Positions 1-64,000 of a DNA stretch of 64,000 bases are shown one piece after another. Position 1 is the first letter of the stretch; each line of letters begins with the position of its first letter. The position numbers and the translations under genes are program-made. Below the pieces are notes generated by a model. That model ran no database searches and was not told where the DNA came from. It saw nothing but the letters and a program-made list of their open reading frames with translations. Source of the stretch: Haloarcula sp. DT43 (GTDB lineage: Archaea > Halobacteriota > Halobacteria > Halobacteriales > Haloarculaceae); NCBI RefSeq assembly GCF_037078405.1, contig NZ_JAYMGZ010000003.1, positions 558,001-622,000 of the forward strand, given 5' to 3'.

Positions 1-11
1 CAAGTTCTTGT

Positions 12-68
12 AGCATCCCGCCGAAGGCTGTATGATTGTGCATAGCAACTAGCGTACGGCGGGATGCT
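12..68. repeat. 12-bp inverted repeat forming a stem-loop
   Basis: Bases 12-23 (agcatcccgccg) are the exact reverse complement of bases 57-68, with a 33-base loop that has its own small tatg/cata pairing. It lies outside any recognised gene. It could be a terminator of a gene to the left of the window or one end of an old element. The sequence does not tell which. Confidence 0.5.
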
Positions 69-269
69 GTAATTCTCGGGGCCTTGTTTCACTCAGTTCG
101 GTAAGAGCCTTCAGAGTTCATTGTTTTCGTAATTGGGAGAGAGTCAGACAACGGTCTCATACCCGGTCTTCGCATCTTCGAGTTGGTCAGTAGAAACGAG
201 CTATCCATTAAAAAGGTTAGACATATATCATGTGAAATTTTAGATGCTGTCAAGTGTTTTGTCACACTG

Positions 270-383
270 ATGAGTTTCGACCAGTACAACTGTCCAAACT
301 GCGGCGCGGGATTGAGCTATCAGACGACGAAGCACAACGGTTGTTCGAACTGCGGTTTCGTTCCTCCACACAGCGCTGAGTGA
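270..383 (+). CDS. 37-aa zinc-finger microprotein
   Basis: Reading from ATG 270 gives MSFDQYNCPNCGAGL at the N-terminus and a second CSNCG knuckle near residue 29, so the protein is a CPxCG-type double-knuckle zinc finger. An upstream in-frame ATG at 183 would add 29 residues that do not look like this family, so I chose 270. Such microproteins are common in haloarchaea and are usually of unknown or regulatory role. No specific partner can be inferred. Confidence 0.6.
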   Translation: MSFDQYNCPNCGAGLSYQTTKHNGCSNCGFVPPHSAE

Positions 384-561
384 CGAATTTGATCGAGATT
401 GCAGGCGCAATATCCAGACGTCTTGAGCAGATAGTTCTTCCACAAAAGTCCTGAAACAAACTACCCTATGTGTAGTTTCGGCACATAATCAGTCCGTATT
501 CTGCTTCGGTTAGATCAGGTAGATACGTTGCCCGCAGAACCTTGCCACAACCGACTTTGTG

Positions 562-780
562 TCACTGCTCGCCGGTCGTGGATGATGTCGTCCCCTTCAC
601 TGCAACTGTTCGGGGCGTTGGACAGTCACACTCCGTTCTGATGAGTGCTCTATATCCAGGGTCGGTCTGTAGGAGTGCTTCCAAATCATCCGTATATACG
701 CCCCGCTCGGTCTCAACAGTCAACACAACCTGTTCGCCACACCGCCGACATGCCCGTCCGAGAGGGATCGCTTCTCCCAT
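562..780 (-). CDS. Small CxxC zinc-binding protein, unknown function
   Basis: The 72-aa product has CRRCGE at residues 11-16 and CDC at about 51-53, giving four cysteines able to bind one zinc. Codon use has strong third-position GC as in the neighbours. It is the only minus-strand gene in the first 7.7 kb. It resembles the stand-alone zinc-ribbon proteins common beside haloarchaeal accessory genes. I do not recognise a named family. Confidence 0.55.
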   Translation of the reverse strand: MGEAIPLGRACRRCGEQVVLTVETERGVYTDDLEALLQTDPGYRALIRTECDCPTPRTVAVKGTTSSTTGEQ

Positions 781-995
781 ATCGTTTCTTTTGCCGGGTA
801 GAACCTAGAATGTATCGCCACCGGAGTGAAACTGAAACTGACGGACTTTCCCTGGTCACTGACTGGAGTACCGGCAGTCATACTGGCTGATATCGGGTAA
901 TCTGGACTTGAGTTTTCGACGACGCAAACGGTTATGTCCAAAGCGGCTTGATGTCTCTTCACACACAGTATCGCTGAGTTCCCTGGTATACAGTT

Positions 996-1148
996 ATGCC
1001 TGACAACACAGAGACCATTGGTCAGTGCCCGAACTGTGGTGACTCCATCACAGCCGCATGGACGCTGGTCGAATACGAGAAGGGCGACGGGTCAGCAGGC
1101 GTCTGGGCGGAGTGTCCAACATGTGCGGATGTCGTCGCCCCGGAGTAG
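996..1148 (+). CDS. 50-aa zinc-finger microprotein
   Basis: ATG 996 opens a 50-codon frame with CPNCGDS at residues 11-17 and CPTCAD at about 41-46, a CPxCG double-knuckle zinc finger. The spacing of about 26 residues between knuckles and the short acidic C-terminus are typical of haloarchaeal microproteins. The gene stands alone between a minus-strand gene and the 1425 operon. Function unknown. Confidence 0.6.
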   Translation: MPDNTETIGQCPNCGDSITAAWTLVEYEKGDGSAGVWAECPTCADVVAPE

Positions 1149-1424
1149 GGGGTCACCACAGTACTGTAGCACTGCCGTTGATGGAAGTCAAACAATTCAA
1201 GACCCGGTACGGTGAAAACCATAGGGCAGAGCGGTTGAATCAGAGGACTACAGCTTGGCGATATAGGATGAAGACCAATCTTGACTTCTGAGAGACTCTC
1301 CTTCCCGAGTCGCGTGGAATTGTATTTTTGTGTTCCAGGCAGAGTGAGGAGAGTCAGTAGCAGTTGCTCCAGCGTGCATGCTTGATACTGCGCTTGCTGG
1401 GATCGGCTCTTCTCGAGGAGAACC

Positions 1425-1691
1425 ATGACACGAGACATCGCATCACCGTTGAGTCGTACCGAGAAGAAATTAGAAACCGTGCTCGCTCTTTCCTTTGAGA
1501 GAGATACTGACGACCAGCCACGGCGTGTCCGATACCTTGCCTGTCGTGGCGAGGAAACGATGTGGCGGATCGAAGAGCGTCGCTGCGGTGCTGACTGGCA
1601 GACCGTCGACACTGAACGCCTCGAAGGACTCCAATTGAACCTCCCCGATCAGGCCACGAACGCAGAGCGACAGACGAACGTAGGCGTATGA
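1425..1691 (+). CDS. Hypothetical protein, first gene of a two-gene operon
   Basis: The 88-aa product has no recognised domain. It contains a pattern of alternating charged and hydrophobic residues (VRYLACRGEETMWRIEER) suggesting a small beta-rich fold. Its stop overlaps the start of the next gene in an ATGA at 1688-1691, so the two are probably translationally coupled. The downstream partner carries zinc knuckles, and the pair may form one complex; that is inference from coupling only. Confidence 0.55.
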   Translation: MTRDIASPLSRTEKKLETVLALSFERDTDDQPRRVRYLACRGEETMWRIEERRCGADWQTVDTERLEGLQLNLPDQATNAERQTNVGV

Positions 1692-2029
1692 CCCAGCCCG
1701 CACCGACAGCTGATCTGGACGGCCTCGTCGACACGACTACACAGGTGCGTTCGACTGAGCAACCCTATGGCAACCGTGCCCAGGTCCTGTCACAAGCCGA
1801 CAGCCAATCCGCGTTGCTGGATGTTCCTGTCGCAATCTGTTGTCCAAATTGTAGTGAGGCAGTCACGCTGTATGAACGAGGCCTCCCAGGTGACGTCCCG
1901 TACTTCGATACTGCATGCACACAGTGTGACATCGACTTACGGACGTGGTGCGCTGTTGGCGTTGACGCGGCCTATCTCCAGATTGTAATCGTACCAGCGG
2001 CTTTGCGTAGCGAGGTGACTACTGGATGA
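1688..2029 (+). CDS. Zinc-ribbon protein coupled to the preceding gene
   Basis: The 113-aa product has CCPNC at about residues 51-55 and CTQC at about 77-80, a zinc ribbon of four cysteines spaced about 22 residues apart, followed by a hydrophobic C-terminal stretch. The start ATG 1688 overlaps the stop of the 1425 gene. The family is not one I can name. It ends 149 bases upstream of the helicase-nuclease operon but probably belongs to a separate transcript. Confidence 0.55.
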   Translation: MTQPAPTADLDGLVDTTTQVRSTEQPYGNRAQVLSQADSQSALLDVPVAICCPNCSEAVTLYERGLPGDVPYFDTACTQCDIDLRTWCAVGVDAAYLQIVIVPAALRSEVTTG

Positions 2030-2177
2030 GTAAGAGTGCGTTCCAAAAGAGATGGCGTGGAGCGCCAGTGTTGTGTGCACACAATAGTAGCCGGCTTGCT
2101 GATAAAAAGGTGTGTACTCACACCAGTTTCTATACCATGCACGCTCGTACTGAGTTACGTTCACAAAACTAGAGAGT

Positions 2178-4286
2178 ATGAGTAGCCACCTCCATTCAAA
2201 GTCGCCCGTTGACGTAGAAAATATCCATATTTGTGCAGAAGAGGAGTTGATAAACCGCGCTCGCCGTGCTCAGCAGCCGACAGATATTGTTCTTGCCCCT
2301 GAACAGTTTCATCGGCGAAACCTGAAACGAGCGATTGCCGATAGAAATCAGCCGCGAAGTTCACTTGCATTGCTCACGCCAGCAGCCGTGGCGACCGAGC
2401 TTCTTTCATCACCGGAGGAATCAGATCCAGCGGTTCTTGATCGAATGGATCGCCTCCAGATGCTCAAAGACCTGTTGGAGTCTCCGTCTGGAGATGTGTC
2501 TCGATTATCTCGTGTCTTTGGAACGTCGCTTACAACCCAGTTGGATCGGATCGAAGCGGCGCGAGAAGAACTGTCGCTACTCACAGGGCATCATTCAACA
2601 CGCCGTTCCGCACTTGAGACGGTCTGTGCTGAGCTTGACGGTGTTGCTCGTCTAGATGCACTTGACCTTCTGACGGGCATCAGCAGTCTCGAGGAGCAAC
2701 TTCGCGACCGCGTCGAGGAATACATCTCCACAGAGGCGGTGTTAGAGGCGGGCACCGAAGTAGTAACAAACACAGGAGGAGATGCTTGGCAGGAAGAGTA
2801 CGCTGGGATTGAGCGGGTCAACGTCGTCGGAATTAGTACGTTGGGGGCGCCGCTGCTCGCGTTTCTGACAGCGATCGGTCGCGAGACTTCGAGTACCGTT
2901 CATCTCTATCTCCGTGCACGCACTGGCCCTCGGATTGCCAGCCGACTTCAGTCGCGACTGGACGATAGTAGTACTCCGAGTCCGTCAGATTCGATTGAGC
3001 GCTTGCAGATCGATGAGTTCCGGACTACGCCAGCAACGGAGATCGTGGCCCCAACACGGGCAGAGGAGGCGAGGGCTGCACTCGCGGTTTGTGAGGGGCT
3101 TCTCCGAGAGGGCGTCTCCGTGAGTGATATCGCGATCGTTGCTCGTGATATCGACAAGTACGAACGTGACTTGACCCGTGCGTCGAACACATACGGACGT
3201 CATCTCTCGTTTTGGACGCAGCTGGAGCTGAAGCGATCGCTCCCGTACCGAGTCGTAGCTGAGACCTGTTCAGTGCTTGCCGCTGCGTCTGCCGGCACTA
3301 TCGATGCCGAGACCATGTTCCGGCCACTGGAATGTCAGTGGCTCGTCACGGAGGATGACGCGGAAGGAGATGAGAGCGTTATACCGTTTACACCTGCTGA
3401 GCTTAGTGAAATCCGGAAGAGCGTCGGCACGGACTATTCCGGAACGCTGGATCAGTGGCGTGATACTGTTGCCATGACGACGTCGGTTAGTCCGAACGTC
3501 CAGCGTCGCTTCGAGAGCTATCTTGAGTGGTGCCAGCGCCATCGATCTGCGCCGGAACCAGATGATATTCTTGCTACGCTTGGCCCAGTTCTGGATGGGT
3601 TTGAGACTGTTGTTCTTCCGCACATCGAGGAAAACGATACAGTGGCATATACTGAGACATCACGTGCTGCCCGGGCCATACAGCGCGTCGCCGGGGATAC
3701 TGATTCTGATCACTTGCTACGCGAGGCTCGTGCAAAATACGCCGACTGGCGTGACCGACACCAGATCGAGTCGTCATGGTCGTCAGTTCTTGAGGTGATC
3801 GAGACGATCGCAACAGCTCGCCCAGGCCGCCGGGAACACGAGAACGCTGAGCGACTCGATGTACTCGATGCGACTGACACGTGGTTACGGTCGTATCCAT
3901 TCGTCATCGCACTCGGGTTCGTCGACGGTGAATGGCCGCAGCAACCCCACGGCGAATTCCCGGTGGAAGTCCAGACGGCCGTCACAGACGGCGAGTCACC
4001 CGAGGCACGCACCCTTGGTGTCAGAGGTGCGTGGACTGAAGAACGAGAGTACGACCACGCAGTCGACGCGGTTCGGACGGCGGCGAATCACATGATCGTG
4101 ACTCGGTTTACCGAAGATGTGAAAGGGGTCAGCTATCAGCGGTCACCACTGCTGGAGAACCTCTCGACAACGACACTCAGTGAAGACGCGTATCGCGAGC
4201 TGTTGGGAGAAAATGTCATCTTACCTGACCGGATTCGGAAGTCGATTCCAGAGAACGTCAGCACAGACGGGGAAATGAATGAGTAA
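2178..4286 (+). CDS. AddB/RecC-like subunit of a helicase-nuclease
   Basis: The 702-aa product resembles the inactive-helicase subunit of AddAB/RecBCD. It has a motif-Ia-like IVLAPEQFHRR near residue 37 but no Walker A lysine, a central TRAEEARAALAVCEGLL block about residue 292 typical of the second RecA-like lobe of AddB, and a C-terminal stretch with EWPQQPHGEFP and an AANHMIVTRF segment like helicase motif VI. It is much shorter than bacterial AddB (over 1,100 aa) and lacks the C-terminal nuclease and iron-sulfur cysteines. It overlaps the AddA-like gene by 8 bases. The expected role is recognition and processing of DNA ends in recombinational repair or defence. Family call is by eye. Confidence 0.65.
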   Translation: MSSHLHSKSPVDVENIHICAEEELINRARRAQQPTDIVLAPEQFHRRNLKRAIADRNQPRSSLALLTPAAVATELLSSPEESDPAVLDRMDRLQMLKDLLESPSGDVSRLSRVFGTSLTTQLDRIEAAREELSLLTGHHSTRRSALETVCAELDGVARLDALDLLTGISSLEEQLRDRVEEYISTEAVLEAGTEVVTNTGGDAWQEEYAGIERVNVVGISTLGAPLLAFLTAIGRETSSTVHLYLRARTGPRIASRLQSRLDDSSTPSPSDSIERLQIDEFRTTPATEIVAPTRAEEARAALAVCEGLLREGVSVSDIAIVARDIDKYERDLTRASNTYGRHLSFWTQLELKRSLPYRVVAETCSVLAAASAGTIDAETMFRPLECQWLVTEDDAEGDESVIPFTPAELSEIRKSVGTDYSGTLDQWRDTVAMTTSVSPNVQRRFESYLEWCQRHRSAPEPDDILATLGPVLDGFETVVLPHIEENDTVAYTETSRAARAIQRVAGDTDSDHLLREARAKYADWRDRHQIESSWSSVLEVIETIATARPGRREHENAERLDVLDATDTWLRSYPFVIALGFVDGEWPQQPHGEFPVEVQTAVTDGESPEARTLGVRGAWTEEREYDHAVDAVRTAANHMIVTRFTEDVKGVSYQRSPLLENLSTTTLSEDAYRELLGENVILPDRIRKSIPENVSTDGEMNE

Positions 4287-7200
4287 GACTGTTCCCCCGA
4301 TGAAGGGGAAACAGGCTGCTGTCCGTGAGGACTACTTTCAGCACGACGCTGGCTTCTTCGCTCTGGATTGCAATCCAGGGTTTGGGAAATCCACGACGCT
4401 CAACCAGATTGCCGCAGAGGCCCTTGTTCGGGCCGATGCTGCCGGCGACCGGTGTCCCGAACAACAACTCTGTGTGATCTCGTTTTCACGTGAGGATGCA
4501 GCGAGCATCGAACCAGGCATCAGAGACGCGCTTGATGCGTTTGCTGAGGATACGGATGGAGAGTATCCTGTCCAGATATCTCCCGAGACGGCAGACCGGC
4601 TCAAACGTCGCCTTCAGATGACAGACCATATCGGGACGATAGACAGCGTACTCCGTGGGATTTTCGAGGATATTGCGTCTGAACTTGGCTTCGATGGCAT
4701 GCCGAGCGTCGGGAACGCGTCGCAGCTCTCGGTCCTTCGACAGAACTGCATAGCGTCGGTCCGCCAAGATGATGCCTATTCTGACCAGTGTACACGGCTC
4801 GATACTGCGTATCCGACTGCTGGCGATTCAGACGACCGCCTTCATACCCTTCTCGAGGATGCGAGAGCGAAAAAGCGCGATCGGCGGCTCTCGATCGACG
4901 ACTTCGAGGCCCGGCTTCGAGACACCGTCACCGATGTGTATCCAAGTGGGCCACCAGAGACGCTTGCAGACCTCCTTGGAGATATACGTACATTCTACGA
5001 CGACGACGTCGCCACCGACTTTGCAGCCCAACAACCGCCTGAAACAGATGGGGGAACGAACGAGGCTGTCAAGGACGACCATGAGTGCTATGAAGAGTGG
5101 CTCACCTGTATCGAAGAGTTCTGTACTGTTCTCGAAGGGTACGAACGTGTGTACGATGCTGCGTGTCGTGAACAGGGTGTTGTTTCGCACGCTGACATCG
5201 CTTACTGGATCGCCGAATACTTCGACAACCCGCTGGAGGACATAGCCGGCGCCGACGAGAGTGCGTCGGAAGAATACCGAGCCCGCGTGAAAGCGCGATA
5301 TACTGCCAAGTTCCAGTCGCTGCTCATCGACGAAGCACAAGATATCTCGATTGCACAGCACGATGCGCTAGCGCCGTTTGTTACCGACGAGACACGGGTG
5401 CTGATGGCTGGCGATGTCGATCAGTGCATCTACGTCTGGCGGAATGCACGGCCAGAGCAGTTTGTGACGGGCTTCAAGCATGGTGAATACTTCGAGACGG
5501 AGTGGACAGAGCATCGGTCCTACTCTGGGTCTCGCACCTACCGGATGCGCCCGGACATCGCAGCAGCTGTGGATACGATCTTCGGAGACGTGTTCACAGA
5601 CCCAGCCCGTGGAGGCGGTGTCGACGCTGTCTCGGCGAACACCGACTATTCCTCGCTCGAGCCGACGCGAAGTGGGACAGCAGACCCTGCAGTCCATATT
5701 GCGGGATACACACAGCCAGAAGGGGCGCCTGGTACTCCAGACTGGTTCAAGACAGAAAAGACGCCAGTGGCGAATTATCTCGCTGGCGGACTTACAGATG
5801 GTACATTCGGACATGACACCGTGACAGTCCTGTTTGCCACTCGCTCGAATATGGATGAGCTGGCGGAGCAGCTGACAAATCAGGGGTTCTCTGTCGTCAA
5901 TGCGAGTACTCACCTCTTCGAGAACCCACTGATCAAACTCATCTGTCGAGTCGTCCGGTGGCTGGTTGAGCCATATGACCCCGAACGCACCCGTCGCCTC
6001 GTTGAGTCTGAGTGTCTCCCGCTTTCGTCCGAGAGCACTGCGTTATTCGAGGATGCCGGGTATCAGATCGATGCCGTGGCAGAACGTGGTGATTCTGATC
6101 GACAAGCAGCCACTGAAGACGGATTCCTGGCCGGGCTCGTGGCTCTTGCGCGGCGGCGTGCTCGGCACACGAGTGATCCCGGGTCGCTCGTTGCCGAAGA
6201 GATCATCGAGATGCTTGGCTTGCGTGCAGACCCATTTGGTCAAGTACCAGATCCTGAGCGACGCCTGGCAGCCTGCGATGCACTTCTCTACTCGATCGAA
6301 GACTGGGAAGGCGATGAGAGATATTCACTCAGTGAACTCGCTCAGATCCTGAACAGCTATGTTGCGGAGCCAAAAGACGGCCTCGTCCACCCCGTGCCAA
6401 ATCAAGACGAGTACGACATCGTGTTTCGGACGATCCACAATATGAAAGGCGACGAAGACAGCGTTGTCTGTCTCGCAGATGCGAGCGGCTCCGTGAATTT
6501 TCGGGGCCCGCATACTGACACGTTTCTCGCACTCGGCGATACACTGGCGCTTGCGCCGCCAGAGACAGTCTCTCGAACACCTCTCACACAGTCAGATGAC
6601 CAAGGGCCTGCGACGACGGACTATGGGTCACTTCGGTGGGCGAGTGACTACTGGAGTGACGGTCGCATTGCTGGCCCTCCATCGCTCAGTAGGATCAGTC
6701 AGCGATACTGTGCAGAACGGTGGCGAGTCCTGTACGTGGCTCTCACGAGAGCACGCGATCATCTCGTCCTCTCACTACCCTATGAACGCCGAGATAACGG
6801 TGTTGAAACGTCGTGGATAGCAACGCTGGCTGACGCACTCTCGTTTGAAGAGAACTCATCAGCAGGTATATACGAGGCACCAGTGTCCAACGCTGAGAAA
6901 GAAGAGGCACTCACTGTCGGTGTGAACGACGTCGCGTTGCCAGAGCGCAAATCGAGCGAGGGCCAACACCCAACGCCCCGGAGTGCTCACGTCCCAGCTA
7001 AAACCAAGACCGGATGGACAAGTCGATATGTGAATGGAACATCGGTGTACCAACTCACCGCCAATTCGATTGGTTCAAAGGCGCAATATATCCTAGATGA
7101 GAGACGAGAGAGCGTCTCTACTCGAAGTGAGTCAATAGACGCAGACCTTCCAGATGGGATCGAGCGAGAACAGCTTGGAGAAATCACGCATCAGGTTCTC

Positions 7201-7740
7201 ACACGTGCTGTCTCGCAGAACGTGTCTACCGCGAGCCTCCGGTCGTTTGATGGACCGCTCCCAGAGATTCTAGCTCAGAGCGTTACGGCCTCGGATTCTC
7301 GGATTACACCCGCAATGCGGACTTCGATTCAGACGTATCTCAGTGATCGTATTTGTCCACAGTTTGCCACCAGCGATACGTGGAGGGAGATCCAGCAAGC
7401 CCAGACCCAGTACGTCGAGGAACCGATTCATACCGTGCTTGAGATAGATGGCATCGAGATAGAAACCCAAAATCGAGCAGACATGGTCTCTGTTCAGTCC
7501 GATGGACAGTGGGTTGTTGACGAGCTAAAACTCACACACAGTTCAATTGAGCAGCAAACTAGGAAACAGCATCGGCTGCAGGTAGCGTTCTATGCGTGGC
7601 TGCTTGAGCAGCAACTCCCAGCAGAGAGTTCAGTGACTGCACGACTCACATATCTGGGCGAGTCGGTTGAATCAGCAGTTGTGTCGTCTCCCATTGTCCC
7701 AGTTCCTGAGTGGCTTGCAGGTCTCGTCGATTCTGAGTGA
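4279..7740 (+). CDS. AddA-like UvrD/Rep helicase with C-terminal PD-(D/E)XK nuclease
   Basis: The 1,153-aa protein has all superfamily 1 helicase motifs in order: Walker A NPGFGKST at 32-39, LLIDEAQD at about 347, MAGDVDQ at about 375, YRMRPD at about 420, TIHNMKGDE at about 717 and LYVALTRARD at about 818. The last 200 residues carry a RecB-type nuclease: EITHQVLTR, then DMVSV at about 1067 and DELKL at about 1080 (the D...ExK pair), then QLQ-like QVAFYAWLLE. It should unwind and degrade DNA from ends together with the preceding AddB-like subunit, with which it overlaps. AddAB homologues are unusual in archaea, which mostly use HerA-NurA with Mre11-Rad50. A defence role is possible. Confidence 0.75.
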   Translation: MSKTVPPMKGKQAAVREDYFQHDAGFFALDCNPGFGKSTTLNQIAAEALVRADAAGDRCPEQQLCVISFSREDAASIEPGIRDALDAFAEDTDGEYPVQISPETADRLKRRLQMTDHIGTIDSVLRGIFEDIASELGFDGMPSVGNASQLSVLRQNCIASVRQDDAYSDQCTRLDTAYPTAGDSDDRLHTLLEDARAKKRDRRLSIDDFEARLRDTVTDVYPSGPPETLADLLGDIRTFYDDDVATDFAAQQPPETDGGTNEAVKDDHECYEEWLTCIEEFCTVLEGYERVYDAACREQGVVSHADIAYWIAEYFDNPLEDIAGADESASEEYRARVKARYTAKFQSLLIDEAQDISIAQHDALAPFVTDETRVLMAGDVDQCIYVWRNARPEQFVTGFKHGEYFETEWTEHRSYSGSRTYRMRPDIAAAVDTIFGDVFTDPARGGGVDAVSANTDYSSLEPTRSGTADPAVHIAGYTQPEGAPGTPDWFKTEKTPVANYLAGGLTDGTFGHDTVTVLFATRSNMDELAEQLTNQGFSVVNASTHLFENPLIKLICRVVRWLVEPYDPERTRRLVESECLPLSSESTALFEDAGYQIDAVAERGDSDRQAATEDGFLAGLVALARRRARHTSDPGSLVAEEIIEMLGLRADPFGQVPDPERRLAACDALLYSIEDWEGDERYSLSELAQILNSYVAEPKDGLVHPVPNQDEYDIVFRTIHNMKGDEDSVVCLADASGSVNFRGPHTDTFLALGDTLALAPPETVSRTPLTQSDDQGPATTDYGSLRWASDYWSDGRIAGPPSLSRISQRYCAERWRVLYVALTRARDHLVLSLPYERRDNGVETSWIATLADALSFEENSSAGIYEAPVSNAEKEEALTVGVNDVALPERKSSEGQHPTPRSAHVPAKTKTGWTSRYVNGTSVYQLTANSIGSKAQYILDERRESVSTRSESIDADLPDGIEREQLGEITHQVLTRAVSQNVSTASLRSFDGPLPEILAQSVTASDSRITPAMRTSIQTYLSDRICPQFATSDTWREIQQAQTQYVEEPIHTVLEIDGIEIETQNRADMVSVQSDGQWVVDELKLTHSSIEQQTRKQHRLQVAFYAWLLEQQLPAESSVTARLTYLGESVESAVVSSPIVPVPEWLAGLVDSE

Positions 7741-7744
7741 TTGA

Positions 7745-8032
7745 TATCTGCAGGTTCCGTTACACCTCAGAGTAGAGACAGAAAGCAACAATCCGAAAGC
7801 TGTCGCTGCAGACTACGAAAAACTCTCTGATGCACCTGGAGACATGGTCTGGGCACACCCGAGCGAACGGGTTTTCTCAGAAGTGTGGGGCATGATCAAC
7901 GAACATGCGCTTGATGGCACCCTTCCTAAACGGGCGGCACACAGGACCCACGTACTTGAAAAGCACCTCAATAAAAACGGCGTTTCTGACCTCAGCGCAA
8001 AGACATACGGGAGTCTTGAACAAGACGAATGA
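7745..8032 (+). pseudogene. N-terminally truncated open frame, unknown family
   Basis: An open frame begins directly after a stop at 7742-7744, two bases past the AddA-like stop codon, and runs for 95 codons. The first ATG is at 7844, yet the 33 codons before it (including RVETESNNPKAVAADYEKL) read like coding sequence, so the gene seems to have lost its 5' end at a junction placed almost exactly at the helicase stop. Its end overlaps the next gene in an ATGA at 8029. I do not recognise the protein; translation from 7844 would give a 62-aa product. Confidence 0.45.
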
Positions 8033-8712
8033 CTTGGAAACAATCCACCACTGACGAAATTGCACAGTACTACCGGAACGAATTTTGCGGATACTTTGAC
8101 GAGATACCGTCGTTCATCCGAGACTGTCAGCCCAAAGAAATCGGGATTGCATTCCGAGAAGCGTACCCGGTCCAAGGCGACTCTGTGCCACCGAAGCAAT
8201 TCGTTCGGAGGCAAGCATTCGGTGACGGCAGAAGCGATTTCTCACAGTGGACCGGCAGTGGCAGTATCAAGCAGTTCATCAAAGCCCCGCCAGCCAACGA
8301 CCCGAGAGACGGTCGGCACACACTCGTCTCACCGGAACTCGTCGACGTGCCCGCCGTCCCAGAAGCCGTCTACTATAACTTCGTTCGGATGGTGTTCTGG
8401 CTCGAAGGCTACCACGATCTATCCGAGTCCCAGCGGGAGGACGCGGTGGTTGATGACATCCACGAACTCTTCGAAAGTAAATGGGACTGGTACGACAAGG
8501 ATACCACCGATTATCAGGCTCGTTATGAATTTCGACACGGCGAAATCAACGGCATTGCACCGCTGCCGATGCACTGTGACAACCACGACATGCAACGTCA
8601 TTGCATTGGCAAGTCATTCTGTCCGTACGACATCTACCAGAGTCTGCCCCTCCCCGATGCGATGTTCGACCAGCTTGAAGACACTGAAGAGACGAGTCAG
8701 TATCAAGCATAA
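8029..8712 (+). CDS. Protein resembling the iron-sulfur domain of primase large subunit
   Basis: The 227-aa product ends in a block with MHCDNHDMQRHCIGKSFCPYDIYQ-type spacing of three cysteines (about residues 186-205), preceded by a YEFRHGEING helix. Together these recall the C-terminal iron-sulfur domain of archaeal PriL. Two more cysteines lie near residues 20 and 34. It is translationally coupled to the truncated frame upstream. PriL-like domains without a full primase occur in haloarchaeal plasmid genes, so this may be a replication protein of a decayed replicon. The call is tentative because the fourth cluster ligand is not obvious. Confidence 0.4.
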   Translation: MTWKQSTTDEIAQYYRNEFCGYFDEIPSFIRDCQPKEIGIAFREAYPVQGDSVPPKQFVRRQAFGDGRSDFSQWTGSGSIKQFIKAPPANDPRDGRHTLVSPELVDVPAVPEAVYYNFVRMVFWLEGYHDLSESQREDAVVDDIHELFESKWDWYDKDTTDYQARYEFRHGEINGIAPLPMHCDNHDMQRHCIGKSFCPYDIYQSLPLPDAMFDQLEDTEETSQYQA

Positions 8713-8941
8713 CCCCGGTCAGATAGCGCCTGTTTTTCCCTGCCAATCTCCCATGCTCTCACAGTCATTCGTGCATAGAGCAGCACGCTATCTCGGTGAG
8801 GTACTGAGCAAGACTTGTTAGACTTTAGAGTATTTTCTACCGTGAAACTAATTCAACAGTCTGAGCGTGAAAACTGGCGAGTGACATCTCTATGCGCGTG
8901 GTATCAGTAGATACGCCGGTATTCGGGGGCCGGAATAAGAC
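8713..8941. other. Intergenic region, no gene seen
   Basis: The stretch downstream of the primase-like gene has no plausible frame. It separates the gene from the 81-bp repeat array. Confidence 0.5.
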
Positions 8942-9184
8942 CGTACTGCCTGAAATCAAGCGAGTGCCACCTTCACGAAGCAATATTTGAGATATGGCCG
9001 TATTTCTGCTGACTTGGAGTGGCTAAAGTGCCGAAATCGGACGTGTGCCACCTTCACACGGGTGTTCCACCACGAAACTCACTCATTCAAGACGCTTTAC
9101 CTGCTAAAGTTCCGAAATCGGGCGTGTGCCACCCTCACGCGGGTGTTCCACCACGAACAGGGGTTGTTCTTGGTGCAGTAGAAC
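8942..9184. repeat. Three iteron-like repeat units at an exact 81-bp period
   Basis: The core gtgccaccttcac (last copy gtgccaccctcac) starts at 8964, 9045 and 9126, exactly 81 bases apart. Units two and three (9023-9076 and 9104-9157) share a 54-base block with 5-6 mismatches that continues into gggtgttccaccacgaa; the first unit keeps only the centre. Substitutions between the copies are not concentrated in any codon position, so the array is probably not coding even though 81 is a multiple of three. A related gttccacc occurs at 9261. The layout resembles initiator-binding iterons. Confidence 0.7.
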
Positions 9185-10377
9185 CGAATATACGGCGTTA
9201 TACAGTTGATTCAGACCCCTCAAACGGTATATCTCATTGTTCAGTGAGTGAAAATAATCGTTCCACCATGGATTACAGACTTAGAATTGATTGGAGAGTG
9301 TTTAGCCTATTCTGCATCTCCTGCGGTCAATGTTTTTCTGGGGTATTTGTCCAAAGAGAAGGGGGACAATACGACAATACGGAGGTGAAGCCGTAGGCGA
9401 CCGGAGAGGGGCTTCAGTAGAGCGCCAAGGGGGCGACCCCCAAGAGGGGAGAAGTACCAGAAAGACTAGACAGGAACGAGCGTGAGGACGGGGAGGCTGG
9501 CGACACAGCAACAGGCCGCCGGCAGTGGCGAACCAGGTGGGACCACAGACGACATCGACGGTGGGACAGTGGACCAGGTCGAAGCCAGAGTGGACGGGAG
9601 ATCGCGACGACAAGGTGGGCGGCCACCATGGCGACACTGGGGACAGACTGACTCGAGGAACAGCGTGGGAAGTCATCTTGCACACGGGGTGGTGGGCCCT
9701 GAACGCAGAGGGAGCCACAGTGGGCGGGACAGTAGACACTCGATAGGGAGAGACGCAATTCTATCAGGTTCACAATATAGGCATTTTCGCGCGTTATCAG
9801 ACTTCCACATCGTCGCTTGGACGGCCCACAACAACACTCGAAACGGGGGGTGTCACAGCAGCGGAAACGGTGGGGTGCCACCTCTCGACAAGACCACGCT
9901 CACGACGACCGCGACAGCCGTGGCCGAGGTGGTGGTGACCTCGAAAGCCCACGGGTGCTCGACCGACCGTTCCGGGACCGCCGCTGCGCTCCTCGCGAGC
10001 TGCGGTGCTTGCGGGGTCCGGGACGGTTCGAGCCCCCGTCCCCTTTCAGTCCTCCCGAGGGGGGTTGCGACGAGGGGAGAAACAGACGGTGAATGGAAAC
10101 TGGATCCTGTATCAGAAAGTCGAGATATCTACCAGAGGCCTGACCTCCAACCAGACGCCAGCACGGTGGAACCACGACCAGCGACACGAGCCCGAAACCC
10201 ACCCAACAGCACAGCGTTGTAGTGGAAGCTATAGAAATAAAGATGAAAAGACAAAAAACGTAAAAAGTTTGAGACCACATGAGACATATCCAGTTAAAAA
10301 TTTATACGTAACCTGATAGGTGAAGGGAAAGAGACGGACCTGGTTCTCCGTCGCGGATTATAGACAGCCCTCACTCA
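9185..10377. other. GC-rich, purine-skewed region without a convincing gene
   Basis: About 1.2 kb with long open frames on both strands but no recognisable protein; composition is G-rich on the plus strand from 9390 to 9750. A hairpin at 10020-10042 pairs gggacgg with ccgtccc around a ttcgagccc loop. From 10210 the sequence becomes A-rich. It may be the remains of a replicon or an untranslated RNA region; nothing further can be supported. Confidence 0.4.
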
Positions 10378-10395
10378 ACTGAGGGTTACAGACGA
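10378..10395 (-). terminator. Hairpin downstream of the MmsA-like gene
   Basis: The sequence ccctca-ctcaac-tgaggg forms a 6-bp stem and lies about 160 bases past the stop of the minus-strand dehydrogenase gene. There is no strong T-run, so a role in termination is only possible. Confidence 0.3.
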
Positions 10396-10551
10396 TGACC
10401 AGAACAGAATCAGCGGGCAGTCGCACTGAAAGAACGAACGGCATGTCGCGATATTCAGCGAGTCGGCTGGAGTGAGAATTGTATGAAATCCAACCTAATC
10501 AAATACGCGCTCGTCGGGTGCATCGGCATTATCTGGATGATGTTCGTCGAG

Positions 10552-12006
10552 TCAGGCAGAGGGCCAGCGCTCGATGTATATCGTCTCGTCAGTGTAGAAC
10601 CGGATCATATCGTCGGCCTGTGCGTGGAGGTCTCCGAAGAACGACGCCTTCCGCCCCCCGAAGTGGAAAAACGCCATTGGGGCGGCCGTCCCAGCATTCA
10701 CCGCCAGATTCCCCGCCTCCGTGTTCTGGCGGAAGGTACTGGCTTCCGCGCCGCGTTCGGTGAAGAGACTTGCGGCGTTACCGAACTCGCTACGGTTCAG
10801 TCGCGCGATGGCGTTCTCGAAGCTGTCGTATCTGGCGAGTGCAACGACTGGGCCGAACACCTCATCCTGCGAGATATCGAACTCCTCCTCGACATTGCCC
10901 AGAACCGTCGGACCGAGGAAATTGCCGTCCGGATACCCATCGACGGATACATCCCGACCATCACGAAGCAGGGTCGCACCGTCTTGTAGCGCGCCGTCGA
11001 TGTACTCCCGAACACGGGACTCGTGTTCTGGCGTGATGAGCGCACCCATGTCTACGTCGTTGAGGCCGTACCCGACGGTCATCTCGTCGGCCTGTTTGAT
11101 CAGTTCCTCGGCGAACTCCTCGTAGATTGACTTCTGGACGAGCACGACATCGTTGGCCAGACAGCGCTCACCGGCGCAGGCACATGCCGACGACAGCGTC
11201 TTCTCGACCGAGAACTTGATATCGGCGCTGTCGGAGACGATGACGTGATTCTTCGCACCGCCCTGTGCCTGAACGCGCTTGCCGGCTGCGGCAGTCGTTT
11301 CGTAGATGTGCTTGGCTACCGGTGTCGAACCAACGAAGGAGACGCCCGCGACGCCCTCATGAGTGATGAGGTCGGTCACCGTGTCGGCGCTGCCGTTGAC
11401 CAGATTGACGACGCCGTCCGGGAAGCCAGCCTCGTCAAGGAGTTCGAACATCCGCTGGCTGACAAGTGGGTCCCGCTCGGACGGCTTGAGGACAAACGCG
11501 TTCCCCGTCGCGACTGCGTACGGGAGAAACCACAGTGGGATCATTCCGGGGAAATTGAACGGTGTGACGGCGACGAATGTCCCCAGCGGCTTTCGAATGG
11601 CTGTTTCGTCGATACCAGGAGCAGCGTTCGGTAAGTGGCCTCCCTGCATCATTGAGGGGATGCCACAGGCGACTTCGACGTTCTCGATACCCCGACGGAG
11701 TTCGCCCATCGCCTCTTGCTTCGTCTTCCCGTGTTCAGTGACGATAGTTTCCGCAAGCTCCTCCTGGTGCTCTTCCAGTAGTTGTTTAAAACGGAAGAGC
11801 GGTTGAATTCGCTCCTCGACCGCTCTGTTCTGCCACGACTCGAACGCCTCGTTGCCGGCGTCGACAGCGCGGTCCACATCAGCACTGCTGCTGTAGGTCA
11901 GTTCAGCCAGAGTGTCACTCGTCGCAGGGTTGACGATGGGTTCGCCGTCATCACCGCTGGTGTCGACCCACCCGCCGCCAACGTAATTTCGGACCTGCCG
12001 TGTCAT
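10552..12006 (-). CDS. Methylmalonate-semialdehyde-type aldehyde dehydrogenase
   Basis: The 484-aa protein is a full-length aldehyde dehydrogenase. It has the MmsA-like TPFNFPGMIPLWFLPYA segment, FVGSTPVAKHIY for nucleotide binding and catalytic Cys in AGERCLAND at about 283-291. MmsA enzymes oxidise methylmalonate or malonate semialdehyde with NAD+ and CoA; relatives in sugar-acid clusters oxidise 2-oxoglutarate semialdehyde. Given the FAH-type dehydratase at 34.8 kb, a semialdehyde role in the same catabolism is plausible but unproven. It is monocistronic, and its start is followed upstream by an AT-rich promoter region. Confidence 0.8.
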   Translation of the reverse strand: MTRQVRNYVGGGWVDTSGDDGEPIVNPATSDTLAELTYSSSADVDRAVDAGNEAFESWQNRAVEERIQPLFRFKQLLEEHQEELAETIVTEHGKTKQEAMGELRRGIENVEVACGIPSMMQGGHLPNAAPGIDETAIRKPLGTFVAVTPFNFPGMIPLWFLPYAVATGNAFVLKPSERDPLVSQRMFELLDEAGFPDGVVNLVNGSADTVTDLITHEGVAGVSFVGSTPVAKHIYETTAAAGKRVQAQGGAKNHVIVSDSADIKFSVEKTLSSACACAGERCLANDVVLVQKSIYEEFAEELIKQADEMTVGYGLNDVDMGALITPEHESRVREYIDGALQDGATLLRDGRDVSVDGYPDGNFLGPTVLGNVEEEFDISQDEVFGPVVALARYDSFENAIARLNRSEFGNAASLFTERGAEASTFRQNTEAGNLAVNAGTAAPMAFFHFGGRKASFFGDLHAQADDMIRFYTDETIYIERWPSA

Positions 12007-12435
12007 ACCTCACGTTTCATCACCTGATTACTTCAACACCCCCTCTTATGCCAAATATAAATCCGTCCGGTGACCGCTTGGAAATTGAAAAATCAATTCA
12101 CCATCTAGTTTGAGGCGGGATACGTTGAGAGCAATAGCCATGGGCGTTCGCAACGCTGTTGTATTGTTCTGTTCGTACGATGACAGACTCCCCCGCCATC
12201 TTCGAACTGCGTGATTCGCTGTACTATCTTCCGACGAGTCGGACATCAATTATCTACTGAGTGGCAGCGCATGATTCGACGGTACTCTAGTGAACATCAC
12301 CGCCGACAGCGAGTTCGCGGGTCGTGTGTTGTGACCAAGGCCCTGTGTGCCCATATTTCACCACCAAACGGACCGCTGCCGGGCGTTCCCAGTCTGACGG
12401 ACAGGACTTAGTATCTCGTGGGTCTCACTAGAATC
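12007..12435. promoter_or_regulatory. Divergent intergenic region between mmsA-like and larA-like genes
   Basis: About 430 bases without a plausible gene lie between the minus-strand dehydrogenase and the plus-strand LarA-family gene. The AT-rich stretch ccaaatataaatcc near 12050 is a candidate archaeal TATA region for the minus-strand gene. No operator could be identified. Confidence 0.4.
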
Positions 12436-13758
12436 ATGTCGGAGATCTCTCTCAGTATCCCGGACCCGAAACGACTCGCGGCGGCCAACGATGTCGTCCG
12501 GGAGGCTCTGCCTCGGTTCGCTCCTGCGTCAGTCGAGTGGGAGACCGAGAGCATCGCAAACGTACCAGCTGCGGGGCGAGCGGCCATTGATGCCCTCCCA
12601 GCACTCGACTCACTCCCGTCCGGTTCGGAAATCGCTGTGACAGCTGGGAGCCGTGGCATCCGGGACTTTCCTCGAATTATCTCCGGCGCTGTCGAAGCGT
12701 TACAGGACAGGGGATACAAACCGTTTGTGTTCCCCTCGATGGGGAGCCATGGCGGTGCGACCGCCGACGGGCAACGGGCGGTCCTCGCCGACCTCGGAAT
12801 GACGCCGGATTCGCTGGGATGTCCGATCCGCTCGTCGATGGAGACTGTGGAGGTCGGTCCGGATGAGGGGCGGACAGTCTACGTTGATGCCAATGCTGCC
12901 GACGCCGATGCCATTCTCATCGCCAACCGGGTCAAGCCACATACGGACTTCACCGACACAATCGAGTCCGGCCTCTGCAAAATGGCGGTCATTGGGATGG
13001 GCAAACACCGTGGGGCCGAAATGATGCACAATGCGGGCTTGACGGGCGATATGGGTAAGGAGATCCGCGAGCGGGCAGCGATCCTGTTCGACGAACTACC
13101 GATCCTCGGCGGTATTGCGCTTGTCGAAAACGCACACGACCGAGCAACACACATAGAGGGGATACCGACAGAGCAGATACTCGAACGGGAATCGGAGCTG
13201 CTGGAGCGTGCCTATCGGGAATTGCCGATGCTCCCCGTTGACGACTTGGACCTGCTCATCGTTGACGAGATGGGTAAGGAAGTGAGCGGCACCGGTCTGG
13301 ATACGAACGTCATCGGGCGGACGTACTTCGAGGGGGAGCCGGAACCTGACCGACCGAACTACACACGCATCTACGTCCGCTCGCTGACGCCGCCGTCACA
13401 CGGCAACGGACTAGGGATCGGTCTCGCTGATATAGTCCACGAGGACCTCGTACGTGAGCTTAATCTCGGCGACACCTACGTCAACATCGCTACGAGCGGG
13501 GAAACGAAGCGGGCGAAGATTCCACTGATTGTCCCGGACGACGAAAGTGCGCTGTTACTCGCACCGTCGATAACAGGAACACCCGACCCGGGGAAATTGC
13601 GGATTGTACGGATTCCGAACACGATGGAGCCCGGCCAGTTGTTCGTCTCGGAGCCGGTTGCCAACGACCTTGAAGACAACGAGTCCGTCACCGTTGGTGA
13701 ACTCCGGGAACTAGAACTAGATGATGGCACGCTAGCTTCCGACCCGTACGGTATCTGA
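12436..13758 (+). CDS. LarA-family (DUF2088) nickel-dependent racemase/epimerase-like protein
   Basis: From ATG 12436 the product is 440 aa; an earlier GTG at 12418 is less likely. It shows the family's N-terminal VTAGSRGIRDFP segment, the FPSMGSHGGAT loop with a conserved histidine at about residue 105, and NRVKPHTDFTDTIESGL followed by GMGKHRGAEMMH in the second domain. LarA proteins use a pincer nickel cofactor to racemise or epimerise 2-hydroxyacids, and homologues act on malate, 2-hydroxyglutarate and aldonates. This branch is diverged from lactate racemase. No LarB, LarC or LarE cofactor genes are nearby. In this cluster it may interconvert isomers of the imported hydroxyacid. Confidence 0.65.
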   Translation: MSEISLSIPDPKRLAAANDVVREALPRFAPASVEWETESIANVPAAGRAAIDALPALDSLPSGSEIAVTAGSRGIRDFPRIISGAVEALQDRGYKPFVFPSMGSHGGATADGQRAVLADLGMTPDSLGCPIRSSMETVEVGPDEGRTVYVDANAADADAILIANRVKPHTDFTDTIESGLCKMAVIGMGKHRGAEMMHNAGLTGDMGKEIRERAAILFDELPILGGIALVENAHDRATHIEGIPTEQILERESELLERAYRELPMLPVDDLDLLIVDEMGKEVSGTGLDTNVIGRTYFEGEPEPDRPNYTRIYVRSLTPPSHGNGLGIGLADIVHEDLVRELNLGDTYVNIATSGETKRAKIPLIVPDDESALLLAPSITGTPDPGKLRIVRIPNTMEPGQLFVSEPVANDLEDNESVTVGELRELELDDGTLASDPYGI

Positions 13759-13791
13759 AGCGAACTCGGCTTGCGAATCTCGTCACCGCAC

Positions 13792-14544
13792 TCAGAAGTG
13801 ACTGAACTTGTCCCGTCGGTAGATGTCGATGCTGTTGATGTGTGTCGGCGGGTCCTGAGCGACGGCGAAGGCGATAGCCTCAGCGACCTCCGACGCCTCG
13901 GTTACCTCACCTTGCTCGAACCGTTCGTTCATCGGGTTGTCGTCCTCCGAGCCGAACTCTGTCCGGACCTCGGTGGGATTGATTTGCGTGATACCGATAT
14001 CGTCCTCGCCGACCGCTCCCTGGAGGCTCAGTGCGAACCCGCGGATCCACCACTTGGTGGCTGCATACACCGGGTTCTTCGGCCGCGGATACTGACCGGA
14101 GAAACTCGATACGAACACGAGCGAGCCCTCGCCCTCACGGAGGTGTGGCAAGGCTGCTCGGGCGGTGTAGAAGGCACCGTCGACATTGACATCCATCATC
14201 ATCCGGTAGGACTCGTCAGATATCTCCTCGACGGGTTCGTCGATACCCAGACCCGCATTGGCGACGACGATGTCTAGTGACCCAAACGTCTCGACAGTCA
14301 CTTCCACGGCTGCCGCTACTTGATCGGGGTCCGTGACGTCTGTCCGGACGACACGCGTCTCGGCGTCGGTCGCTTCCTCAACGTCCGCGGCGATGGATTC
14401 TAGGTCGTCTTCGCTTCGAGCGGCGAGGACGACAGCAGCCCCATCTGCGGCGAGTTGCTTGACTGTCGCAGCACCGATACCCGAACTCGCACCCGTGACC
14501 AACGCGGTCTGTCCGGCTAACGGACGCTCGCTATCGCTTGGCAT
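13792..14544 (-). CDS. Short-chain dehydrogenase/reductase
   Basis: The start at 14544 (MPSDSERPLAGQTALVTG) leaves the first glycine motif TGASSGIG near residue 18. An ATG at 14568 is also in frame. NAG follows at about residue 95, and YAATK contains the catalytic Tyr/Lys at about 159-163. These are classical SDR features, with NADP(H) preference suggested by AARS after strand two. Length of 250 aa is standard. It is convergent with the LarA-family gene and may oxidise the alcohol or hydroxyacid handled by the cluster; the substrate cannot be read from sequence. Confidence 0.8.
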   Translation of the reverse strand: MPSDSERPLAGQTALVTGASSGIGAATVKQLAADGAAVVLAARSEDDLESIAADVEEATDAETRVVRTDVTDPDQVAAAVEVTVETFGSLDIVVANAGLGIDEPVEEISDESYRMMMDVNVDGAFYTARAALPHLREGEGSLVFVSSFSGQYPRPKNPVYAATKWWIRGFALSLQGAVGEDDIGITQINPTEVRTEFGSEDDNPMNERFEQGEVTEASEVAEAIAFAVAQDPPTHINSIDIYRRDKFSHF

Positions 14545-14692
14545 ACACATGTCCGCTTGGGCGAACATGAAATATACCTTTTGTCGCTCTCGGTGGTCGT
14601 GAACGGAGACGGGGCGTCCCTGTCAGTCCCGCCGAGGACTGGTCCATCTCACCGACGGTATATTTATTGGCGTTAATCGCAACTATCCGAAC

Positions 14693-14974
14693 ATGACACA
14701 TGGGCCAGACGCAGTCCACGAACTCATTACTGAGGCCGGCTGGTCCTATCCAGTGACGTCGCGTCGGCTAGAGGAACGCCGGCCGATGGAGAATATTACT
14801 ATCGACGAAAACGGAAATTCCATGATGCTCTCCGAGTTGTTGCACGAGGCTGACGTACAGCGATTCGAAAGTCATAGCGACGTGCAGGATAAGCTCGGCC
14901 CAATCTGCGAAGCAGAGAGCACAGCGCGGCAGACAGGAATCGTCGGAAAGCTGAAAGCGGCGTTCCTGGGCTGA
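14693..14974 (+). CDS. Small acidic haloarchaeal protein, DUF5789-like
   Basis: The 93-aa product has a FP/YPVTSRRLEE-type helix near residue 18 and a second conserved-looking ELLHEADVQRFES segment, similar in layout to haloarchaeal DUF5789 proteins of unknown function. It ends one base before the next ATG, so it forms an operon with the membrane protein at 14976. No catalytic motif is visible. Confidence 0.5.
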   Translation: MTHGPDAVHELITEAGWSYPVTSRRLEERRPMENITIDENGNSMMLSELLHEADVQRFESHSDVQDKLGPICEAESTARQTGIVGKLKAAFLG

Positions 14975-14975
14975 G

Positions 14976-16046
14976 ATGAACAAGCTACGTACTCTTTCTT
15001 GGGGTGGTGGCGGACTGCTCGTCCTTCTTGCAATCTGGGCAGCGATTCATTACAACGGCCCACTGCTTCGCTTCGCTCCTGCGGCCCTCGTTGGCATCGT
15101 GGCGGCAGGTCTCCCCTTCGGTCTCGCGTATTCGAAGAGTGCCATCAAATCGCTACGGCTGAGCCTCGCAGACACTGACGAGGGCTTTAGTGCCGAACAG
15201 GGGTCGGTGTTCGTCTCCACGTCGGCCATCGACGACTCTATCGACTTTTTGGAGGCGGTGCATTCGGTGCTTCAGTCTGACGAGGAGTACGACTCGGTGG
15301 AACGAGACTCGTTCGAAGAGGGGCCGGGATTGACCGTTCTCCACAGCGGCTTCCACAACTCATTTGTCCGCATTACGGCGGCTGGCCGCGTTGTCGTCAC
15401 CGGAGCGTCCGAGCGTACGAAGCTACTCGCGGATACAGTAAGTGACGCGTACTCGCTGTCCTTCGAGCGGACGCGGAACAACCCCTTCGACGGGATGGAA
15501 CCCGTTCACGGGGGGCCACGCGTGTTCTTGGGCGCCCTCGTCTTCGCTATGCTCCTCTTTGGGACCCACGCGGTAACCGCGACAGCGTACCCCACCGATA
15601 CGTACAATCCAGCCGAGCGGGCCGTCATGGTCGGCTTCGACGCCAGCGGGAGCCTCGACCCGCGCGTCTCCGAAACGGATGCAAAGCTATCGAAGGCAGC
15701 GTTCCTCGTTAAAGTCGTGAACGAGTCCGCAACTGAGGTTCGGTGGCGCGGCAACGATACCGAACGGATTGCGGAACACGGTGAGAGTGCACTGGAGGCG
15801 TCCAATGACGCCCGATCGCTGCTCGCCTCGGCCGAAGACGAGTCCCTCACGCAAGAACAGACCGAGCGGGCCAGTCGTATTCGAGGCCAGCTCGCGGAGG
15901 CTGAACGAAACGTGGCAACCGCTCTGACGGACGCAGCCGACAGGGAGGCACTCGAGAACACGGAGCCGCTAACCCGTTTGAGCGGTGAGTTACGGGCCTC
16001 CGCGAACCGAACCGATGCTGGTAGTTCACCCGTTTCCACCGGGTAA
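14976..16046 (+). CDS. Membrane protein with extracytoplasmic coiled-coil-like C-terminus
   Basis: The 356-aa product has two N-terminal membrane segments (residues about 8-24 and 32-51), a cytoplasmic or surface domain, a third membrane segment at about 183-203 and a C-terminal region rich in Glu, Ala and Arg (about 265-340) that looks helical. The N-terminal 110 residues contain a DSIDFLEAVHSVLQ stretch. I do not recognise a family. It is co-transcribed with the small gene before it and convergent with the gene at 16083. Confidence 0.5.
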   Translation: MNKLRTLSWGGGGLLVLLAIWAAIHYNGPLLRFAPAALVGIVAAGLPFGLAYSKSAIKSLRLSLADTDEGFSAEQGSVFVSTSAIDDSIDFLEAVHSVLQSDEEYDSVERDSFEEGPGLTVLHSGFHNSFVRITAAGRVVVTGASERTKLLADTVSDAYSLSFERTRNNPFDGMEPVHGGPRVFLGALVFAMLLFGTHAVTATAYPTDTYNPAERAVMVGFDASGSLDPRVSETDAKLSKAAFLVKVVNESATEVRWRGNDTERIAEHGESALEASNDARSLLASAEDESLTQEQTERASRIRGQLAEAERNVATALTDAADREALENTEPLTRLSGELRASANRTDAGSSPVSTG

Positions 16047-16082
16047 TGGCGAGGTGGTCACTCCAGAACGTACCGAATCGAG

Positions 16083-17171
16083 CTAGGTCCTCGGTTCGGT
16101 GAGGGCGTCGACGCATTCCGAACCCAACTTCCCTCTCTCAGGATGGATGATCTCGGAGAGGAGCGAGTTCGTGTCGACGTCGGCGTTTATCGAATCGCTC
16201 GACGACTCAGACGGAGAATCGGGAAAGACGACTGCGAACGTGTACCGCCCCCAGACCAGTGCCGTCCGGTAGTTGTTCGCCAGCGCAGTCCCCGCCTCCG
16301 CAGCGGACTGCTGGTCGGACCAGCGGTCAATGACGAGTATTATAGTCGTTCCACGAGGGCTTCGGTAGGTAGATTCGTGTCGAACGTCGGGCGTCCAGGG
16401 AATCGTCAGTTCATTCGGTCCCTGGAACGTACTGGCGTTGAGTTGCCGAACGTCTTCCCAGCCCTCGAGTCCCACGCTCAGTGCCGCATCGACAGGAACG
16501 GGCCGCAACGACGCCGGGTGGGCGTCGGTCGGGGGCCGTGGACAGGCCGCAGACGACGGTGCCAGGGTACCGTTGCTCGTCTGCCCCTCGAACAGGGACT
16601 GACTCACCGATACCGGCGTCACCGCCGGTTCGACATCCTCGTCCGGGGTTTGCGAGCTGTCGAAGTTGGCTGTTGTGGCTACTGCGACGCTGGCAACCAT
16701 GAGTACGACGACGAGAGCCACCTTGCCAGCTCTGAGAAGTGTCGATGAGAGGGAAGGTATCGCGGCCGTAATGTGGTGGTGAACAGAGGGACTATCGTCG
16801 AAAGCGCCGGGTTCGAAGTGGTCGGCCAGAAGTGTCTGTCGGCGGTCGCGGTCGAGAGCGTACAGCGCCATTCCGTGTAGTTCTCGAGCATCGACGACAC
16901 AGGTGTCGTCCGGCATGCTTTCGACATCCGCCACCGTCCTGACGACGATTCTATCGGCGTGGTCTCGGCTCCACGGCGGTGTCTTCGTGATACGAACATC
17001 GAGCGTTTGGCCGGGGATTTCGTGCGGAGCCTGCAACAACAGCCTCCCACACTCGGCTGTCTCGACGGTCCAGCCGCGCGCTTCGTACAGGTCCGCAACA
17101 AACCGGGTCAGTTGCTGCTGGTCGAACCGTCTGATTCGCTGAACGAACTCCTCACGAGTCGGGATTTGCAC
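16083..17171 (-). CDS. Mrr-like N-terminal domain fused to a membrane-anchored domain
   Basis: The 362-aa protein starts with QRIRRFDQQQLTRFVADLYEARGW, which has the look of a restriction-endonuclase-like (Mrr-type) helix, followed by DVRITKT and IVVRTVADVES strands. One membrane segment follows at about 147-165, then an outer domain. The nuclease motif is incomplete: a clear D...(Q/E)xK is not visible, so it may be inactive or a sensor. It starts three bases past the 3' end of the tartrate/D-malate dehydrogenase gene on the same strand. Confidence 0.4.
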   Translation of the reverse strand: MQIPTREEFVQRIRRFDQQQLTRFVADLYEARGWTVETAECGRLLLQAPHEIPGQTLDVRITKTPPWSRDHADRIVVRTVADVESMPDDTCVVDARELHGMALYALDRDRRQTLLADHFEPGAFDDSPSVHHHITAAIPSLSSTLLRAGKVALVVVLMVASVAVATTANFDSSQTPDEDVEPAVTPVSVSQSLFEGQTSNGTLAPSSAACPRPPTDAHPASLRPVPVDAALSVGLEGWEDVRQLNASTFQGPNELTIPWTPDVRHESTYRSPRGTTIILVIDRWSDQQSAAEAGTALANNYRTALVWGRYTFAVVFPDSPSESSSDSINADVDTNSLLSEIIHPERGKLGSECVDALTEPRT

Positions 17172-17174
17172 TGG

Positions 17175-18230
17175 TTATAGGCGGGCGCGAAGGTCTGTGA
17201 CGACATCGTTAGTACCAGCGTCCCCGCCGAGATCCGGCGTTCGGGGGGCGGAGTCGTCGGCCAACTGCTCGGCGACGACCTCGCGAAGGCAGTCGGCCGC
17301 GGCCACCTCACCGAGGTCGTCGAACAGCATAGCTCCGGAGAGTACCGTCGCGAGCGGGTTGGCAATCCCCTGTCCCTGGATGTCCGGAGCGCTGCCGTGA
17401 ACCGGTTCAAACATCGACGGCGCGTCCCCATCGACACAGAGGTTCGCCGACGGCGCGAGTCCCATGCTGCCCGAAATAATCGCCCCGAGGTCGGTGAGGA
17501 TGTCGCCAAAGAGGTTCGACGCGACGACCACGTCGAACGCCTCGGGTCGACGCACGAAGTCCATCGCGGCGGCGTCGACGAGCAAGCGCTCGACGGTCAC
17601 GTCCGGGTACTCCTCGCTTATCTCTTCGACGACGTCATCCCAGAGGACCATCCCGTAGGCCTGGGCGTTGGACTTCGTTACGTTCGTCAGTTTCCCATCC
17701 CGCTCGGCGGCCGCCTTGAACGCTTCACGAACGATCGTCTCGGTTCCTTTGCGGGTAAACACCGCGCTCTGGACTGCAACTTCGTGTTCGAACCCGCGGT
17801 GTTCGCGTCCACCGACGTCAGCGTACTCGCCCTCGGTGTTCTCCCGGTAGACCACGAAATCGATATCGCCGCCTTCGTATCCCCGAAGCGGACTCTGTAC
17901 ACCCACGCGGAGTTCGGTCGGTCGTTTGCATATCTGCTGGTTGAGCTCCTTACGGATGGGCAACATGAGACCGCGGAGCGTCACGTGGTCGGGGATATCA
18001 GGATGACCGACCGCACCCAGCAAGATAGCGTCGTACCTGCGAAGTTGGTCGACGCCGTCGTCTGGCATCATTGCCCCCTCCTGAAGATACCGTTCGCTTC
18101 CCCAGTCGAACTCCGTGTAGTCGATATCGAAGCCCTCACGCTCTGCCACGTCATCGAGTATCGGCTTGACCGCCGCCACGACTTCGGTTCCGATTCCGTC
18201 GCCCGGTATCAGTGCAACAGTGTATGTCAT
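17175..18230 (-). CDS. Tartrate/D-malate-type beta-decarboxylating dehydrogenase
   Basis: The 351-aa protein is an isocitrate/isopropylmalate dehydrogenase family member. It has ALIPGDGIGTEV at the N-terminus, HVTLRGLMLPIRKELNQQ and the substrate loop ENTEGEYADVGG. The nucleotide and metal region carries NLFGDILTDLGA and EPVHGSAPDIQGQ. The loops fit tartrate or D-malate dehydrogenase better than leucine biosynthesis, and no leuCD genes are nearby. It lies 50 bases after the ABC ATPase gene and is likely the last gene of the importer operon. It would oxidatively decarboxylate a 2-hydroxy diacid with NAD+. Confidence 0.75.
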   Translation of the reverse strand: MTYTVALIPGDGIGTEVVAAVKPILDDVAEREGFDIDYTEFDWGSERYLQEGAMMPDDGVDQLRRYDAILLGAVGHPDIPDHVTLRGLMLPIRKELNQQICKRPTELRVGVQSPLRGYEGGDIDFVVYRENTEGEYADVGGREHRGFEHEVAVQSAVFTRKGTETIVREAFKAAAERDGKLTNVTKSNAQAYGMVLWDDVVEEISEEYPDVTVERLLVDAAAMDFVRRPEAFDVVVASNLFGDILTDLGAIISGSMGLAPSANLCVDGDAPSMFEPVHGSAPDIQGQGIANPLATVLSGAMLFDDLGEVAAADCLREVVAEQLADDSAPRTPDLGGDAGTNDVVTDLRARL

Positions 18231-18280
18231 GAGTCGGATTGTGAGTTATCCGCAACCGTTCAGCTCCGCGTTCGCACTGG

Positions 18281-19447
18281 TCAGTCCGCCGTTGAATCGG
18301 ATTGTTCGACTGGTGCGGTCACGCTCGTATCGGAGTACCCGTGGATCAATGCCTCTTCAGTCTGGCTGTCGAAGAGATGGATGTCGTCCTCGTCGAACGT
18401 GACGCTGACGACATCGCCCTCTGCCGGTTCCACCTCAGATTCTGTCCGGACGCGGAACTCCTTGCCGGCCAGGTCGAGATAGACGAAGTTGTCCGACCCG
18501 ACGATTTCGACCACGTCGACCGTGAGTTCGACGGTCTTCTCGGGGGGTGCCTGCGGGTCGATTCGGACGTCCTCGGGACGAATGCCGAATATGAGGTCCG
18601 ACGTCGAGGATTCGATGGGGTCGAGCAGTCGGCTGCTGACGTCGTAGCTGAAGTCCTCGCTCGTGATAGTGCCGGAGCCGTCGGGGTTCCGTTCCAGTTC
18701 GACGTCGAGGAAGTTCATCGACGGGGACCCGATGAAGTCCGCGACGAAGTAGTTAGTCGGCTCGTGGTACACCTCTTTGGGCTCCCCTATCTGTTGGAGC
18801 GTCCCGTTGTTGAGGATGACGATGCGGTCGGCCATCGTCATCGCTTCCTCCTGGTCGTGCGTGACATACACTGTCGTAATACCGACTTCGGAGTGAATCC
18901 GCGAGATTTCGGTCCGCATATGCTTGCGAAGTTTCGCGTCCAGGTTCGACAGAGGTTCATCGAACAGGAACAGCGAGGGTTCGCGGACGATGGCCCGGCC
19001 AGTAGCGACGCGTTGCTGTTGGCCGCCGGACAGCGACGAGGGCTTTTTCTCCAGCAGGTCCTCGATACCCATCATCTCGGCGGCCTCTCGGACGCGTCGG
19101 TCGATCTCCTCGTCGTCGAGGTCCGTACTGAGATGGAGGCCGTAGGCCATGTTCTGGTGGACCGTCTTGTGCGGGTACAGCGCGTAGGACTGGAACACCA
19201 TTGCAATGTCCCGGTCCTTCGGTGATTTCTCGTTGATCCGCTCGCCACCGAGCCGTATCTCACCGTCGGTGACTGTCTCCAGCCCCGCGATCATACGGAG
19301 TGTTGTCGATTTTCCGCAGCCCGAGGGGCCGACGACGACAATAAACTCGCCGTCCTCGATGTCGAGATCGAGTTCTTCGACCGCGACAATTGTCTCTGCT
19401 TTCGTGTCGAACACTTTCGTTACCTCGTCGAGTTCGAGTCGTGCCAT
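18281..19447 (-). CDS. ABC importer ATPase of the MalK/UgpC family
   Basis: The 388-aa protein has Walker A GPSGCGKSTT at about 39-48, signature LSGGQQQRV at about 137-145, Walker B LFLFDEPLSNLD at about 156-167 and a switch histidine in YVTHDQ. A C-terminal TOBE/OB region of about 130 residues is typical of carbohydrate importers. It follows two permease genes and precedes the tartrate/malate-type dehydrogenase. It powers uptake of the solute bound by the protein at 21516. Confidence 0.9.
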   Translation of the reverse strand: MARLELDEVTKVFDTKAETIVAVEELDLDIEDGEFIVVVGPSGCGKSTTLRMIAGLETVTDGEIRLGGERINEKSPKDRDIAMVFQSYALYPHKTVHQNMAYGLHLSTDLDDEEIDRRVREAAEMMGIEDLLEKKPSSLSGGQQQRVATGRAIVREPSLFLFDEPLSNLDAKLRKHMRTEISRIHSEVGITTVYVTHDQEEAMTMADRIVILNNGTLQQIGEPKEVYHEPTNYFVADFIGSPSMNFLDVELERNPDGSGTITSEDFSYDVSSRLLDPIESSTSDLIFGIRPEDVRIDPQAPPEKTVELTVDVVEIVGSDNFVYLDLAGKEFRVRTESEVEPAEGDVVSVTFDEDDIHLFDSQTEEALIHGYSDTSVTAPVEQSDSTAD

Positions 19448-19535
19448 GTGTTATCACCTGATCGAATTTCGTAACCGCGCGTTTTATGTATTCGCTCTCG
19501 TTTCAGCCAGTCTCATCCGGAAATATCGGTCTTGA

Positions 19536-20378
19536 CTATCCGCCTGGAGACCCTCCCAGCCCAGCACCGACGTACCGGCGTGAGATCCCATAGAAGACGA
19601 CGGGCGGTGCGACCAGTAGGACGAGTGACGCCATCAACACGTTCCACTCCCGGAGCACGTCGCTCCCGAGGATGTAGTAGATGGCGACGGTGGCGGTTCT
19701 GGTTCCCTCGTCCGTCGTCAGTACGAACACCCAGAGGAAGTTGTTCCAGGCGGTGAGGAAGGCAAACAGTGCCGCCGCCGCGACCGCCGGCAGGCTCAGA
19801 GGCAAGACGACCCTGAGGAACGCCGTGAGTTCGTTGTGGCCGTCAATGAGGGCCGCTTCCTCGATGTTCTCGGGTATCCCCTGCCGGAAGAAGCCCTGGA
19901 GCAGCCAGATGTTCTGTGGCAGGACGAAGATGGATAGCGCGATGATGATACCCGGGAGCGTGTTGACCAACCTGAGGAAGAAGAACACCTCGTAGACAGG
20001 GATGGTCAAGACAATCCACGGGAACATAATCGTGAACACGGCTGTGTAGAACAGGGCCTGTCGTCCCGGGAAATCCAGTCGAGCGAACGCGTAGGCTCCG
20101 GGAATCGCGAAGAACAGCGAGATGATAGTGGCGGCAATCGAGACGATGATGCTGTTCCGGAAGTACGTCCCGAACGCGAACCGATTCCATATCTGCGTAT
20201 ACGCGTCGAGTGTGAGTTCGCCCAACGCGGGAATGAACCCGGTATCCTGACTGATAGCTGCCAGATTGGTAAGGATCGATGTCCGAATCACCCAGTAGTA
20301 CGGGACGATAGCGAACAGTGCGAACGCGATGATACCGGCGTACAACAGCGCACGTGAGCGTCTGTTTTCATTGAGCAT
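19536..20378 (-). CDS. ABC importer permease, MalG/UgpE type
   Basis: The 280-aa product has six predicted membrane segments, the first at about residues 11-30, and the cytoplasmic EAA loop PENIEEAALIDGHNELTAFLR at about 187-207 that contacts the ATPase. It begins nine bases after the other permease gene, and the order is that of family 1 sugar importers. Confidence 0.88.
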   Translation of the reverse strand: MLNENRRSRALLYAGIIAFALFAIVPYYWVIRTSILTNLAAISQDTGFIPALGELTLDAYTQIWNRFAFGTYFRNSIIVSIAATIISLFFAIPGAYAFARLDFPGRQALFYTAVFTIMFPWIVLTIPVYEVFFFLRLVNTLPGIIIALSIFVLPQNIWLLQGFFRQGIPENIEEAALIDGHNELTAFLRVVLPLSLPAVAAAALFAFLTAWNNFLWVFVLTTDEGTRTATVAIYYILGSDVLREWNVLMASLVLLVAPPVVFYGISRRYVGAGLGGSPGG

Positions 20379-20387
20379 AATGTATCA

Positions 20388-21335
20388 CTACACGTATAGG
20401 TTCTCTTCTTCGTCGATTGCTTTTACGTAGATTACTGCTGCGGTCATCGACAGCAGTATCATCGCCATGCCGATTGTGTAGGCCCTGGCGAAATTGTTGT
20501 TGACGAACGCCACGCGGTACGTTAGGATGCTGAGGATCATCGTCCTCGTCCCAGGACCACCGCCGGTCAGTGCGAACGGTTGTGAGAACTCGGCGATGTT
20601 CCACGCTGTGCGGAGGGAGAGGATGACGATCGTCGGAATCAGGAGCCGCGGGACCGTCACGTCCCGGAACCGTTGGAGGCGATTGGCGCCGGACTGTGCG
20701 GCAGCCTCGTACTGTTCTTTCGGAATGCCCGAAATGGCGGCCGCGTAGATAATCGCTGAGTAGGCGTAGTCGTGCCAGGTCTGAGCGATGATGAGTGAGA
20801 TGAACGGCCACATGCCTGTCGCGAGGAACGCCGGCGGGTCAACCCCGACGATACCGAACGCCTTTACCACGAAGCCGAAGTCGTTGTCCAGAAACCACAT
20901 CCAGATGACACCACCAGCGAGTGGTGCGGAGAAGTACGGCGACATGATCAGGGCACCGACCCAGTCTTTCGCGACGTCACGTAGTTCGTTCAACAGTAAC
21001 GCAGCGAGCAACCCGAGGCCCAGTTGTAGGAATGTCGTTCCCACGACGAACCCGATCGTCAAGATGAACGCGTAGACGAACAGATCGTTCGTCACGACCC
21101 AGATGTAGTTTTCGAGGCCGATGAACTGTCCGGGTTCGCCCAGACGCGTGTTTGTAAACGTCATCGATACACCCCGGAGTATCGGATAGTAAAACAGGCC
21201 GGTAAACGCGATAAACGTTGGTATGATGAACACGTATCCAGCCCAGTTCTCCCGGATTCGGTCTGTGAACGTCTCCTCGTTGAGGCCGTACCGTTCACGG
21301 ATCTCGTCTCGGGAGCGCCCCTGCTCCTGTGCCAT
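20388..21335 (-). CDS. ABC importer permease, MalF/UgpA type
   Basis: The start at 21335 (MAQEQGRSRDEIR) was preferred over an ATG five codons upstream. The 315-aa product has a cytoplasmic N-terminus of about 30 residues, six membrane segments and the EAA loop YEAAAQSGANRLQRFRD at about 226-242. It pairs with the MalG-type permease that follows. Confidence 0.88.
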   Translation of the reverse strand: MAQEQGRSRDEIRERYGLNEETFTDRIRENWAGYVFIIPTFIAFTGLFYYPILRGVSMTFTNTRLGEPGQFIGLENYIWVVTNDLFVYAFILTIGFVVGTTFLQLGLGLLAALLLNELRDVAKDWVGALIMSPYFSAPLAGGVIWMWFLDNDFGFVVKAFGIVGVDPPAFLATGMWPFISLIIAQTWHDYAYSAIIYAAAISGIPKEQYEAAAQSGANRLQRFRDVTVPRLLIPTIVILSLRTAWNIAEFSQPFALTGGGPGTRTMILSILTYRVAFVNNNFARAYTIGMAMILLSMTAAVIYVKAIDEEENLYV

Positions 21336-21515
21336 GTCAATGTGAACCAATGCCGGTAGAATAAAACTTTGCCCATCGGAACCCCGTCAGACACCGACGA
21401 GACGACGACATCACTGCTGCACGGAGTGATATTCCGACGTGACCAAGATTATCAACAAAACGGTATTGGGACCGCTCCAGTCGGTATCGATTGGCCCGAC
21501 CGGAATCGAGCGGCG

Positions 21516-23090
21516 TTAATTGTTCTGTTCTTCGAGTCGGGTGAGTACGCGTTCGCGGACGATTCCGGGCGTTTCTTCGGCGCTGTGTTGGCCAGCAATC
21601 GCCTGGCTGATCGTCTCGTTGATATCCGTCCAGCGAATGGGGTCAGTGGGCCACACGTCCCACGGACCGCCCGTGTTGCTGTACTGAGCACCGTACTCGG
21701 ACTGGTTTTCGATCGACTGTTGGAAGTTCTGTGGGAGGTCGTATTCCTCGAGCATCGGGTCAAGCATCGACTGCATGCCCGGGATGGCCTCGTAGTGCTC
21801 GCCCCACGCGGGGAGGACGAAGTCCTCGTCTTCCCACAGGTACTCCGTGAGCGCCCAGGCGCCTTCCTGTTGCTGGTCCTCGACGTCGTTGAAGATGGTG
21901 TGTGCCTGTTCGAGTCCCCACACGTGGCCGCCGTGTTCGCCGGAGTGGCCGCTGAGGTCGTCGATACCGATCGCGTCGCCGAAGTCTTCATCCAGTTGGG
22001 GATTGGGCAACAGCATGAAGTCGCCCTCGCCGTCGTTCCAGCCGATCTGCGCCTCCTCGCTGACGGAATACCAGCGGTTCGCAGTCGGTAGTGCGTAGGT
22101 GAACGACGCGACCCGGCCGCTGAGCATCAGCGACGGGATGTCCTCGTCGCCCCGTTGTGCGGCCTCGGCGCTGCTGAATTCGTCGGCAAGGTTGACACAG
22201 GTCTTGATCATGCCGTCGGTCTTCTGACGGTCTTCTTCCATGTCCTCGTTGTTGATGACGACCGTCGGGTCCGTTCCCTCGCCGCGGATCCAGGGGTCGG
22301 TCCCGCCCTCGTACGCCGTCCGGGCGTAGCCCCAGTACGACTCGAGGTCGCCCGGGACGCCGGTCTCCTCGTAGGCGATGATGTCTTGTTCCTCGTCGAT
22401 TGTCTGCAGGACATCGTAGAACTGGCTCCACGTCTTCAGTTCTTCCATCGGATTCTCGACGCCAGCCTGTGAGAATGTCTTGGGCCGGATCCCGAGGTTA
22501 CTGTTCGTGTGGCGAATAGATCCGACCGCCCAGTAGTCGCCACGGAACTCGGAGACCTGCTGGCCCGCGGGCGACAAGCCGTCGGGGAAGGAGTCACTTC
22601 CTTCCATGAACGCCGCGTGGTCGACCAACTGGTCGTCCCGATAGAACTGCAGACCGAGCCCACCGGACTCCCCGAGTGCAGGGGGATTGCCGTTCTGAAC
22701 GCGGGAAGACATCGCTTGCGAGATGTCACCATAGGATGCGGTCTGGAGGTCTACCTCGTAGCCGTCGTTCTTGGAGGCGAAGTCCTCCATCGAGGAGTTG
22801 AAGTGGTCCTGGATATCACCGTTCTCGGCGGCGTTAGCGGAGAGGAACTCGACTGTGACGGTTTCGCTTCCGCCACCGTCGCCACCACCATCGCCACCAT
22901 CGCCACCGTCGCTACCGCCGTCGCCACCATCGCCGCCGTCACCACCGTCGCCAGTACATCCAGCGAGGCCGCCAAGAGCGCCGGCACTCGCCGCGCCTGT
23001 GAGCTTTACGAAGTCACGGCGTGATGTTCCGCTGTCATCAGCTGTTGACCGAGGTGTGTCCGGTTCGTCATGATTGTTAGTGTGTGACAT
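21516..23090 (-). CDS. TAT-exported lipoprotein solute-binding protein of an ABC importer
   Basis: The 524-aa protein has a twin-arginine signal (TSRRDFVKLTG at about 22-32), a lipobox LAGC with the lipid-anchored Cys at about 45, a Gly-Asp spacer of about 28 residues, and a family 1 solute-binding domain (VEFLSANAAENGDIQDHF and onward). It is the first gene of the importer operon, 180 bases from the next gene on the same strand. The ligand is not evident; the neighbouring enzymes favour a sugar, polyol or sugar acid. Confidence 0.85.
   Translation of the reverse strand: MSHTNNHDEPDTPRSTADDSGTSRRDFVKLTGAASAGALGGLAGCTGDGGDGGDGGDGGSDGGDGGDGGGDGGGSETVTVEFLSANAAENGDIQDHFNSSMEDFASKNDGYEVDLQTASYGDISQAMSSRVQNGNPPALGESGGLGLQFYRDDQLVDHAAFMEGSDSFPDGLSPAGQQVSEFRGDYWAVGSIRHTNSNLGIRPKTFSQAGVENPMEELKTWSQFYDVLQTIDEEQDIIAYEETGVPGDLESYWGYARTAYEGGTDPWIRGEGTDPTVVINNEDMEEDRQKTDGMIKTCVNLADEFSSAEAAQRGDEDIPSLMLSGRVASFTYALPTANRWYSVSEEAQIGWNDGEGDFMLLPNPQLDEDFGDAIGIDDLSGHSGEHGGHVWGLEQAHTIFNDVEDQQQEGAWALTEYLWEDEDFVLPAWGEHYEAIPGMQSMLDPMLEEYDLPQNFQQSIENQSEYGAQYSNTGGPWDVWPTDPIRWTDINETISQAIAGQHSAEETPGIVRERVLTRLEEQNN
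22870..22952. repeat. Simple repeat encoding the Gly-Asp linker
   Basis: A run of ccaccgtcg/ccaccatcg 9-mers inside the binding-protein gene encodes the flexible GGDGGDGG linker behind the lipid anchor. Such tracts are prone to length change. Confidence 0.8.
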
Positions 23091-23212
23091 GCCAGTGAAA
23101 TTTCAGTAGAGTGACCATATAAACCTGCCCCCTGATTTCAACTATTAGTGTCAGAATAAAACATTATTCCCCACGACCATTTATTTGTTTCCAAAACGCA
23201 CCATGAGATAGT
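23091..23212. promoter_or_regulatory. Divergent promoter region of importer and chaperonin-like gene
   Basis: The 122 bases between the two divergent starts contain AT-rich stretches (gaccatataaacc near 23112 for the minus strand and ccatttatttgtttcc near 23179 for the plus strand) placed suitably for archaeal TATA boxes. Shared control of the importer and the chaperonin-like gene is possible. Confidence 0.4.
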
Positions 23213-24799
23213 GTGACTAACGACGAGCTCGTCGCCAACGTTCGTACCGTCGCTGACGCCGTTCAGACGACACTCGGTCCGTTCGGAGCGAACAAGCTAC
23301 TGGTTCAGCAGGACGGAACGGTGACCGCAACCGCTTCCTCGACCGAGTTGCTCGAGCGGTTTGACATCACTGACCCAGCCATGACTCTGCTCCAGACAGC
23401 GGCCTCTGGTTTCGGAGACCGATACGGTGACGGAACCGGGACCGTCGTAACGCTGGCTGGGGCGTTGCTCCGGGAGGCGGACGGACTGGCTGAGCAAGGG
23501 CTCCATCCGACTGCGATAGAACAGGGGTACCGGGACGGACTCGACAGTGCGCTTGCCGCCATCGACCGTACGGCCCGTCCGCTCTCTCCGTACGGAGCCG
23601 AAGCCGTCGCAAAGACTGCCCTCACAGGGACGCGTGACCCACAGGTCCGCCAGTCCGTTTCGGCCCAGGTGGCGAGTGTTGTCGAGCAGGTGGGACCAGA
23701 TGGGAACGATAGCGTCCGCGTCGTCTCACGTCCCGGCGGTGCAACCGCAGAGACGGAGCTCCTCCGGGGTGTGGTCCTTGAGCGTGGCCCCATTCTCGAA
23801 TCCATGCCTCGTTCACCTGGACGCGACGGCATCGCGGTACTCTCCTCCAGTGTCGATGTCCCGCACGTGGGGAGCCAGCTCGGTGACGTCAGCCGTCGGG
23901 TCGTCTTCGACGCCGATTCCTTCGAGGCCAGGGAAGGGATAGCGGAATACGAATCTGAAGCGTTCGCCGAGCAACTCCAGGCCGCTATCGACGCCGGCTG
24001 TGGTGCCATAGTCACGGAACGGGCGATCAACGAACGGGTCCAGACTCGACTCGCGGCCGAAGGGATACTCGGTATCCAGCGCGTCGATACTGATGAACTC
24101 CGAGGGGTCGCCCGAATCACAGATGCAACTGTCGTCCCGTCGCTCGACCAGGTTTCCGAGGTGACACTCGGTAGGGGCACCATCACAGTCCAGCGGAAGA
24201 CCGGCCGGGACGTAACCGTATTCAAATCGGACGCCGGCGAACCGGCTTACACCCTTTTCTGCAGGGCTCCCGATCCGCGCACGGTTACCGCGTTCGAACA
24301 CTCAGTAGAGACAGCCATCGCCGCGACGGCAGCGGCCGTCCGAGATGGACGCGTGGTCCCAGGCGGCGGCGCTGTGGAGGCGACAGTGTCTCAGGCAGTC
24401 AAGTCGGAGGCCCGGTCACTCGAGGGGCGTCAACAGCTCTCTGCCGACGCGTTCGGAACGGCGCTCATGACGATTCCACGCGTACTCGCGAGAACCGCAG
24501 GCCTCGACGGTGGGCGGACGGTCGTCCAGTTGCGGGTCGCAAGGTCAGACGGACGGGATTCGACAGGGATAGACGCACTTGCCGGCACGACAGCGGACGT
24601 GCTGGGTGACGACCCCATCATCGAACCGGTCTCGACCAAGAAAGCGATACTCACGGCCGCAACAGACCTCGCGACCCAACTAATTCGCATCGATGACCGA
24701 CTGCAGGCAGATGACCTCAGCGACGATGACGACGTGGTACCGGAAGAGGAACCGACAGGGGGTCAGCAGGCGCCAGCAGGGCAGGGACGGAACGCTTAA
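23213..24799 (+). CDS. Diverged group II chaperonin (thermosome)-like protein
   Basis: The 528-aa frame starts with GTG. It has the chaperonin layout: TLGPFGANKLLV at about 21-32, GDGTGTVVTLAGALL at about 81-95 (canonical GDGTT), HPTAIEQGY, an apical region of about 200 residues and a C-terminal VVPGGGAVEATVS, GIDALAG and RIDDRLQ. The canonical NDGATIL loop is replaced by TASSTEL, so ATP handling may differ. The main thermosome subunits of haloarchaea keep these motifs. It is divergent from the sugar-importer operon and convergent with a second diverged chaperonin gene. It may fold cluster enzymes or have another role. Confidence 0.75.
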   Translation: MTNDELVANVRTVADAVQTTLGPFGANKLLVQQDGTVTATASSTELLERFDITDPAMTLLQTAASGFGDRYGDGTGTVVTLAGALLREADGLAEQGLHPTAIEQGYRDGLDSALAAIDRTARPLSPYGAEAVAKTALTGTRDPQVRQSVSAQVASVVEQVGPDGNDSVRVVSRPGGATAETELLRGVVLERGPILESMPRSPGRDGIAVLSSSVDVPHVGSQLGDVSRRVVFDADSFEAREGIAEYESEAFAEQLQAAIDAGCGAIVTERAINERVQTRLAAEGILGIQRVDTDELRGVARITDATVVPSLDQVSEVTLGRGTITVQRKTGRDVTVFKSDAGEPAYTLFCRAPDPRTVTAFEHSVETAIAATAAAVRDGRVVPGGGAVEATVSQAVKSEARSLEGRQQLSADAFGTALMTIPRVLARTAGLDGGRTVVQLRVARSDGRDSTGIDALAGTTADVLGDDPIIEPVSTKKAILTAATDLATQLIRIDDRLQADDLSDDDDVVPEEEPTGGQQAPAGQGRNA

Positions 24800-24831
24800 A
24801 ATGGCTCACACAGCTTGTTGAAGGCGCCGAC

Positions 24832-24847
24832 CACCCGAATCCGGGTG
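24832..24847. terminator. Short hairpin between convergent chaperonin-like genes
   Basis: cacccg-aatc-cgggtg forms a 6-bp GC-rich stem in the 100-base gap between two convergent genes, a natural place for bidirectional termination. No T-run is present. Confidence 0.35.
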
Positions 24848-24899
24848 TTGGCGAGGTGACCAAGAACAGTTTCCGAGCATCCACGCGGGGCCTTACGAC

Positions 24900-26564
24900 T
24901 TAGTTACGCTCCGGTCGAGGTGTGTAGCCCGGCAACTCTACGTTCGGATACAGTACGGTATCTATCGTGAGTAACTGTTCGACGATAGCAGCCGCAGTCT
25001 CGATCGCCTGTGAGAACACCCGTCGGGGCTCGACGACGCCTGCGTCCCAGGCGTCGACCGGCTCACCGGTCTGGGCGTCGATACCCGCCGCAGAGCGACC
25101 GTCGGCGGCGTGTGCCGTCCGCAGGCTCGTCACTGCAGTCACCGGATCGTGACCGGCGTTCCGGGCGAGTGTCGCAGGGATACTATCAAGCGCGTCGGCG
25201 AAGGCCTCGACTGCGAGTTGCTCTCGACCGGCTACCTCCGTCGCATGCTCCCGTAGCTCCGTTGCAACTGCCGCGGCCGGTGCCCCTGCCCCGGGTAGCA
25301 CCTGGCCGTCCATTACAGCGATAGCCGTGGTCTCGATTGCATCTTCGAGCGCCTCTTCTCGTCGCCTCGCCTCCTCGGCCGTCGACGCGCTCGTGACGAC
25401 CGTGAGGACCGGACCCGGACAGCCCTCGAAGGCAGTCCACACTTCGTCGCCCACCGTTCGCTGGCTCACCCGTTCGGCTCGCCCGAGGCGCTCGTCCGTC
25501 AGTTCGCTCAGCGTAGAGACGACTGTGGCTTCGGTGGCCTCCGCGAGGCGGTAGACGTCTTCCTTGGGGTAGGTCGCCTTGTCGACGACGGCGATTCCTG
25601 CCTCCTCGAATGGTCTGACGATTGACTCGTCGAGTTTCTCCAGGCAGACGAGGACGTCGACACCACGGGCGACGAGGTCCTCGGCAGTCGATTCAATCCT
25701 GTCTGAGAGCTGGGCCCGGTACCTGTCCGCTGCCTCCGGGGAAGAAAGCGTCACACCGGCACCGCCGTCGAGGACGCTGGCCGTCTCCTCGAAGTCGATC
25801 TCACGGTCCAGGATTGCCACGGTCGCGTCAGCGATCGGTTCGTCGATTCCCCACCCGTTCGGCCCCGCGTCCGTGGGACGGGACAGCACCAACCCGTCGA
25901 CGACGCCACTTTCGGTCCCGGGCTGGGAGAGTACCTTCGCGTGGTCAGTGTTAATCCAGCCGTCGTCCCGTCCGTCGGCGAGTAGCGTGACTGTCGACGC
26001 CACTCGTTCCGAGAGTTCCTGTCTGACCGCGGATTCGAGGTTCGTCGTCATCGTCGTCGCGGCGACATCCCTGAGAGCTTCCTCGTCGTCCGAATCGACG
26101 GTGCGGGAGAGGTCATCGAGGACCGCCCCAGCACGAGCCCGGGCGATGCCGTACCCGACGACCACGCTGCTCGGTGCGAGTCCTTGGTCGACGAGTTCGA
26201 ACCCCTCATCTAGAAAGGCACCCGCCAGCAACACCGCGGTAGACGTGCCGTCGTGCAATCCGCTTTGCATGCCGTCGGCGCCGTCGACGAACAGTGCGGC
26301 GACGGGGTGAGCGAAGCCATCCATGCGTTCGATGGCGTCGAAGATTCGCCCAGCGTCGCCGACGCGGACCCGTTCGCTGCGGTTCTGCTTGTCCTCTGTC
26401 ACCATGAGCTTCTCCATACCGGCCGGACCGAACGTCGACTCGACGAGTGAAACGGTGGCGTCCACGGCGCCACTAACGTATCGACGCGCGTCGTCGTCGG
26501 TCATCGTCCAGTCCCCTCGCTCGCCGTCGTCAAGGCGCGCCTCCGCGTCTGGATCCACGGCCAT
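24900..26564 (-). CDS. Second diverged group II chaperonin-like protein
   Basis: The start at 26564 (MAVDPDAEARLDD) was chosen because the 38 upstream codons to 26678 overlap the divergent aldolase start. The 554-aa product has TFGPAGMEKLMV, HDGTSTAVLLAGAFL in place of GDGTT, a VGDAGRIF loop in place of NDGATIL, an apical region, and the C-terminal VLPGAGAPAAAVA, GREQLAVEAFADAL and GIDAQTGEPVDAW blocks. It is roughly as far from the first paralogue as from canonical thermosomes by eye. It is divergent from the aldolase-kinase operon. Both paralogues may form a hetero-oligomer, which is inference. Confidence 0.75.
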   Translation of the reverse strand: MAVDPDAEARLDDGERGDWTMTDDDARRYVSGAVDATVSLVESTFGPAGMEKLMVTEDKQNRSERVRVGDAGRIFDAIERMDGFAHPVAALFVDGADGMQSGLHDGTSTAVLLAGAFLDEGFELVDQGLAPSSVVVGYGIARARAGAVLDDLSRTVDSDDEEALRDVAATTMTTNLESAVRQELSERVASTVTLLADGRDDGWINTDHAKVLSQPGTESGVVDGLVLSRPTDAGPNGWGIDEPIADATVAILDREIDFEETASVLDGGAGVTLSSPEAADRYRAQLSDRIESTAEDLVARGVDVLVCLEKLDESIVRPFEEAGIAVVDKATYPKEDVYRLAEATEATVVSTLSELTDERLGRAERVSQRTVGDEVWTAFEGCPGPVLTVVTSASTAEEARRREEALEDAIETTAIAVMDGQVLPGAGAPAAAVATELREHATEVAGREQLAVEAFADALDSIPATLARNAGHDPVTAVTSLRTAHAADGRSAAGIDAQTGEPVDAWDAGVVEPRRVFSQAIETAAAIVEQLLTIDTVLYPNVELPGYTPRPERN

Positions 26565-26676
26565 ACAGCCTTCTTGTGAGGAGTACTGATTAATTCTTTG
26601 TGCGAAATCCAAATACCCGGACCGGCTGACGGCATCGCCGACAAACCTTATTGTCTCCTTGTGAGAAATCATATTC
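26565..26676. promoter_or_regulatory. Divergent promoter region with a repeated tcttgtgag motif
   Basis: The sequence ttcttgtgag (26571-26580) recurs as tccttgtgag (26656-26665), once near each of the two divergent starts. A regulator could bind both, coupling the second chaperonin-like gene to the aldolase operon. The match is short and may be chance. Confidence 0.3.
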
Positions 26677-27690
26677 ATGCCGTATTATCGGGGCGAGCAA
26701 CTCAGTGAGGTGTATGAACGGGCTGCTCGGGGCGGCTACGGTTTCGTCGCGAGCAATACAACCCATCCTGACATCATGCAGGGACTACTCGACGGGGCTG
26801 TGACCGCCGAATCCGACATCGTCCTCCAGATAAAACGTGATACCGCAGAGTACCTGGGTAACGGCGACGTCACAGCCGGTCTCGAAATAATGGCAGCGCA
26901 CGTGCGCACGTTGAGCGAATCGCTGGACGTGGGCGTCTTCCTCAATGTCGACCACGTCGACGCTGACGACGGGGAACTGATAGAGGCTGCCATCGAATCG
27001 GGACACCCCTCGTCGATGATGATAGACGCTTCAGAGTACCCGTTCGAGGAAAACGTCGAACGGACGGCGGCGGTCGTCGACCGCATCGAAGACCGGGACG
27101 AGGACTTGCTTGTCGAAGCGGAGCTTGGGACCATCGCCGGGACCGAAAGCGGCGAGACCACCCAGGACGCGTTCTACACGGACCCGGCGGAGGCCGTCGA
27201 ATTCGTCGACCGGACCGGCTGTGACCTCCTTGCTGTCTCCATCGGAACCGAACACGGCGTCTCGGCCGGCATCGACCTCGACCTGCGCGTCGATTTGGCC
27301 GCCGACATCAACGCAGCCCTGCGCCAACACGGTTTCGACGTCCCGCTCGTCGTGCACGGTTCCTCTGGTCTCACCTCCGAGCAGGTCTCAGCGCTGATGG
27401 AGACGGGTGTCTGCAAACTAAATACGAACACGCGCTATCAGTACGAGTACGCCCGCACGGCCTGTGAGTTCTACCACGACAACGCCGACGCCATCATCCC
27501 GCCGAAGGGAGTAGCCGACGACCGCACGACGTTCTTCGCCGACGCCGATTGGGCCCCCGACAAGAGCCGATTCAACCCGCAAGTCGTCGGCCGTGCAGTC
27601 CGCGAACGCATCGCGACTGTACACGCCGAACTGGCCGAGACGTCCGGGAGCGCGGGGGAAAGCCTATTTCTGGAGAGCGAGTCCCGATGA
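26677..27690 (+). CDS. Class II fructose-bisphosphate aldolase family protein
   Basis: The 337-aa product carries the class II aldolase metal and phosphate sites in order: FLNVDHVDADD at about 88-98, VEAELGTIAGTE at about 145, SIGTEHGVSAG at about 188-198, VVHGSSGL at about 226 and KLNTNTRYQYEY. These zinc enzymes cleave ketose phosphates to DHAP and an aldehyde. The next gene is an FGGY kinase coupled by ATGA, as in tagatose, sorbose and tetritol pathways, so the substrate may be the kinase product. It is first in a three-gene operon. Confidence 0.8.
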   Translation: MPYYRGEQLSEVYERAARGGYGFVASNTTHPDIMQGLLDGAVTAESDIVLQIKRDTAEYLGNGDVTAGLEIMAAHVRTLSESLDVGVFLNVDHVDADDGELIEAAIESGHPSSMMIDASEYPFEENVERTAAVVDRIEDRDEDLLVEAELGTIAGTESGETTQDAFYTDPAEAVEFVDRTGCDLLAVSIGTEHGVSAGIDLDLRVDLAADINAALRQHGFDVPLVVHGSSGLTSEQVSALMETGVCKLNTNTRYQYEYARTACEFYHDNADAIIPPKGVADDRTTFFADADWAPDKSRFNPQVVGRAVRERIATVHAELAETSGSAGESLFLESESR

Positions 27691-29234
27691 GCGGGCTCGT
27701 TCTTGGAATCGATGCCGGACTGACGGCGACGAAAGCTGCGGTGTTCACCCCGAGTGGGGAAGAGATTGCGGTTGGGAGCCGCGAGACACCGACGGAACGC
27801 TCCGCCTCGACCCACCGGGAAGTTCAGCTCCCGGAGCTGTGGAAAGTCACTACCGAGGCGGTCCGCGAGGCACTCGACCACGAGTGCGTCGACTCGCAAG
27901 ACGTTACAGCAGTCGGCGTCGCCGGCCATGGTCACGGCCTCTATCTGCTGGACGGGTCAGGGGACCAAGTCAGGCCAGGCATCAAATCGACCGACAGCCG
28001 GGCAGCCGAACTCACCGAAGAGTGGGAACGGGACGGTACCGCCGACCGGATGCGTGACCGTCTCGGGTACGCCCCCTTCGCTGCGGGCCCTCTGAGCCTG
28101 CTCGGGTGGCTCGCCCGCGAAGAACCCGCCTCGGTCGACCGAATCGAACACGTCCTGTTCTGCAAGGACTATCTCAAGTTCCGACTCACGGACCGGGTCT
28201 GTACCGACGAGATGGAGGGAAGCGTGTTCTACGGTGCCGGCGACGACAAGTACGACCGCGGCGTTTTCGCGGCGCTTGACCTTGGTGTCTCCCCCGATGT
28301 CTTGCCCGAGGTCGTACCGAGCTGGGAACCCTGCGGGCACGTGACCCGCGATGCTGCAGCAGAGACCGGTCTGCCCGAGGGAATCCCGGTCGCGTCCGGT
28401 CTCCACGACGTGGGAGCGACCGCACTGGGTACGGGTGCCCACAAGGACGGACAGGCTGTCCTCATTCTCGGCACGTGGGGGCAGAGCATCGTCGTTCTGG
28501 ACGACCCCGGTGACGACGGCGAGGATATCGAAAGCGAACGGGGTCTGACACGCCGGTACCTCGACGACGGCTATATCCGCTACAAGGGACTCCGCTCGGC
28601 GGCCGTCTGTCTGGACTGGTTCGTTCGGGAGTTCGGTCACGACTGGCAGGCACAGGCGAGCGACGAGGGCGTGAACCCCTACCAGATATACGACCGCATC
28701 GCAGCGGACGTCTCGCCGGGCGCGTCCGGCCTGCTCTTTCATCCCTACCTGGATGGGTCGACCGATGAGCCGAACGACCGCGGTGGGTTCTACGGACTGA
28801 CCAGCGAGCACACGCGGGCCGACATGCTCCGGTCCGTGTACGAAGGTGTCGCTATCGCCCAGAGCGCCGGCCTCGCGGACCTGACGCCAGATGTCCACGT
28901 TGATGACGTTCGTCTGGGCGGGGGCGGGGCTCGGAGCGAGGTGTGGAGCGACGTATTCGCCGCCGCAGTCGACAGCACGCTGCTCGTTCCGGCTGGCGAA
29001 GAAACCGGGGCCCGCGGTGCAGCGATATGCGGTGCCATCGCGGCTGACGTCCACCCGGACCACGAGCGTGCCGTTGACCGGATGGTCACAGTGGCCCGGA
29101 ACCACGAGCCGGACCCGGCCGCTGCGGCTATCTACAGCGACCGGCGCGAGACGTTCGAGAACGCACTCTCGGCGATACGACCGACCTGGAAACGTTTAAT
29201 GGATCACCCCGAGAGGAAGGAAACGAATGACTGA
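27687..29234 (+). CDS. FGGY-family carbohydrate kinase
   Basis: ATG 27687 overlaps the aldolase stop. The 515-aa product begins LVLGIDAGLTATKAAVF, the ATPase-fold phosphate-1 motif, and has AVGVAGHGHGLYLLD near residue 79, LHDVGATALG near 239 (the active-site Asp region) and a GGGARSEVWSDVFA adenosine motif near 411. FGGY kinases phosphorylate sugars or polyols such as xylulose, erythritol or glycerol. Substrate is not readable. It overlaps the hydroxyacid dehydrogenase gene by 8 bases. Confidence 0.85.
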   Translation: MSGLVLGIDAGLTATKAAVFTPSGEEIAVGSRETPTERSASTHREVQLPELWKVTTEAVREALDHECVDSQDVTAVGVAGHGHGLYLLDGSGDQVRPGIKSTDSRAAELTEEWERDGTADRMRDRLGYAPFAAGPLSLLGWLAREEPASVDRIEHVLFCKDYLKFRLTDRVCTDEMEGSVFYGAGDDKYDRGVFAALDLGVSPDVLPEVVPSWEPCGHVTRDAAAETGLPEGIPVASGLHDVGATALGTGAHKDGQAVLILGTWGQSIVVLDDPGDDGEDIESERGLTRRYLDDGYIRYKGLRSAAVCLDWFVREFGHDWQAQASDEGVNPYQIYDRIAADVSPGASGLLFHPYLDGSTDEPNDRGGFYGLTSEHTRADMLRSVYEGVAIAQSAGLADLTPDVHVDDVRLGGGGARSEVWSDVFAAAVDSTLLVPAGEETGARGAAICGAIAADVHPDHERAVDRMVTVARNHEPDPAAAAIYSDRRETFENALSAIRPTWKRLMDHPERKETND

Positions 29235-30273
29235 CACGAGCAAACGCTGTCTCCTCTGTGGTGACCCACAGCAACCCAGTGCAGCGATGTACGAATCCGC
29301 CGGATACCTCACAGGTCACGGCGTGGAGTTCAAACGGATGGAGTGGCAAGGCGACGTCTCGGCCGCCGAGTTCCGCGACGTGACCATGGACATGGAATCC
29401 CGTGGCCCCGGGGACTACGATGCCAGTGCTATCGCGGAAAACTTGGCCGGCGTCGAGTTTCTGGTCGTCCACAAGGCACCCGTCTCCCGGACGGTGTTCG
29501 AACAGGGAGAGGACTTAGAAGTCGTCGCAGCAGCCCGGGGCGGAACCGAGAACGTCGACACGGCGGCCGCCGCCGACCACGATGTGACCGTACTTCACGC
29601 CCCTGGCCGGAACGCCGACGCTGTCGCGGACTACGCTGTCTCGTTCGCCCTCTCGGCACACAGGCGAATACCACACTTCGTCGAGACGACCGGTCGCGGC
29701 GAGTGGGACCTTGAGTTCGACCCCCGAGGGCTCCCGCGTGACGTGACGAACCTTTCTATCGGCGTCATCGGCTTCGGGAACGTCGGTCGGAAGGTCGCCG
29801 AGCGCTGGACCGGATTCGGCCCGGAAATTCTCGCCTACGATCCGTACGTCGACGACGAAACCACGCGCGAACACGACGCGACGCCGGCAGATTTAGACGA
29901 ACTCCTCCAGACGGCCGACGTGGTCAGTATCCACGCACGCCTGAGTGACGATACCCACCACATGCTTGACGTGACAGCGTTCGATCAAATGCGGGAGGAG
30001 GCCCTGCTCGTCAACACGGCGCGAGGCGGCCTCGTTGATACGGACGCGCTGGTCAAGGCCCTCCAGTCAGAATCTATCGGCGGTGCCGCCCTCGACGTCT
30101 TCGAAGAGGAACCGCTCCCCGAGGGACACCCGCTCCTCGACCTCGACAACGTGTGGCTATCGCCCCACACCGCCGGCTCAACCCGAGACGCGGTATACAA
30201 CGGCGCCCGCATCGTTGCCGCGGACTTAGAAGCCATCATCGAGGGACGCGAACCGGCTCACCGAATCAGGTAA
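29227..30273 (+). CDS. D-isomer-specific 2-hydroxyacid dehydrogenase
   Basis: The 348-aa protein has the NAD-binding GVIGFGNVGRKVAERW at about 179-194 and the catalytic NTARGGLVD (Arg), a DVFEEEPLPEGHP (Glu) segment and LSPHTAGST (His). This is the SerA/formate dehydrogenase-type superfamily. The N-terminus CLLCGD has a CxxC pair that is unusual for the family. It would interconvert a 2-keto and a 2-hydroxyacid and is last in the aldolase-kinase operon. Confidence 0.85.
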   Translation: MTDTSKRCLLCGDPQQPSAAMYESAGYLTGHGVEFKRMEWQGDVSAAEFRDVTMDMESRGPGDYDASAIAENLAGVEFLVVHKAPVSRTVFEQGEDLEVVAAARGGTENVDTAAAADHDVTVLHAPGRNADAVADYAVSFALSAHRRIPHFVETTGRGEWDLEFDPRGLPRDVTNLSIGVIGFGNVGRKVAERWTGFGPEILAYDPYVDDETTREHDATPADLDELLQTADVVSIHARLSDDTHHMLDVTAFDQMREEALLVNTARGGLVDTDALVKALQSESIGGAALDVFEEEPLPEGHPLLDLDNVWLSPHTAGSTRDAVYNGARIVAADLEAIIEGREPAHRIR

Positions 30274-30410
30274 TATCCAGGTATTCATCAGGACAGAGAA
30301 CGCTTCGCTTCCACTCTCTGTCGCTGAACCTGTCGAAAATGGCATAGTCGACACTCCGAATCTCCGCGTTCCTGTGGGCCTGATACGACGCTGGGTCGAA
30401 CGAGCTACGA

Positions 30411-31178
30411 TTACTCGACCAAGTCACGGCTGTGTTCAAGGGCTTCAGTCATGCCGTTGGCCAAATGGATGAGGTCCATGCCGGTCGCGACGTAGTCGAC
30501 ATCCCAGTCCAGTCGCTGCTCCCGTTCGGCGTCGTTCGTGGCCAATGTCCCGGTCGTGACACCGGCCGCCCGAGCAGCCGAGAAAACGGACTCGACGGCA
30601 CCGAGGAACTCGTCGTTCTCCCACTGGCCGAAACAGCCCATCGACAGTGAGAGGTCCAGCGGTCCGATGAAGACGCCGTCGATGCCATCAATCGCGGCAA
30701 TCTCAGCAGCGTTTTCGACTGCTCGCTGGGACTCCAACTGCACGTGTCTGACGAACGAGTCGTCTCCCGCTTCGAGATGCTCGTCTAACGACATCGTGAA
30801 CTCTGTCGACCGCCCGGGTCCGATTCCACGGGTTCCCCCGGGCGGATATCGACTACACTCGACAATCTGTTCGGCCTGGGCGGGCGTCTCAACCATGGGA
30901 ACCAGGACTCCGTCCGGGCCGAGGTCCAGGGTGCGCTTGAGCGTGGTCGGATCGTCGTCCGGGACACGGACCAACGTCTCGGTTTCGCCGTCGCTACCGC
31001 GAAGCATGTTCCCCATCGTTTCGAACGACATCGGGGTGTGTTCCGCGTCAATGACGACGAAGTCGTAGCCCGCGGTGGCGGCCATCTCGACTGTGAGTGG
31101 GTGCGGAACAGAGGCCCAACTACCGATCAACGGGTCCGAGTCTGCAGTCACTGTGCTCAATCGCTCCGTGTCCGACAT
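30411..31178 (-). CDS. HpcH/HpaI-family 2-keto-3-deoxy acid aldolase
   Basis: The 255-aa product has the family signature: DAEHTPMSF at about 44-52, VLVPMVETPAQA at about 90-101, a GTRGIGPGR arginine loop at about 114, and GPLDLSLSMG at about 172-181. These metal-dependent aldolases split 2-keto-3-deoxy acids to pyruvate or related products. It converges on the hydroxyacid dehydrogenase gene and follows the pdxA2-like gene by 42 bases on the same strand. Confidence 0.8.
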   Translation of the reverse strand: MSDTERLSTVTADSDPLIGSWASVPHPLTVEMAATAGYDFVVIDAEHTPMSFETMGNMLRGSDGETETLVRVPDDDPTTLKRTLDLGPDGVLVPMVETPAQAEQIVECSRYPPGGTRGIGPGRSTEFTMSLDEHLEAGDDSFVRHVQLESQRAVENAAEIAAIDGIDGVFIGPLDLSLSMGCFGQWENDEFLGAVESVFSAARAAGVTTGTLATNDAEREQRLDWDVDYVATGMDLIHLANGMTEALEHSRDLVE

Positions 31179-31220
31179 ACGTCCGTCTATCGAGACAGGA
31201 ATACAAAAAACCCGGTCGAG

Positions 31221-32225
31221 TCAGCGGCCGGGGCCGGTCATCTCGACGGCGACGGCCACGGCGTCGAGCAGGCTCTGTTCCGAGGCGATTCCCTCACCGG
31301 CGATGTCGAAGGCGGTGCCGTGGTCGACGCTCGTGCGGATAATCGGAAGGCCGATAGTGACGTTGACGCCCGAGACGGCCGACCCGCCGGCGAAGCCGAG
31401 CATCTTAATGGGGATGTGGCCCTGGTCGTGGTACATCGAGACGACGCAGTCGAACTCACCGCTGGCGGCCCGAACGTAGATGGTGTCGGGTGACTCCGGT
31501 CCAGTGGCGTCGATGCCATCCTCGCGAGCCTGCTCGACGGCCGGTTCGATCTCTGCGGCGTCTTCGTCACCGAGCAGGCCGCCGTCGCTCGCGTGGGGGT
31601 TCAGGCCGGCGACGCCGATTGCGGGCGAGTCGACGCCGAGGTCGCGCAGCGCCTCGGCAGTGAGATGGATGGTGTCGAGGACGTTCTCTGTCGTCACCAG
31701 GTCACAGGCCACACGCAGTGGGACGTGGGTACTCACGTGCGTGACGCGCAACTCGTCCTCGACGAGCATCATCGCGTAGTTCTCGGTGTCGGTGTAATCG
31801 GCGAGCATGCCGGTGTGGCCCGCGTACGTACTGCCGGCGAGTTTTGTCGCCTGCTTGTTTATCGGTGCCGTCGTGATGGCGTCGATATCGCCTGCCTTGG
31901 CGAGTTCGATTGCCTGTTGGACGTACTCGAGACTCGCCAAGCCGTACTCCTCGCGGACCTCGCCGCGGACCAGCTCGTCCACGTTGTCAGCGTCGAGGAC
32001 GGGAATGGCTTCGGCACTGAACGTGGCTTCGGCGACGGACTCGACCGGTTCGACGCGGAGTGACGACTCGACAACCGCAATGGCGGCTGCGATAACGGAC
32101 GCGTCGCCGATGACGATTGGTCGGCTGAGCTGTCGCAGCTCCGGGTACGCCTTGACGATTACTTCGGGGCCGATCCCAGCTGGGTCACCCATCGTAATCC
32201 CGACGACTGGGGCTGAATCATCCAT
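31221..32225 (-). CDS. pdxA2: 4-phospho-D-threonate/D-erythronate dehydrogenase (PdxA2-like)
   Basis: The start at 32225 (MDDSAPVVGITMGDPAG) overlaps the end of the DUF1537 kinase gene by 8 bases. The 334-aa product has GITMGDPAGIGPEV, the metal-binding histidines in YAGHTGML, in GLNPHASDGG and in SMYHDQGHIPIK. PdxA acts in vitamin B6 synthesis, but PdxA2 beside a DUF1537 kinase oxidises and decarboxylates 4-phospho-D-threonate or -erythronate to DHAP. The kinase neighbour makes the catabolic assignment strong. The exact stereoisomer is open. Confidence 0.8.
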   Translation of the reverse strand: MDDSAPVVGITMGDPAGIGPEVIVKAYPELRQLSRPIVIGDASVIAAAIAVVESSLRVEPVESVAEATFSAEAIPVLDADNVDELVRGEVREEYGLASLEYVQQAIELAKAGDIDAITTAPINKQATKLAGSTYAGHTGMLADYTDTENYAMMLVEDELRVTHVSTHVPLRVACDLVTTENVLDTIHLTAEALRDLGVDSPAIGVAGLNPHASDGGLLGDEDAAEIEPAVEQAREDGIDATGPESPDTIYVRAASGEFDCVVSMYHDQGHIPIKMLGFAGGSAVSGVNVTIGLPIIRTSVDHGTAFDIAGEGIASEQSLLDAVAVAVEMTGPGR

Positions 32226-33504
32226 CGTTCGTCGAGAGATATTCCAGGCAGTTAACAATATCTCCTTCGGACCCGAACCCCCCTGCCTTCGTGACGACCG
32301 GTGTTCCGCTCGCCACGCCATCGGCGAGGCGACCGACGGGTATTCCGGCGGTGACTGCGTCTCCGGTCAGCGTCACAGTCGTCGCATCGAGGGACCGAAA
32401 GCCAGCGACTGCTACATCGCCGCCGGTGTAGAACAACCCAGACGGCGATTGGGATTGGATGACTGCTGCGGCGGTCGCTGCCAGGCCGGACGCAATCCGT
32501 CTGCGGATTTCGTCGGGGCCCAGGTCGCGAGATTCCCCTTGCCTGACAGTCTGGTCGACGGACTCCCGGTCCGTGGCCGCGGTCAGGACGGCCGGCCGTC
32601 CACTGGCGAGTCGATGGGCCGCTCGACTGACTCCCTCCTCGCTGACCGGCTTCGTCAGGAGGTCGACTGGTTCGAGTTCGACGACCGCCGCTGCGGGGAC
32701 CTGTTCGAGCTGGGCGAGCGTCGTCGTGCTAACGCTCCCAACGACGGCCAGTGGAGAGCCGGTTCCTACCGCTAGTGACGAGCCCATCCCGTCAGCGGCA
32801 TCTTTCACAGCAACGTGTTCGGCGAGGCCACCGCTTCCGACGTAGAGCGTATCGTGGTCGGAACCGGCGTCGGCGAGTGTCGCCAGATCGCTTCCCGTCT
32901 GGGCGTCACAGACGACGAGTGGCGCCCTGTCGTGACGTTGAATCGCGGCAGCCAATGCCGCTGTGACCTCGTTGCGACCGGATTCGACGACATCCCCCGA
33001 TATATGTTCGACGGCTCTGCCGTCGCTTTCGAAGATGTCGATGAGGTTCGGCGAGGACGGTCCCTTCTCGTCGTCTGCGTACTCGGTTTCGTCAAGCGAC
33101 GTCCCGTCCACGTAGTGAACGCCGTTCAGCGTTGTCCGGCCGGCCATCGGGAAAGCCGGAGCGACCAGTGCAACGTCTGCCCCCGACGCGGTGAGTGCGG
33201 CGTCGGTCTCTACCGCTACGTTGCCTCGAAGTGTCGAGTCGACCTTCTTGTATACCGTCTCCGCCGGGACCGTTCTGACAACCTTGGCGACCACATCGGC
33301 TGCGGTCGCGGCGTCGTCGTACCTCGTGTCGGTGTTGACACCGAGTATCGGCGAGTCGGGACGCCGGTCCAGTCGGCCGGATTCCTCCGGTGGAACCGCG
33401 ACGACAGCGGTACCGTGCCCCCGGACAGCGAACCCCTGGGATGTGTCCATCGCACCAGTCAGGTCGTCGGCAACGATACAGACCGAGTGCGTGGCCCCTG
33501 TCAT
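32218..33504 (-). CDS. Four-carbon acid sugar kinase (DUF1537, DtnK/DenK type)
   Basis: The 428-aa product has the DUF1537 hallmark IVADDLTGAMDT at about 9-20, KKVDSTLRGN at about 85-94, and the C-terminal nucleotide motif FYTGGDVAVAGF at about 359. It would phosphorylate D-threonate, D-erythronate or a related C4 acid at the 4-hydroxyl. The partner PdxA2 gene overlaps its 3' end. Together the two define a tetronate route to DHAP. Confidence 0.88.
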   Translation of the reverse strand: MTGATHSVCIVADDLTGAMDTSQGFAVRGHGTAVVAVPPEESGRLDRRPDSPILGVNTDTRYDDAATAADVVAKVVRTVPAETVYKKVDSTLRGNVAVETDAALTASGADVALVAPAFPMAGRTTLNGVHYVDGTSLDETEYADDEKGPSSPNLIDIFESDGRAVEHISGDVVESGRNEVTAALAAAIQRHDRAPLVVCDAQTGSDLATLADAGSDHDTLYVGSGGLAEHVAVKDAADGMGSSLAVGTGSPLAVVGSVSTTTLAQLEQVPAAAVVELEPVDLLTKPVSEEGVSRAAHRLASGRPAVLTAATDRESVDQTVRQGESRDLGPDEIRRRIASGLAATAAAVIQSQSPSGLFYTGGDVAVAGFRSLDATTVTLTGDAVTAGIPVGRLADGVASGTPVVTKAGGFGSEGDIVNCLEYLSTNDG

Positions 33505-33560
33505 ACCAGACGTGGTGTCCCACAGAGAGTTAAAGTATCATGTAATCCCGGCACCCGTCC

Positions 33561-34649
33561 TCACTCTGGAATCAGCGCGGCCCGCGTCACGGTGCGGTTT
33601 GCCGAATCCCGGAGCGCGTCTTGCAGATCCGCCAGCGCGTACTCTGCGTCGACTAGCTCACCGAATGGGTAGTCGTCGCCGTGTTCGGAGAGGAACTGTA
33701 GCGCCTCCCGCAGGTACCACGGAGCGTAACGCATCATGGTCGTCATCTCGACGGACTTGCGGACGGCTTTGCCCGGATCAATCGTCGCCTCCTTCCCGGG
33801 GATGATATTGCCCATGACGAGGTAGCGGCCGCCGTTGCCGAGCAACTGGAACCCCTCGTCGATGGCCGCAGGGACGCCAGTCACCTCAACGGCGGCGTCG
33901 GCACCGAGCCCGTCGGTCAGTTCAAGCACGCGCTCCTCCCGTTCCTCGACCGTGTCGAACTCGTTCAGGTTCACGGTATGGTCCGCGCCGAACTCCGCGG
34001 CCCGTGCGAGACGGTCGGTGACGCCGTCGACAACGATGGTCTCGGCACCGCGCTCCGTGGCGACGGCCGTCGCGTTGAGACCGAGGCCACCAGCGCCCTG
34101 GATGACAACAGTGTCGCCTTGAGTCACCTCGATGGCGTCGAGTCCGTTGAGTACCTGTGAGAGCGCACAGTTGGCCGCGGCGGCCGCTGTGCCGCTGACA
34201 TCTTCGGGGACCTTGTACACGTACTGGTCGTGGTGCACGTAGTAGTGGCTCGCGAACGTGCCGTGGAAGTGGGGCCACTCATCGGGGGCACGCGACCAGT
34301 ATTTGTAGGCGTTCTCGCAGTACTGATGTTGCCCGCGGCCACAGCGCGCACACTCGTTGCACGTGGCGAAGTAGGCCGGGACGACAAGGTCGCCTTCTTC
34401 AAGCACCTGTCCAGCGTTGTCCCGCACCTCACCGCCAGTCTCGACGACTCGACAAAGCGCCTCGTGACCCAGGGAGCCGTCGCGAATGAGCGGATGTTCG
34501 CCGCGCCAGATATGGAGCTCGGAGCCACAGACGTTCGCGCGCACAATCTCAGTGAGTAGATCCCCGTCATTTGGTGTCGGGAGTTCGTACTCTTGGAGTT
34601 CGGTTGATTCCGGCTGTTCGAGATAGCCGACAGTCCCGGTGTTCGACAT
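33561..34649 (-). CDS. Zinc-dependent medium-chain alcohol dehydrogenase
   Basis: From start 34649 (MSNTGTVGYLEQ) the protein is 362 aa. The catalytic zinc site is NVCGSELHIW and GHEALCRVVE, the structural zinc site CNECARCGRGQHQYC has four cysteines at about 99-113, and the Rossmann motif is GAGGLGLNA at about 183-191. It is of the threonine/sorbitol dehydrogenase type and probably oxidises a polyol or sugar in this pathway. It follows the FAH-family gene and precedes the DUF1537 kinase on the same strand. Confidence 0.85.
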   Translation of the reverse strand: MSNTGTVGYLEQPESTELQEYELPTPNDGDLLTEIVRANVCGSELHIWRGEHPLIRDGSLGHEALCRVVETGGEVRDNAGQVLEEGDLVVPAYFATCNECARCGRGQHQYCENAYKYWSRAPDEWPHFHGTFASHYYVHHDQYVYKVPEDVSGTAAAAANCALSQVLNGLDAIEVTQGDTVVIQGAGGLGLNATAVATERGAETIVVDGVTDRLARAAEFGADHTVNLNEFDTVEEREERVLELTDGLGADAAVEVTGVPAAIDEGFQLLGNGGRYLVMGNIIPGKEATIDPGKAVRKSVEMTTMMRYAPWYLREALQFLSEHGDDYPFGELVDAEYALADLQDALRDSANRTVTRAALIPE

Positions 34650-34810
34650 ATGAAAACGGTCACAAGCGGTCCACAAAGCGTTTGTGGACCGGCTCAGACA
34701 TCGAAAGTCTTCCCCTAAAGGCGGTTCACGATGAAATCCTCGCCGGTGGCGTAGGTACCTGTTCTTTCGAGAGTTTCCGTCTGGCAAACCTGGTAACGAC
34801 GACACATTCG

Positions 34811-35680
34811 TTAGACAACGGTGACATCGTTCTCGAGCGTTCCGATCCCTTCGAGGTCGATACTGACGTGGTCCTCAGCCTGCAGCGTGAACGATTCGTC
34901 GGGAACGATAGCGGTGCCCGTCAACAGTACGGCCAGTTCGGGCACTGCGTTATGCCGGGTGTAGTACGAGACCAAGTCCTCACAGGTCTGGGCCATGTTG
35001 GCTGTTGTGGTCGATCCTTCGAACACCCGCTCGCCGTCACGGCTGATAGTCATCGACATCTCCAAATCGTGTGGATCGTCTAACCCAGTTGCAGAGGCAA
35101 CGCAGGGTCCGATAGAACAGCAACGGTCGTAGATCTTCGCCTGCGGGAGATAGAGCGGGTTTTCTCCCTCAATGGAGCGACTACTCATGTCGTTGCCGAT
35201 AGTGTAACCGGCGATATCACCGCGATACAGGACGATGCCGAGTTCGGGTTCGGGCACGTCCCAGTCAGAATCCTCACGGATGCCGACAGTCTCGCCGGGC
35301 CCGACCGTCCGACTGGGTGTCGCCTTGAAGAATATCTCGGGACGCTCGCTGTGGTACACCTCCCTGTACATATCGGGCATCGCGCTCTCAGCTTCGCGAG
35401 CTTCTTCACTAATTTCGTATGTGACTCCCGCAGCCCAGATCTCGCTCGGTGCGACTGGGCTAGTGACATCGGAATCAAAGGTGCTGAGGTCGACCTCGTC
35501 CGCTTTCGCGACGAGCTGGTCGGCAACGTCATCAATGTCGTTATCGGTGATATTCGCTGCGCGCGTGAGGTCAAGGAACGATGTCAGATTTCCCTTGACA
35601 CTGGTCAGGTCATACGCTGTGTCGGAAGTCTGAACGATGATACGGGGGTCTCCATGGGTAGCTACCCGATAGTATCGCAT
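34811..35680 (-). CDS. FAH-family 2-keto-3-deoxy sugar acid dehydratase
   Basis: Start 35680 (MRYYRVATHGDPR) gives 289 aa. The FAH fold is marked by PSEIWAAGVTYEIS at about 75, FFKATPSRTVGPG at about 111, the metal ligand PEPELGIVL at about 138 and GNDMSSRSIEGENPLYLPQ at about 157-175. The last stretch is typical of 2-keto-3-deoxy-arabinonate or -xylonate dehydratases of archaea, which give 2-oxoglutarate semialdehyde. It heads the minus-strand run ending at 30411. A semialdehyde dehydrogenase candidate lies at 10552. Confidence 0.78.
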   Translation of the reverse strand: MRYYRVATHGDPRIIVQTSDTAYDLTSVKGNLTSFLDLTRAANITDNDIDDVADQLVAKADEVDLSTFDSDVTSPVAPSEIWAAGVTYEISEEAREAESAMPDMYREVYHSERPEIFFKATPSRTVGPGETVGIREDSDWDVPEPELGIVLYRGDIAGYTIGNDMSSRSIEGENPLYLPQAKIYDRCCSIGPCVASATGLDDPHDLEMSMTISRDGERVFEGSTTTANMAQTCEDLVSYYTRHNAVPELAVLLTGTAIVPDESFTLQAEDHVSIDLEGIGTLENDVTVV

Positions 35681-35862
35681 GTGCCTTCGAAGCGTCTCTT
35701 GCATAGCTAATAATGGTATCGAATGTCGTGGGTATAGCTAACATTGAACTATGGATCCGAGTTCGGGATTGTGAAGCGGTTCGGCGAAACGGCAGCGGCT
35801 GAGCTTGCCGATGCGGACACCATATCCACTCGACAGTGTATTTGCACTCATATATAGTCGAA

Positions 35863-35892
35863 TTAATAATGAAAATAGTCATTCATTATTAA
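35863..35892. promoter_or_regulatory. 11-bp perfect inverted repeat upstream of the dehydratase gene
   Basis: ttaataatgaa (35863-35873) is exactly mirrored by ttcattattaa (35882-35892) with an 8-base spacer, about 180 bases upstream of the FAH-family start. It has the shape of a dimeric-regulator operator; the degraded IclR gene next door could once have bound it. Confidence 0.4.
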
Positions 35893-36112
35893 TGAACCAT
35901 TTTTATACCGGATTTACAGATACTTCGAATAGGCCCGTCAGCAACGAATCCAGCGCTACTTATCTAGTATATGTTCATTATAGTTGAATACTTCAGGACT
36001 ATGGAGTGTAGGTGTGGCGACGCCTTCAAAACACTTCGACTTTCGCAAGAAAGCGGACGAATCGACGCACTGGAATTGTTCTGTGAACGGGTCGTGCTTG
36101 ATGTCGAGTAGC

Positions 36113-36280
36113 GGATGCGCTGCCCTCGCTGTGCCAATTCTATTCAACAACTGGCCCCTCGGCGCTATCGTTGTCCTCAGACCGACGGATCGCTTTAGGG
36201 GAGTGCGGATTATGGTGGAACTCTCGCAGAAACTCTTCAAGCTCCAGAACGTCGCCAGCCTGAAATTTGCCTATTCATAG
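36113..36280 (+). pseudogene. Remnant of an IclR-family regulator (C-terminal effector domain)
   Basis: The frame ending at 36280 reads GCAALAVPILFNNWPLGAIV, then RPTDRF and NVASLKFAYS at the stop. This matches the end of haloarchaeal IclR regulators (GAxSVSGPTSR ... NVIELNLTYS). Nothing upstream resembles the rest of the effector domain or the winged helix, so the gene has lost about three quarters of its length. IclR proteins commonly control sugar and sugar-acid genes, which makes this the likely lost local regulator. Confidence 0.55.
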
Positions 36281-37066
36281 CGGACGAAGTCACTCGTTCA
36301 GTAATACTGAAAGCTATATGACAGCAAAGGCTATTAAAAATTCTTACCTGTTCCTTTGTTCCAGAGTGCACCTCTAACAGCAGTACTCTTATTATTCTAT
36401 ACGTTCAGTAAATCAGGTGTGTCTGTGGAGGGGGACTGGCTGGAAGTCGCCCGTACCCATTTCAGTCGATGCTAACCCCCATCCTTCACGTATTACCATC
36501 GAAATTCATTCACTCGGACCGTTCAAGCACTTGTAGAGCTATCACGACGCACCGGCCAATAGTTGGCGGTCTTCTCTCTATAAGGGTGGTTGCGACGTTG
36601 TAATTCCACCGTCGCTTCGGACGGCCGCGACAATTATGATGGCGAAGTCGTCTATAAGCTGGTTAAGTGGTCGTAAATGCCGAATCTCATTATTAAAATC
36701 ACTTCGAAATATACCGTCAGATTTTGATTAATTCAGACGTTTTTCGCCAATTACCAATATGCTCTCCCATATATTGTATAATATATCTATATTTATAATA
36801 GAGAGCTGCCTAATCCCACAAATAGTATATATTTACTTTTAGAAATAGATGGGGAGATCTGGATCCAAATGGCCACACGGCCTTTAGATTAGCTGAATGC
36901 AATACTGCCGGTTCATGTTGAATATCTCTCAGCCCTATCGGGGAATGAGTAAGAAAGAAAATTTGGCGAATATCTCGAACCACGCTACTTTATCAGTCCT
37001 CACAATCTATCTTGAGTCAATGATGATGAGAAAAGTAAGCCATGGCTTGGTCCCCGTTGAGACAGT
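36281..37066. other. AT-rich intergenic region, no gene seen
   Basis: About 790 bases with low GC (for example an atatatctatatttata tract near 36785) lie between the IclR remnant and the amidase gene. No plausible frame is longer than a few dozen codons. The low GC against the surrounding 58-62% suggests a deletion scar or a transferred segment. Amidase promoter elements must lie at its right end. Confidence 0.5.
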
Positions 37067-38356
37067 ATGATTCACAGGAATCACTTAGCGAAAACGGTTG
37101 CAAAGCTTCAACACAATTCGCTGTCCGTTGCGGAGTACATAGACCAGCTTCGAACGCGAACGGAAGCTATTGAACCCGAAATTGAATCGTTGCTGCCAGA
37201 GTCCGAGCGGTGGTCCCGGCTCACAACTGCTGCGGAACAGTTGGCGGACCCTCCGTACTCAACTCGAAAACCGTTGTACGGTATCCCGGTCGGGGTGAAA
37301 GACATTATTCACGCTTCGGGCTTTCAAACCAAGGCGAACTCGTCGCTCCCACCCGAACAATTGACTGGCCCGGAGGCGACTGTCGTTCGGCAACTCAAGT
37401 CGGCTGGTGCACTGGTCTTCGGAAAGACTGTAACGGCGGAATTCGCCTACGCGGAACCGGGTCCGACAAAGAATCCACACAATACGAATCACACACCGGG
37501 CGGATCGAGCAGCGGGTCTGCCGCTGCAGTTGCAGCGGGGCTCTGCCCACTTGCGTTGGGGACCCAAACCGTCGGCTCAATCATCAGGCCCGCCTCCTTC
37601 TGCGGGATTGTTGGATTCAAGCCCAGTTATGGTCGCGTGTCGGCTGAGGGTGTGATACCGCTGTCTCAATCGGTTGACCACGTCGGCTTCTTCACACAGG
37701 ACGTAGCTGGAGCGGAAATAGCCGCAAGTGTACTCTGTGATGGCTGGCAGACGGTTCCCGAGAGAATAAGCCAACCAACGATTGGCATACCCGATGGACC
37801 GTATCTCCAACAGGCTAGTTCGGACGGACTCGACTGCTTCTATACCCACTGTAATCGTTTAGAGCAGGGCGGATACAACATCACCAAGGTTCCAGTGTTA
37901 CCCGACATCGAGACTACCAACGAGTATCACGAACGACTCGTTGCTGCCGAAGCTGCGATGGTACATCACGAGTGGTATCAGGAACACGATGAAAAGTACG
38001 GTGAGCAGACAGCCGAACTCATAGAGGAGGGATACGGTGTTCCAACGAAACAAATCGCTATCGGCCGAAGCAGCCGCATGGAGACCCGTGATCATCTGAC
38101 TGACGTTATGGATAACCACGATATCGATATCTGGGTCGCACCTGGTGCCTGTGGGCCGGCCCCTGAGGGTATTGACTCGACAGGCGACCCAATAATGAAC
38201 CTTCCGTGGACACACGCTGGACTCCCAACAATCGCCATTCCGACGGACGACAGTATCAATGGGTTACCCATCGGTGTGCAATGTGTATCCAGATTTAATG
38301 CTGATGAACATCTGTTGAACTGTGCGAGTGATATCGCTCGAACACTTCAATCATGA
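37067..38356 (+). CDS. Amidase signature family hydrolase
   Basis: The 429-aa protein has the Ser-cisSer-Lys triad context: [10 protein letters not shown] (Lys near 77), the glycine/serine-rich [14 protein letters not shown] at about 145-158 and [13 protein letters not shown] (nucleophile Ser near 173). These enzymes hydrolyse amides, ureido acids or amide bonds in catabolism; GatA would have a gatB/C context that is absent. It stands alone at the edge of the catabolic island. GC is lower than in the cluster, hinting at separate acquisition. Confidence 0.8.
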
Positions 38357-38473
38357 ATCTCAGACAGCATGCAGTTGGTTGTCACTAGATCACTATTGCA
38401 GTTCCAATCGGTCCCGTAGCAATATACTTCTGAGAACGAGTTCTATGAGAGCACAAAACCGAACCGAGAGGAC

Positions 38474-38604
38474 GGAATAGGATACGGCCTTTCGGTCGTT
38501 CACGCTATATTGACGTTACGGGTGGGAGACGAAAGTAACGAGCCGAGGGTCATGAAGGGGTGTTGTTCGAGATAACCGGCGTCGACTTCGTCGGCGAGAA
38601 GTAG
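38474..38604 (+). pseudogene. Remnant of a haloarchaeal histidine kinase C-terminus
   Basis: Reading from 38474 gives GIGYGLSVVHAI, the G2 box of a HATPase domain. A second frame then gives GWETKVT, as in the usual HGW.I.VTES stretch, and a third ends VLFEITGVDFVGEK. The pieces are in the correct order but in different frames, so this is a frameshifted fossil with no upstream kinase body. Confidence 0.5.
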
Positions 38605-38885
38605 CTATCACTGGTCCAGTGTCAAACTCGATTGGAGGACGTAGTGCTTTCTGTGGACATACACCTCCGAAGACAGATTCAAGTCCGTCCTCGTAGCGGA
38701 TGACACCAATATTGTATCGTTCCGTTCGTACTGGCCGAACGAATTTGAGCTACAGAATAACAGTAGTACCTCTATTATATTCTCGACTCAGGCGGACATT
38801 ATCTCGTCTCGTGGGTGTCAGAATGTTCGGGTAAAACGAACGACAGCGTCAGTAGTCAGCGGAAGGGTCTGTATCCAGGACGGTC

Positions 38886-39143
38886 TTGGACTCTCTGCAG
38901 TCGCACTGGTATCTCGCGAGCAACAAGTCGCTGATGAGTCCGACCCGTCGTCCTACTCCCGCCAGATTACGTCCCGGACCACCTGCCGTCGCCGCAGATG
39001 CGACGCTCAAGACTGCGCTTTCGCGATTACTAGCTACTGATACCGTCGAACTTATAGTTATCGGTAATGACGATGTCATTGAAACGGTCTCTGAGCGGCA
39101 TATTCGAGACTACTTCCAGCCAGGCAAGACTGGAGAGAGCTAA
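38886..39143 (+). pseudogene. Fragment possibly from a CBS-domain protein tail
   Basis: The last 50 codons read VAADATLKTALSRLLATD, then VELIVIGNDD and a helix, which resembles the end of a CBS-type module. The first 30 codons are Pro/Arg-rich and not convincing. It ends 37 bases before the insertion sequence and has no recognisable partner. Identity is uncertain. Confidence 0.3.
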
Positions 39144-39250
39144 ATGACTGGTATCGCTAGTACATTTATCGATGGAATGCAGTACTTGGCCTTGTTTAGA
39201 CGCCGGAGAAAACGACTCACACCGATGAACTAACTGCTCTCTGAGTCAAC

Positions 39251-40084
39251 ATGAGTAGTGTGCCCTCCCGTCTCTCTCGCTTCACAGATCGTCTCGAAAC
39301 ACTACCGAAACGGGCTGTCTCTGGTGATCCTTCACCAGCAGTCAAGAAAGGTGACGGCGGCTACGCTGACTGGGTGATTGTGGTGATCCATGGTCTTCAA
39401 GAATATCTTGACCTTCCCTATCGACGACTCCTCGATATTCTTCACGAGATGCCCGGTATCGTCGAGAAAATGAACCTCACAACGAGTGAGCTACCAGACT
39501 TTACGACCGTGTGCGTCCGGAAACAACAGCTCAAGATGGCAATCTGGCGAACTCTCTTGCGACTTTCCGCCGATCTCCATGATACCGGTGACATACAGGC
39601 TATCGATGCAACTGGCTTCGACCGCTACTCGACCAGCCGACACTACGCAAACCGGACAGACTACACATTCAGATCGGTCAAGACGACAGCGTTGGTAGAC
39701 TGCAAAACCAGTACCGTATTAGATATTCACTGCTCGATGACACAGCCACACGACACACACGTCGGACGGCAGGTACTTTCGCGGAATCTCAACCAGCTAC
39801 AGACCATCACCGCTGATAAAGGGTATGACTGGGACGAGCTGCGTGAGGATCTTCGGGAGGCCGGTGTTCGGCCAGTGATCAAACACCGGGAGTTCTCTCC
39901 ACTTGATATGGCACACAACGCTCGCCATGACGATGGTGTCTATCACCAGCGGTCAGTGGTTGAGGCCGCCTTCTTTGAGTTCAAGCAGCGGTAGGGTGAC
40001 ACACTCCGAGCCCGAACTTGGTTTGGACAGTTCCGGGAGCTCGTTCTGAAAGCGGCTGTGAGAAATGTCGAACTTGCCCTCTAA
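39251..40084 (+). pseudogene. IS5-family transposase with in-frame amber codon
   Basis: The first 247 codons give a DDE transposase: IQAIDATGF (first Asp near 118), ITADKGYDW (second Asp) and RSVVEAAFFEF (Glu). A TAG at 39992-39994 interrupts the frame. The next codons continue GDTLRARTWFGQFRELVL and NVELAL to a TAA at 40084, exactly the usual end of this family, where a tyrosine normally stands at the stop site. Haloarchaea are not known to decode UAG, so the transposase is probably dead. Confidence 0.75.
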
Positions 40085-40150
40085 TACCGGTCGGTACAAA
40101 GACATGAGACCACCACTAGATATTATACTGTTGAGTTTCATCTTGTTGGC

Positions 40151-40315
40151 ATGGTCTCCCGCGAAAACCAGATCATCCTCGGATTCGGGTTGGTCGCAAT
40201 CATCCTCCTTGTGGCGATAGCGAACTTCACAAACCTACCAACGTGGGTGAGTATCGCAGTTGTGCTGGTTGTCGGAGTTCTTATCCCGCAGATCCTCAAC
40301 GAGAGTAACAAGTAG
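40151..40315 (+). CDS. 54-aa two-helix membrane protein carried by the insertion sequence
   Basis: ATG 40151 opens MVSRENQIILGFGLVAIILL, a first membrane helix, then a short NFTNLPTW turn and a second helix to about residue 46. It lies between the transposase and the right inverted repeat, so it is a passenger gene. No function can be assigned; it may modulate transposition or be a membrane-active peptide. Confidence 0.55.
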   Translation: MVSRENQIILGFGLVAIILLVAIANFTNLPTWVSIAVVLVVGVLIPQILNESNK

Positions 40316-40418
40316 GTAGGCTATTCACACGTACGCTGAGCAGCTACCTCGCAGCATCACTAGTGGAATAAATGAGCTACTTCCACGTCTAAACAAGGCC
40401 CTTCCACTGTTTATGACC

Positions 40419-41517
40419 CACAGAAATCCGTAGCGCTATAGAAGAGACTCAATATAGTGACACGCTGAAGGCCCGCGTTGCAGCTCGCATCCTGCTGGCC
40501 AGCGACGAAGCCACCGAGACAGTTCTTAGCCAGGCCGACACCGCCGGCCAGGTCGTGCGATTGTGGCGGATTCAGCGGACTATCGACGCCGATGTGGACG
40601 CGCCGCCGGAAGCCAGACAGGCCGACCTGGGCCAGTACCTGGTCCGGAACGGTAACGATGGCGCAGCGGTTGTCGACCGCCTGGACAGCGATGACCTCGA
40701 TACGTTCCTCGACCAGTCACCGTCGACCAGAGTGGCGCTCACCCGAGTCGACAGCGGCGACAACGGATTCGATGCCGCACACTTCATCAGAAACACTGAT
40801 GCCGAGGACCGGGCCGTGCTGGACCGACTCGACGGACCAACTCAGACCCGGCTCTATCTCCGCTATGGCGAGGGTGACCTGGACGCTAGCAACCTCCGGC
40901 GCATCGACGAGCTCATCGAGAGCGGCGATATGGACCAAGCAGATGTCCAGCGCCTGCTCGGGATTCTGGAAACGAAAAATCGGGATCCCTTCGTCGGCGA
41001 TGGTATCGATAGCGAAGACCTGCTGAATATTGTCGACAAGGGCGCAGATCTCAGTGAAACTCGCGTAGTCACAAAGCCAGACAATATATTCGAGTTCGGG
41101 AACGCTGGAGGTGAAACACCGGACACCCTCTTGCTTGAGAACGGTGATGTAGATGAAGGCTGGACACACATCCGACAGCGGCACGTGACTGATACACAGA
41201 TTGATGCACAGGGTCGTACGAGCTATTTCCCTGCGGGACAAACAATCAAGGGTAGAACCCTTGATGGGCCTATGGAATCGGATACCGATGTCCAGAGGCT
41301 AATCACGAGAGCGGTTGAAAACGGTGACCCACAGCAGGGTTCACGGCGAACCGTCGCCGAATACCGGTATTCGCCGGATCCCGAAACGACTGGGGTGAGT
41401 GACATGACAGTACGGGTCACCTCCAATGGACGAATAATCGGCGTGTTCCCCGAGGAAGGACCTAATGTACGAGTCTGGATCCGGGACCAGAACGACTGGC
41501 TTGACAATATCCGATGA
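40419..41517 (+). CDS. C-terminal part of a polymorphic toxin, 5' end lost to the insertion sequence
   Basis: An open frame without a proper start runs from 40419, nine bases past the insertion-sequence end. A GTG at 40555 would give 320 aa. The first half (ILLASDEATETVLSQADTAG, then acidic LD/LR repeats) is the shared pre-toxin region. The last 150 residues hold GWTHIRQRHV with a His-x-x-x-Arg-His pattern and a beta-rich end, as in BECR/EndoU-like nuclease toxins. The stop overlaps the next gene in ATGA, so toxin and immunity are coupled. The lost export part means it is probably not delivered. Confidence 0.6.
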
Positions 41518-42035
41518 TAATGCCTCGAGACACAATGGAAATCAACATCCGCTACGACGAGGAGCTCCGAGAGAAGATTCGCAACGGCACAGCCGATCCG
41601 CTCGGCTGGATTGATTCGATCACCAGCGGTGAGACAGACTTGACTGGTGACTCCGATGAGGGCATGAAAGAATACCTGACCAGCTTCTTCACGGGGCTGT
41701 TGCAAGGACTTGAGGAGTGCGCGGATGGTGAGCGAATCGTCTTCGCGACCGCTAACGGACCGATATACGTCGTATTGGTGCCGCAGGAGGACCAGAGTAT
41801 CCGGGTCTGGTTCTGTTACCGCAAGGACGCTGCCGAAACCGGTGGTGAGCCAGAACCCTACGAACCAACAGCCGTCGTTGGGACCGAAGAACTGGCCCAG
41901 GCCGTCGTTGAAGCCGCTGAAAAATTCCTCGGATTCGTCGAGGACGTAAATCCGGATCTGATTGCGGATTCCTACGACTACCAGGGCCTCCGCGAGGATA
42001 TAGAGGCGGTCCGTCAGCGGTACGAACTGAACTGA
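41514..42035 (+). CDS. Putative immunity protein for the adjacent toxin
   Basis: The 173-aa acidic product (pI clearly low) starts at ATG 41514, overlapping the toxin stop. A second ATG at 41520 is possible. It has no enzyme motif; its alternating strands and helices (RIVFATANGPIYVVLVPQ) fit a small alpha/beta immunity protein. Position directly behind the toxin with overlap is the main evidence. It may be kept to neutralise the toxin of relatives. Confidence 0.55.
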   Translation: MIMPRDTMEINIRYDEELREKIRNGTADPLGWIDSITSGETDLTGDSDEGMKEYLTSFFTGLLQGLEECADGERIVFATANGPIYVVLVPQEDQSIRVWFCYRKDAAETGGEPEPYEPTAVVGTEELAQAVVEAAEKFLGFVEDVNPDLIADSYDYQGLREDIEAVRQRYELN

Positions 42036-42128
42036 GCAGACTCTGGTTCGGTTCAACTGAATCTCGTCGAAGTTTACTCGACACTTCGAGCGATTACAGC
42101 AGTGCAGAAGTCGGAATGGCAGCAAATA

Positions 42129-42438
42129 CTGTTTTAAGCAGACCGACACGGCAAGCGACATCGCAGAGCGCCTCGCCGACACCCGCGCCCTGCGTGCGCT
42201 CGCGCGCATCGAGGGGGCCACTGACGCCGCGAAGGCCCGCGCCACCGCCTGCATCCTGTTGGCCAGCGACGATGCCACAGAGGCCGTCATCAGCCAGGCC
42301 GACACCGCTGGCCAGGTCGTGCGACTCTGGCGGATTCAGCGGACTATCGACGCCGACGTGGATGCGATATCTGTGCTCGCGGGGTCTAAGAGAGCGAACC
42401 CCGACGTGCGACGCAGACGCTCACCTGTGTGCTTGTGA
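42129..42438 (+). pseudogene. Orphan fragment duplicating the toxin's shared region
   Basis: The frame from 42129 reads ERLADTRALRALARIEGATD, then CILLASDDATEAVISQADTA and RLWRIQRTIDADVDA, matching the start of the 40419 frame over about 125 bases at high identity (42242-42367 against 40483-40606). After DVDA the two diverge: here the frame enters unrelated sequence and stops at 42438. It is a second toxin copy that lost its body and end. Confidence 0.65.
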
Positions 42439-42620
42439 GCCACGAAGAGGCTCGAACGCTGATCACGACGATCAGCCCGCATCGGAGCTGGGAGAACAGT
42501 CCGTACGTCACACAATTGCTCCACCGTCTCGAAGAGCAACCAGTCTCCGGGTGGTGACGCCGAACAGCCAGCGCCGGCGACGACACGGACGCATCACCAG
42601 ACGTTCGATGAACTCGCTGT

Positions 42621-43109
42621 CTAGATGGACCAGGTAGGGAGCGAGGGCGCTCCATTCTTCCAGTAAATCGCATCTAGCGCGGCCGGGAACTGCTGTAGTC
42701 GGTCATCGAGGACCGCGAGTGGGTGCGCATCGAGAAACGTCGCCTCGTGCCGATCAACCGGTGTGTCTTCGTGATTGAGTTGGATATGACAGGGCCCAAG
42801 GTCCGGATGGTCGGCGTCTTGGTGGAAGCCGAGCATCAGATTTCGGTCCGGTTCGACCCAGTTGATGCGGTAGTATTCGTGGTTGACGCCGGCGGGGTAC
42901 CAGGAACGAATCTCCAGTCGTGCTGTCGCCGCGTCGTACGAGTCACTCAGGAACATCGTCGGATCGACATCCGCGATGACGTACCGGGGTCGGCGTCGAG
43001 ACGGGCGATAGCGCACGTCCTCACACCCAGCCTGCCTCGTCAATCGGTCGTGAACGTCGCGGAGGAGGGTCCGCTGTGTATAGCGGTCGCGACCGGCAAG
43101 AAAGATCAT
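42621..43109 (-). CDS. TumE-like (DUF6516-type) toxin candidate
   Basis: The 162-aa product has EYYRINWVEPDRNLML near 78 and a histidine-rich QLNHEDTPVDRHEATFLD stretch near 110, resembling haloarchaeal TumE-family proteins. It begins 16 bases downstream of a helix-turn-helix gene on the same strand, the usual toxin-antitoxin order. It ends near the toxin debris. Family assignment is tentative. Confidence 0.45.
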   Translation of the reverse strand: MIFLAGRDRYTQRTLLRDVHDRLTRQAGCEDVRYRPSRRRPRYVIADVDPTMFLSDSYDAATARLEIRSWYPAGVNHEYYRINWVEPDRNLMLGFHQDADHPDLGPCHIQLNHEDTPVDRHEATFLDAHPLAVLDDRLQQFPAALDAIYWKNGAPSLPTWSI

Positions 43110-43125
43110 ACTGTGAGAGAGAGAA

Positions 43126-43677
43126 TTAGCTCGTGGCGCGGTCAGCTACGTCGGTCATCTGTTCGCGAGCGGCTTCCACATCCGAGTAGAGTTCCAGGGC
43201 ATGCTTGATGAGGCGCCGGTCCTCCTCGTTCTCGCGCCAGAACGCGATAACGTCGCGGCGGTCTCGGAGGTCGGCACTTGTGAGGTCGCCGTCGGCGAGT
43301 GACTGTTCAAGCTCCCCCCACGTCTCGACGTCGTAGGTCGCCTGCCACTCCTCGATCTCCTCGGTGATTGCGGCCAATTCGTTCCGCAACTCCTCGCGCG
43401 TGTTCTCCTCGATGAGCGTGCGGATTTCCTCGAAGAGCAGTCGCGTGTAGTCCGGCTGATAGCGCGTCGTCTCGCCGGCCTCGACGCGGCGCAGCTGGCC
43501 CTGGTCCACGAGATCCTGGAGTTCCTCGTTGGTCGTACTCCAGGCGGCGTCAGCCTGCTCGCTGATCCAGTTAACCGACCGTGGTTCGCGGAGCGTCTCG
43601 GCGACGGCTCGAATACGGTCGCGAGCGCTCATCGACTCAGTCCACGACTGGACGCCATTCCGTGGGGATTCCGACAT
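43126..43677 (-). CDS. Winged-helix protein, antitoxin or regulator of the TumE-like pair
   Basis: Start 43677 (MSESPRNGVQSW) gives 183 aa; upstream codons to 43911 overlap the divergent gene and are unlikely. Residues about 20-70 form an HTH (IRAVAETLREPRSVNWISEQ, then TNEELQDLVDQGQLRRV), followed by a long helical region with EELRNELAAITEEIEEW likely to dimerise. It is similar in build to the DUF7342 proteins of haloarchaea. It is probably the autoregulating partner of the next gene. Confidence 0.5.
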   Translation of the reverse strand: MSESPRNGVQSWTESMSARDRIRAVAETLREPRSVNWISEQADAAWSTTNEELQDLVDQGQLRRVEAGETTRYQPDYTRLLFEEIRTLIEENTREELRNELAAITEEIEEWQATYDVETWGELEQSLADGDLTSADLRDRRDVIAFWRENEEDRRLIKHALELYSDVEAAREQMTDVADRATS

Positions 43678-43703
43678 GCTTAGCACCTCTTGCAACAGGG
43701 TTC

Positions 43704-43730
43704 GTACTTTACTCCCATATATGTTTGTAC
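43704..43730. promoter_or_regulatory. AT-rich box bounded by gtac, upstream of the winged-helix gene
   Basis: A central catatatg palindrome within gtac...gtac sits about 27-53 bases before the winged-helix start. It could be the promoter and autoregulatory operator of the TumE-like pair; the evidence is only the sequence symmetry. Confidence 0.3.
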
Positions 43731-43801
43731 CTTCTTGTATAATCGAGAGTAGGTTACGACCATAGGCGTCCGGACATTGAAATGCGAAACCGACAGAAGC
43801 T

Positions 43802-44710
43802 ATGAGCCAACCGATGCACAACAGATATTCTGACTTTGCAGAACTGCAGCCGACCGGCGAGGCGTCCCACATTCCAGACCAGAGGCTGGACGACGGGTGT
43901 GAGGGTGACACCCGGCGGCAACGCGTCGTGACGAGCTCTGGTGGCTACCCTGATGTGCCGACGGCCGCCGATGGCGAGTGCCGGTCCTGTGGGGCCTCAG
44001 TCCCAGACGGCCAGACGAAATGCCGGTTCTGTCTCACCAACCATCTCGGGAATGACGCGACTAGCACGGACGAGGCAGCGTCGACGACGTTCCTCGGCAT
44101 CGTCCACCTGGTCGTCGAGTCGACCACGTTCTACGGGGCCGTCGCGATGGGCGGCGCCGCGGCGAACCTCCTCTCCGCCAACGAGGCGGAGCCGGCCGTC
44201 GATGACTACACGCTCATCTACGATCTCGACGAGGCGCCGGCGCGCCAGCTGGCCGAGCACTGGCCCTCACTCCCCGATGCGGTACAGGTGTCGTCAACGG
44301 AGGGAGAGCGGCTTCTCAGTGCCGCCCGTGACCGGACTGGGTGGCACGGGCAAGGAGCGTCGGAGCATCAGGAGCAGCCCCCGACGCGGCTCTACGACCA
44401 GCGTGGGGACGGTATCCGCGACGCGTCGCGTCTCGATGCGGTCCTCAACGACGCCGACGACACAGTGTGGCTAGTTCCAGCGATGGCGCTGACCGAATCC
44501 ACAGGTGAGAGTGCGACTGATCGTCAGGTGTCGTCGGTACCGACGACGCAGGAACTCGACTGTGAAACCTGTGGACGGGCGACCGACCATCGGTTCAAGA
44601 CCCACGAGTCGGTCCCAGATGAGGCGTGGACGGGACAACCGATCTGGGAGTGCCGTGTGTGTGGCTCGGCTCGCTACGGCCCCACCAGGTCGGAACAGAC
44701 CCCGTCTTAA
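43802..44710 (+). CDS. Zinc-knuckle haloarchaeal protein of unknown function
   Basis: The 302-aa product has CRSCGASVPDGQTKCRFC at about 60-77 (a four-Cys zinc ribbon), a middle TFLGIVHLVVESTTFYGAVA segment near 95 and a second zinc ribbon CETCGRA...CRVCGSA near the C-terminus (about 256-292). It is divergent from the TumE-like pair. Similar proteins are found on haloarchaeal plasmids, but I cannot name a role. Confidence 0.55.
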   Translation: MSQPMHNRYSDFAELQPTGEASHIPDQRLDDGCEGDTRRQRVVTSSGGYPDVPTAADGECRSCGASVPDGQTKCRFCLTNHLGNDATSTDEAASTTFLGIVHLVVESTTFYGAVAMGGAAANLLSANEAEPAVDDYTLIYDLDEAPARQLAEHWPSLPDAVQVSSTEGERLLSAARDRTGWHGQGASEHQEQPPTRLYDQRGDGIRDASRLDAVLNDADDTVWLVPAMALTESTGESATDRQVSSVPTTQELDCETCGRATDHRFKTHESVPDEAWTGQPIWECRVCGSARYGPTRSEQTPS

Positions 44711-44822
44711 CCTACATAGCGACACGGAGGCACACTAATGTTGGTTAACGAGCAGACTCAGTCCTTCAGCTACCCGCAGCCGGAGATGTTTCTCTGCGCC
44801 GTGAATCGGCGAGGCGCTTCAA

Positions 44823-45011
44823 ATGGACCCACGCAACACGCCCGGATATCGACTGCATCGCTCACTCACCAATCTCAAGCGCATCGAGACGGCCGGACTC
44901 GACGAGGCAGATCAAGAGCGGATCGAGGCAGCGAGGACACTCCTCCAGAACGTGAGTCTGCTCACCCAACCGCAACACAGCGGAGACGCCGATACACAGG
45001 TCGAGTCCTGA
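44823..45011 (+). CDS. Small helical protein of unknown function
   Basis: The 62-aa acidic product (GYRLHRSLTNLKRIETAG and following) appears to be two helices joined by a turn, with no cysteines or catalytic motif. It lies upstream of tnpB on the same strand with a 179-base gap. The evidence is codon use and lack of an alternative frame only. Confidence 0.4.
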   Translation: MDPRNTPGYRLHRSLTNLKRIETAGLDEADQERIEAARTLLQNVSLLTQPQHSGDADTQVES

Positions 45012-45189
45012 GCGGCGTCGCAACCGGGAATTTGGGTGGACCGAGTCGGAAAGTGTTTATCGCCCCCAAGAAGGGTGCGGGGCGAACCAGTTGTGGATGG
45101 CCTCCGTGGGACAAACCAGAGCGGGCGAGCTCGACAGCGCGCTGGTGGCTCCTCCAAGACGACCAGTCAATATCTGAGGGTGATGAGTC

Positions 45190-46428
45190 GTGACTGAACT
45201 CACAAAAACGCTAGAACTGAAACTTGTAGACCCGAACGCACACAAGCGGGAGAAGCTCCGTGAGACGCGGGGGGCCTACCAGCAAGCGCTCCAAGAGGCC
45301 TTCGACGCCAGCTGTACCACTCTGGGGGAAGCGAACGACATCGTGGGTGACTACGAGTTGAGCGGTTACGCGAAGAACGCCCTGAAGCGGTATGTCCCGC
45401 AGCTGACGACGACCTATGGAGCAAATGAACTCAGTGACGATCACCCTGTCCGCTTCACGAACGAGGGGGTGAAGATCGACCACAAGCCCGGAAACACGAT
45501 CCAGTGGTACGTCAAAATTCCACACCACGAAGACTACCACCTCTGGGTACCAGCACAGCCGAACCCTGAACAACGGGACTGGCTTGAAGCAGTGATTGCT
45601 GGCGATGCAGACGTGGGGGAAGGTCGTTTGCTCAAGCGGGATGGAACGTGGTATTTCCATCTCATCGCGACCCGGGACATCCCAATCAACTCCGAGGTAC
45701 CTCCCGAACAACGTACCCCCATTGGTGTCGATATCGGGGAGGCAAGTCTCGTCACGGTGTGTCACCGCGACGAGCATGGGTTCCCGACAACCCCTGAACT
45801 CTGGACGGATGAAGGGAAGACTGTTCGTCGACTCCGCAAGCGCTACTTCACCACGATGCGGCGACTCCAAAGTCGTGAGAGCGAACGGATTGCAGACACC
45901 TTTGGCGACGAGTTGTGGGCGCAAATCGATGATATCCTCCACACCGTCACCAGGGAAGTGGTGGAGTACGCCGAGGCAGTCGAGACGCCGGTTCTCGTGC
46001 TCGAGGACCTCACCTACATCCAGGAGTCGATGGACTACGGGGACTACTTGAATCGCCGGCTTCACGGCTGGGGATTCGCAAAACTCCACGCACAGATCAC
46101 GTACAAAGCCGTAGAAAGAGGGATCCCCATTGCGACAGTCGACCCGCGGAATACCTCTCAAGAGTGCCATATGTGCGGTGAAGGGGGAACCCGGCCTCAA
46201 CAGGCGACGTTCAGGTGCTCCAACGACGCCTGTTGGGTCGAAGAGTACCAGGCAGACATCAACGCCGCACTCAACATCGCAGATTGCTACCTCAGCGGAG
46301 AGAGTCGTTCCAGAGAACACGAGAACGACGATGACTCGGCTGAGGATGGGGCCTCGTTGACCGGGCCACAAGACAACCAAGCCGATGCTGAAACCCAGCA
46401 GGCGACGCTTGGAACGTATACGTCTTGA
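45190..46428 (+). CDS. tnpB: Orphan TnpB (OrfB) of an IS200/IS605-type element
   Basis: The GTG start yields 412 aa. The RuvC-like nuclease residues are present: GVDIGEASLV (Asp near 178), LVLEDLTYI (Glu near 272) and YQADINAALN (Asp near 357). The zinc finger is CHMCGEGG...CSNDAC at about 325-348. TnpB is an RNA-guided endonuclease, ancestor of Cas12. No TnpA transposase is nearby, so the element is non-autonomous, but the intact catalytic triad suggests the nuclease is functional. A hairpin-rich 3' end follows. Confidence 0.85.
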   Translation: MTELTKTLELKLVDPNAHKREKLRETRGAYQQALQEAFDASCTTLGEANDIVGDYELSGYAKNALKRYVPQLTTTYGANELSDDHPVRFTNEGVKIDHKPGNTIQWYVKIPHHEDYHLWVPAQPNPEQRDWLEAVIAGDADVGEGRLLKRDGTWYFHLIATRDIPINSEVPPEQRTPIGVDIGEASLVTVCHRDEHGFPTTPELWTDEGKTVRRLRKRYFTTMRRLQSRESERIADTFGDELWAQIDDILHTVTREVVEYAEAVETPVLVLEDLTYIQESMDYGDYLNRRLHGWGFAKLHAQITYKAVERGIPIATVDPRNTSQECHMCGEGGTRPQQATFRCSNDACWVEEYQADINAALNIADCYLSGESRSREHENDDDSAEDGASLTGPQDNQADAETQQATLGTYTS

Positions 46429-46500
46429 AACCGTAGAGCTGAGCAACCGCTCAGCGTGAAATCCTATGACGGGATTCTCGCATCTAACTGATGCGGGCGG
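46429..46500 (+). ncRNA. Predicted omega-RNA scaffold at the tnpB 3' end
   Basis: Three hairpins follow the tnpB stop in direct succession: 46438-46443/46450-46455 (gctgag/ctcagc), 46460-46464/46472-46476 (aatcc/ggatt) and 46479-46484/46490-46495 (cgcatc/gatgcg). TnpB guide RNAs are made from the 3' end of the transcript with the guide just past the element's right end. The element end, hence the guide start, would lie near 46497-46505 but is not fixed by sequence. Confidence 0.5.
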
Positions 46501-46602
46501 AGGTCAAGGGACATCGCGCACTCTCTCCGAGCAATAAACGAGAGATGCTTTTCACTAGAACCCGATATTTAGAGATACGCCAAGTGGGCGAAACAACTGC
46601 TG

Positions 46603-47103
46603 GTGGAACTGGCCGATGGCCTCGAGGCAGAAGCCGTCGACGGCTACCTCGCCGACGAGGATCGACCGTCGACGGTCGTCGAGCCGAAGCCCCGCGCCAC
46701 CGGGCTCACCCTCGACGAGATCGTCGCTGACCATCTCGACTACCTCCACCACGAGGCGTTCTTCGTAGTGTCGACGACGTTCGAGGTGACCGCCTATCGG
46801 ACGCTCTGGTTCGGCCTGCAGTACGACTCGGAGACGGTCGAACAGGGAGAGACGGTTGGGAACGGCGCGCTCGCGACGGTGCGATGGTACGACGGCGAGC
46901 CGGTCGGCGACGGCCACCTGCAGGGCCAGTTCGCGGCCCTCAAAGACGTCGTCGGCGATATGCTCGACAAGGGCGTCTTCACGCCGTCGAGGGCGAGACA
47001 GTACCTGAAGCGGAAGCTGGCCGAGCGAGTTGGAGACCGACAGGAGCTGCTCATTCCGACCGGAGAGTCACCCTTCGAGAAGGCGAGCCTGAACCACTCC
47101 TAG
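46603..47103 (+). CDS. Hypothetical protein, likely N-terminally truncated
   Basis: The frame is open from 46573, just after a stop, and the codons before the GTG at 46603 (RYAKWAKQLL) read as coding, so the original start was probably lost when the TnpB element arrived. The product has HLDYLHHEAFFVVSTTFEVT and RTLWFGLQYDSETV segments, beta-rich, and a helical KRKLAERVGDRQELLIP end. I do not recognise a family. Confidence 0.45.
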   Translation: MELADGLEAEAVDGYLADEDRPSTVVEPKPRATGLTLDEIVADHLDYLHHEAFFVVSTTFEVTAYRTLWFGLQYDSETVEQGETVGNGALATVRWYDGEPVGDGHLQGQFAALKDVVGDMLDKGVFTPSRARQYLKRKLAERVGDRQELLIPTGESPFEKASLNHS

Positions 47104-47147
47104 TTGGCCCTGTAAAAATGACCATTATCTGAGGGTATTCTGAGGCC

Positions 47148-47181
47148 GTGCTAAATACAGGGCGCGTATCTCGCATGGCAC
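47148..47181. repeat. Dispersed semi-palindrome, copy 1
   Basis: gtgc-taaatacagggcgcgtatctcgcatg-gcac: outer gtgc/gcac and inner atac/gtat pairing. It lies 49 bases past the 3' end of the small membrane protein gene. Related copies are at 49879, 56889, 58607 and 59113. Confidence 0.6.
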
Positions 47182-47230
47182 ATCGGGAACTATCAGTGCG
47201 GGAATCGGTAGAGCGGCCAGCGGGGATTCG

Positions 47231-47467
47231 TTATTCGTAGACCCCGCCGAGACTCGACATCGGCGTCGCACCGGCCACGATTGCGCCCGTTGCCAAGATC
47301 GCTGCCAAAAGCACGACGAACTCTCCGCTTGGTGAGTAGCCGGCCAGCCCAGCGCCGACTTGGACGATGAACACGGTCACAAAGAAACTGACTATCGCAA
47401 AGACCAGCATCACGATTGCTGCGATGATACTACTCACTAACGCGCCGAAGGAATCAAGAAATCCCAT
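47231..47467 (-). CDS. Small two- or three-helix membrane protein (paralogue A)
   Basis: Start 47467 (MGFLDSFGALVSS) gives 78 aa with hydrophobic segments at about 11-36 and 48-68, joined by a GLAGYSPSGEF turn. It is about 80% identical by eye to the gene at 58668, and both have the dispersed repeat just 3'. No function is known to me. It lies 87 bases upstream of the 3' end of the Cdc48 gene region on the same strand. Confidence 0.65.
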   Translation of the reverse strand: MGFLDSFGALVSSIIAAIVMLVFAIVSFFVTVFIVQVGAGLAGYSPSGEFVVLLAAILATGAIVAGATPMSSLGGVYE

Positions 47468-47554
47468 ATCCATTCAGGAGAGTGCCGACCGACGGATAAG
47501 GATTCGTTTTGGCTGCCCACGAAAGGCGCCATGAGCGACCGGCTGCTGTCTGAA

Positions 47555-49729
47555 TTAGTCCTCGGCTGTGATCTCTTCGAGTGCTGCCTCGAAATGCGCT
47601 TGCGTCAGCACGATATCCTCGACAGCGGTCGGTTCGTCACTGGACTGGGATCGGACGTGCTCGCGAACGGCGCCAGTGGCCGCGCCACGACAGAGTGCGG
47701 CCACATCGGCACCCACCAAGCCATCCATGTCAGCAGCGAGTTGGTCGAGGTCGACATCGTCGGCCAGTGGCCGATTGCGGGTATGGATCGTCAAAATCTC
47801 GCGTCGGGTCGCCTCGTCAGGCACGCCGACCTCGATCTTTCGCTCAATTCGGCCCGCACGGGTGAGCGCGTCGTCGATGAGGTCTGGCCGGTTCGTGGCC
47901 GCGATAACGACCACATCCTCCAACTCCTCCAGCCCGTCGAGTTCAGTCAGCAGCTGCGACACGACGCGTTCACCGACCTGATTGTCCCCGCCACCGCTGC
48001 CACGCTTGCTTGCGATAGCGTCGATTTCGTCGAAGAAGATGACGGTGGGGGCATTCGATCGAGCCTTCTCGAAGATTTCCCGGACCCCTTTTTCGCTTTC
48101 ACCGACGTACTTGTCGAACAGTTCCGGCCCCTTCACGGAGATGAAGTTCGACTGGGCCTCGTTCGCGACGGCCTTCGCTAGAAGGGTTTTCCCTGTACCG
48201 GGCGGCCCATGCAGCAGAATTCCCTTCGTCGACTGGAGGTCGACCTGCTTGTACGCATCCGGATAGGCAAGGGGCCATTCGATGGCCTCCTGCAGTCGCT
48301 CTTTGGTCTCTGCAAGTCCCCCCACGTCGTCCCACGTGACGTCGGGTTTCTCGACGAACACCTCTCGGAGTGCGCTGGGGTCGATCTCCCGAAGCGCTGA
48401 CCGGAGGTCCTGTTCGGTGACCTCGAGCGTTTCAAGCGTCTCGGCGCTAATTTCGTCACCTTCGAGATCTAGATCCGGGCGGACCCGTCGGAGCGCGTTC
48501 ATCGCCGCCTCGCGGACGAGGCTTTCCAGGTCTGCGCCGACGAACCCGTGTGTGTTGTCCGCGTACTGCTGGAGGTCGACATCGTCGGCAATGGGCATCT
48601 CTCGGGTGTGAATTTGGAGGACTTCGTGTCTGCCCTCGGTGTCGGGAGCGCCGATTTCGATTTCGCGGTCGAACCGGCCGCCACGCCGGAGCGCGTTGTC
48701 GATGGAATCGACGCGGTTGGTCGTCCCGATAACCGTCACTTGACCGCGGTCTTCCAGGCCATCCATCAGGGAGAGCAATTGCGCCACCACTCGGCGCTCG
48801 ACCTCACCCTGGGTATCGTCTCGCTTCGGGGCGATGGAGTCGATTTCGTCGATGAAGATTATCGACGGTTCGTTTTCGCCGGCGTCTTCGAAGACCTCAC
48901 GGAGTCGTTCCTCGCTTTCGCCGTGATATTTCGACATGATCTCCGGGCCGGAAATCGTCGAAAAGTTAGCGTCTATCTCGTTGGCGACTGCCTTTGCGAT
49001 CAGCGTTTTGCCGGTCCCGGGCGGCCCGTGGAGCAAGACGCCCTGTGGTGGCTCGATACCGAGTGCCTGAAACAGCTCGGGATGGGTCATCGGCAGCTCA
49101 ATCATCTCCCGAACTTGATCGAGTTCGTCGTTGAGTCCCCCGACGTCTTCGTATGTGACGCTTGGTGATTCCGGGCTGTCAGCCGACTCACTGTCCCGGC
49201 CGCCACTGACGGATTCGGCGGACTGCTCGACCACCTCGACGGTAGTCGTTTGCGTAACGATCACGGTCCCTCCAGGCTCGCTGTCGACGATACGGATCGG
49301 AATTCGGCGGTTCGAGCGCCCCATCACCGAGCCGAGTCCGAGTGAGAGCGGGACGGTCTGTCCCGCCTGCACAGCTCGGTCGGCGAGCTTCTGGCGGAGA
49401 TACGGGGCGAGGTCGCCACGGATTTGCAGGCCGTCTGGGAGCGCAATCGACAACTGGCTCGCTGGCTCGACATCGGCCTCCTCGACGGAAACGATTCGGT
49501 CGAGTCGGGCGCCGATTGTTTTGCGTGTTTGCCCGTCGATGCCGATGATTCCGCGCTGTCGCTCACCAGCCTGTCCTTGCCGAACACGGACCACTGTAGA
49601 CCCGCTCTCACCTTCGATAGTGACGAAATCGCCGTTATCGATCCCGAGTTCCGACATCGCCTCTCGGTCAATTGCTGCGATACCCTTCCCTGCAATTTGC
49701 CTGTCGAGTGGCTTAACAATGAGTCTCAT
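47555..49729 (-). CDS. Cdc48/VAT-family AAA+ ATPase
   Basis: Start 49729 ([16 protein letters not shown]) gives 724 aa. A double-psi barrel N-domain (about 1-175) is followed by two AAA modules, each with Walker A (GPPGTGKTL at about 233 and 505), Walker B (IIFIDEID and VIFFDEID) and arginine-finger regions (GRFDREIE and GRIERKIE). Archaeal Cdc48 unfolds proteins for the proteasome. The second arm GRIERKIE differs from the usual GRFDR. Haloarchaea have several such paralogues, so this need not be the housekeeping copy. Confidence 0.9.
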
Positions 49730-50322
49730 GATTGTGACCGTCCAGACTGCACTCGAGGAGAGATACCCCTCCAAGTCTTCGAGACGGATACAGAACTGGA
49801 GATACTACGTATACTGGGCGATTGCGGAAATAAGTTGGTACTATCACCTAACAGCTAGACAGCGGCAGCAGATCGGGCTGTGCAAGATACAATCTCTATA
49901 TTCAGCACGGACTATTTGACAGCGTGTGTGAAGGTCCTCGAACGCCGTGAGTTACCCGACACAAGCGATGGTGACGCCTCAATTGGCGATTGATTTTCCC
50001 GATAGAGAGCTGTGTAGATATGCACGAATCACCAGACGATGCCGCTCCGATTCGGAACCGTTCGACTGACGAACGAAAGGAACCTTGAGGGTAAAATCAA
50101 ATGTAGGATTTATTCGGCTTTTGAGCGGTGAAATCAGCAGAATTAACCGAGACGAGTGCTGAGGGCGCTCGCTCATCTGTCGAACGAATTCCCTTGTTGG
50201 GCGTGAGGCGTCCGAACTCTGGGTTTTAAATACTGGTCATATATCAATTCCCGGACTATCTTTTGCCATATGCTGAATAGAGGGAGCCCATCGGTCACAT
50301 TTCGGTGGAACCCGGCTGCGGT
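49730..50322. other. Intergenic region upstream of the Cdc48 gene
   Basis: About 590 bases without a plausible gene, containing one copy of the dispersed repeat (49879-49908). Promoter elements of the Cdc48 gene should lie within its first 60 bases on the left; no clear TATA box could be chosen. Confidence 0.45.
49879..49908. repeat. Dispersed semi-palindrome, copy 2
   Basis: tgtgc-aagatacaatctctatattca-gcac, 150 bases upstream of the Cdc48 gene. The outer arms match the other copies; the inner arm is degenerate (gatac against ctata). Confidence 0.55.
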
Positions 50323-51774
50323 TCAGAGCAAGACGAGGAACACAGTCAGCCAGCCACACACGATGACGAGCCCACCCAGCATCGCAACCGTGGTGTAGCC
50401 AATGATATCACGGGCACGAAGGTCGGCGATTGCGAGGAGTGGAATCGCCCAGAACGGCTGGATCATGTTCGTCAACTGGTCGCCCAGCATCTCGATGATG
50501 ACGGCCTGCTCGGGGCCGTATCCGAAGCCAGTCGTGATGTCCAGCATAATCGGTCCCATCGCGACCCATTGGCCGCCACCCGACGGGATGAAGACATTGA
50601 CGACCCCCGCCACGAAGACGCCGATGACGGGCCAGGTGGCCGGTGTGGCGAACGCGCCGAAGAACTCAACAATCACCGTCGCCAGGCCGGTCCCTGTCAG
50701 TAGGCCGGCGATGCCGGCGTAGAACGGAAACTGGAAGATGATTCCGGAGATGTTGGTGACGCTGTCTTTCATCTGAGCGACGATGGCGGATGGGCGTACC
50801 CACAGGAGAATCGCACCCAGGAGAAAGAGTGCGTTGATACTGTTGAGCGTCAGATTTGAGATTCCACCGGCTCTGAGGAACCACGCATTAACGACGAAGA
50901 ACGCGGGGAAGACGGCGATAGCCAGCCCAATCACCCGCGAGTCGTTGAGCCGGTCCGCGACGGAGCGAGCGGGGGTGCCGCCATCGGTCGTCGGGTCGGC
51001 CATCGCCTCGGTGACCACCCGGTCGATGTCCCGGTAGGTCGCCCGAGGGAGTTCCCGAATCCCGTCTTCGGGATGGAGCAACCCCATGATGACCGGGACG
51101 ACGAGGAGGAGCGAGCCCGTGGTCACGATATTCGTGCGGCTACCGATCGTCTGCGCAAGCGGGATGCCGTCCCTGATGTAGTCGGGGAATGTCCCCGGGA
51201 TGAGCTGTGGATCGGCCATCAACAGCCCCACCGACGATGACAGCCCGCCGTGGAACACCATGAGACTGGTGTAGCCAGCCGCCGCCAGCAGTGGGTAGTG
51301 GACGGTGATACCCTTCTCTTGACACTCGTAAGCGACGCGTTTGGCCATGATGGCGCCGACGATGAGGCCAATGGCCCAAGAGACGACGGCAGCGGCCATC
51401 GCCACGAACGACGTGAACCAGACAGCCGTGAACCGTGAGTTTGGCAGTCGTGCCAGCCGCTCAAGGCCGCGCGTGAACGTCGGGGACTTCGCGATGGCAT
51501 CGCCGGTCATCAGCAGGATCGAGATTGCGGCCATGAACGGGAGGAGACTCCAGACGCCACCAGTCCAGGCGGTCAGGGTCGCCCGCGGACCGGCCCCGGT
51601 CGCCATCGCGGCGGCGCCGGCGACGAACGTGAGGACGATGGCGATGACGTAGGGGTCGGGGATGTATTCCTCGGAGAGGTCCGAACATCGCTCGCCGAAC
51701 TGACGGAGCAGGCTGAGCACACCGACGAGACATCGACCGCGGTGAAAAGTCGACCGGTCGGTAAACAAGTACAT
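50323..51774 (-). CDS. AtoE-family short-chain fatty acid transporter
   Basis: Start 51774 (MYLFTDRSTFHRG) gives 483 aa; a downstream start near LSLLRQFGER is possible. About 12 membrane segments and the family features FVVNAWFL, FQFPFYAGIAGLLTGTGL and NVFIPSGGGQWVAMGPIM near 400 support a short-chain fatty acid uptake permease. It is divergent from the patatin-like gene, so the two starts share a promoter. With the hydroxybutyrate dehydrogenase nearby it probably moves acetoacetate, butyrate or 3-hydroxybutyrate. Confidence 0.8.
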   Translation of the reverse strand: MYLFTDRSTFHRGRCLVGVLSLLRQFGERCSDLSEEYIPDPYVIAIVLTFVAGAAAMATGAGPRATLTAWTGGVWSLLPFMAAISILLMTGDAIAKSPTFTRGLERLARLPNSRFTAVWFTSFVAMAAAVVSWAIGLIVGAIMAKRVAYECQEKGITVHYPLLAAAGYTSLMVFHGGLSSSVGLLMADPQLIPGTFPDYIRDGIPLAQTIGSRTNIVTTGSLLLVVPVIMGLLHPEDGIRELPRATYRDIDRVVTEAMADPTTDGGTPARSVADRLNDSRVIGLAIAVFPAFFVVNAWFLRAGGISNLTLNSINALFLLGAILLWVRPSAIVAQMKDSVTNISGIIFQFPFYAGIAGLLTGTGLATVIVEFFGAFATPATWPVIGVFVAGVVNVFIPSGGGQWVAMGPIMLDITTGFGYGPEQAVIIEMLGDQLTNMIQPFWAIPLLAIADLRARDIIGYTTVAMLGGLVIVCGWLTVFLVLL

Positions 51775-51800
51775 ACGCCCGGCTCTGAAATGTGGTGTAG

Positions 51801-52796
51801 ATGAGTGACGACCCAACGAAGGTCGCGATCGCCTGCCAGGGTGGCGGCAGCCACACGGCGTTCACTGCCGGGGCGTTACAACGGCTCCTGCCGGAGATCT
51901 GCAAGGCGGGCTACGATATCGTGGGATTCTCCGGGACCTCCGGCGGTGCTGTCTGTGCGCTGCTGGGCTGGTATGGCACCGTCAGCCCCGACCACGCCCC
52001 CAGCGCGCTACTTGGGGAGTTTTGGAACGACCTGAAAGCCCACCAGCCGGCCGAGCGGTACCTGAACGACCTCGCGGTCGGGACCGCCGAGTTGCGGACC
52101 ATGGGCGTTCCATTCCCGCAGTTCAGCCCAGGACAGACACCCGCCGGCATCATCGGACAGCGACAGTTCCGACGTCTCCTCGAGGACCACGTCGACTTCG
52201 AGCACGCACGCGATTTGAGTACGGTCCTCCGTGAGCGCGAGCGGCGCGAGGGCCTCATCCATCCGGCCCTGCTCATCAGCGCTATCGACGTCCTGAACGG
52301 GGAGTTTCGCGTGTTCCGTGGGCGGGAGATGTGTGCCGAGGCGATCCTCGCCAGCGCGGCCGAACCCGGCCTGTTCGGCGCCATCGAAATCGACGGCCGG
52401 CAGTACTGGGATGGCCTGTTCTCGAAGAACCCGCCAGTACGGGACTTCTCGACGACCGACGATATCCCCGATCCGGACGAGGTCTGGGTCATCCAGATTA
52501 ATCCGTCCGAGCGGTCGAAGGTGCCGCGGTCACTCCACGACATCGAGGACCGGCGAAACGAACTCAGCGGCAACACCTCCCTCGAACAGGAGGTGGCGTT
52601 CATCAAGCAGGTCAACGAGTGGGTCGACGCCGGCTACCTGCCCGACCGGTACACACATACGGACATCGAGCGGGTCCAGTTCGACGAGGAGCTCCGCTGG
52701 TCGACGAAACTCGACCGGTCGCCCGCGTTCATCGAGGCGCTGTTCCGGACCGGTCGCGAACGGGCTGACCGGTTCCTGACAGAGCGCCGCGAGTAA
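51801..52796 (+). CDS. Patatin-like hydrolase, probable PHA depolymerase (PhaZh1-like)
   Basis: The 331-aa protein has the patatin oxyanion loop QGGGSHTAF at about 13-21, the nucleophile elbow GTSGG with Ser47 and the catalytic Asp in YWDGLFSKNP near 204. Patatin-like PhaZh1 of Haloferax mediterranei degrades native polyhydroxyalkanoate granules and lies beside a bdhA gene. The same pairing here, with an AtoE-type transporter, supports the role. A phospholipase role cannot be ruled out. Confidence 0.75.
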   Translation: MSDDPTKVAIACQGGGSHTAFTAGALQRLLPEICKAGYDIVGFSGTSGGAVCALLGWYGTVSPDHAPSALLGEFWNDLKAHQPAERYLNDLAVGTAELRTMGVPFPQFSPGQTPAGIIGQRQFRRLLEDHVDFEHARDLSTVLRERERREGLIHPALLISAIDVLNGEFRVFRGREMCAEAILASAAEPGLFGAIEIDGRQYWDGLFSKNPPVRDFSTTDDIPDPDEVWVIQINPSERSKVPRSLHDIEDRRNELSGNTSLEQEVAFIKQVNEWVDAGYLPDRYTHTDIERVQFDEELRWSTKLDRSPAFIEALFRTGRERADRFLTERRE

Positions 52797-52812
52797 GCGA
52801 GCGGAGGCTGCG

Positions 52813-52898
52813 CTATAGTAATAATTGAAACGATTTACACACTGATCGCACTGCTCTCGTGCGATCAGGTGTGCATTGATTTTCAATGGCTACTATAG
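52813..52898. mobile_element. 86-bp near-palindromic element, MITE-like
   Basis: The whole segment folds on itself. The ends ctatagta (52813-52820) and tactatag (52891-52898) are mirror images, attgaaa pairs with tttcaat, cacac with gtgtg, and the centre tgatcgcac/gtgcgatca is a perfect 9-bp stem around a tgctctc loop. It sits 16 bases past the depolymerase stop and resembles a miniature inverted-repeat element or a strong terminator. Confidence 0.55.
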
Positions 52899-53174
52899 TG
52901 TCACGGGCCCTACCGCCGGTCGCTGTTCTGTGACTCGTTCCCAGGGTTGGGTTCTGGGGTCAACACAGCCCGGATAGCCAAGACGCCAGAGTTCGATCGT
53001 GCCGACTACGGCGACGAGCAACGCGCCGACAGCGAGGCCCCGTTTCCGTGACCGCTCGAGGGTGCCCCGTGCTTCGTCTGTGACACTGCGTCGTCTACAT
53101 CGCGGTCTGCATTCGCCTTCCACAGTGGCTCGACACCGACTAGCATACTGCCTCACCGCGGCTAGCCGTCTCAA
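52893..53174 (-). CDS. Possible small single-span membrane protein
   Basis: The last 60 codons read GTLERSRKRGLAVGALLVAV and continue through a membrane helix to an outer PGCVDPRTQPWERV tail, which looks like a small haloarchaeal membrane protein. The Cys/Arg-rich first 30 codons are unlikely, and no ATG or GTG precedes the convincing part, so the start is unresolved. Low confidence. Confidence 0.25.
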   Translation of the reverse strand: MRRLAAVRQYASRCRATVEGECRPRCRRRSVTDEARGTLERSRKRGLAVGALLVAVVGTIELWRLGYPGCVDPRTQPWERVTEQRPAVGPVTL

Positions 53175-53193
53175 TCCCTGCTCCCCTGTCCGT

Positions 53194-54069
53194 TCAGTAG
53201 GTCAGGCTCATGCCGCCCTCGTGGGTCATGTCCCCCCCGTTGAGGTGGCTGCTGTGGTGTGAGCATCCCATCACGAATAGATTCGCCACCTCGTAGGGTT
53301 CCATCATGTCTTTGACGCGGGTGCGCTCGAGCATCACTTTCTCGACGACCTCGTCGACAGTCATGTTCCGCCGGTCGGCCGTGTCGGGCAACTGCTTGGC
53401 GACCAGTGCGGTCTTGACGTAGGCGGTACTGACAGTAAAGGCACGGACTTTCCCCTCGCCTTCGGCGGCGATGGACTGGGTGAGCCCTCGGAGGCCGAAT
53501 TTGGTCGTGTTGTAGGCGACCTTGTCTTTCGTGACGATGTGGCCGTGGACCGAGCACATGTTCCCGACGACGCCGCGGCCATCATCGTTTGCGCGGAAAT
53601 GCGGAAGGCAGTGTTTCGTGAGCAGTAGCGGCGCCCGTTGCATCACGTCGTGCATCAGGTCGTACTTCTCGACCGGGAACGACTCAATCGGTGCGACGGT
53701 CTGGATGCCGGCGTTGTTAATCAGGTACCGGGGCGACCCGTGAAACGTCGCCGTGTCGACGATGCGTTCGAGGTCAGCGTCGTCGGTCAGGTTGGCAGTG
53801 ACAGTGACGATATCCCCGGGGAGGTCGAGTTCCTCGGCCTCCGCCTCGACAGCCGCGAGGCCGGCCTCGTCTCTGTCGGTCGCGAGAACTGTGAGGCCGT
53901 TGGCCGCGAAGGCAAGTGACACCGCCCGGCCGATGCCCGCCCCGCCACCGGTGACGATGGCGACATTGTCGGCTACGTAATTCGGGTCATCGATCGTCAG
54001 AAGATTGTCACGGGTGATTTCGCTGGGTCCGTATTTCGCCATCGCCTCCTCGACGGTCATGTCTGCCAT
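53194..54069 (-). CDS. bdhA: SDR dehydrogenase, probable 3-hydroxybutyrate dehydrogenase
   Basis: Start 54069 (MADMTVEEAMAKYG) gives 291 aa. After a short N-terminal extension come TGGGAGIG at about 42-49, NNAG at about 118 and YNTTK (catalytic Tyr/Lys) at about 183-187. SDR enzymes beside PHA depolymerase genes in haloarchaea oxidise 3-hydroxybutyrate to acetoacetate with NAD+. A terminal GGDMTHEGGMSLTY is as in that subgroup. It converges on the depolymerase gene. Confidence 0.7.
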   Translation of the reverse strand: MADMTVEEAMAKYGPSEITRDNLLTIDDPNYVADNVAIVTGGGAGIGRAVSLAFAANGLTVLATDRDEAGLAAVEAEAEELDLPGDIVTVTANLTDDADLERIVDTATFHGSPRYLINNAGIQTVAPIESFPVEKYDLMHDVMQRAPLLLTKHCLPHFRANDDGRGVVGNMCSVHGHIVTKDKVAYNTTKFGLRGLTQSIAAEGEGKVRAFTVSTAYVKTALVAKQLPDTADRRNMTVDEVVEKVMLERTRVKDMMEPYEVANLFVMGCSHHSSHLNGGDMTHEGGMSLTY

Positions 54070-54159
54070 GTAACGCCAGTCGTCGCTCTCGGTGTAATAA
54101 CTACCGACGGCATGACGTCGCTGCACGCGAACTCTGCTTCGACGTCTGTACGGGACCAC

Positions 54160-54682
54160 TGACAGGAATTCTCACCTCCACAGCACGAGCAGTCTTGCCG
54201 TTGTCGCTGTTCTGCTCACGGTGGCCGCAGCCCCTTTCCCTCCGTCACAAACTCAGCGAGACCGAGAACACGCTCACTTCCCGACGCTCGAGCAACCAGG
54301 GAGTGAAATAAACCAGGAGGCTGGAGAGGCCCTTCGTCAACACCTCCATTGCCGTCCGAGCTAGGGTGAGTGAGACACTCTCTGTGTAGCACCGAGTACT
54401 CTGCCAGGAGAGTGATTCTTCGGTTGTTTGTGGTAGACTTGACGGAGTGCGTCGGCGGTCGGGGTACCACAATCCGGATGTACTTCCGGACGGTCGCAAG
54501 GGCACTCCACCCAATCAGTGCTTGTAGCGGTACAATGGTACGCCCCGCCAAGTTTTGTGAATCCTGCGTACTCCATGCGGTCCGTGCAGTAACGTTCGTC
54601 ACTTGTCGAGGACTGTTGATATTTGTACTGACTCAATGGTCGGTGTATTCTGATTCAGATTACCATTTACTTCGATACGGGA
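54160..54682. other. Intergenic region with mobile-element debris
   Basis: About 520 bases with several short frames and no intact gene. It contains the recombinase-like fragment annotated separately (54471-54536). Confidence 0.45.
54471..54536 (-). pseudogene. Possible remnant of a tyrosine recombinase
   Basis: A minus-strand frame reads IVPLQALIGWSALATVRKYI, close to the LQALMGHSSIATTxKYxR box of XerC/integrase C-termini, with the catalytic His changed to Trp and the Tyr preserved. The Arg-His box upstream is missing. The match is short, so this is only a suggestion. Confidence 0.35.
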
Positions 54683-56746
54683 TCACCCGATCCGCAAAAA
54701 CCGTGCGGCGTATCCGGGGTCACCCTGCCGCGGTGTGACGACGACGAACGCCTCTGGCGGAGCGTCAACAATGTCTGCAGGGAGTCCGCGGAGTTCTGGT
54801 GTCCAGCCAAGACTTCCCTCTCGCGGTTTCAGAGGAACGACGAGGTCTGCCTGGCCCGCCGCCTGGAGGCGGTCGCGGAGACCATCCCAGCCGTCTACAG
54901 TCGAGACAGTCACGGTCATTTCAGGGGGAACGTCTCCAATCAGTCGTTTGTAGGACTCACGCGCGAGCAGACTGTCGACAGCGATTACCTCAAGCGGTGC
55001 ACCGAGGTTCCGAGCGATGCGCTTGACGAGATAGACGCTCTCGGCGAACCCCTCGTGATGGCCAATTGCCGGGGGTAATACGAGGAGCACCCGTGACGTC
55101 GTGTTGATTGGCCGCCCGAGTCGCGAGACAAGCACTGGATCAGTCGTGCGGTCACGGACTTGGTCGATGATAGTACCGAACACATGCCCCTTGAGGGATA
55201 TCTCCCCTCCCCAGCCCAGCAGCACGAGGTCGGCCCGGGTCTCGACGGCCGCGTGAGCGATGCCGGATGCGACACTGTGGTCGATTCGGGTTTCGATTTT
55301 GACTGGAACCTCCGCTTCGCTGCCGGTTTCGGCCGCGCGGTCCAGTTCCCTCTCGGCCGCAGCCAGTTCCTCGTCGCTAGCATCAGGGCTGAGCACTGTC
55401 AGGAGATGGACCGGCGTCAACGAGGGATCGTCTTTCAGCGCGAAGGCCAAGTCCAACAGGCGTCGCTGGAGTTCGGCAGCCTGGGTCAGTGGGAGGAGAA
55501 TTCGCGGATCGTAGGGCTCGGGCGCACTCGTGGCTGCCTCCCCCTCGGTGGCAAGACGGCGCCCGTAGCGTTCGGTCACCCATGGGCTGACGATTGCGGA
55601 GACGAGGATCATCACGACGACAGCGTTGAGAACTTCGGAAGCGAACACACCCGCCTCAAACCCAAGCAGCGTGATTGCCAGCGCTGCAGCCGCCTGACCA
55701 ACAGAGAGGCCGACAAGCACGCCGGTCGCGTTACGGCTGTAGCCCTTAATCGCGGCCACACCGACGGCGGCGACGACTTTCGTCGAGAGCATCACCCCGA
55801 GAATCACCGTCGCGATCCAGAGTGTCTCTGTGCCCGCAAGGAGGACCGCGGGATCAACGAGCATCCCCACATACAACAGAAAAAACGGGATGAACAGAGC
55901 GTTTCCGGTGAATTCGATTCGGTTTATGAGCGTGCCACCTCGTATGATCTGCCGGTTGAGGGCGATTCCGGCGATGAAGGCCCCAAGGATGGGGGCCAGT
56001 CCCAGCCCCTCGGCGAGGCTCGCGGATCCAAAGATAACCACGGCGACGAAGAGGAACTCAAAGTAGCTCTCCTGGCTGGTGTTGCGAAAGAACCAGCGGG
56101 CAAGCAGGGGGATGACCAGCCAGAGGCCACCGAACAGGGCAACGAGCGTGACTGCAATCTGGCCGACCAGCCAGAGCGACAGGCCGTCCTGAATGACGCC
56201 TAGGGAGAGCGCCAGTACCACGAGCCCTGCCGTGTCAGTGAAGAGTATCCCACCGAAGACGGCCGTAACGGCAGGGTTTGTCGTCACGTCGAGTTTGTTA
56301 ACGACGGGATAGGCAAGCAGTGTGTGGGTGGCGAAAACTGCCGACAACAACATCGCTGCCCAGAAGTCGAACCCGAGGACGACCATGCAGACGCCGGTCC
56401 CGACGACGAACGGCAAACCGAAACTGACCCCACCGAAGAGCGCAGCATCCTGTGGCGCCTGGAGGAAGCGACGTAAGTCGAGTTCCAGCCCGACGATGAA
56501 CAACAAGTAGACGAGGCCTGCGTTCCCGAGCAGGACGACTGCGTCGCCGAGTGCCAAGATACCTACTCCGTTTGGACCGAGTACCGTCCCAGCGAGGACG
56601 ATTCCGACGATTCCCGGCAGGCCGACTCGCTCAATAAGAATCGGCGCAAGCAAAAACGAAACGAGCGCGAGTGCCAGCACGACGACCGGTTGGTCGAATG
56701 GGAGTACAGAATGAAGTTCTGATGCGCCGGAAAGGAATGCGCTCAT
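54683..56746 (-). CDS. Kef/CPA2-type cation:proton antiporter with C-terminal Usp-like domains
   Basis: The 687-aa protein has about 12 membrane segments in its first 395 residues, including LPGIVGIVLAGTVLGPNGVG, FATHTLLAYPVV and AFIAGIALNR with the transport Asp in FTDTAGLVVLALS near 170. Residues about 410-680 form two universal-stress-like domains (LVLLGWGGEISLKGHVFG near 520 has the nucleotide-binding GG pattern). Such proteins exchange Na+ or K+ for protons under nucleotide or stress control. Confidence 0.85.
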   Translation of the reverse strand: MSAFLSGASELHSVLPFDQPVVVLALALVSFLLAPILIERVGLPGIVGIVLAGTVLGPNGVGILALGDAVVLLGNAGLVYLLFIVGLELDLRRFLQAPQDAALFGGVSFGLPFVVGTGVCMVVLGFDFWAAMLLSAVFATHTLLAYPVVNKLDVTTNPAVTAVFGGILFTDTAGLVVLALSLGVIQDGLSLWLVGQIAVTLVALFGGLWLVIPLLARWFFRNTSQESYFEFLFVAVVIFGSASLAEGLGLAPILGAFIAGIALNRQIIRGGTLINRIEFTGNALFIPFFLLYVGMLVDPAVLLAGTETLWIATVILGVMLSTKVVAAVGVAAIKGYSRNATGVLVGLSVGQAAAALAITLLGFEAGVFASEVLNAVVVMILVSAIVSPWVTERYGRRLATEGEAATSAPEPYDPRILLPLTQAAELQRRLLDLAFALKDDPSLTPVHLLTVLSPDASDEELAAAERELDRAAETGSEAEVPVKIETRIDHSVASGIAHAAVETRADLVLLGWGGEISLKGHVFGTIIDQVRDRTTDPVLVSRLGRPINTTSRVLLVLPPAIGHHEGFAESVYLVKRIARNLGAPLEVIAVDSLLARESYKRLIGDVPPEMTVTVSTVDGWDGLRDRLQAAGQADLVVPLKPREGSLGWTPELRGLPADIVDAPPEAFVVVTPRQGDPGYAARFLRIG

Positions 56747-56888
56747 CGAGTCGCGAGTGTGTCTATCAACTCAATCCCGCCAAATAAAAGCCTGTTCCAA
56801 GAATGGCCACCAGGAGTTTGCTTTGCTGAATCCAGCCTCTCTTTGCAGCACGCCGCTTCTTACAGAACCCTGGTAGTTTCTCCCGCTC

Positions 56889-56920
56889 GTGCTGAATACA
56901 GGGCGCATATCTCGCATTAC
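56889..56920. repeat. Dispersed semi-palindrome, copy 3
   Basis: gtgctgaatacagggcgcatatctcgcattac is nearly identical to copy 1 (47148-47181) over its first 28 bases. It is placed between the CNNM gene end and the antiporter start. Confidence 0.6.
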
Positions 56921-57047
56921 CAGGGAGTTCACATCGACCTCGTCGGTGCGTTAGAGACAGTCGATGGGGTCGTTGAAAGGCATCACATTCACCGCGTACG
57001 ATACAGTTGGCGTACTCAGAACTACGGTTCTCGGGGGTCGAAATCTG

Positions 57048-58352
57048 TCAGATATCGTCGGTAGCGGGTTTGGAGTCTGTACTCAGCGAGCCATCAGGAG
57101 TCTCCGCGTCCCCGCTCCAGTCAATGCGGACACGGCGGACGCGTCGCTGGTTCGTATCGAGCACCGTTACCACGATATCCCCAAGTTCTATCCGGTCGCC
57201 CTCTTCACCTAGTCTCCCGGCGTGGTGGTTGACGAGTCCGGCGACAGTTTCGAATGGTCCGTCCGTCTGAATCTCGATTCCGAGACGTTCGTTCACATAA
57301 TCGACGGTCGCCCACCCGGTGACGACGGCAGTGTCGGCATCGACTACGCGTATTGGATCGGTGTCCTCGCTATCGAATATTTCGCCGACGACTTCCTCAA
57401 TCACATCCTCGAACGTCGCGAGTCCCACAACAGTGCCGAATTCGTCAACGACGATAGCCATCTGGGAGCCTTCGATTTGCATCTCTGTGAGCAATTCGTC
57501 GACCGGCTTGGTTCCGGGGACGAATACGGGTGGCGTCATCGCATCGTCAAGCGTTCCTCCCTCGGAGCGGACCCGAAGGAGGTCACGCACGTCGACGACC
57601 CCGCGGATGTCGTCGCGGGTATCGCCGTACACTGGCATCCGTGCCACGTGCTCGCGCCAACTGGTTTCGATTGCATCATCGAGGGTCGCGTCGGTGGACA
57701 CCGCAACCATCGCGGTTCGCGGGACCATTACCCCTCTGATTGTCGTCTCCTCTAGGTTGAGGACACGGCGGATTATCGTCCCCTCGTCGCGGTCAAGGAC
57801 GCCGCTGGTCTCGCCGCTCAGAACGATTGTCTCGATCTCCTCTCTCGTGAGATAGGCCTCGAAATTCGACTCGCCGCCTGTGACGCGGTTTATCGCCCCG
57901 GTCGTGACCTCGAAGACGAACAGGATTGGCCGGAGTACCCGCTGGAGTGCGACGACTGGTCGGGCGACGCGCAGCGCGTGCTGCTCGGCGTTAGCGACGG
58001 CATAGGACTTGGGAGCGATCTCGCCGAACACGATAACAAAAAAGCTCGTAAATACCGTTGCCCCAGTCGCGGCCTGATTGGCAGGCAGGAATTCCACCAG
58101 AACAGCGGTGGCGACGCTTGCGGCTGCGATGTTCGCCACATTGTTGCTGACGAGCGCTGTGACGAGGAATCGATGGGGATTCGCTCGCAGCTTCGCTAGT
58201 GCCGCTGCACCAGGTGCATCGGCCGCGGCGAGTGCGTCGACACGGTGACGAGTGACTGAAAAGACTGCCAGTTCGCTGCTCGAGAAGAAGGCACTGATCG
58301 CCGTTAGCAGGCAGATCGCTACGATACCGAAAGCCACCAGCGTGAGAACCAT
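57048..58352 (-). CDS. CNNM/CorC-family transporter with CBS domains
   Basis: From ATG 58352 (MVLTLVAFGIVAIC) the protein is 434 aa; an ATG at 58448 would add 32 non-hydrophobic residues. The CNNM membrane domain (about 1-150, with FFSSSELAVFS and EIAPKSYAVANAEQHA) is followed by a CBS pair (about 190-310; VPRTAMVAV, ARMPVYGD) and a CorC_HlyC domain with TVAGLVNHHAGRLGEEGD near the end. This family exports Mg2+ with Na+ or is linked to magnesium homeostasis. Confidence 0.85.
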   Translation of the reverse strand: MVLTLVAFGIVAICLLTAISAFFSSSELAVFSVTRHRVDALAAADAPGAAALAKLRANPHRFLVTALVSNNVANIAAASVATAVLVEFLPANQAATGATVFTSFFVIVFGEIAPKSYAVANAEQHALRVARPVVALQRVLRPILFVFEVTTGAINRVTGGESNFEAYLTREEIETIVLSGETSGVLDRDEGTIIRRVLNLEETTIRGVMVPRTAMVAVSTDATLDDAIETSWREHVARMPVYGDTRDDIRGVVDVRDLLRVRSEGGTLDDAMTPPVFVPGTKPVDELLTEMQIEGSQMAIVVDEFGTVVGLATFEDVIEEVVGEIFDSEDTDPIRVVDADTAVVTGWATVDYVNERLGIEIQTDGPFETVAGLVNHHAGRLGEEGDRIELGDIVVTVLDTNQRRVRRVRIDWSGDAETPDGSLSTDSKPATDDI

Positions 58353-58606
58353 ACCCGCAATTTGTGTCGCAAGGTGGTAAATTCCGGTGACGATCTCTGA
58401 GGACTTCGGTTTTCGCTGCGCTGGATCAATGGCTTTGCACATCTCCAAGGAGAGCGACCGTATTTAGGAGACTCCACGACTGTATCCACACACGTTCAGC
58501 GATGGGTTGGGTCGATGTTGACACCAGAATAAACCGGACTGTGCTGTTGATTCATTCGCTATATCTCGCAACCGCTTGTGATAGCTTCTGGAAACATTAA
58601 ACTGGA

Positions 58607-58640
58607 TGTGCAAGATACAAAACGCGTATCGGTCAGCACA
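58607..58640. repeat. Dispersed semi-palindrome, copy 4 (most symmetric)
   Basis: tgtgc-aa-gatac-aaaacgc-gtatc-ggtca-gcaca: both the outer arms (tgtgc/gcaca) and the inner arms (gatac/gtatc) are perfect. It lies 27 bases past the 3' end of the second small membrane protein gene. Confidence 0.65.
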
Positions 58641-58667
58641 AGTCAGCGGCGTATCGCTCGATAGTGC

Positions 58668-58904
58668 CTATTCGCCGCTACCACTGAGGGCAGTCATCGG
58701 AGTGGCGCCGGCAACGATAGCACCTGTTGCGAGCAGCGCTGCCGACAACACAACGAAATCCCCACTCGGTGAGTAGCCGGCCAGCCCAGCACCAACTTGC
58801 ACGATAAACACCGTCACAAAGAAACTGAGGATGGCAAAGGCCAGCATGACGAACGCCGCGATGATACCACTAGCTAATGTTCCGAACGAATCAAGAAGTC
58901 CCAT
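58668..58904 (-). CDS. Small membrane protein (paralogue B)
   Basis: The 78-aa product starts MGLLDSFGTLASGIIAAFVM and shares SFFVTVFIVQVGAGLAGYSP, the following SG and ATGAIVAGATPM with the protein at 47231. The nucleotide sequence is also close, so the two arose by a recent duplication that included the downstream repeat. Function unknown. Confidence 0.65.
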   Translation of the reverse strand: MGLLDSFGTLASGIIAAFVMLAFAILSFFVTVFIVQVGAGLAGYSPSGDFVVLSAALLATGAIVAGATPMTALSGSGE

Positions 58905-59112
58905 TTGGTAAGTAACCTCGATTTAAAAGGAGAGTACACTGCATAAATCACTTGGGTTCTGTCTACGTCTAATTATGACGTTGTTTGATTACTACGCGGC
59001 CTCGTTAGCAGATGATTCTCCCATATTCCATGAAAAAAGAAGCCGTCCTGCTGAATAGAAGCGCCATGTTTCGCACACTGGTTCTGACAGCTTCCAAGAA
59101 TATCGAAGCGTG

Positions 59113-59145
59113 TGTGCAAGATACAAAGCGCGAGTCGCTCAACAC
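59113..59145. repeat. Dispersed semi-palindrome, copy 5
   Basis: tgtgcaagatacaaagcgcgagtcgctcaacac matches copy 4 in its first 15 bases and in the outer arms. It lies at the left edge of the truncated chemotaxis transducer, near the point where homology to the transducer starts. Confidence 0.55.
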
Positions 59146-59174
59146 GAGATTGGATCTTTAGCCTCTTCTTCGTA

Positions 59175-59366
59175 GGTGATTCGACGGGTTCGATCTCCAT
59201 CACCACCGGCCAGCGCAGCGGAATCGACGAGCAATCGACTGCCATGGAAGAGGTCGCGGCCAATGCCCAGCAACTCTCGGCAATGAGTGATCAACTGTAC
59301 GACCGAGTTGACGTGTTCAAACTCGCGGCAAACGAGAACGCTACCCTGTCGGAGTCAACAGAATGA
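59175..59366 (+). pseudogene. 3' remnant of a methyl-accepting chemotaxis transducer
   Basis: Reading toward the stop at 59366 gives ITTGQRSGIDEQSTAMEEVA, then QQLSAMSDQLYDRVDVFKLA, the last signalling helix and tail of Htr transducers. All membrane, HAMP and most signalling parts are gone. The stop overlaps the cheW-like start in ATGA. The break is close to repeat copy 5. Confidence 0.65.
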
Positions 59367-59701
59367 GTACCACAGGCACGTCTCGGAACGCGACGCCAGA
59401 CGAACAGGTGCTGACGTTCACCCTCGGGGATGAACGCTACTGTCTCGGGATCGAATACGTGGTAGAACTCGCCGATAGCGAGGAAATGACGTCACTGCCG
59501 AACACAGAAGAGTTCGTTGAAGACATCATGGAACTACGGGGCCGTACCACGACTATCATCAACCCAACCAAGATTTTAGAAACCGATCGGAAAGACCTGT
59601 TCACCGACGGTGGGAACAGTGAGCATCGAATTGTCGTGTTGGACGGTGAGGGAATCGATACCGTATCCTCAGTTGGGTGGGTGGTCTCTGAAGTTTTTTG
59701 A
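59363..59701 (+). CDS. cheW: CheW-like chemotaxis adaptor with shortened C-terminus
   Basis: The 112-aa product starts with a DEQVLTFTLGDERYCLGIEY strand set and has DIMELRGRTTTIINP, both typical of CheW, which links transducers to CheA. CheW is usually about 140-170 aa. Here the frame ends at VVSEVF* on a run of six T bases; dropping one T would add only VFESITPATAN before another stop, so the end is truncated or frameshifted. It is coupled to the transducer remnant. Confidence 0.65.
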   Translation: MSTTGTSRNATPDEQVLTFTLGDERYCLGIEYVVELADSEEMTSLPNTEEFVEDIMELRGRTTTIINPTKILETDRKDLFTDGGNSEHRIVVLDGEGIDTVSSVGWVVSEVF

Positions 59702-59817
59702 GTCCATCACTCCGGCAACGGCTAATTAGGACGACGACTCTCCACAAATCGCCCACAAGATATAGAAACTCCCAAAGTCATAACTATGTTAGTACCGCTA
59801 CTATTAATATAACATCT

Positions 59818-61302
59818 ATGTCGATTAATGACACCCCAATTTCGCAGATAAGCACCGGAGTCGGGGGTCTCGACGAACTATTACGAGGGGGGTTTATCCA
59901 GAATCGGATGTATCTGGTCACCGGAGAGCCAGGGACTGCAAAAACGACGCTCGGAATGCACTTTCTCTACGAAGGACTTGCCAACGACGAAACAGTCCTC
60001 TATATCCACGGGGAAGAGTCCGCCGAGGAACTCAAAACCAATGCCGCCCAGTTCGGTCTCGATATTAGCGCTGTAGAGTTTCTTGATCTCGGCCCCGATT
60101 CGGACTTTTTCACCGAGGATTCGTCATTCGATCTCGTCGATTCCAGTGATATCGATCAAGAATGCTACACCGAGGTGATTCACGAGGCAATCGAAGAAAT
60201 TGACCCGGAACGGGTGGTCATCGACCCAATCACCCAGCTGCGCTACCTCGAAACTTCCGACTATCATTACCGCAAACGGATCCTCTCGTTCATCCGGTTC
60301 CTCAAAAAACGAGGCGTCACAATTCTCGCCACGGCCACTCTAAACACAAATGAAAAAGCTTCCGTAGATATCCGCTCACTGAGTGATGGCGTCGTTACAC
60401 TGTCTCGTGTCGCCGATGGGCGGCGCATTGAAGTCAGGAAAAACCGGGGTGTCGGCCAAATCGAAGGCGACCACGGGGCCGAAATCCGCTCCAGTGGACT
60501 CGAAGTATATCCCCGCATTCGTCCGGAACCGTCTGACCGTGAATTCGATCCGACCCCGGTCGGATCCGGTATCCCCGAGCTCGATAAGATGGTTGGGGGA
60601 GGGTTCGAACGTGGGACGGTGACCTTCATCACCGGTCCAACTGGCGTCGGGAAAACCACGCTCGCAACACTGTACCTCGCCCAAGCGGCACGACAGATGG
60701 GTAAGTCGGTGATTTATCTCTTCGAGGAACGGATCGAAACGTTCGAACACCGATGCCGATCTCTCGGGATCCCGATTGACGAATTGCGGGAAGAGGGACT
60801 CCTCTCAATCCACGTAATCGAACCGGGGACACTCTCCGCCGAAGAGTTCGCCCACAAGGTGCGACAAGAGGTTGAGGAGGAAAGTGCAGAGACGGTTATG
60901 ATCGATGGCGTGGGCGGCTACACCTCGGTGATCAAGGGCAACGAAGACGGTCTTGACCGAGATCTCCAGTCCCTGACTCGCTATCTTATCAATAGGGAAG
61001 TAACCGTCTTCGTTACCGACACAACGCACCAGGTAACAGGCCTCTCATCTGCCACAAGCCACAAGATAAGTCAAATTTCAGACAATATCATATTCATCAG
61101 TTACGTGGAAATTCAGAGTTCGCTTCGAAAGGTTATCGGCGTACTCAAAAAACGAGCTGGTGGGTTCGAATCCAGTTTTCGTGAATTCGAAATCACCACA
61201 AACGGTGTCCAAATTGGTGAACCCTTAAGGGAATACAGCGGAATCCTTCACGGCTCACCACGGGCCGGCGAACCACCACAACGGGATCCCAAGTCAGAAT
61301 AA
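59818..61302 (+). CDS. Two-domain KaiC-like ATPase
   Basis: The start at 59818 (MSINDTPISQISTGVG) gives 494 aa; the frame upstream to 59698 is not coding. Two RecA-like domains are seen: Walker A GEPGTAKTT at 36-44 with catalytic GEES, and Walker A GPTGVGKTT at 273-281 with LFEER. Both Glu pairs of KaiC-type ATPases are kept. No KaiA or KaiB is nearby. KaiC-like proteins of archaea often work with sensor kinases. The stop overlaps the next start by one base, so it is coupled to the LOV-kinase. Confidence 0.85.
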   Translation: MSINDTPISQISTGVGGLDELLRGGFIQNRMYLVTGEPGTAKTTLGMHFLYEGLANDETVLYIHGEESAEELKTNAAQFGLDISAVEFLDLGPDSDFFTEDSSFDLVDSSDIDQECYTEVIHEAIEEIDPERVVIDPITQLRYLETSDYHYRKRILSFIRFLKKRGVTILATATLNTNEKASVDIRSLSDGVVTLSRVADGRRIEVRKNRGVGQIEGDHGAEIRSSGLEVYPRIRPEPSDREFDPTPVGSGIPELDKMVGGGFERGTVTFITGPTGVGKTTLATLYLAQAARQMGKSVIYLFEERIETFEHRCRSLGIPIDELREEGLLSIHVIEPGTLSAEEFAHKVRQEVEEESAETVMIDGVGGYTSVIKGNEDGLDRDLQSLTRYLINREVTVFVTDTTHQVTGLSSATSHKISQISDNIIFISYVEIQSSLRKVIGVLKKRAGGFESSFREFEITTNGVQIGEPLREYSGILHGSPRAGEPPQRDPKSE

Positions 61303-64000
61303 TGACCCACCCGGGGACACCCCCCAGCGGACCGAGCGAAACTTCCGAGACGGTCCAATTACTCGTCGCCGATGCTGGAAATCGGTCTGCAATCAGTAGA
61401 ATGCTCGACGACCGGTTCGAAGTGGAGACGAGCCAGACCGTGACGGACGCCGATATATATCTCATCGAAGATCACCTTTTCCCCGAGTATCGAGCGACAT
61501 TACGCGAGCGGGTCGAGCAAGAGGACCCGGCGTTCTGTCCAGTCGTCCTGATTCAACGCGAGAGTACGGATCTGAAGCAAGGAAACAGGGGTCCGTCTGC
61601 CCCTGAGAGGACTATTCTCTATGACGAGGTGGTGGATGCACCGATCGACCCACCCCAGTTGATTCGGCGACTGAACTCGTTACTTGTCCGCCGTCGACAG
61701 TCTCAGGAGTTGATGCAGCAGGTCTCGACATTGGAAGAACGTGAGCAACGACTCCGCCGCTTCGAGCAGGGCGTCGAATCGACCGGAAATGGCATCGTCA
61801 TGACCAACGCTGCTGGCAAAATTGAGTACGTAAACCCGGCTCTCGAATCGATTGCCGGGTATACTGAAGATGAAGTCCTCGGGGAGTCCCCACAGATACT
61901 CTTTCCCGATGGGGCTGGAGATATCTTCGACGATGAGTTCTGGCAGACGTTGGAAGACCAGACGGAATGGGAGGAGGATATCATTATCGAACGCAAAAGT
62001 TCTCACAGGCGAGTCGTTAATGCAACGACTACCGTTCTCCGCAATGCAGAGCGGGAAACTGAAGGATTCGTCATCGTACTCAGTGACATCACAGAGCGGA
62101 TCCAGCGAGAACAAGACTTGGAAGACAGAGAAGCAGAACTCGATCTGCTTCGACAAATCTTGACGCGGTATCTCCGCCACAATATGCGAAATGATCTCAA
62201 TGTCATCCAAGGCAGAGCAGAGTTGCTGAAAGAAGACGAGACGTTGTCACCAGAGCAGATCGAGTGGGCAGAGACGATCAGCGAGAACGCCGAAGATCTC
62301 ATCGAGATGAGCAATACCGCTCGGACCTACAGTTCACTACTCGAAAGAGATGCCGAGTTGTCTACGTTTGATCTCTCGAACATCACGACAAAGGCGGTTC
62401 AACGAGTCCGACAAGACCATTCTGACGCGACGTTCGAACTGGATGTTCCCGAAACGTGTGAAATACGTGCCCGAGACGGGATTCAACGTGCGCTTGAGGA
62501 ACTGATCGACAATGCTGCACGACATAATGATACGACGGAACCGTGGGTGCGTATTCAGGTCCAAGATCGTGTCGGTGCACGATTGGTAATCGAGGATAAC
62601 GGGCCGGGAATCACCGATCGGGAAATAGAGTCTTTCGAAAGGAGGGTCGAAACACCGCTCACACACAGTCAGGGTGTCGGCTTATGGCTCAGTAAATGGC
62701 TGATCGAGGGAGTCGAGGGAGAGTTATCCATCGAGACAACGGACACAGGGACACGCGTTACAGTTGATTTCCCATCCCTTGCCACAATCAGTTCGACTGG
62801 GCAAGAAATCACCACGCTGAAAGAGCGTGAACAGCGGTTACAGACGATCAAAGATCGGATGACAGATGCGATAATCGAAGTCGATGCCGATTTCAACGTC
62901 ACGCAACTCGACGAACGAGCCGAACGCATTTTCGGCAAAGAGGCGGATACCGTATTGGATCAACGTTTGTGGGATGTGTTTCCGACGCTTACAGACGCGC
63001 AATTCGAACCGGTCATCCGAAACGCCATGGAATCGCGCTCATCAACTAGTGTCGAAGGATATTTGGAAGAGATAGACACCGGTCTGGAATTTGCGATATA
63101 TCCTGATTTTGACGGAGGGCTTACGTTTTACACCCAGGACGTAACGGAGCGCAAGGAACAACAGAAAATACTTACACGCAATACCCGCTCGATGGACGAA
63201 GCACCCATCGGTATCACGATTACCGATCCGAGTCAAGAGGACAATCCCATCATCTACGTGAATGACCGATTCCAGGAGCTGACTGGCTACTCGGAAGCGG
63301 AGGTTCTTGGCCGGAACTGCCGCTTTCTCCAGGGCGAAGCCACCGACCCCGAACCGGTTGCAAGGATGCGAGAGGCAGTTAACAACGAAGACCCCGTCTC
63401 CGTTGAACTCCGGAACTACCGGAAAGACGGTACAGAGTTCTGGAATCAGGTGTCGATAGCACCCGTCCGTGACGATGATGGGTCGGTCGTCAATTACGTT
63501 GGTTTCCAGCATGATATATCCGACCAACGACGCCGCGAGCGAGTCCTCCGGGAGATGTATGATATCATCTCGGACCGGCACGGATCGTTCGAGGACAAAG
63601 TACAGTCATTACTGGAACTCGGTCGGAGTGAACTCAACACGGAGTACGGGACGCTGTCGGAGATCCGCGGTGAGGAGTACGTGTTTGAGTTCGTTGCGAC
63701 GGACGATGATAGCATTCAGTCGGGAGACGTAGTGCCGGTCTCGGCCACGAACTGCGAACTCGTCGCCAGTTCCGAGGAAACAGTCGTGGCCGGCGATGTC
63801 GAACGTGATGCCCCTGAGCAGACTGACCGGGCAGGCTTCACCGAGTGGGGAATCTCGTGTTATCTTGGGGCGCCGGTGTTTACCGGGAACGAGGTCTATG
63901 GGACGTTCTGTTTCTACGGCACGGAGGCCCGGGCCGATCAGTTCTCCGAGTGGGAAGTCACGCTGGTAGATCTCATGAGTCGCTGGGTGAGTTATGAACT
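61302..64000 (+). CDS. PAS/histidine kinase/LOV/GAF sensor protein, incomplete at window end
   Basis: The open frame from ATG 61302 runs 899 codons to the window end without a stop. Order: an N-terminal receiver-like region without a clear phosphoacceptor, a PAS domain (about 165-280; IVMTNAAGKIEYVNPAL), an H-box RYLRHNMRNDL with His293, a HATPase domain (LIDNAARHN with Asn404, IEDNGPGIT near 431, GVGLWLSKWL), a second PAS, a LOV domain with GRNCRFLQG (Cys673) and a GAF domain after about 770. The LOV-GAF order is that of bacterio-opsin activator (Bat) proteins, usually ended by an HTH_10; that would lie outside the window. A flavin blue-light sensor is likely. Confidence 0.8.
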   Translation, partial: MTHPGTPPSGPSETSETVQLLVADAGNRSAISRMLDDRFEVETSQTVTDADIYLIEDHLFPEYRATLRERVEQEDPAFCPVVLIQRESTDLKQGNRGPSAPERTILYDEVVDAPIDPPQLIRRLNSLLVRRRQSQELMQQVSTLEEREQRLRRFEQGVESTGNGIVMTNAAGKIEYVNPALESIAGYTEDEVLGESPQILFPDGAGDIFDDEFWQTLEDQTEWEEDIIIERKSSHRRVVNATTTVLRNAERETEGFVIVLSDITERIQREQDLEDREAELDLLRQILTRYLRHNMRNDLNVIQGRAELLKEDETLSPEQIEWAETISENAEDLIEMSNTARTYSSLLERDAELSTFDLSNITTKAVQRVRQDHSDATFELDVPETCEIRARDGIQRALEELIDNAARHNDTTEPWVRIQVQDRVGARLVIEDNGPGITDREIESFERRVETPLTHSQGVGLWLSKWLIEGVEGELSIETTDTGTRVTVDFPSLATISSTGQEITTLKEREQRLQTIKDRMTDAIIEVDADFNVTQLDERAERIFGKEADTVLDQRLWDVFPTLTDAQFEPVIRNAMESRSSTSVEGYLEEIDTGLEFAIYPDFDGGLTFYTQDVTERKEQQKILTRNTRSMDEAPIGITITDPSQEDNPIIYVNDRFQELTGYSEAEVLGRNCRFLQGEATDPEPVARMREAVNNEDPVSVELRNYRKDGTEFWNQVSIAPVRDDDGSVVNYVGFQHDISDQRRRERVLREMYDIISDRHGSFEDKVQSLLELGRSELNTEYGTLSEIRGEEYVFEFVATDDDSIQSGDVVPVSATNCELVASSEETVVAGDVERDAPEQTDRAGFTEWGISCYLGAPVFTGNEVYGTFCFYGTEARADQFSEWEVTLVDLMSRWVSYE

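Follow-up and report, generated by a model that had tools for sequence, protein, structure and literature searches.

Why does the gene of a KaiC-like ATPase in Haloarcula sp. DT43 overlap the gene of a kinase carrying a LOV photosensor? We addressed this question in a window of 64,000 nucleotides, the whole stretch of DNA analysed here (contig NZ_JAYMGZ010000003.1, positions 558,001 to 622,000 of the forward strand), reading past its end where the sensor gene runs over it. An earlier note on this DNA had described a two-domain KaiC-like reading frame overlapping by one base a sensor in which PAS, histidine kinase, LOV-type (GRNCRFLQG) and GAF domains are joined. Domain searches confirm this description of a tight gene pair: the KaiC-like protein of 494 aa holds two PF06745 domains (E 7.6e-75), and the stop codon TAA of its gene shares one A, at 61302, with the start codon ATG of the sensor gene (AATAATGACC), the overlap reading TAATG. 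The reading frame of the sensor ends 655 bases past the window, at window-equivalent position 64655 (contig position 622655). The features of the pair are the following:

59818..61302, + strand: reading frame of the KaiC-like ATPase, 494 aa, two RecA-type domains
59923 and 60634, + strand: P-loops of the KaiC-like ATPase, both present
60007 and 60718, + strand: catalytic Glu pair motifs of the KaiC-like ATPase, present
60214 and 60895, + strand: Walker B Asp motifs of the KaiC-like ATPase, present
61069-61071, + strand: Ser418, at the position of KaiC S431 (alignment to KaiC)
61302..64000 (window part), + strand: double-kinase sensor, full length 1117 aa
61344..61727, + strand: PsR, the pseudo-receiver-like domain at the N-terminus (aa 15-142), with a predicted receiver fold
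61740..62120, + strand: first PAS domain (aa 147-273), from domain search
62154..62774, + strand: HK1, first histidine kinase core (aa 285-491), N and G boxes present
62178-62180, + strand: H-box His293 of HK1
62817..63161, + strand: second PAS domain (aa 506-620), from domain search
63186..63557, + strand: LOV domain (aa 629-752), from domain search and PDB matches
63318-63320, + strand: codon of the photoactive Cys673 in GRNCRFLQG
63558..64000, + strand: GAF domain (aa 753-905), last few residues beyond the window
64017-64652 (window-equivalent, outside the window), + strand: HK2, second kinase (aa 906-1117), with His925

The full sensor has the two HisKA stretches, the two HATPase_c domains and the H-box residues (His293 and His925) of a double histidine kinase. 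The earlier note had supposed a Bat-like output and advised looking past 64000 for an HTH_10 domain. Reading on, we found a second HisKA-HATPase module at the C-terminus instead, and domain search detects neither BAT nor HTH_10 in the full 1117-aa protein. This refutes a Bat-like output for the window sensor, whose C-terminus is a second kinase; Bat, the bacterio-opsin activator, has the order PAS/LOV-GAF in the middle of the protein in common with the window sensor, but ends in the BAT and HTH_10 domains which the latter lacks. A similar general plan is that of the archaeal REC-HisK proteins, which also have an N-terminal receiver, PAS/GAF domains and a C-terminal kinase (PMC5847659); according to the same paper, as many as 40% of them may remain unphosphorylated, and not one has been studied by experiment. 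Unlike these, the window sensor has a receiver that Pfam does not recognise, a gene lying beside that of KaiC, and two kinase cores. The double kinase looks, from the sequences of its relatives, like a fusion, specific to its lineage, that joined a kinase partnering KaiC to a LOV-GAF kinase: a Halobiforma homologue is PsR-PAS-HK1, that is, the first half of the window sensor free-standing; stand-alone PAS-LOV-HK2 kinases exist, whose LOV is 70% identical to that of the window; and in Haloarcula halophila kinases of the HK1 and HK2 types are encoded by two separate, neighbouring genes.

Judged by its sequence, the domain around Cys673 is a true LOV-type domain, with the PAS fold, the NCRFLQ motif, the photoactive Cys and the flavin-contact residues. 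Among PDB entries, YtvA-LOV (2pr5, E 9.8e-37) and the engineered LOV-kinase 4gcz (E 4e-44) resemble it most; it matches YtvA across its length, Cys673 included, and also the LOV domains of aureochrome and phototropin. It is established which residues of YtvA contact the flavin, and in our alignment the Arg and Gln of NCRFLQG, the Arg of the next helix, two Asn and a late Gln are identical to YtvA. The GxNCRFLQG motif and the flavin-contact residues are also common to the archaeal ALovD-1, for which FMN binding and a blue-light response have been demonstrated (PMC12202551). LOV domains of archaea are commonly part of REC/PAS/GAF-kinase proteins; the paper that describes them (PMC12202551) mentions no link to KaiC, and the window LOV sits between two kinase cores. 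Canonical LOV motifs are rare: the exact DNA pattern for GRNCRFLQG has just 2 occurrences in this genome and 36 across 31 genomes, while the reversed control has 0, so that the match is not due to chance. Eight of these 36 canonical motifs lie within KaiC-adjacent kinases, an over-representation (8 of about 26 KaiC partners vs 28 of about 1090 other HATPase proteins) whose Fisher p value of 5e-7 ignores phylogeny. A LOV domain with its Cys is found in 30 of 122 KaiC partners, and the LOV state changes 11 times on the KaiC tree: as read from these sequences, canonical LOV domains were gained several times in KaiC-adjacent kinases. A light-response role of the window pair is plausible.

What, then, do the partners of KaiC have in common? 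According to the predicted structure (AlphaFold pLDDT 87.7), the N-terminus of the window sensor is a pseudo-receiver of receiver fold, its best Foldseek matches being receivers (E 1.5e-4, TM 0.55-0.65). Glu56 stands at the phospho-Asp position, and Ala113 rather than Lys precedes the conserved Pro114, so that the Asp and Lys of a receiver are both lacking. Across 133 partners the Asp is found in 123 and the Lys in 12; "pseudo" does not apply to all of them, because some stand-alone partners resemble ordinary receivers with Asp and Lys. We rejected the idea of a known Pfam domain, the window PsR having no Pfam match and just 3 of 33 members matching, weakly, other families.

Of 122 haloarchaeal loci, 104 have a family PsR (cut-off of at least 45 bits) next to the KaiC gene, 86 of them downstream on the same strand and 18 divergent; a stand-alone weak receiver lies beside KaiC in 10 further loci, and the remaining 8 have no adjacent receiver of any kind. 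A loose cut-off had given 114 of 122, a count which we replaced because it takes in stand-alone true receivers, plus HalX-type receivers in two loci. The expectation that the KaiC gene and the sensor are conserved together is thus borne out. The 31 genomes contain 32 PsR domains, 28 beside KaiC and 4 orphans away from a KaiC of the same family. KaiC and PsR co-occur in the same 22 of the 31 genomes, the remaining 9 having neither, and there is a correlation between their trees (r 0.58, against no more than 0.10 in shuffles), although both results are partly trivial because the two share their species history. In both trees, the window pair is placed next to sequences from one common group of genomes, which belong to another family. 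The domains behind PsR differ between loci: the sensors are PAS, LOV and GAF, and the outputs are a kinase or BAT-HTH_10 (8 loci), PsR-GAF-BAT-HTH_10 partners existing in other family members; in bacteria, the outputs are GGDEF/HD and GGDEF/EAL. This comparison of sequences suggests that the constant partner of the KaiC-like ATPase is the receiver-like domain with which the sensor protein begins, and that the sensing and output domains following it are exchanged from one species to the next.

These counts bear on an alternative, namely that an ordinary multi-sensor kinase stands beside KaiC by chance and acts independently, their adjacency resulting from genome organisation or co-transfer. A haloarchaeon of this genus has 30-60 HATPase proteins, and the window pair appears to have been acquired horizontally as a block, its GC content being 53-54% vs 66-67% for a paralogous KaiC-kinase pair elsewhere in the same genome. 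Against this, adjacency holds in those 104 loci over many genera, and in divergent orientation too, PsR domains are nearly confined to KaiC neighbours, and the coupling persists with quite different outputs. Hence, we consider a chance neighbourhood unlikely.

Another reading places the pair in a transducer-CheW signalling cluster, as a chemotaxis or phototaxis adaptor which tunes motility. Two features immediately upstream speak for it:

59214..59366, + strand: short stretch with a weak likeness (by eye; E 0.09) to the very end of a methyl-accepting transducer, on its C-terminal side
59363..59701, + strand: CheW-like reading frame, C-terminally truncated (domain search)

The CheW-like frame is a probable relic of the MCP-CheW unit found before KaiC in some relatives; Haloarcula halophila and Halorientalis marina carry the intact order MCP-CheW-(PAS protein)-KaiC-sensor-sensor on plasmids, and no donor copy for the CheW/transducer relic was found elsewhere in this genome. 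The KaiC-like proteins CirA and CirD influence motility and archaellation in Haloferax volcanii (PMC13286277). But MCP or CheW lie directly beside the KaiC-sensor unit just in the window and in two or three other loci, and in the window CheW is truncated and the transducer is missing, so that we regard such a role as improbable.

The earlier note had also raised a light-entrained timing system, that is, a clock or hourglass in which the KaiC-like ATPase would cycle like cyanobacterial KaiC, PsR would act as KaiA or CikA, and LOV would set the phase. With cyanobacterial KaiC (KaiABC; PDB 8zn5, 1tf7 and others) the window protein shares, over nearly its whole length, two tandem RecA-type ATPase domains, both with Walker A and B motifs and catalytic Glu pairs, and the Ser at the S431 position, invariant among 19 aligned relatives. 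Unlike KaiC, it has a Gln (Gln419) at the T432 position, which leaves the S431 and T432 phosphosite pair incomplete, and its C-terminal tail, the part that binds KaiA in KaiC, appears shorter, the alignment stopping near residue 482-490 of 494; it also scores far below the curated clock-KaiC cut-offs (206 vs 546 bits for TIGR02655, 276 vs 408 for NF006799). No PF07689 match to KaiB exists anywhere in this genome, the S. elongatus positive control being detected, and no KaiA is known in archaea (PMC3941300); where cyanobacteria have KaiA and KaiB, the partner gene here is a PsR-sensor. KaiA and CikA do contain a receiver-like domain (PMC12632262), but its likeness to the window PsR is one of arrangement alone, and neither structure is among the 50 fold matches listed for PsR. 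In Haloferax volcanii, cirC encodes the sole two-domain KaiC homologue, about equal in size to the window protein, and adjoins a sensor gene described just as "fixL", where the window partner is a LOV double kinase; cir transcripts there follow light-dark cycles (PMC3941300), but light-driven expression is not a free-running rhythm. Likened by this description, CirC and the window ATPase are probably of the same family. With no KaiB, a Gln at the T432 position and the KaiC family cut-offs missed, the clock reading is not supported and is very improbable.

We return to the signalling module: the window pair probably belongs, in elaborated form, to a conserved module of KaiC and PsR, here with a blue-light input to a KaiC-PsR switch that would control two kinases. 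The contact between KaiC and PsR, the way the signal travels, the binding of flavin, the activity of the kinases and their targets are inferred. The KaiC-like ATPase would assemble into a two-tier ring, which would dock the receiver-like PsR at the N-terminus of its partner, and the attached histidine kinases would be gated by whether the ring holds ATP or ADP, or by its phosphorylation; the partner may in turn affect the ATPase. As the fusion joins PsR-PAS-HK1 to PAS-LOV-GAF-HK2, the FMN-Cys673 adduct formed in blue light would change the activity of both kinase cores, which would signal to unlinked response regulators; no dedicated response regulator lies beside the window pair.

In 2017 Makarova, Galperin and Koonin reportedly put forward archaeal KaiC-like ATPases as signalling hubs between a wide range of input and output domains (cited through PMC5847659 and PMC13286277), and this general idea fits the window pair. 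No paper joining a KaiC homologue, a pseudo-receiver and a histidine kinase was found in the literature searched. Quite possibly, though we put this forward tentatively, KaiC and PsR make up a two-part hub of ancient origin, unnamed so far, in haloarchaea and some bacteria, in which PsR docks KaiC, any sensor or output can be plugged in and light input was acquired repeatedly, one KaiC-PsR switch driving two kinases in the window. Archaea have many KaiC-like ATPases and, to our knowledge, hardly any known partners for them; the near-constant pairing with a receiver-like domain provides a concrete candidate binding partner. The members bearing a LOV domain would offer blue light as a direct laboratory handle for switching the KaiC-PsR system, and the fact that outputs can be exchanged suggests that kinases, transcription factors and cyclic-di-GMP enzymes share a single underlying mechanism.

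The window is part of contig C3 in a haloarchaeal genome of 3.75 Mb. Below, PsR is the N-terminal receiver-fold, pseudo-receiver-like domain of the sensor, HK1 and HK2 are its first and second histidine kinase cores, and C2 is another contig of the same genome.

58668-58922, minus strand: small membrane-protein ORF, between the copies of a direct repeat
59088-59701: truncated CheW-like ORF and a transducer-like tail, upstream of KaiC
59363-59701: truncated CheW-like ORF, its C-terminal part missing, upstream of KaiC
59818-61302, plus strand: KaiC-like gene (P0002), overlapping the sensor start by one base
From 61302: sensor gene, 1117 codons, ending past the window on C3
Sensor residues 629-752: LOV domain, best PDB matches YtvA LOV and an engineered LOV-kinase
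L010:5916-8809, contig C2: paralogous pair, a KaiC-like protein (496 aa) then a short PsR-PAS-HK1 kinase (466 aa)

The sequence at 61302 bears out the one-base overlap described in the earlier note, and the PAS, histidine kinase, LOV and GAF domains which it had seen in the sensor are all present, in the order PsR - PAS - HisKA/HATPase (HK1) - PAS - LOV - GAF - HisKA/HATPase (HK2). An HTH_10 output had been expected past 64000; C3 extends 1652 bases beyond the window end, the sensor stop falls within that extension, and the sensor read to its end carries the second kinase instead.

P0002 has two PF06745 domains and can be aligned with cyanobacterial KaiC from end to end (E 9.7e-65). It retains the two P-loops, the two catalytic Glu pairs and the Ser equivalent to the phosphosite S431 (invariant in 19 relatives), while the T432 position, variable among relatives, is a Gln. 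We rejected the label of clock protein, as P0002 scores far under the clock-KaiC cut-offs and a genome search whose positive control worked found no KaiB. CirC of Haloferax volcanii is a probable member of the family, its orthology being judged from the published description (PMC3941300). In plasmid records H7, H15, H20 and H23, two-domain KaiC-like proteins are labelled gvpD, probably a misnomer.

No Pfam family matched sensor residues 15-142. Foldseek with an AlphaFold model of PsR built with 33 homologues (pLDDT 87.7) led to receiver domains. In the window PsR, Glu takes the place of the phospho-Asp and the Lys is absent; among 133 partners, Asp is retained in 123 and Lys in just 12. Both residues persist in stand-alone partners from Haladaptatus-like genomes, so "pseudo" fits most PsR domains but not all.

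Order-wide sampling found the KaiC-like family in 149 of 243 genomes; loci were fetched and the neighbours of the KaiC gene examined, with domains called by home-made models at stated cut-offs. With a strict cut-off, 104 of the 122 haloarchaeal loci carry a family PsR next to KaiC, in 86 of them downstream with the same orientation and in 18 divergent; ten have a lone weak receiver and eight none. A search of 31 whole genomes with the PsR model returned 32 domains, 28 of them beside KaiC of this family, and PsR and the KaiC-like family occupy one and the same set of 22 genomes, an agreement inflated by shared ancestry, some of the nine negative genomes being incomplete. That KaiC and PsR adjoin in either orientation and with differing outputs is hard to put down to history alone. 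We infer a KaiC-PsR module: binding between the two, the direction of the signal and its targets are parts of this reading.

The sensor's N-terminal half is closest to the 534-aa kinase that partners KaiC in Halobiforma haloterrestris and its relatives, and its C-terminal half resembles stand-alone kinases: a 748-aa congener kinase away from KaiC is 70% identical in LOV and 62% in HK2, and the GAF shares 73% identity with a kinase of another genus. Haloarcula halophila has separate HK1- and HK2-type genes in series after KaiC, and in Halorientalis marina two sensor genes follow KaiC. Only the window, among the 122 loci, joins HK1 and HK2 in a single PsR protein. Gene fusion is the simplest reading of these sequences, suggesting that both kinases act in concert. 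The window pair was probably acquired horizontally as one unit, since its GC content is 53-54%, against 66-67% for the C2 pair, and its tree neighbours are members of another family. The C2 pair, common to congeners and with a KaiC-like protein 47% identical to P0002, is probably the native copy.

Upstream, the CheW-like ORF and transducer-like tail are probably a broken remnant of an MCP-CheW-KaiC cluster, with a CheW identity of only 38%; plasmids in both Haloarcula halophila and Halorientalis marina carry intact MCP-CheW-(PAS protein)-KaiC-sensor-sensor clusters. An imperfect direct repeat (71%; 58557-58642 and 59062-59148) flanks the small membrane-protein ORF.

In alignment, Cys673, the phosphate-/ring-contacting Arg, Gln and Asn and the late Gln of the LOV domain are identical to YtvA. 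FMN binding and a blue-light response were shown for an archaeal LOV of similar kind (PMC12202551). The LOV domain of the sensor may likewise bind flavin and respond to light. Three rhodopsin genes in the genome indicate that light is relevant to the organism. The exact pattern GRNCRFLQG occurs 36 times in the 31 genomes, against about 1114 HATPase domains; KaiC-adjacent kinases hold 8 of the 36 (Fisher p 5e-7, phylogeny ignored and denominators approximate). A Cys-bearing LOV is found in the partner at 30 of the 122 loci, and the variant GEDCRFLQ marks one large clade, Halorubrum included. LOV state switches 11 times along the KaiC tree, where the window LOV stands alone among non-LOV neighbours and was thus gained separately. 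At L238:3769-5565 lies an orphan PsR-LOV-HK1 gene; KaiC of the same family was not found in the fetched locus.

Outputs behind PsR are HK1- or HK2-type kinases, transcription factors of BAT-HTH_10 type, and GGDEF-HD or GGDEF-EAL proteins. HalX-type receiver proteins (203 and 217 aa, by eye) adjoin KaiC on its upstream side in L091 and L182 and are candidate targets of the kinases. GGDEF-HD or GGDEF-EAL partners come from Halanaerobium, Methylococcaceae and Halothiobacillus loci. In the bacterial loci L105, L114 and L120, PsR lies beside KaiC, fused to GGDEF, EAL or HD; such fusions suggest cyclic-di-GMP outputs of the same KaiC-PsR module. Finally, PsR-GAF-BAT-HTH_10 partners adjoin KaiC in eight loci (L185, L188, L196, L200, L201, L205, L206 and L211), a direct link from KaiC to bacterio-opsin-activator-like proteins.
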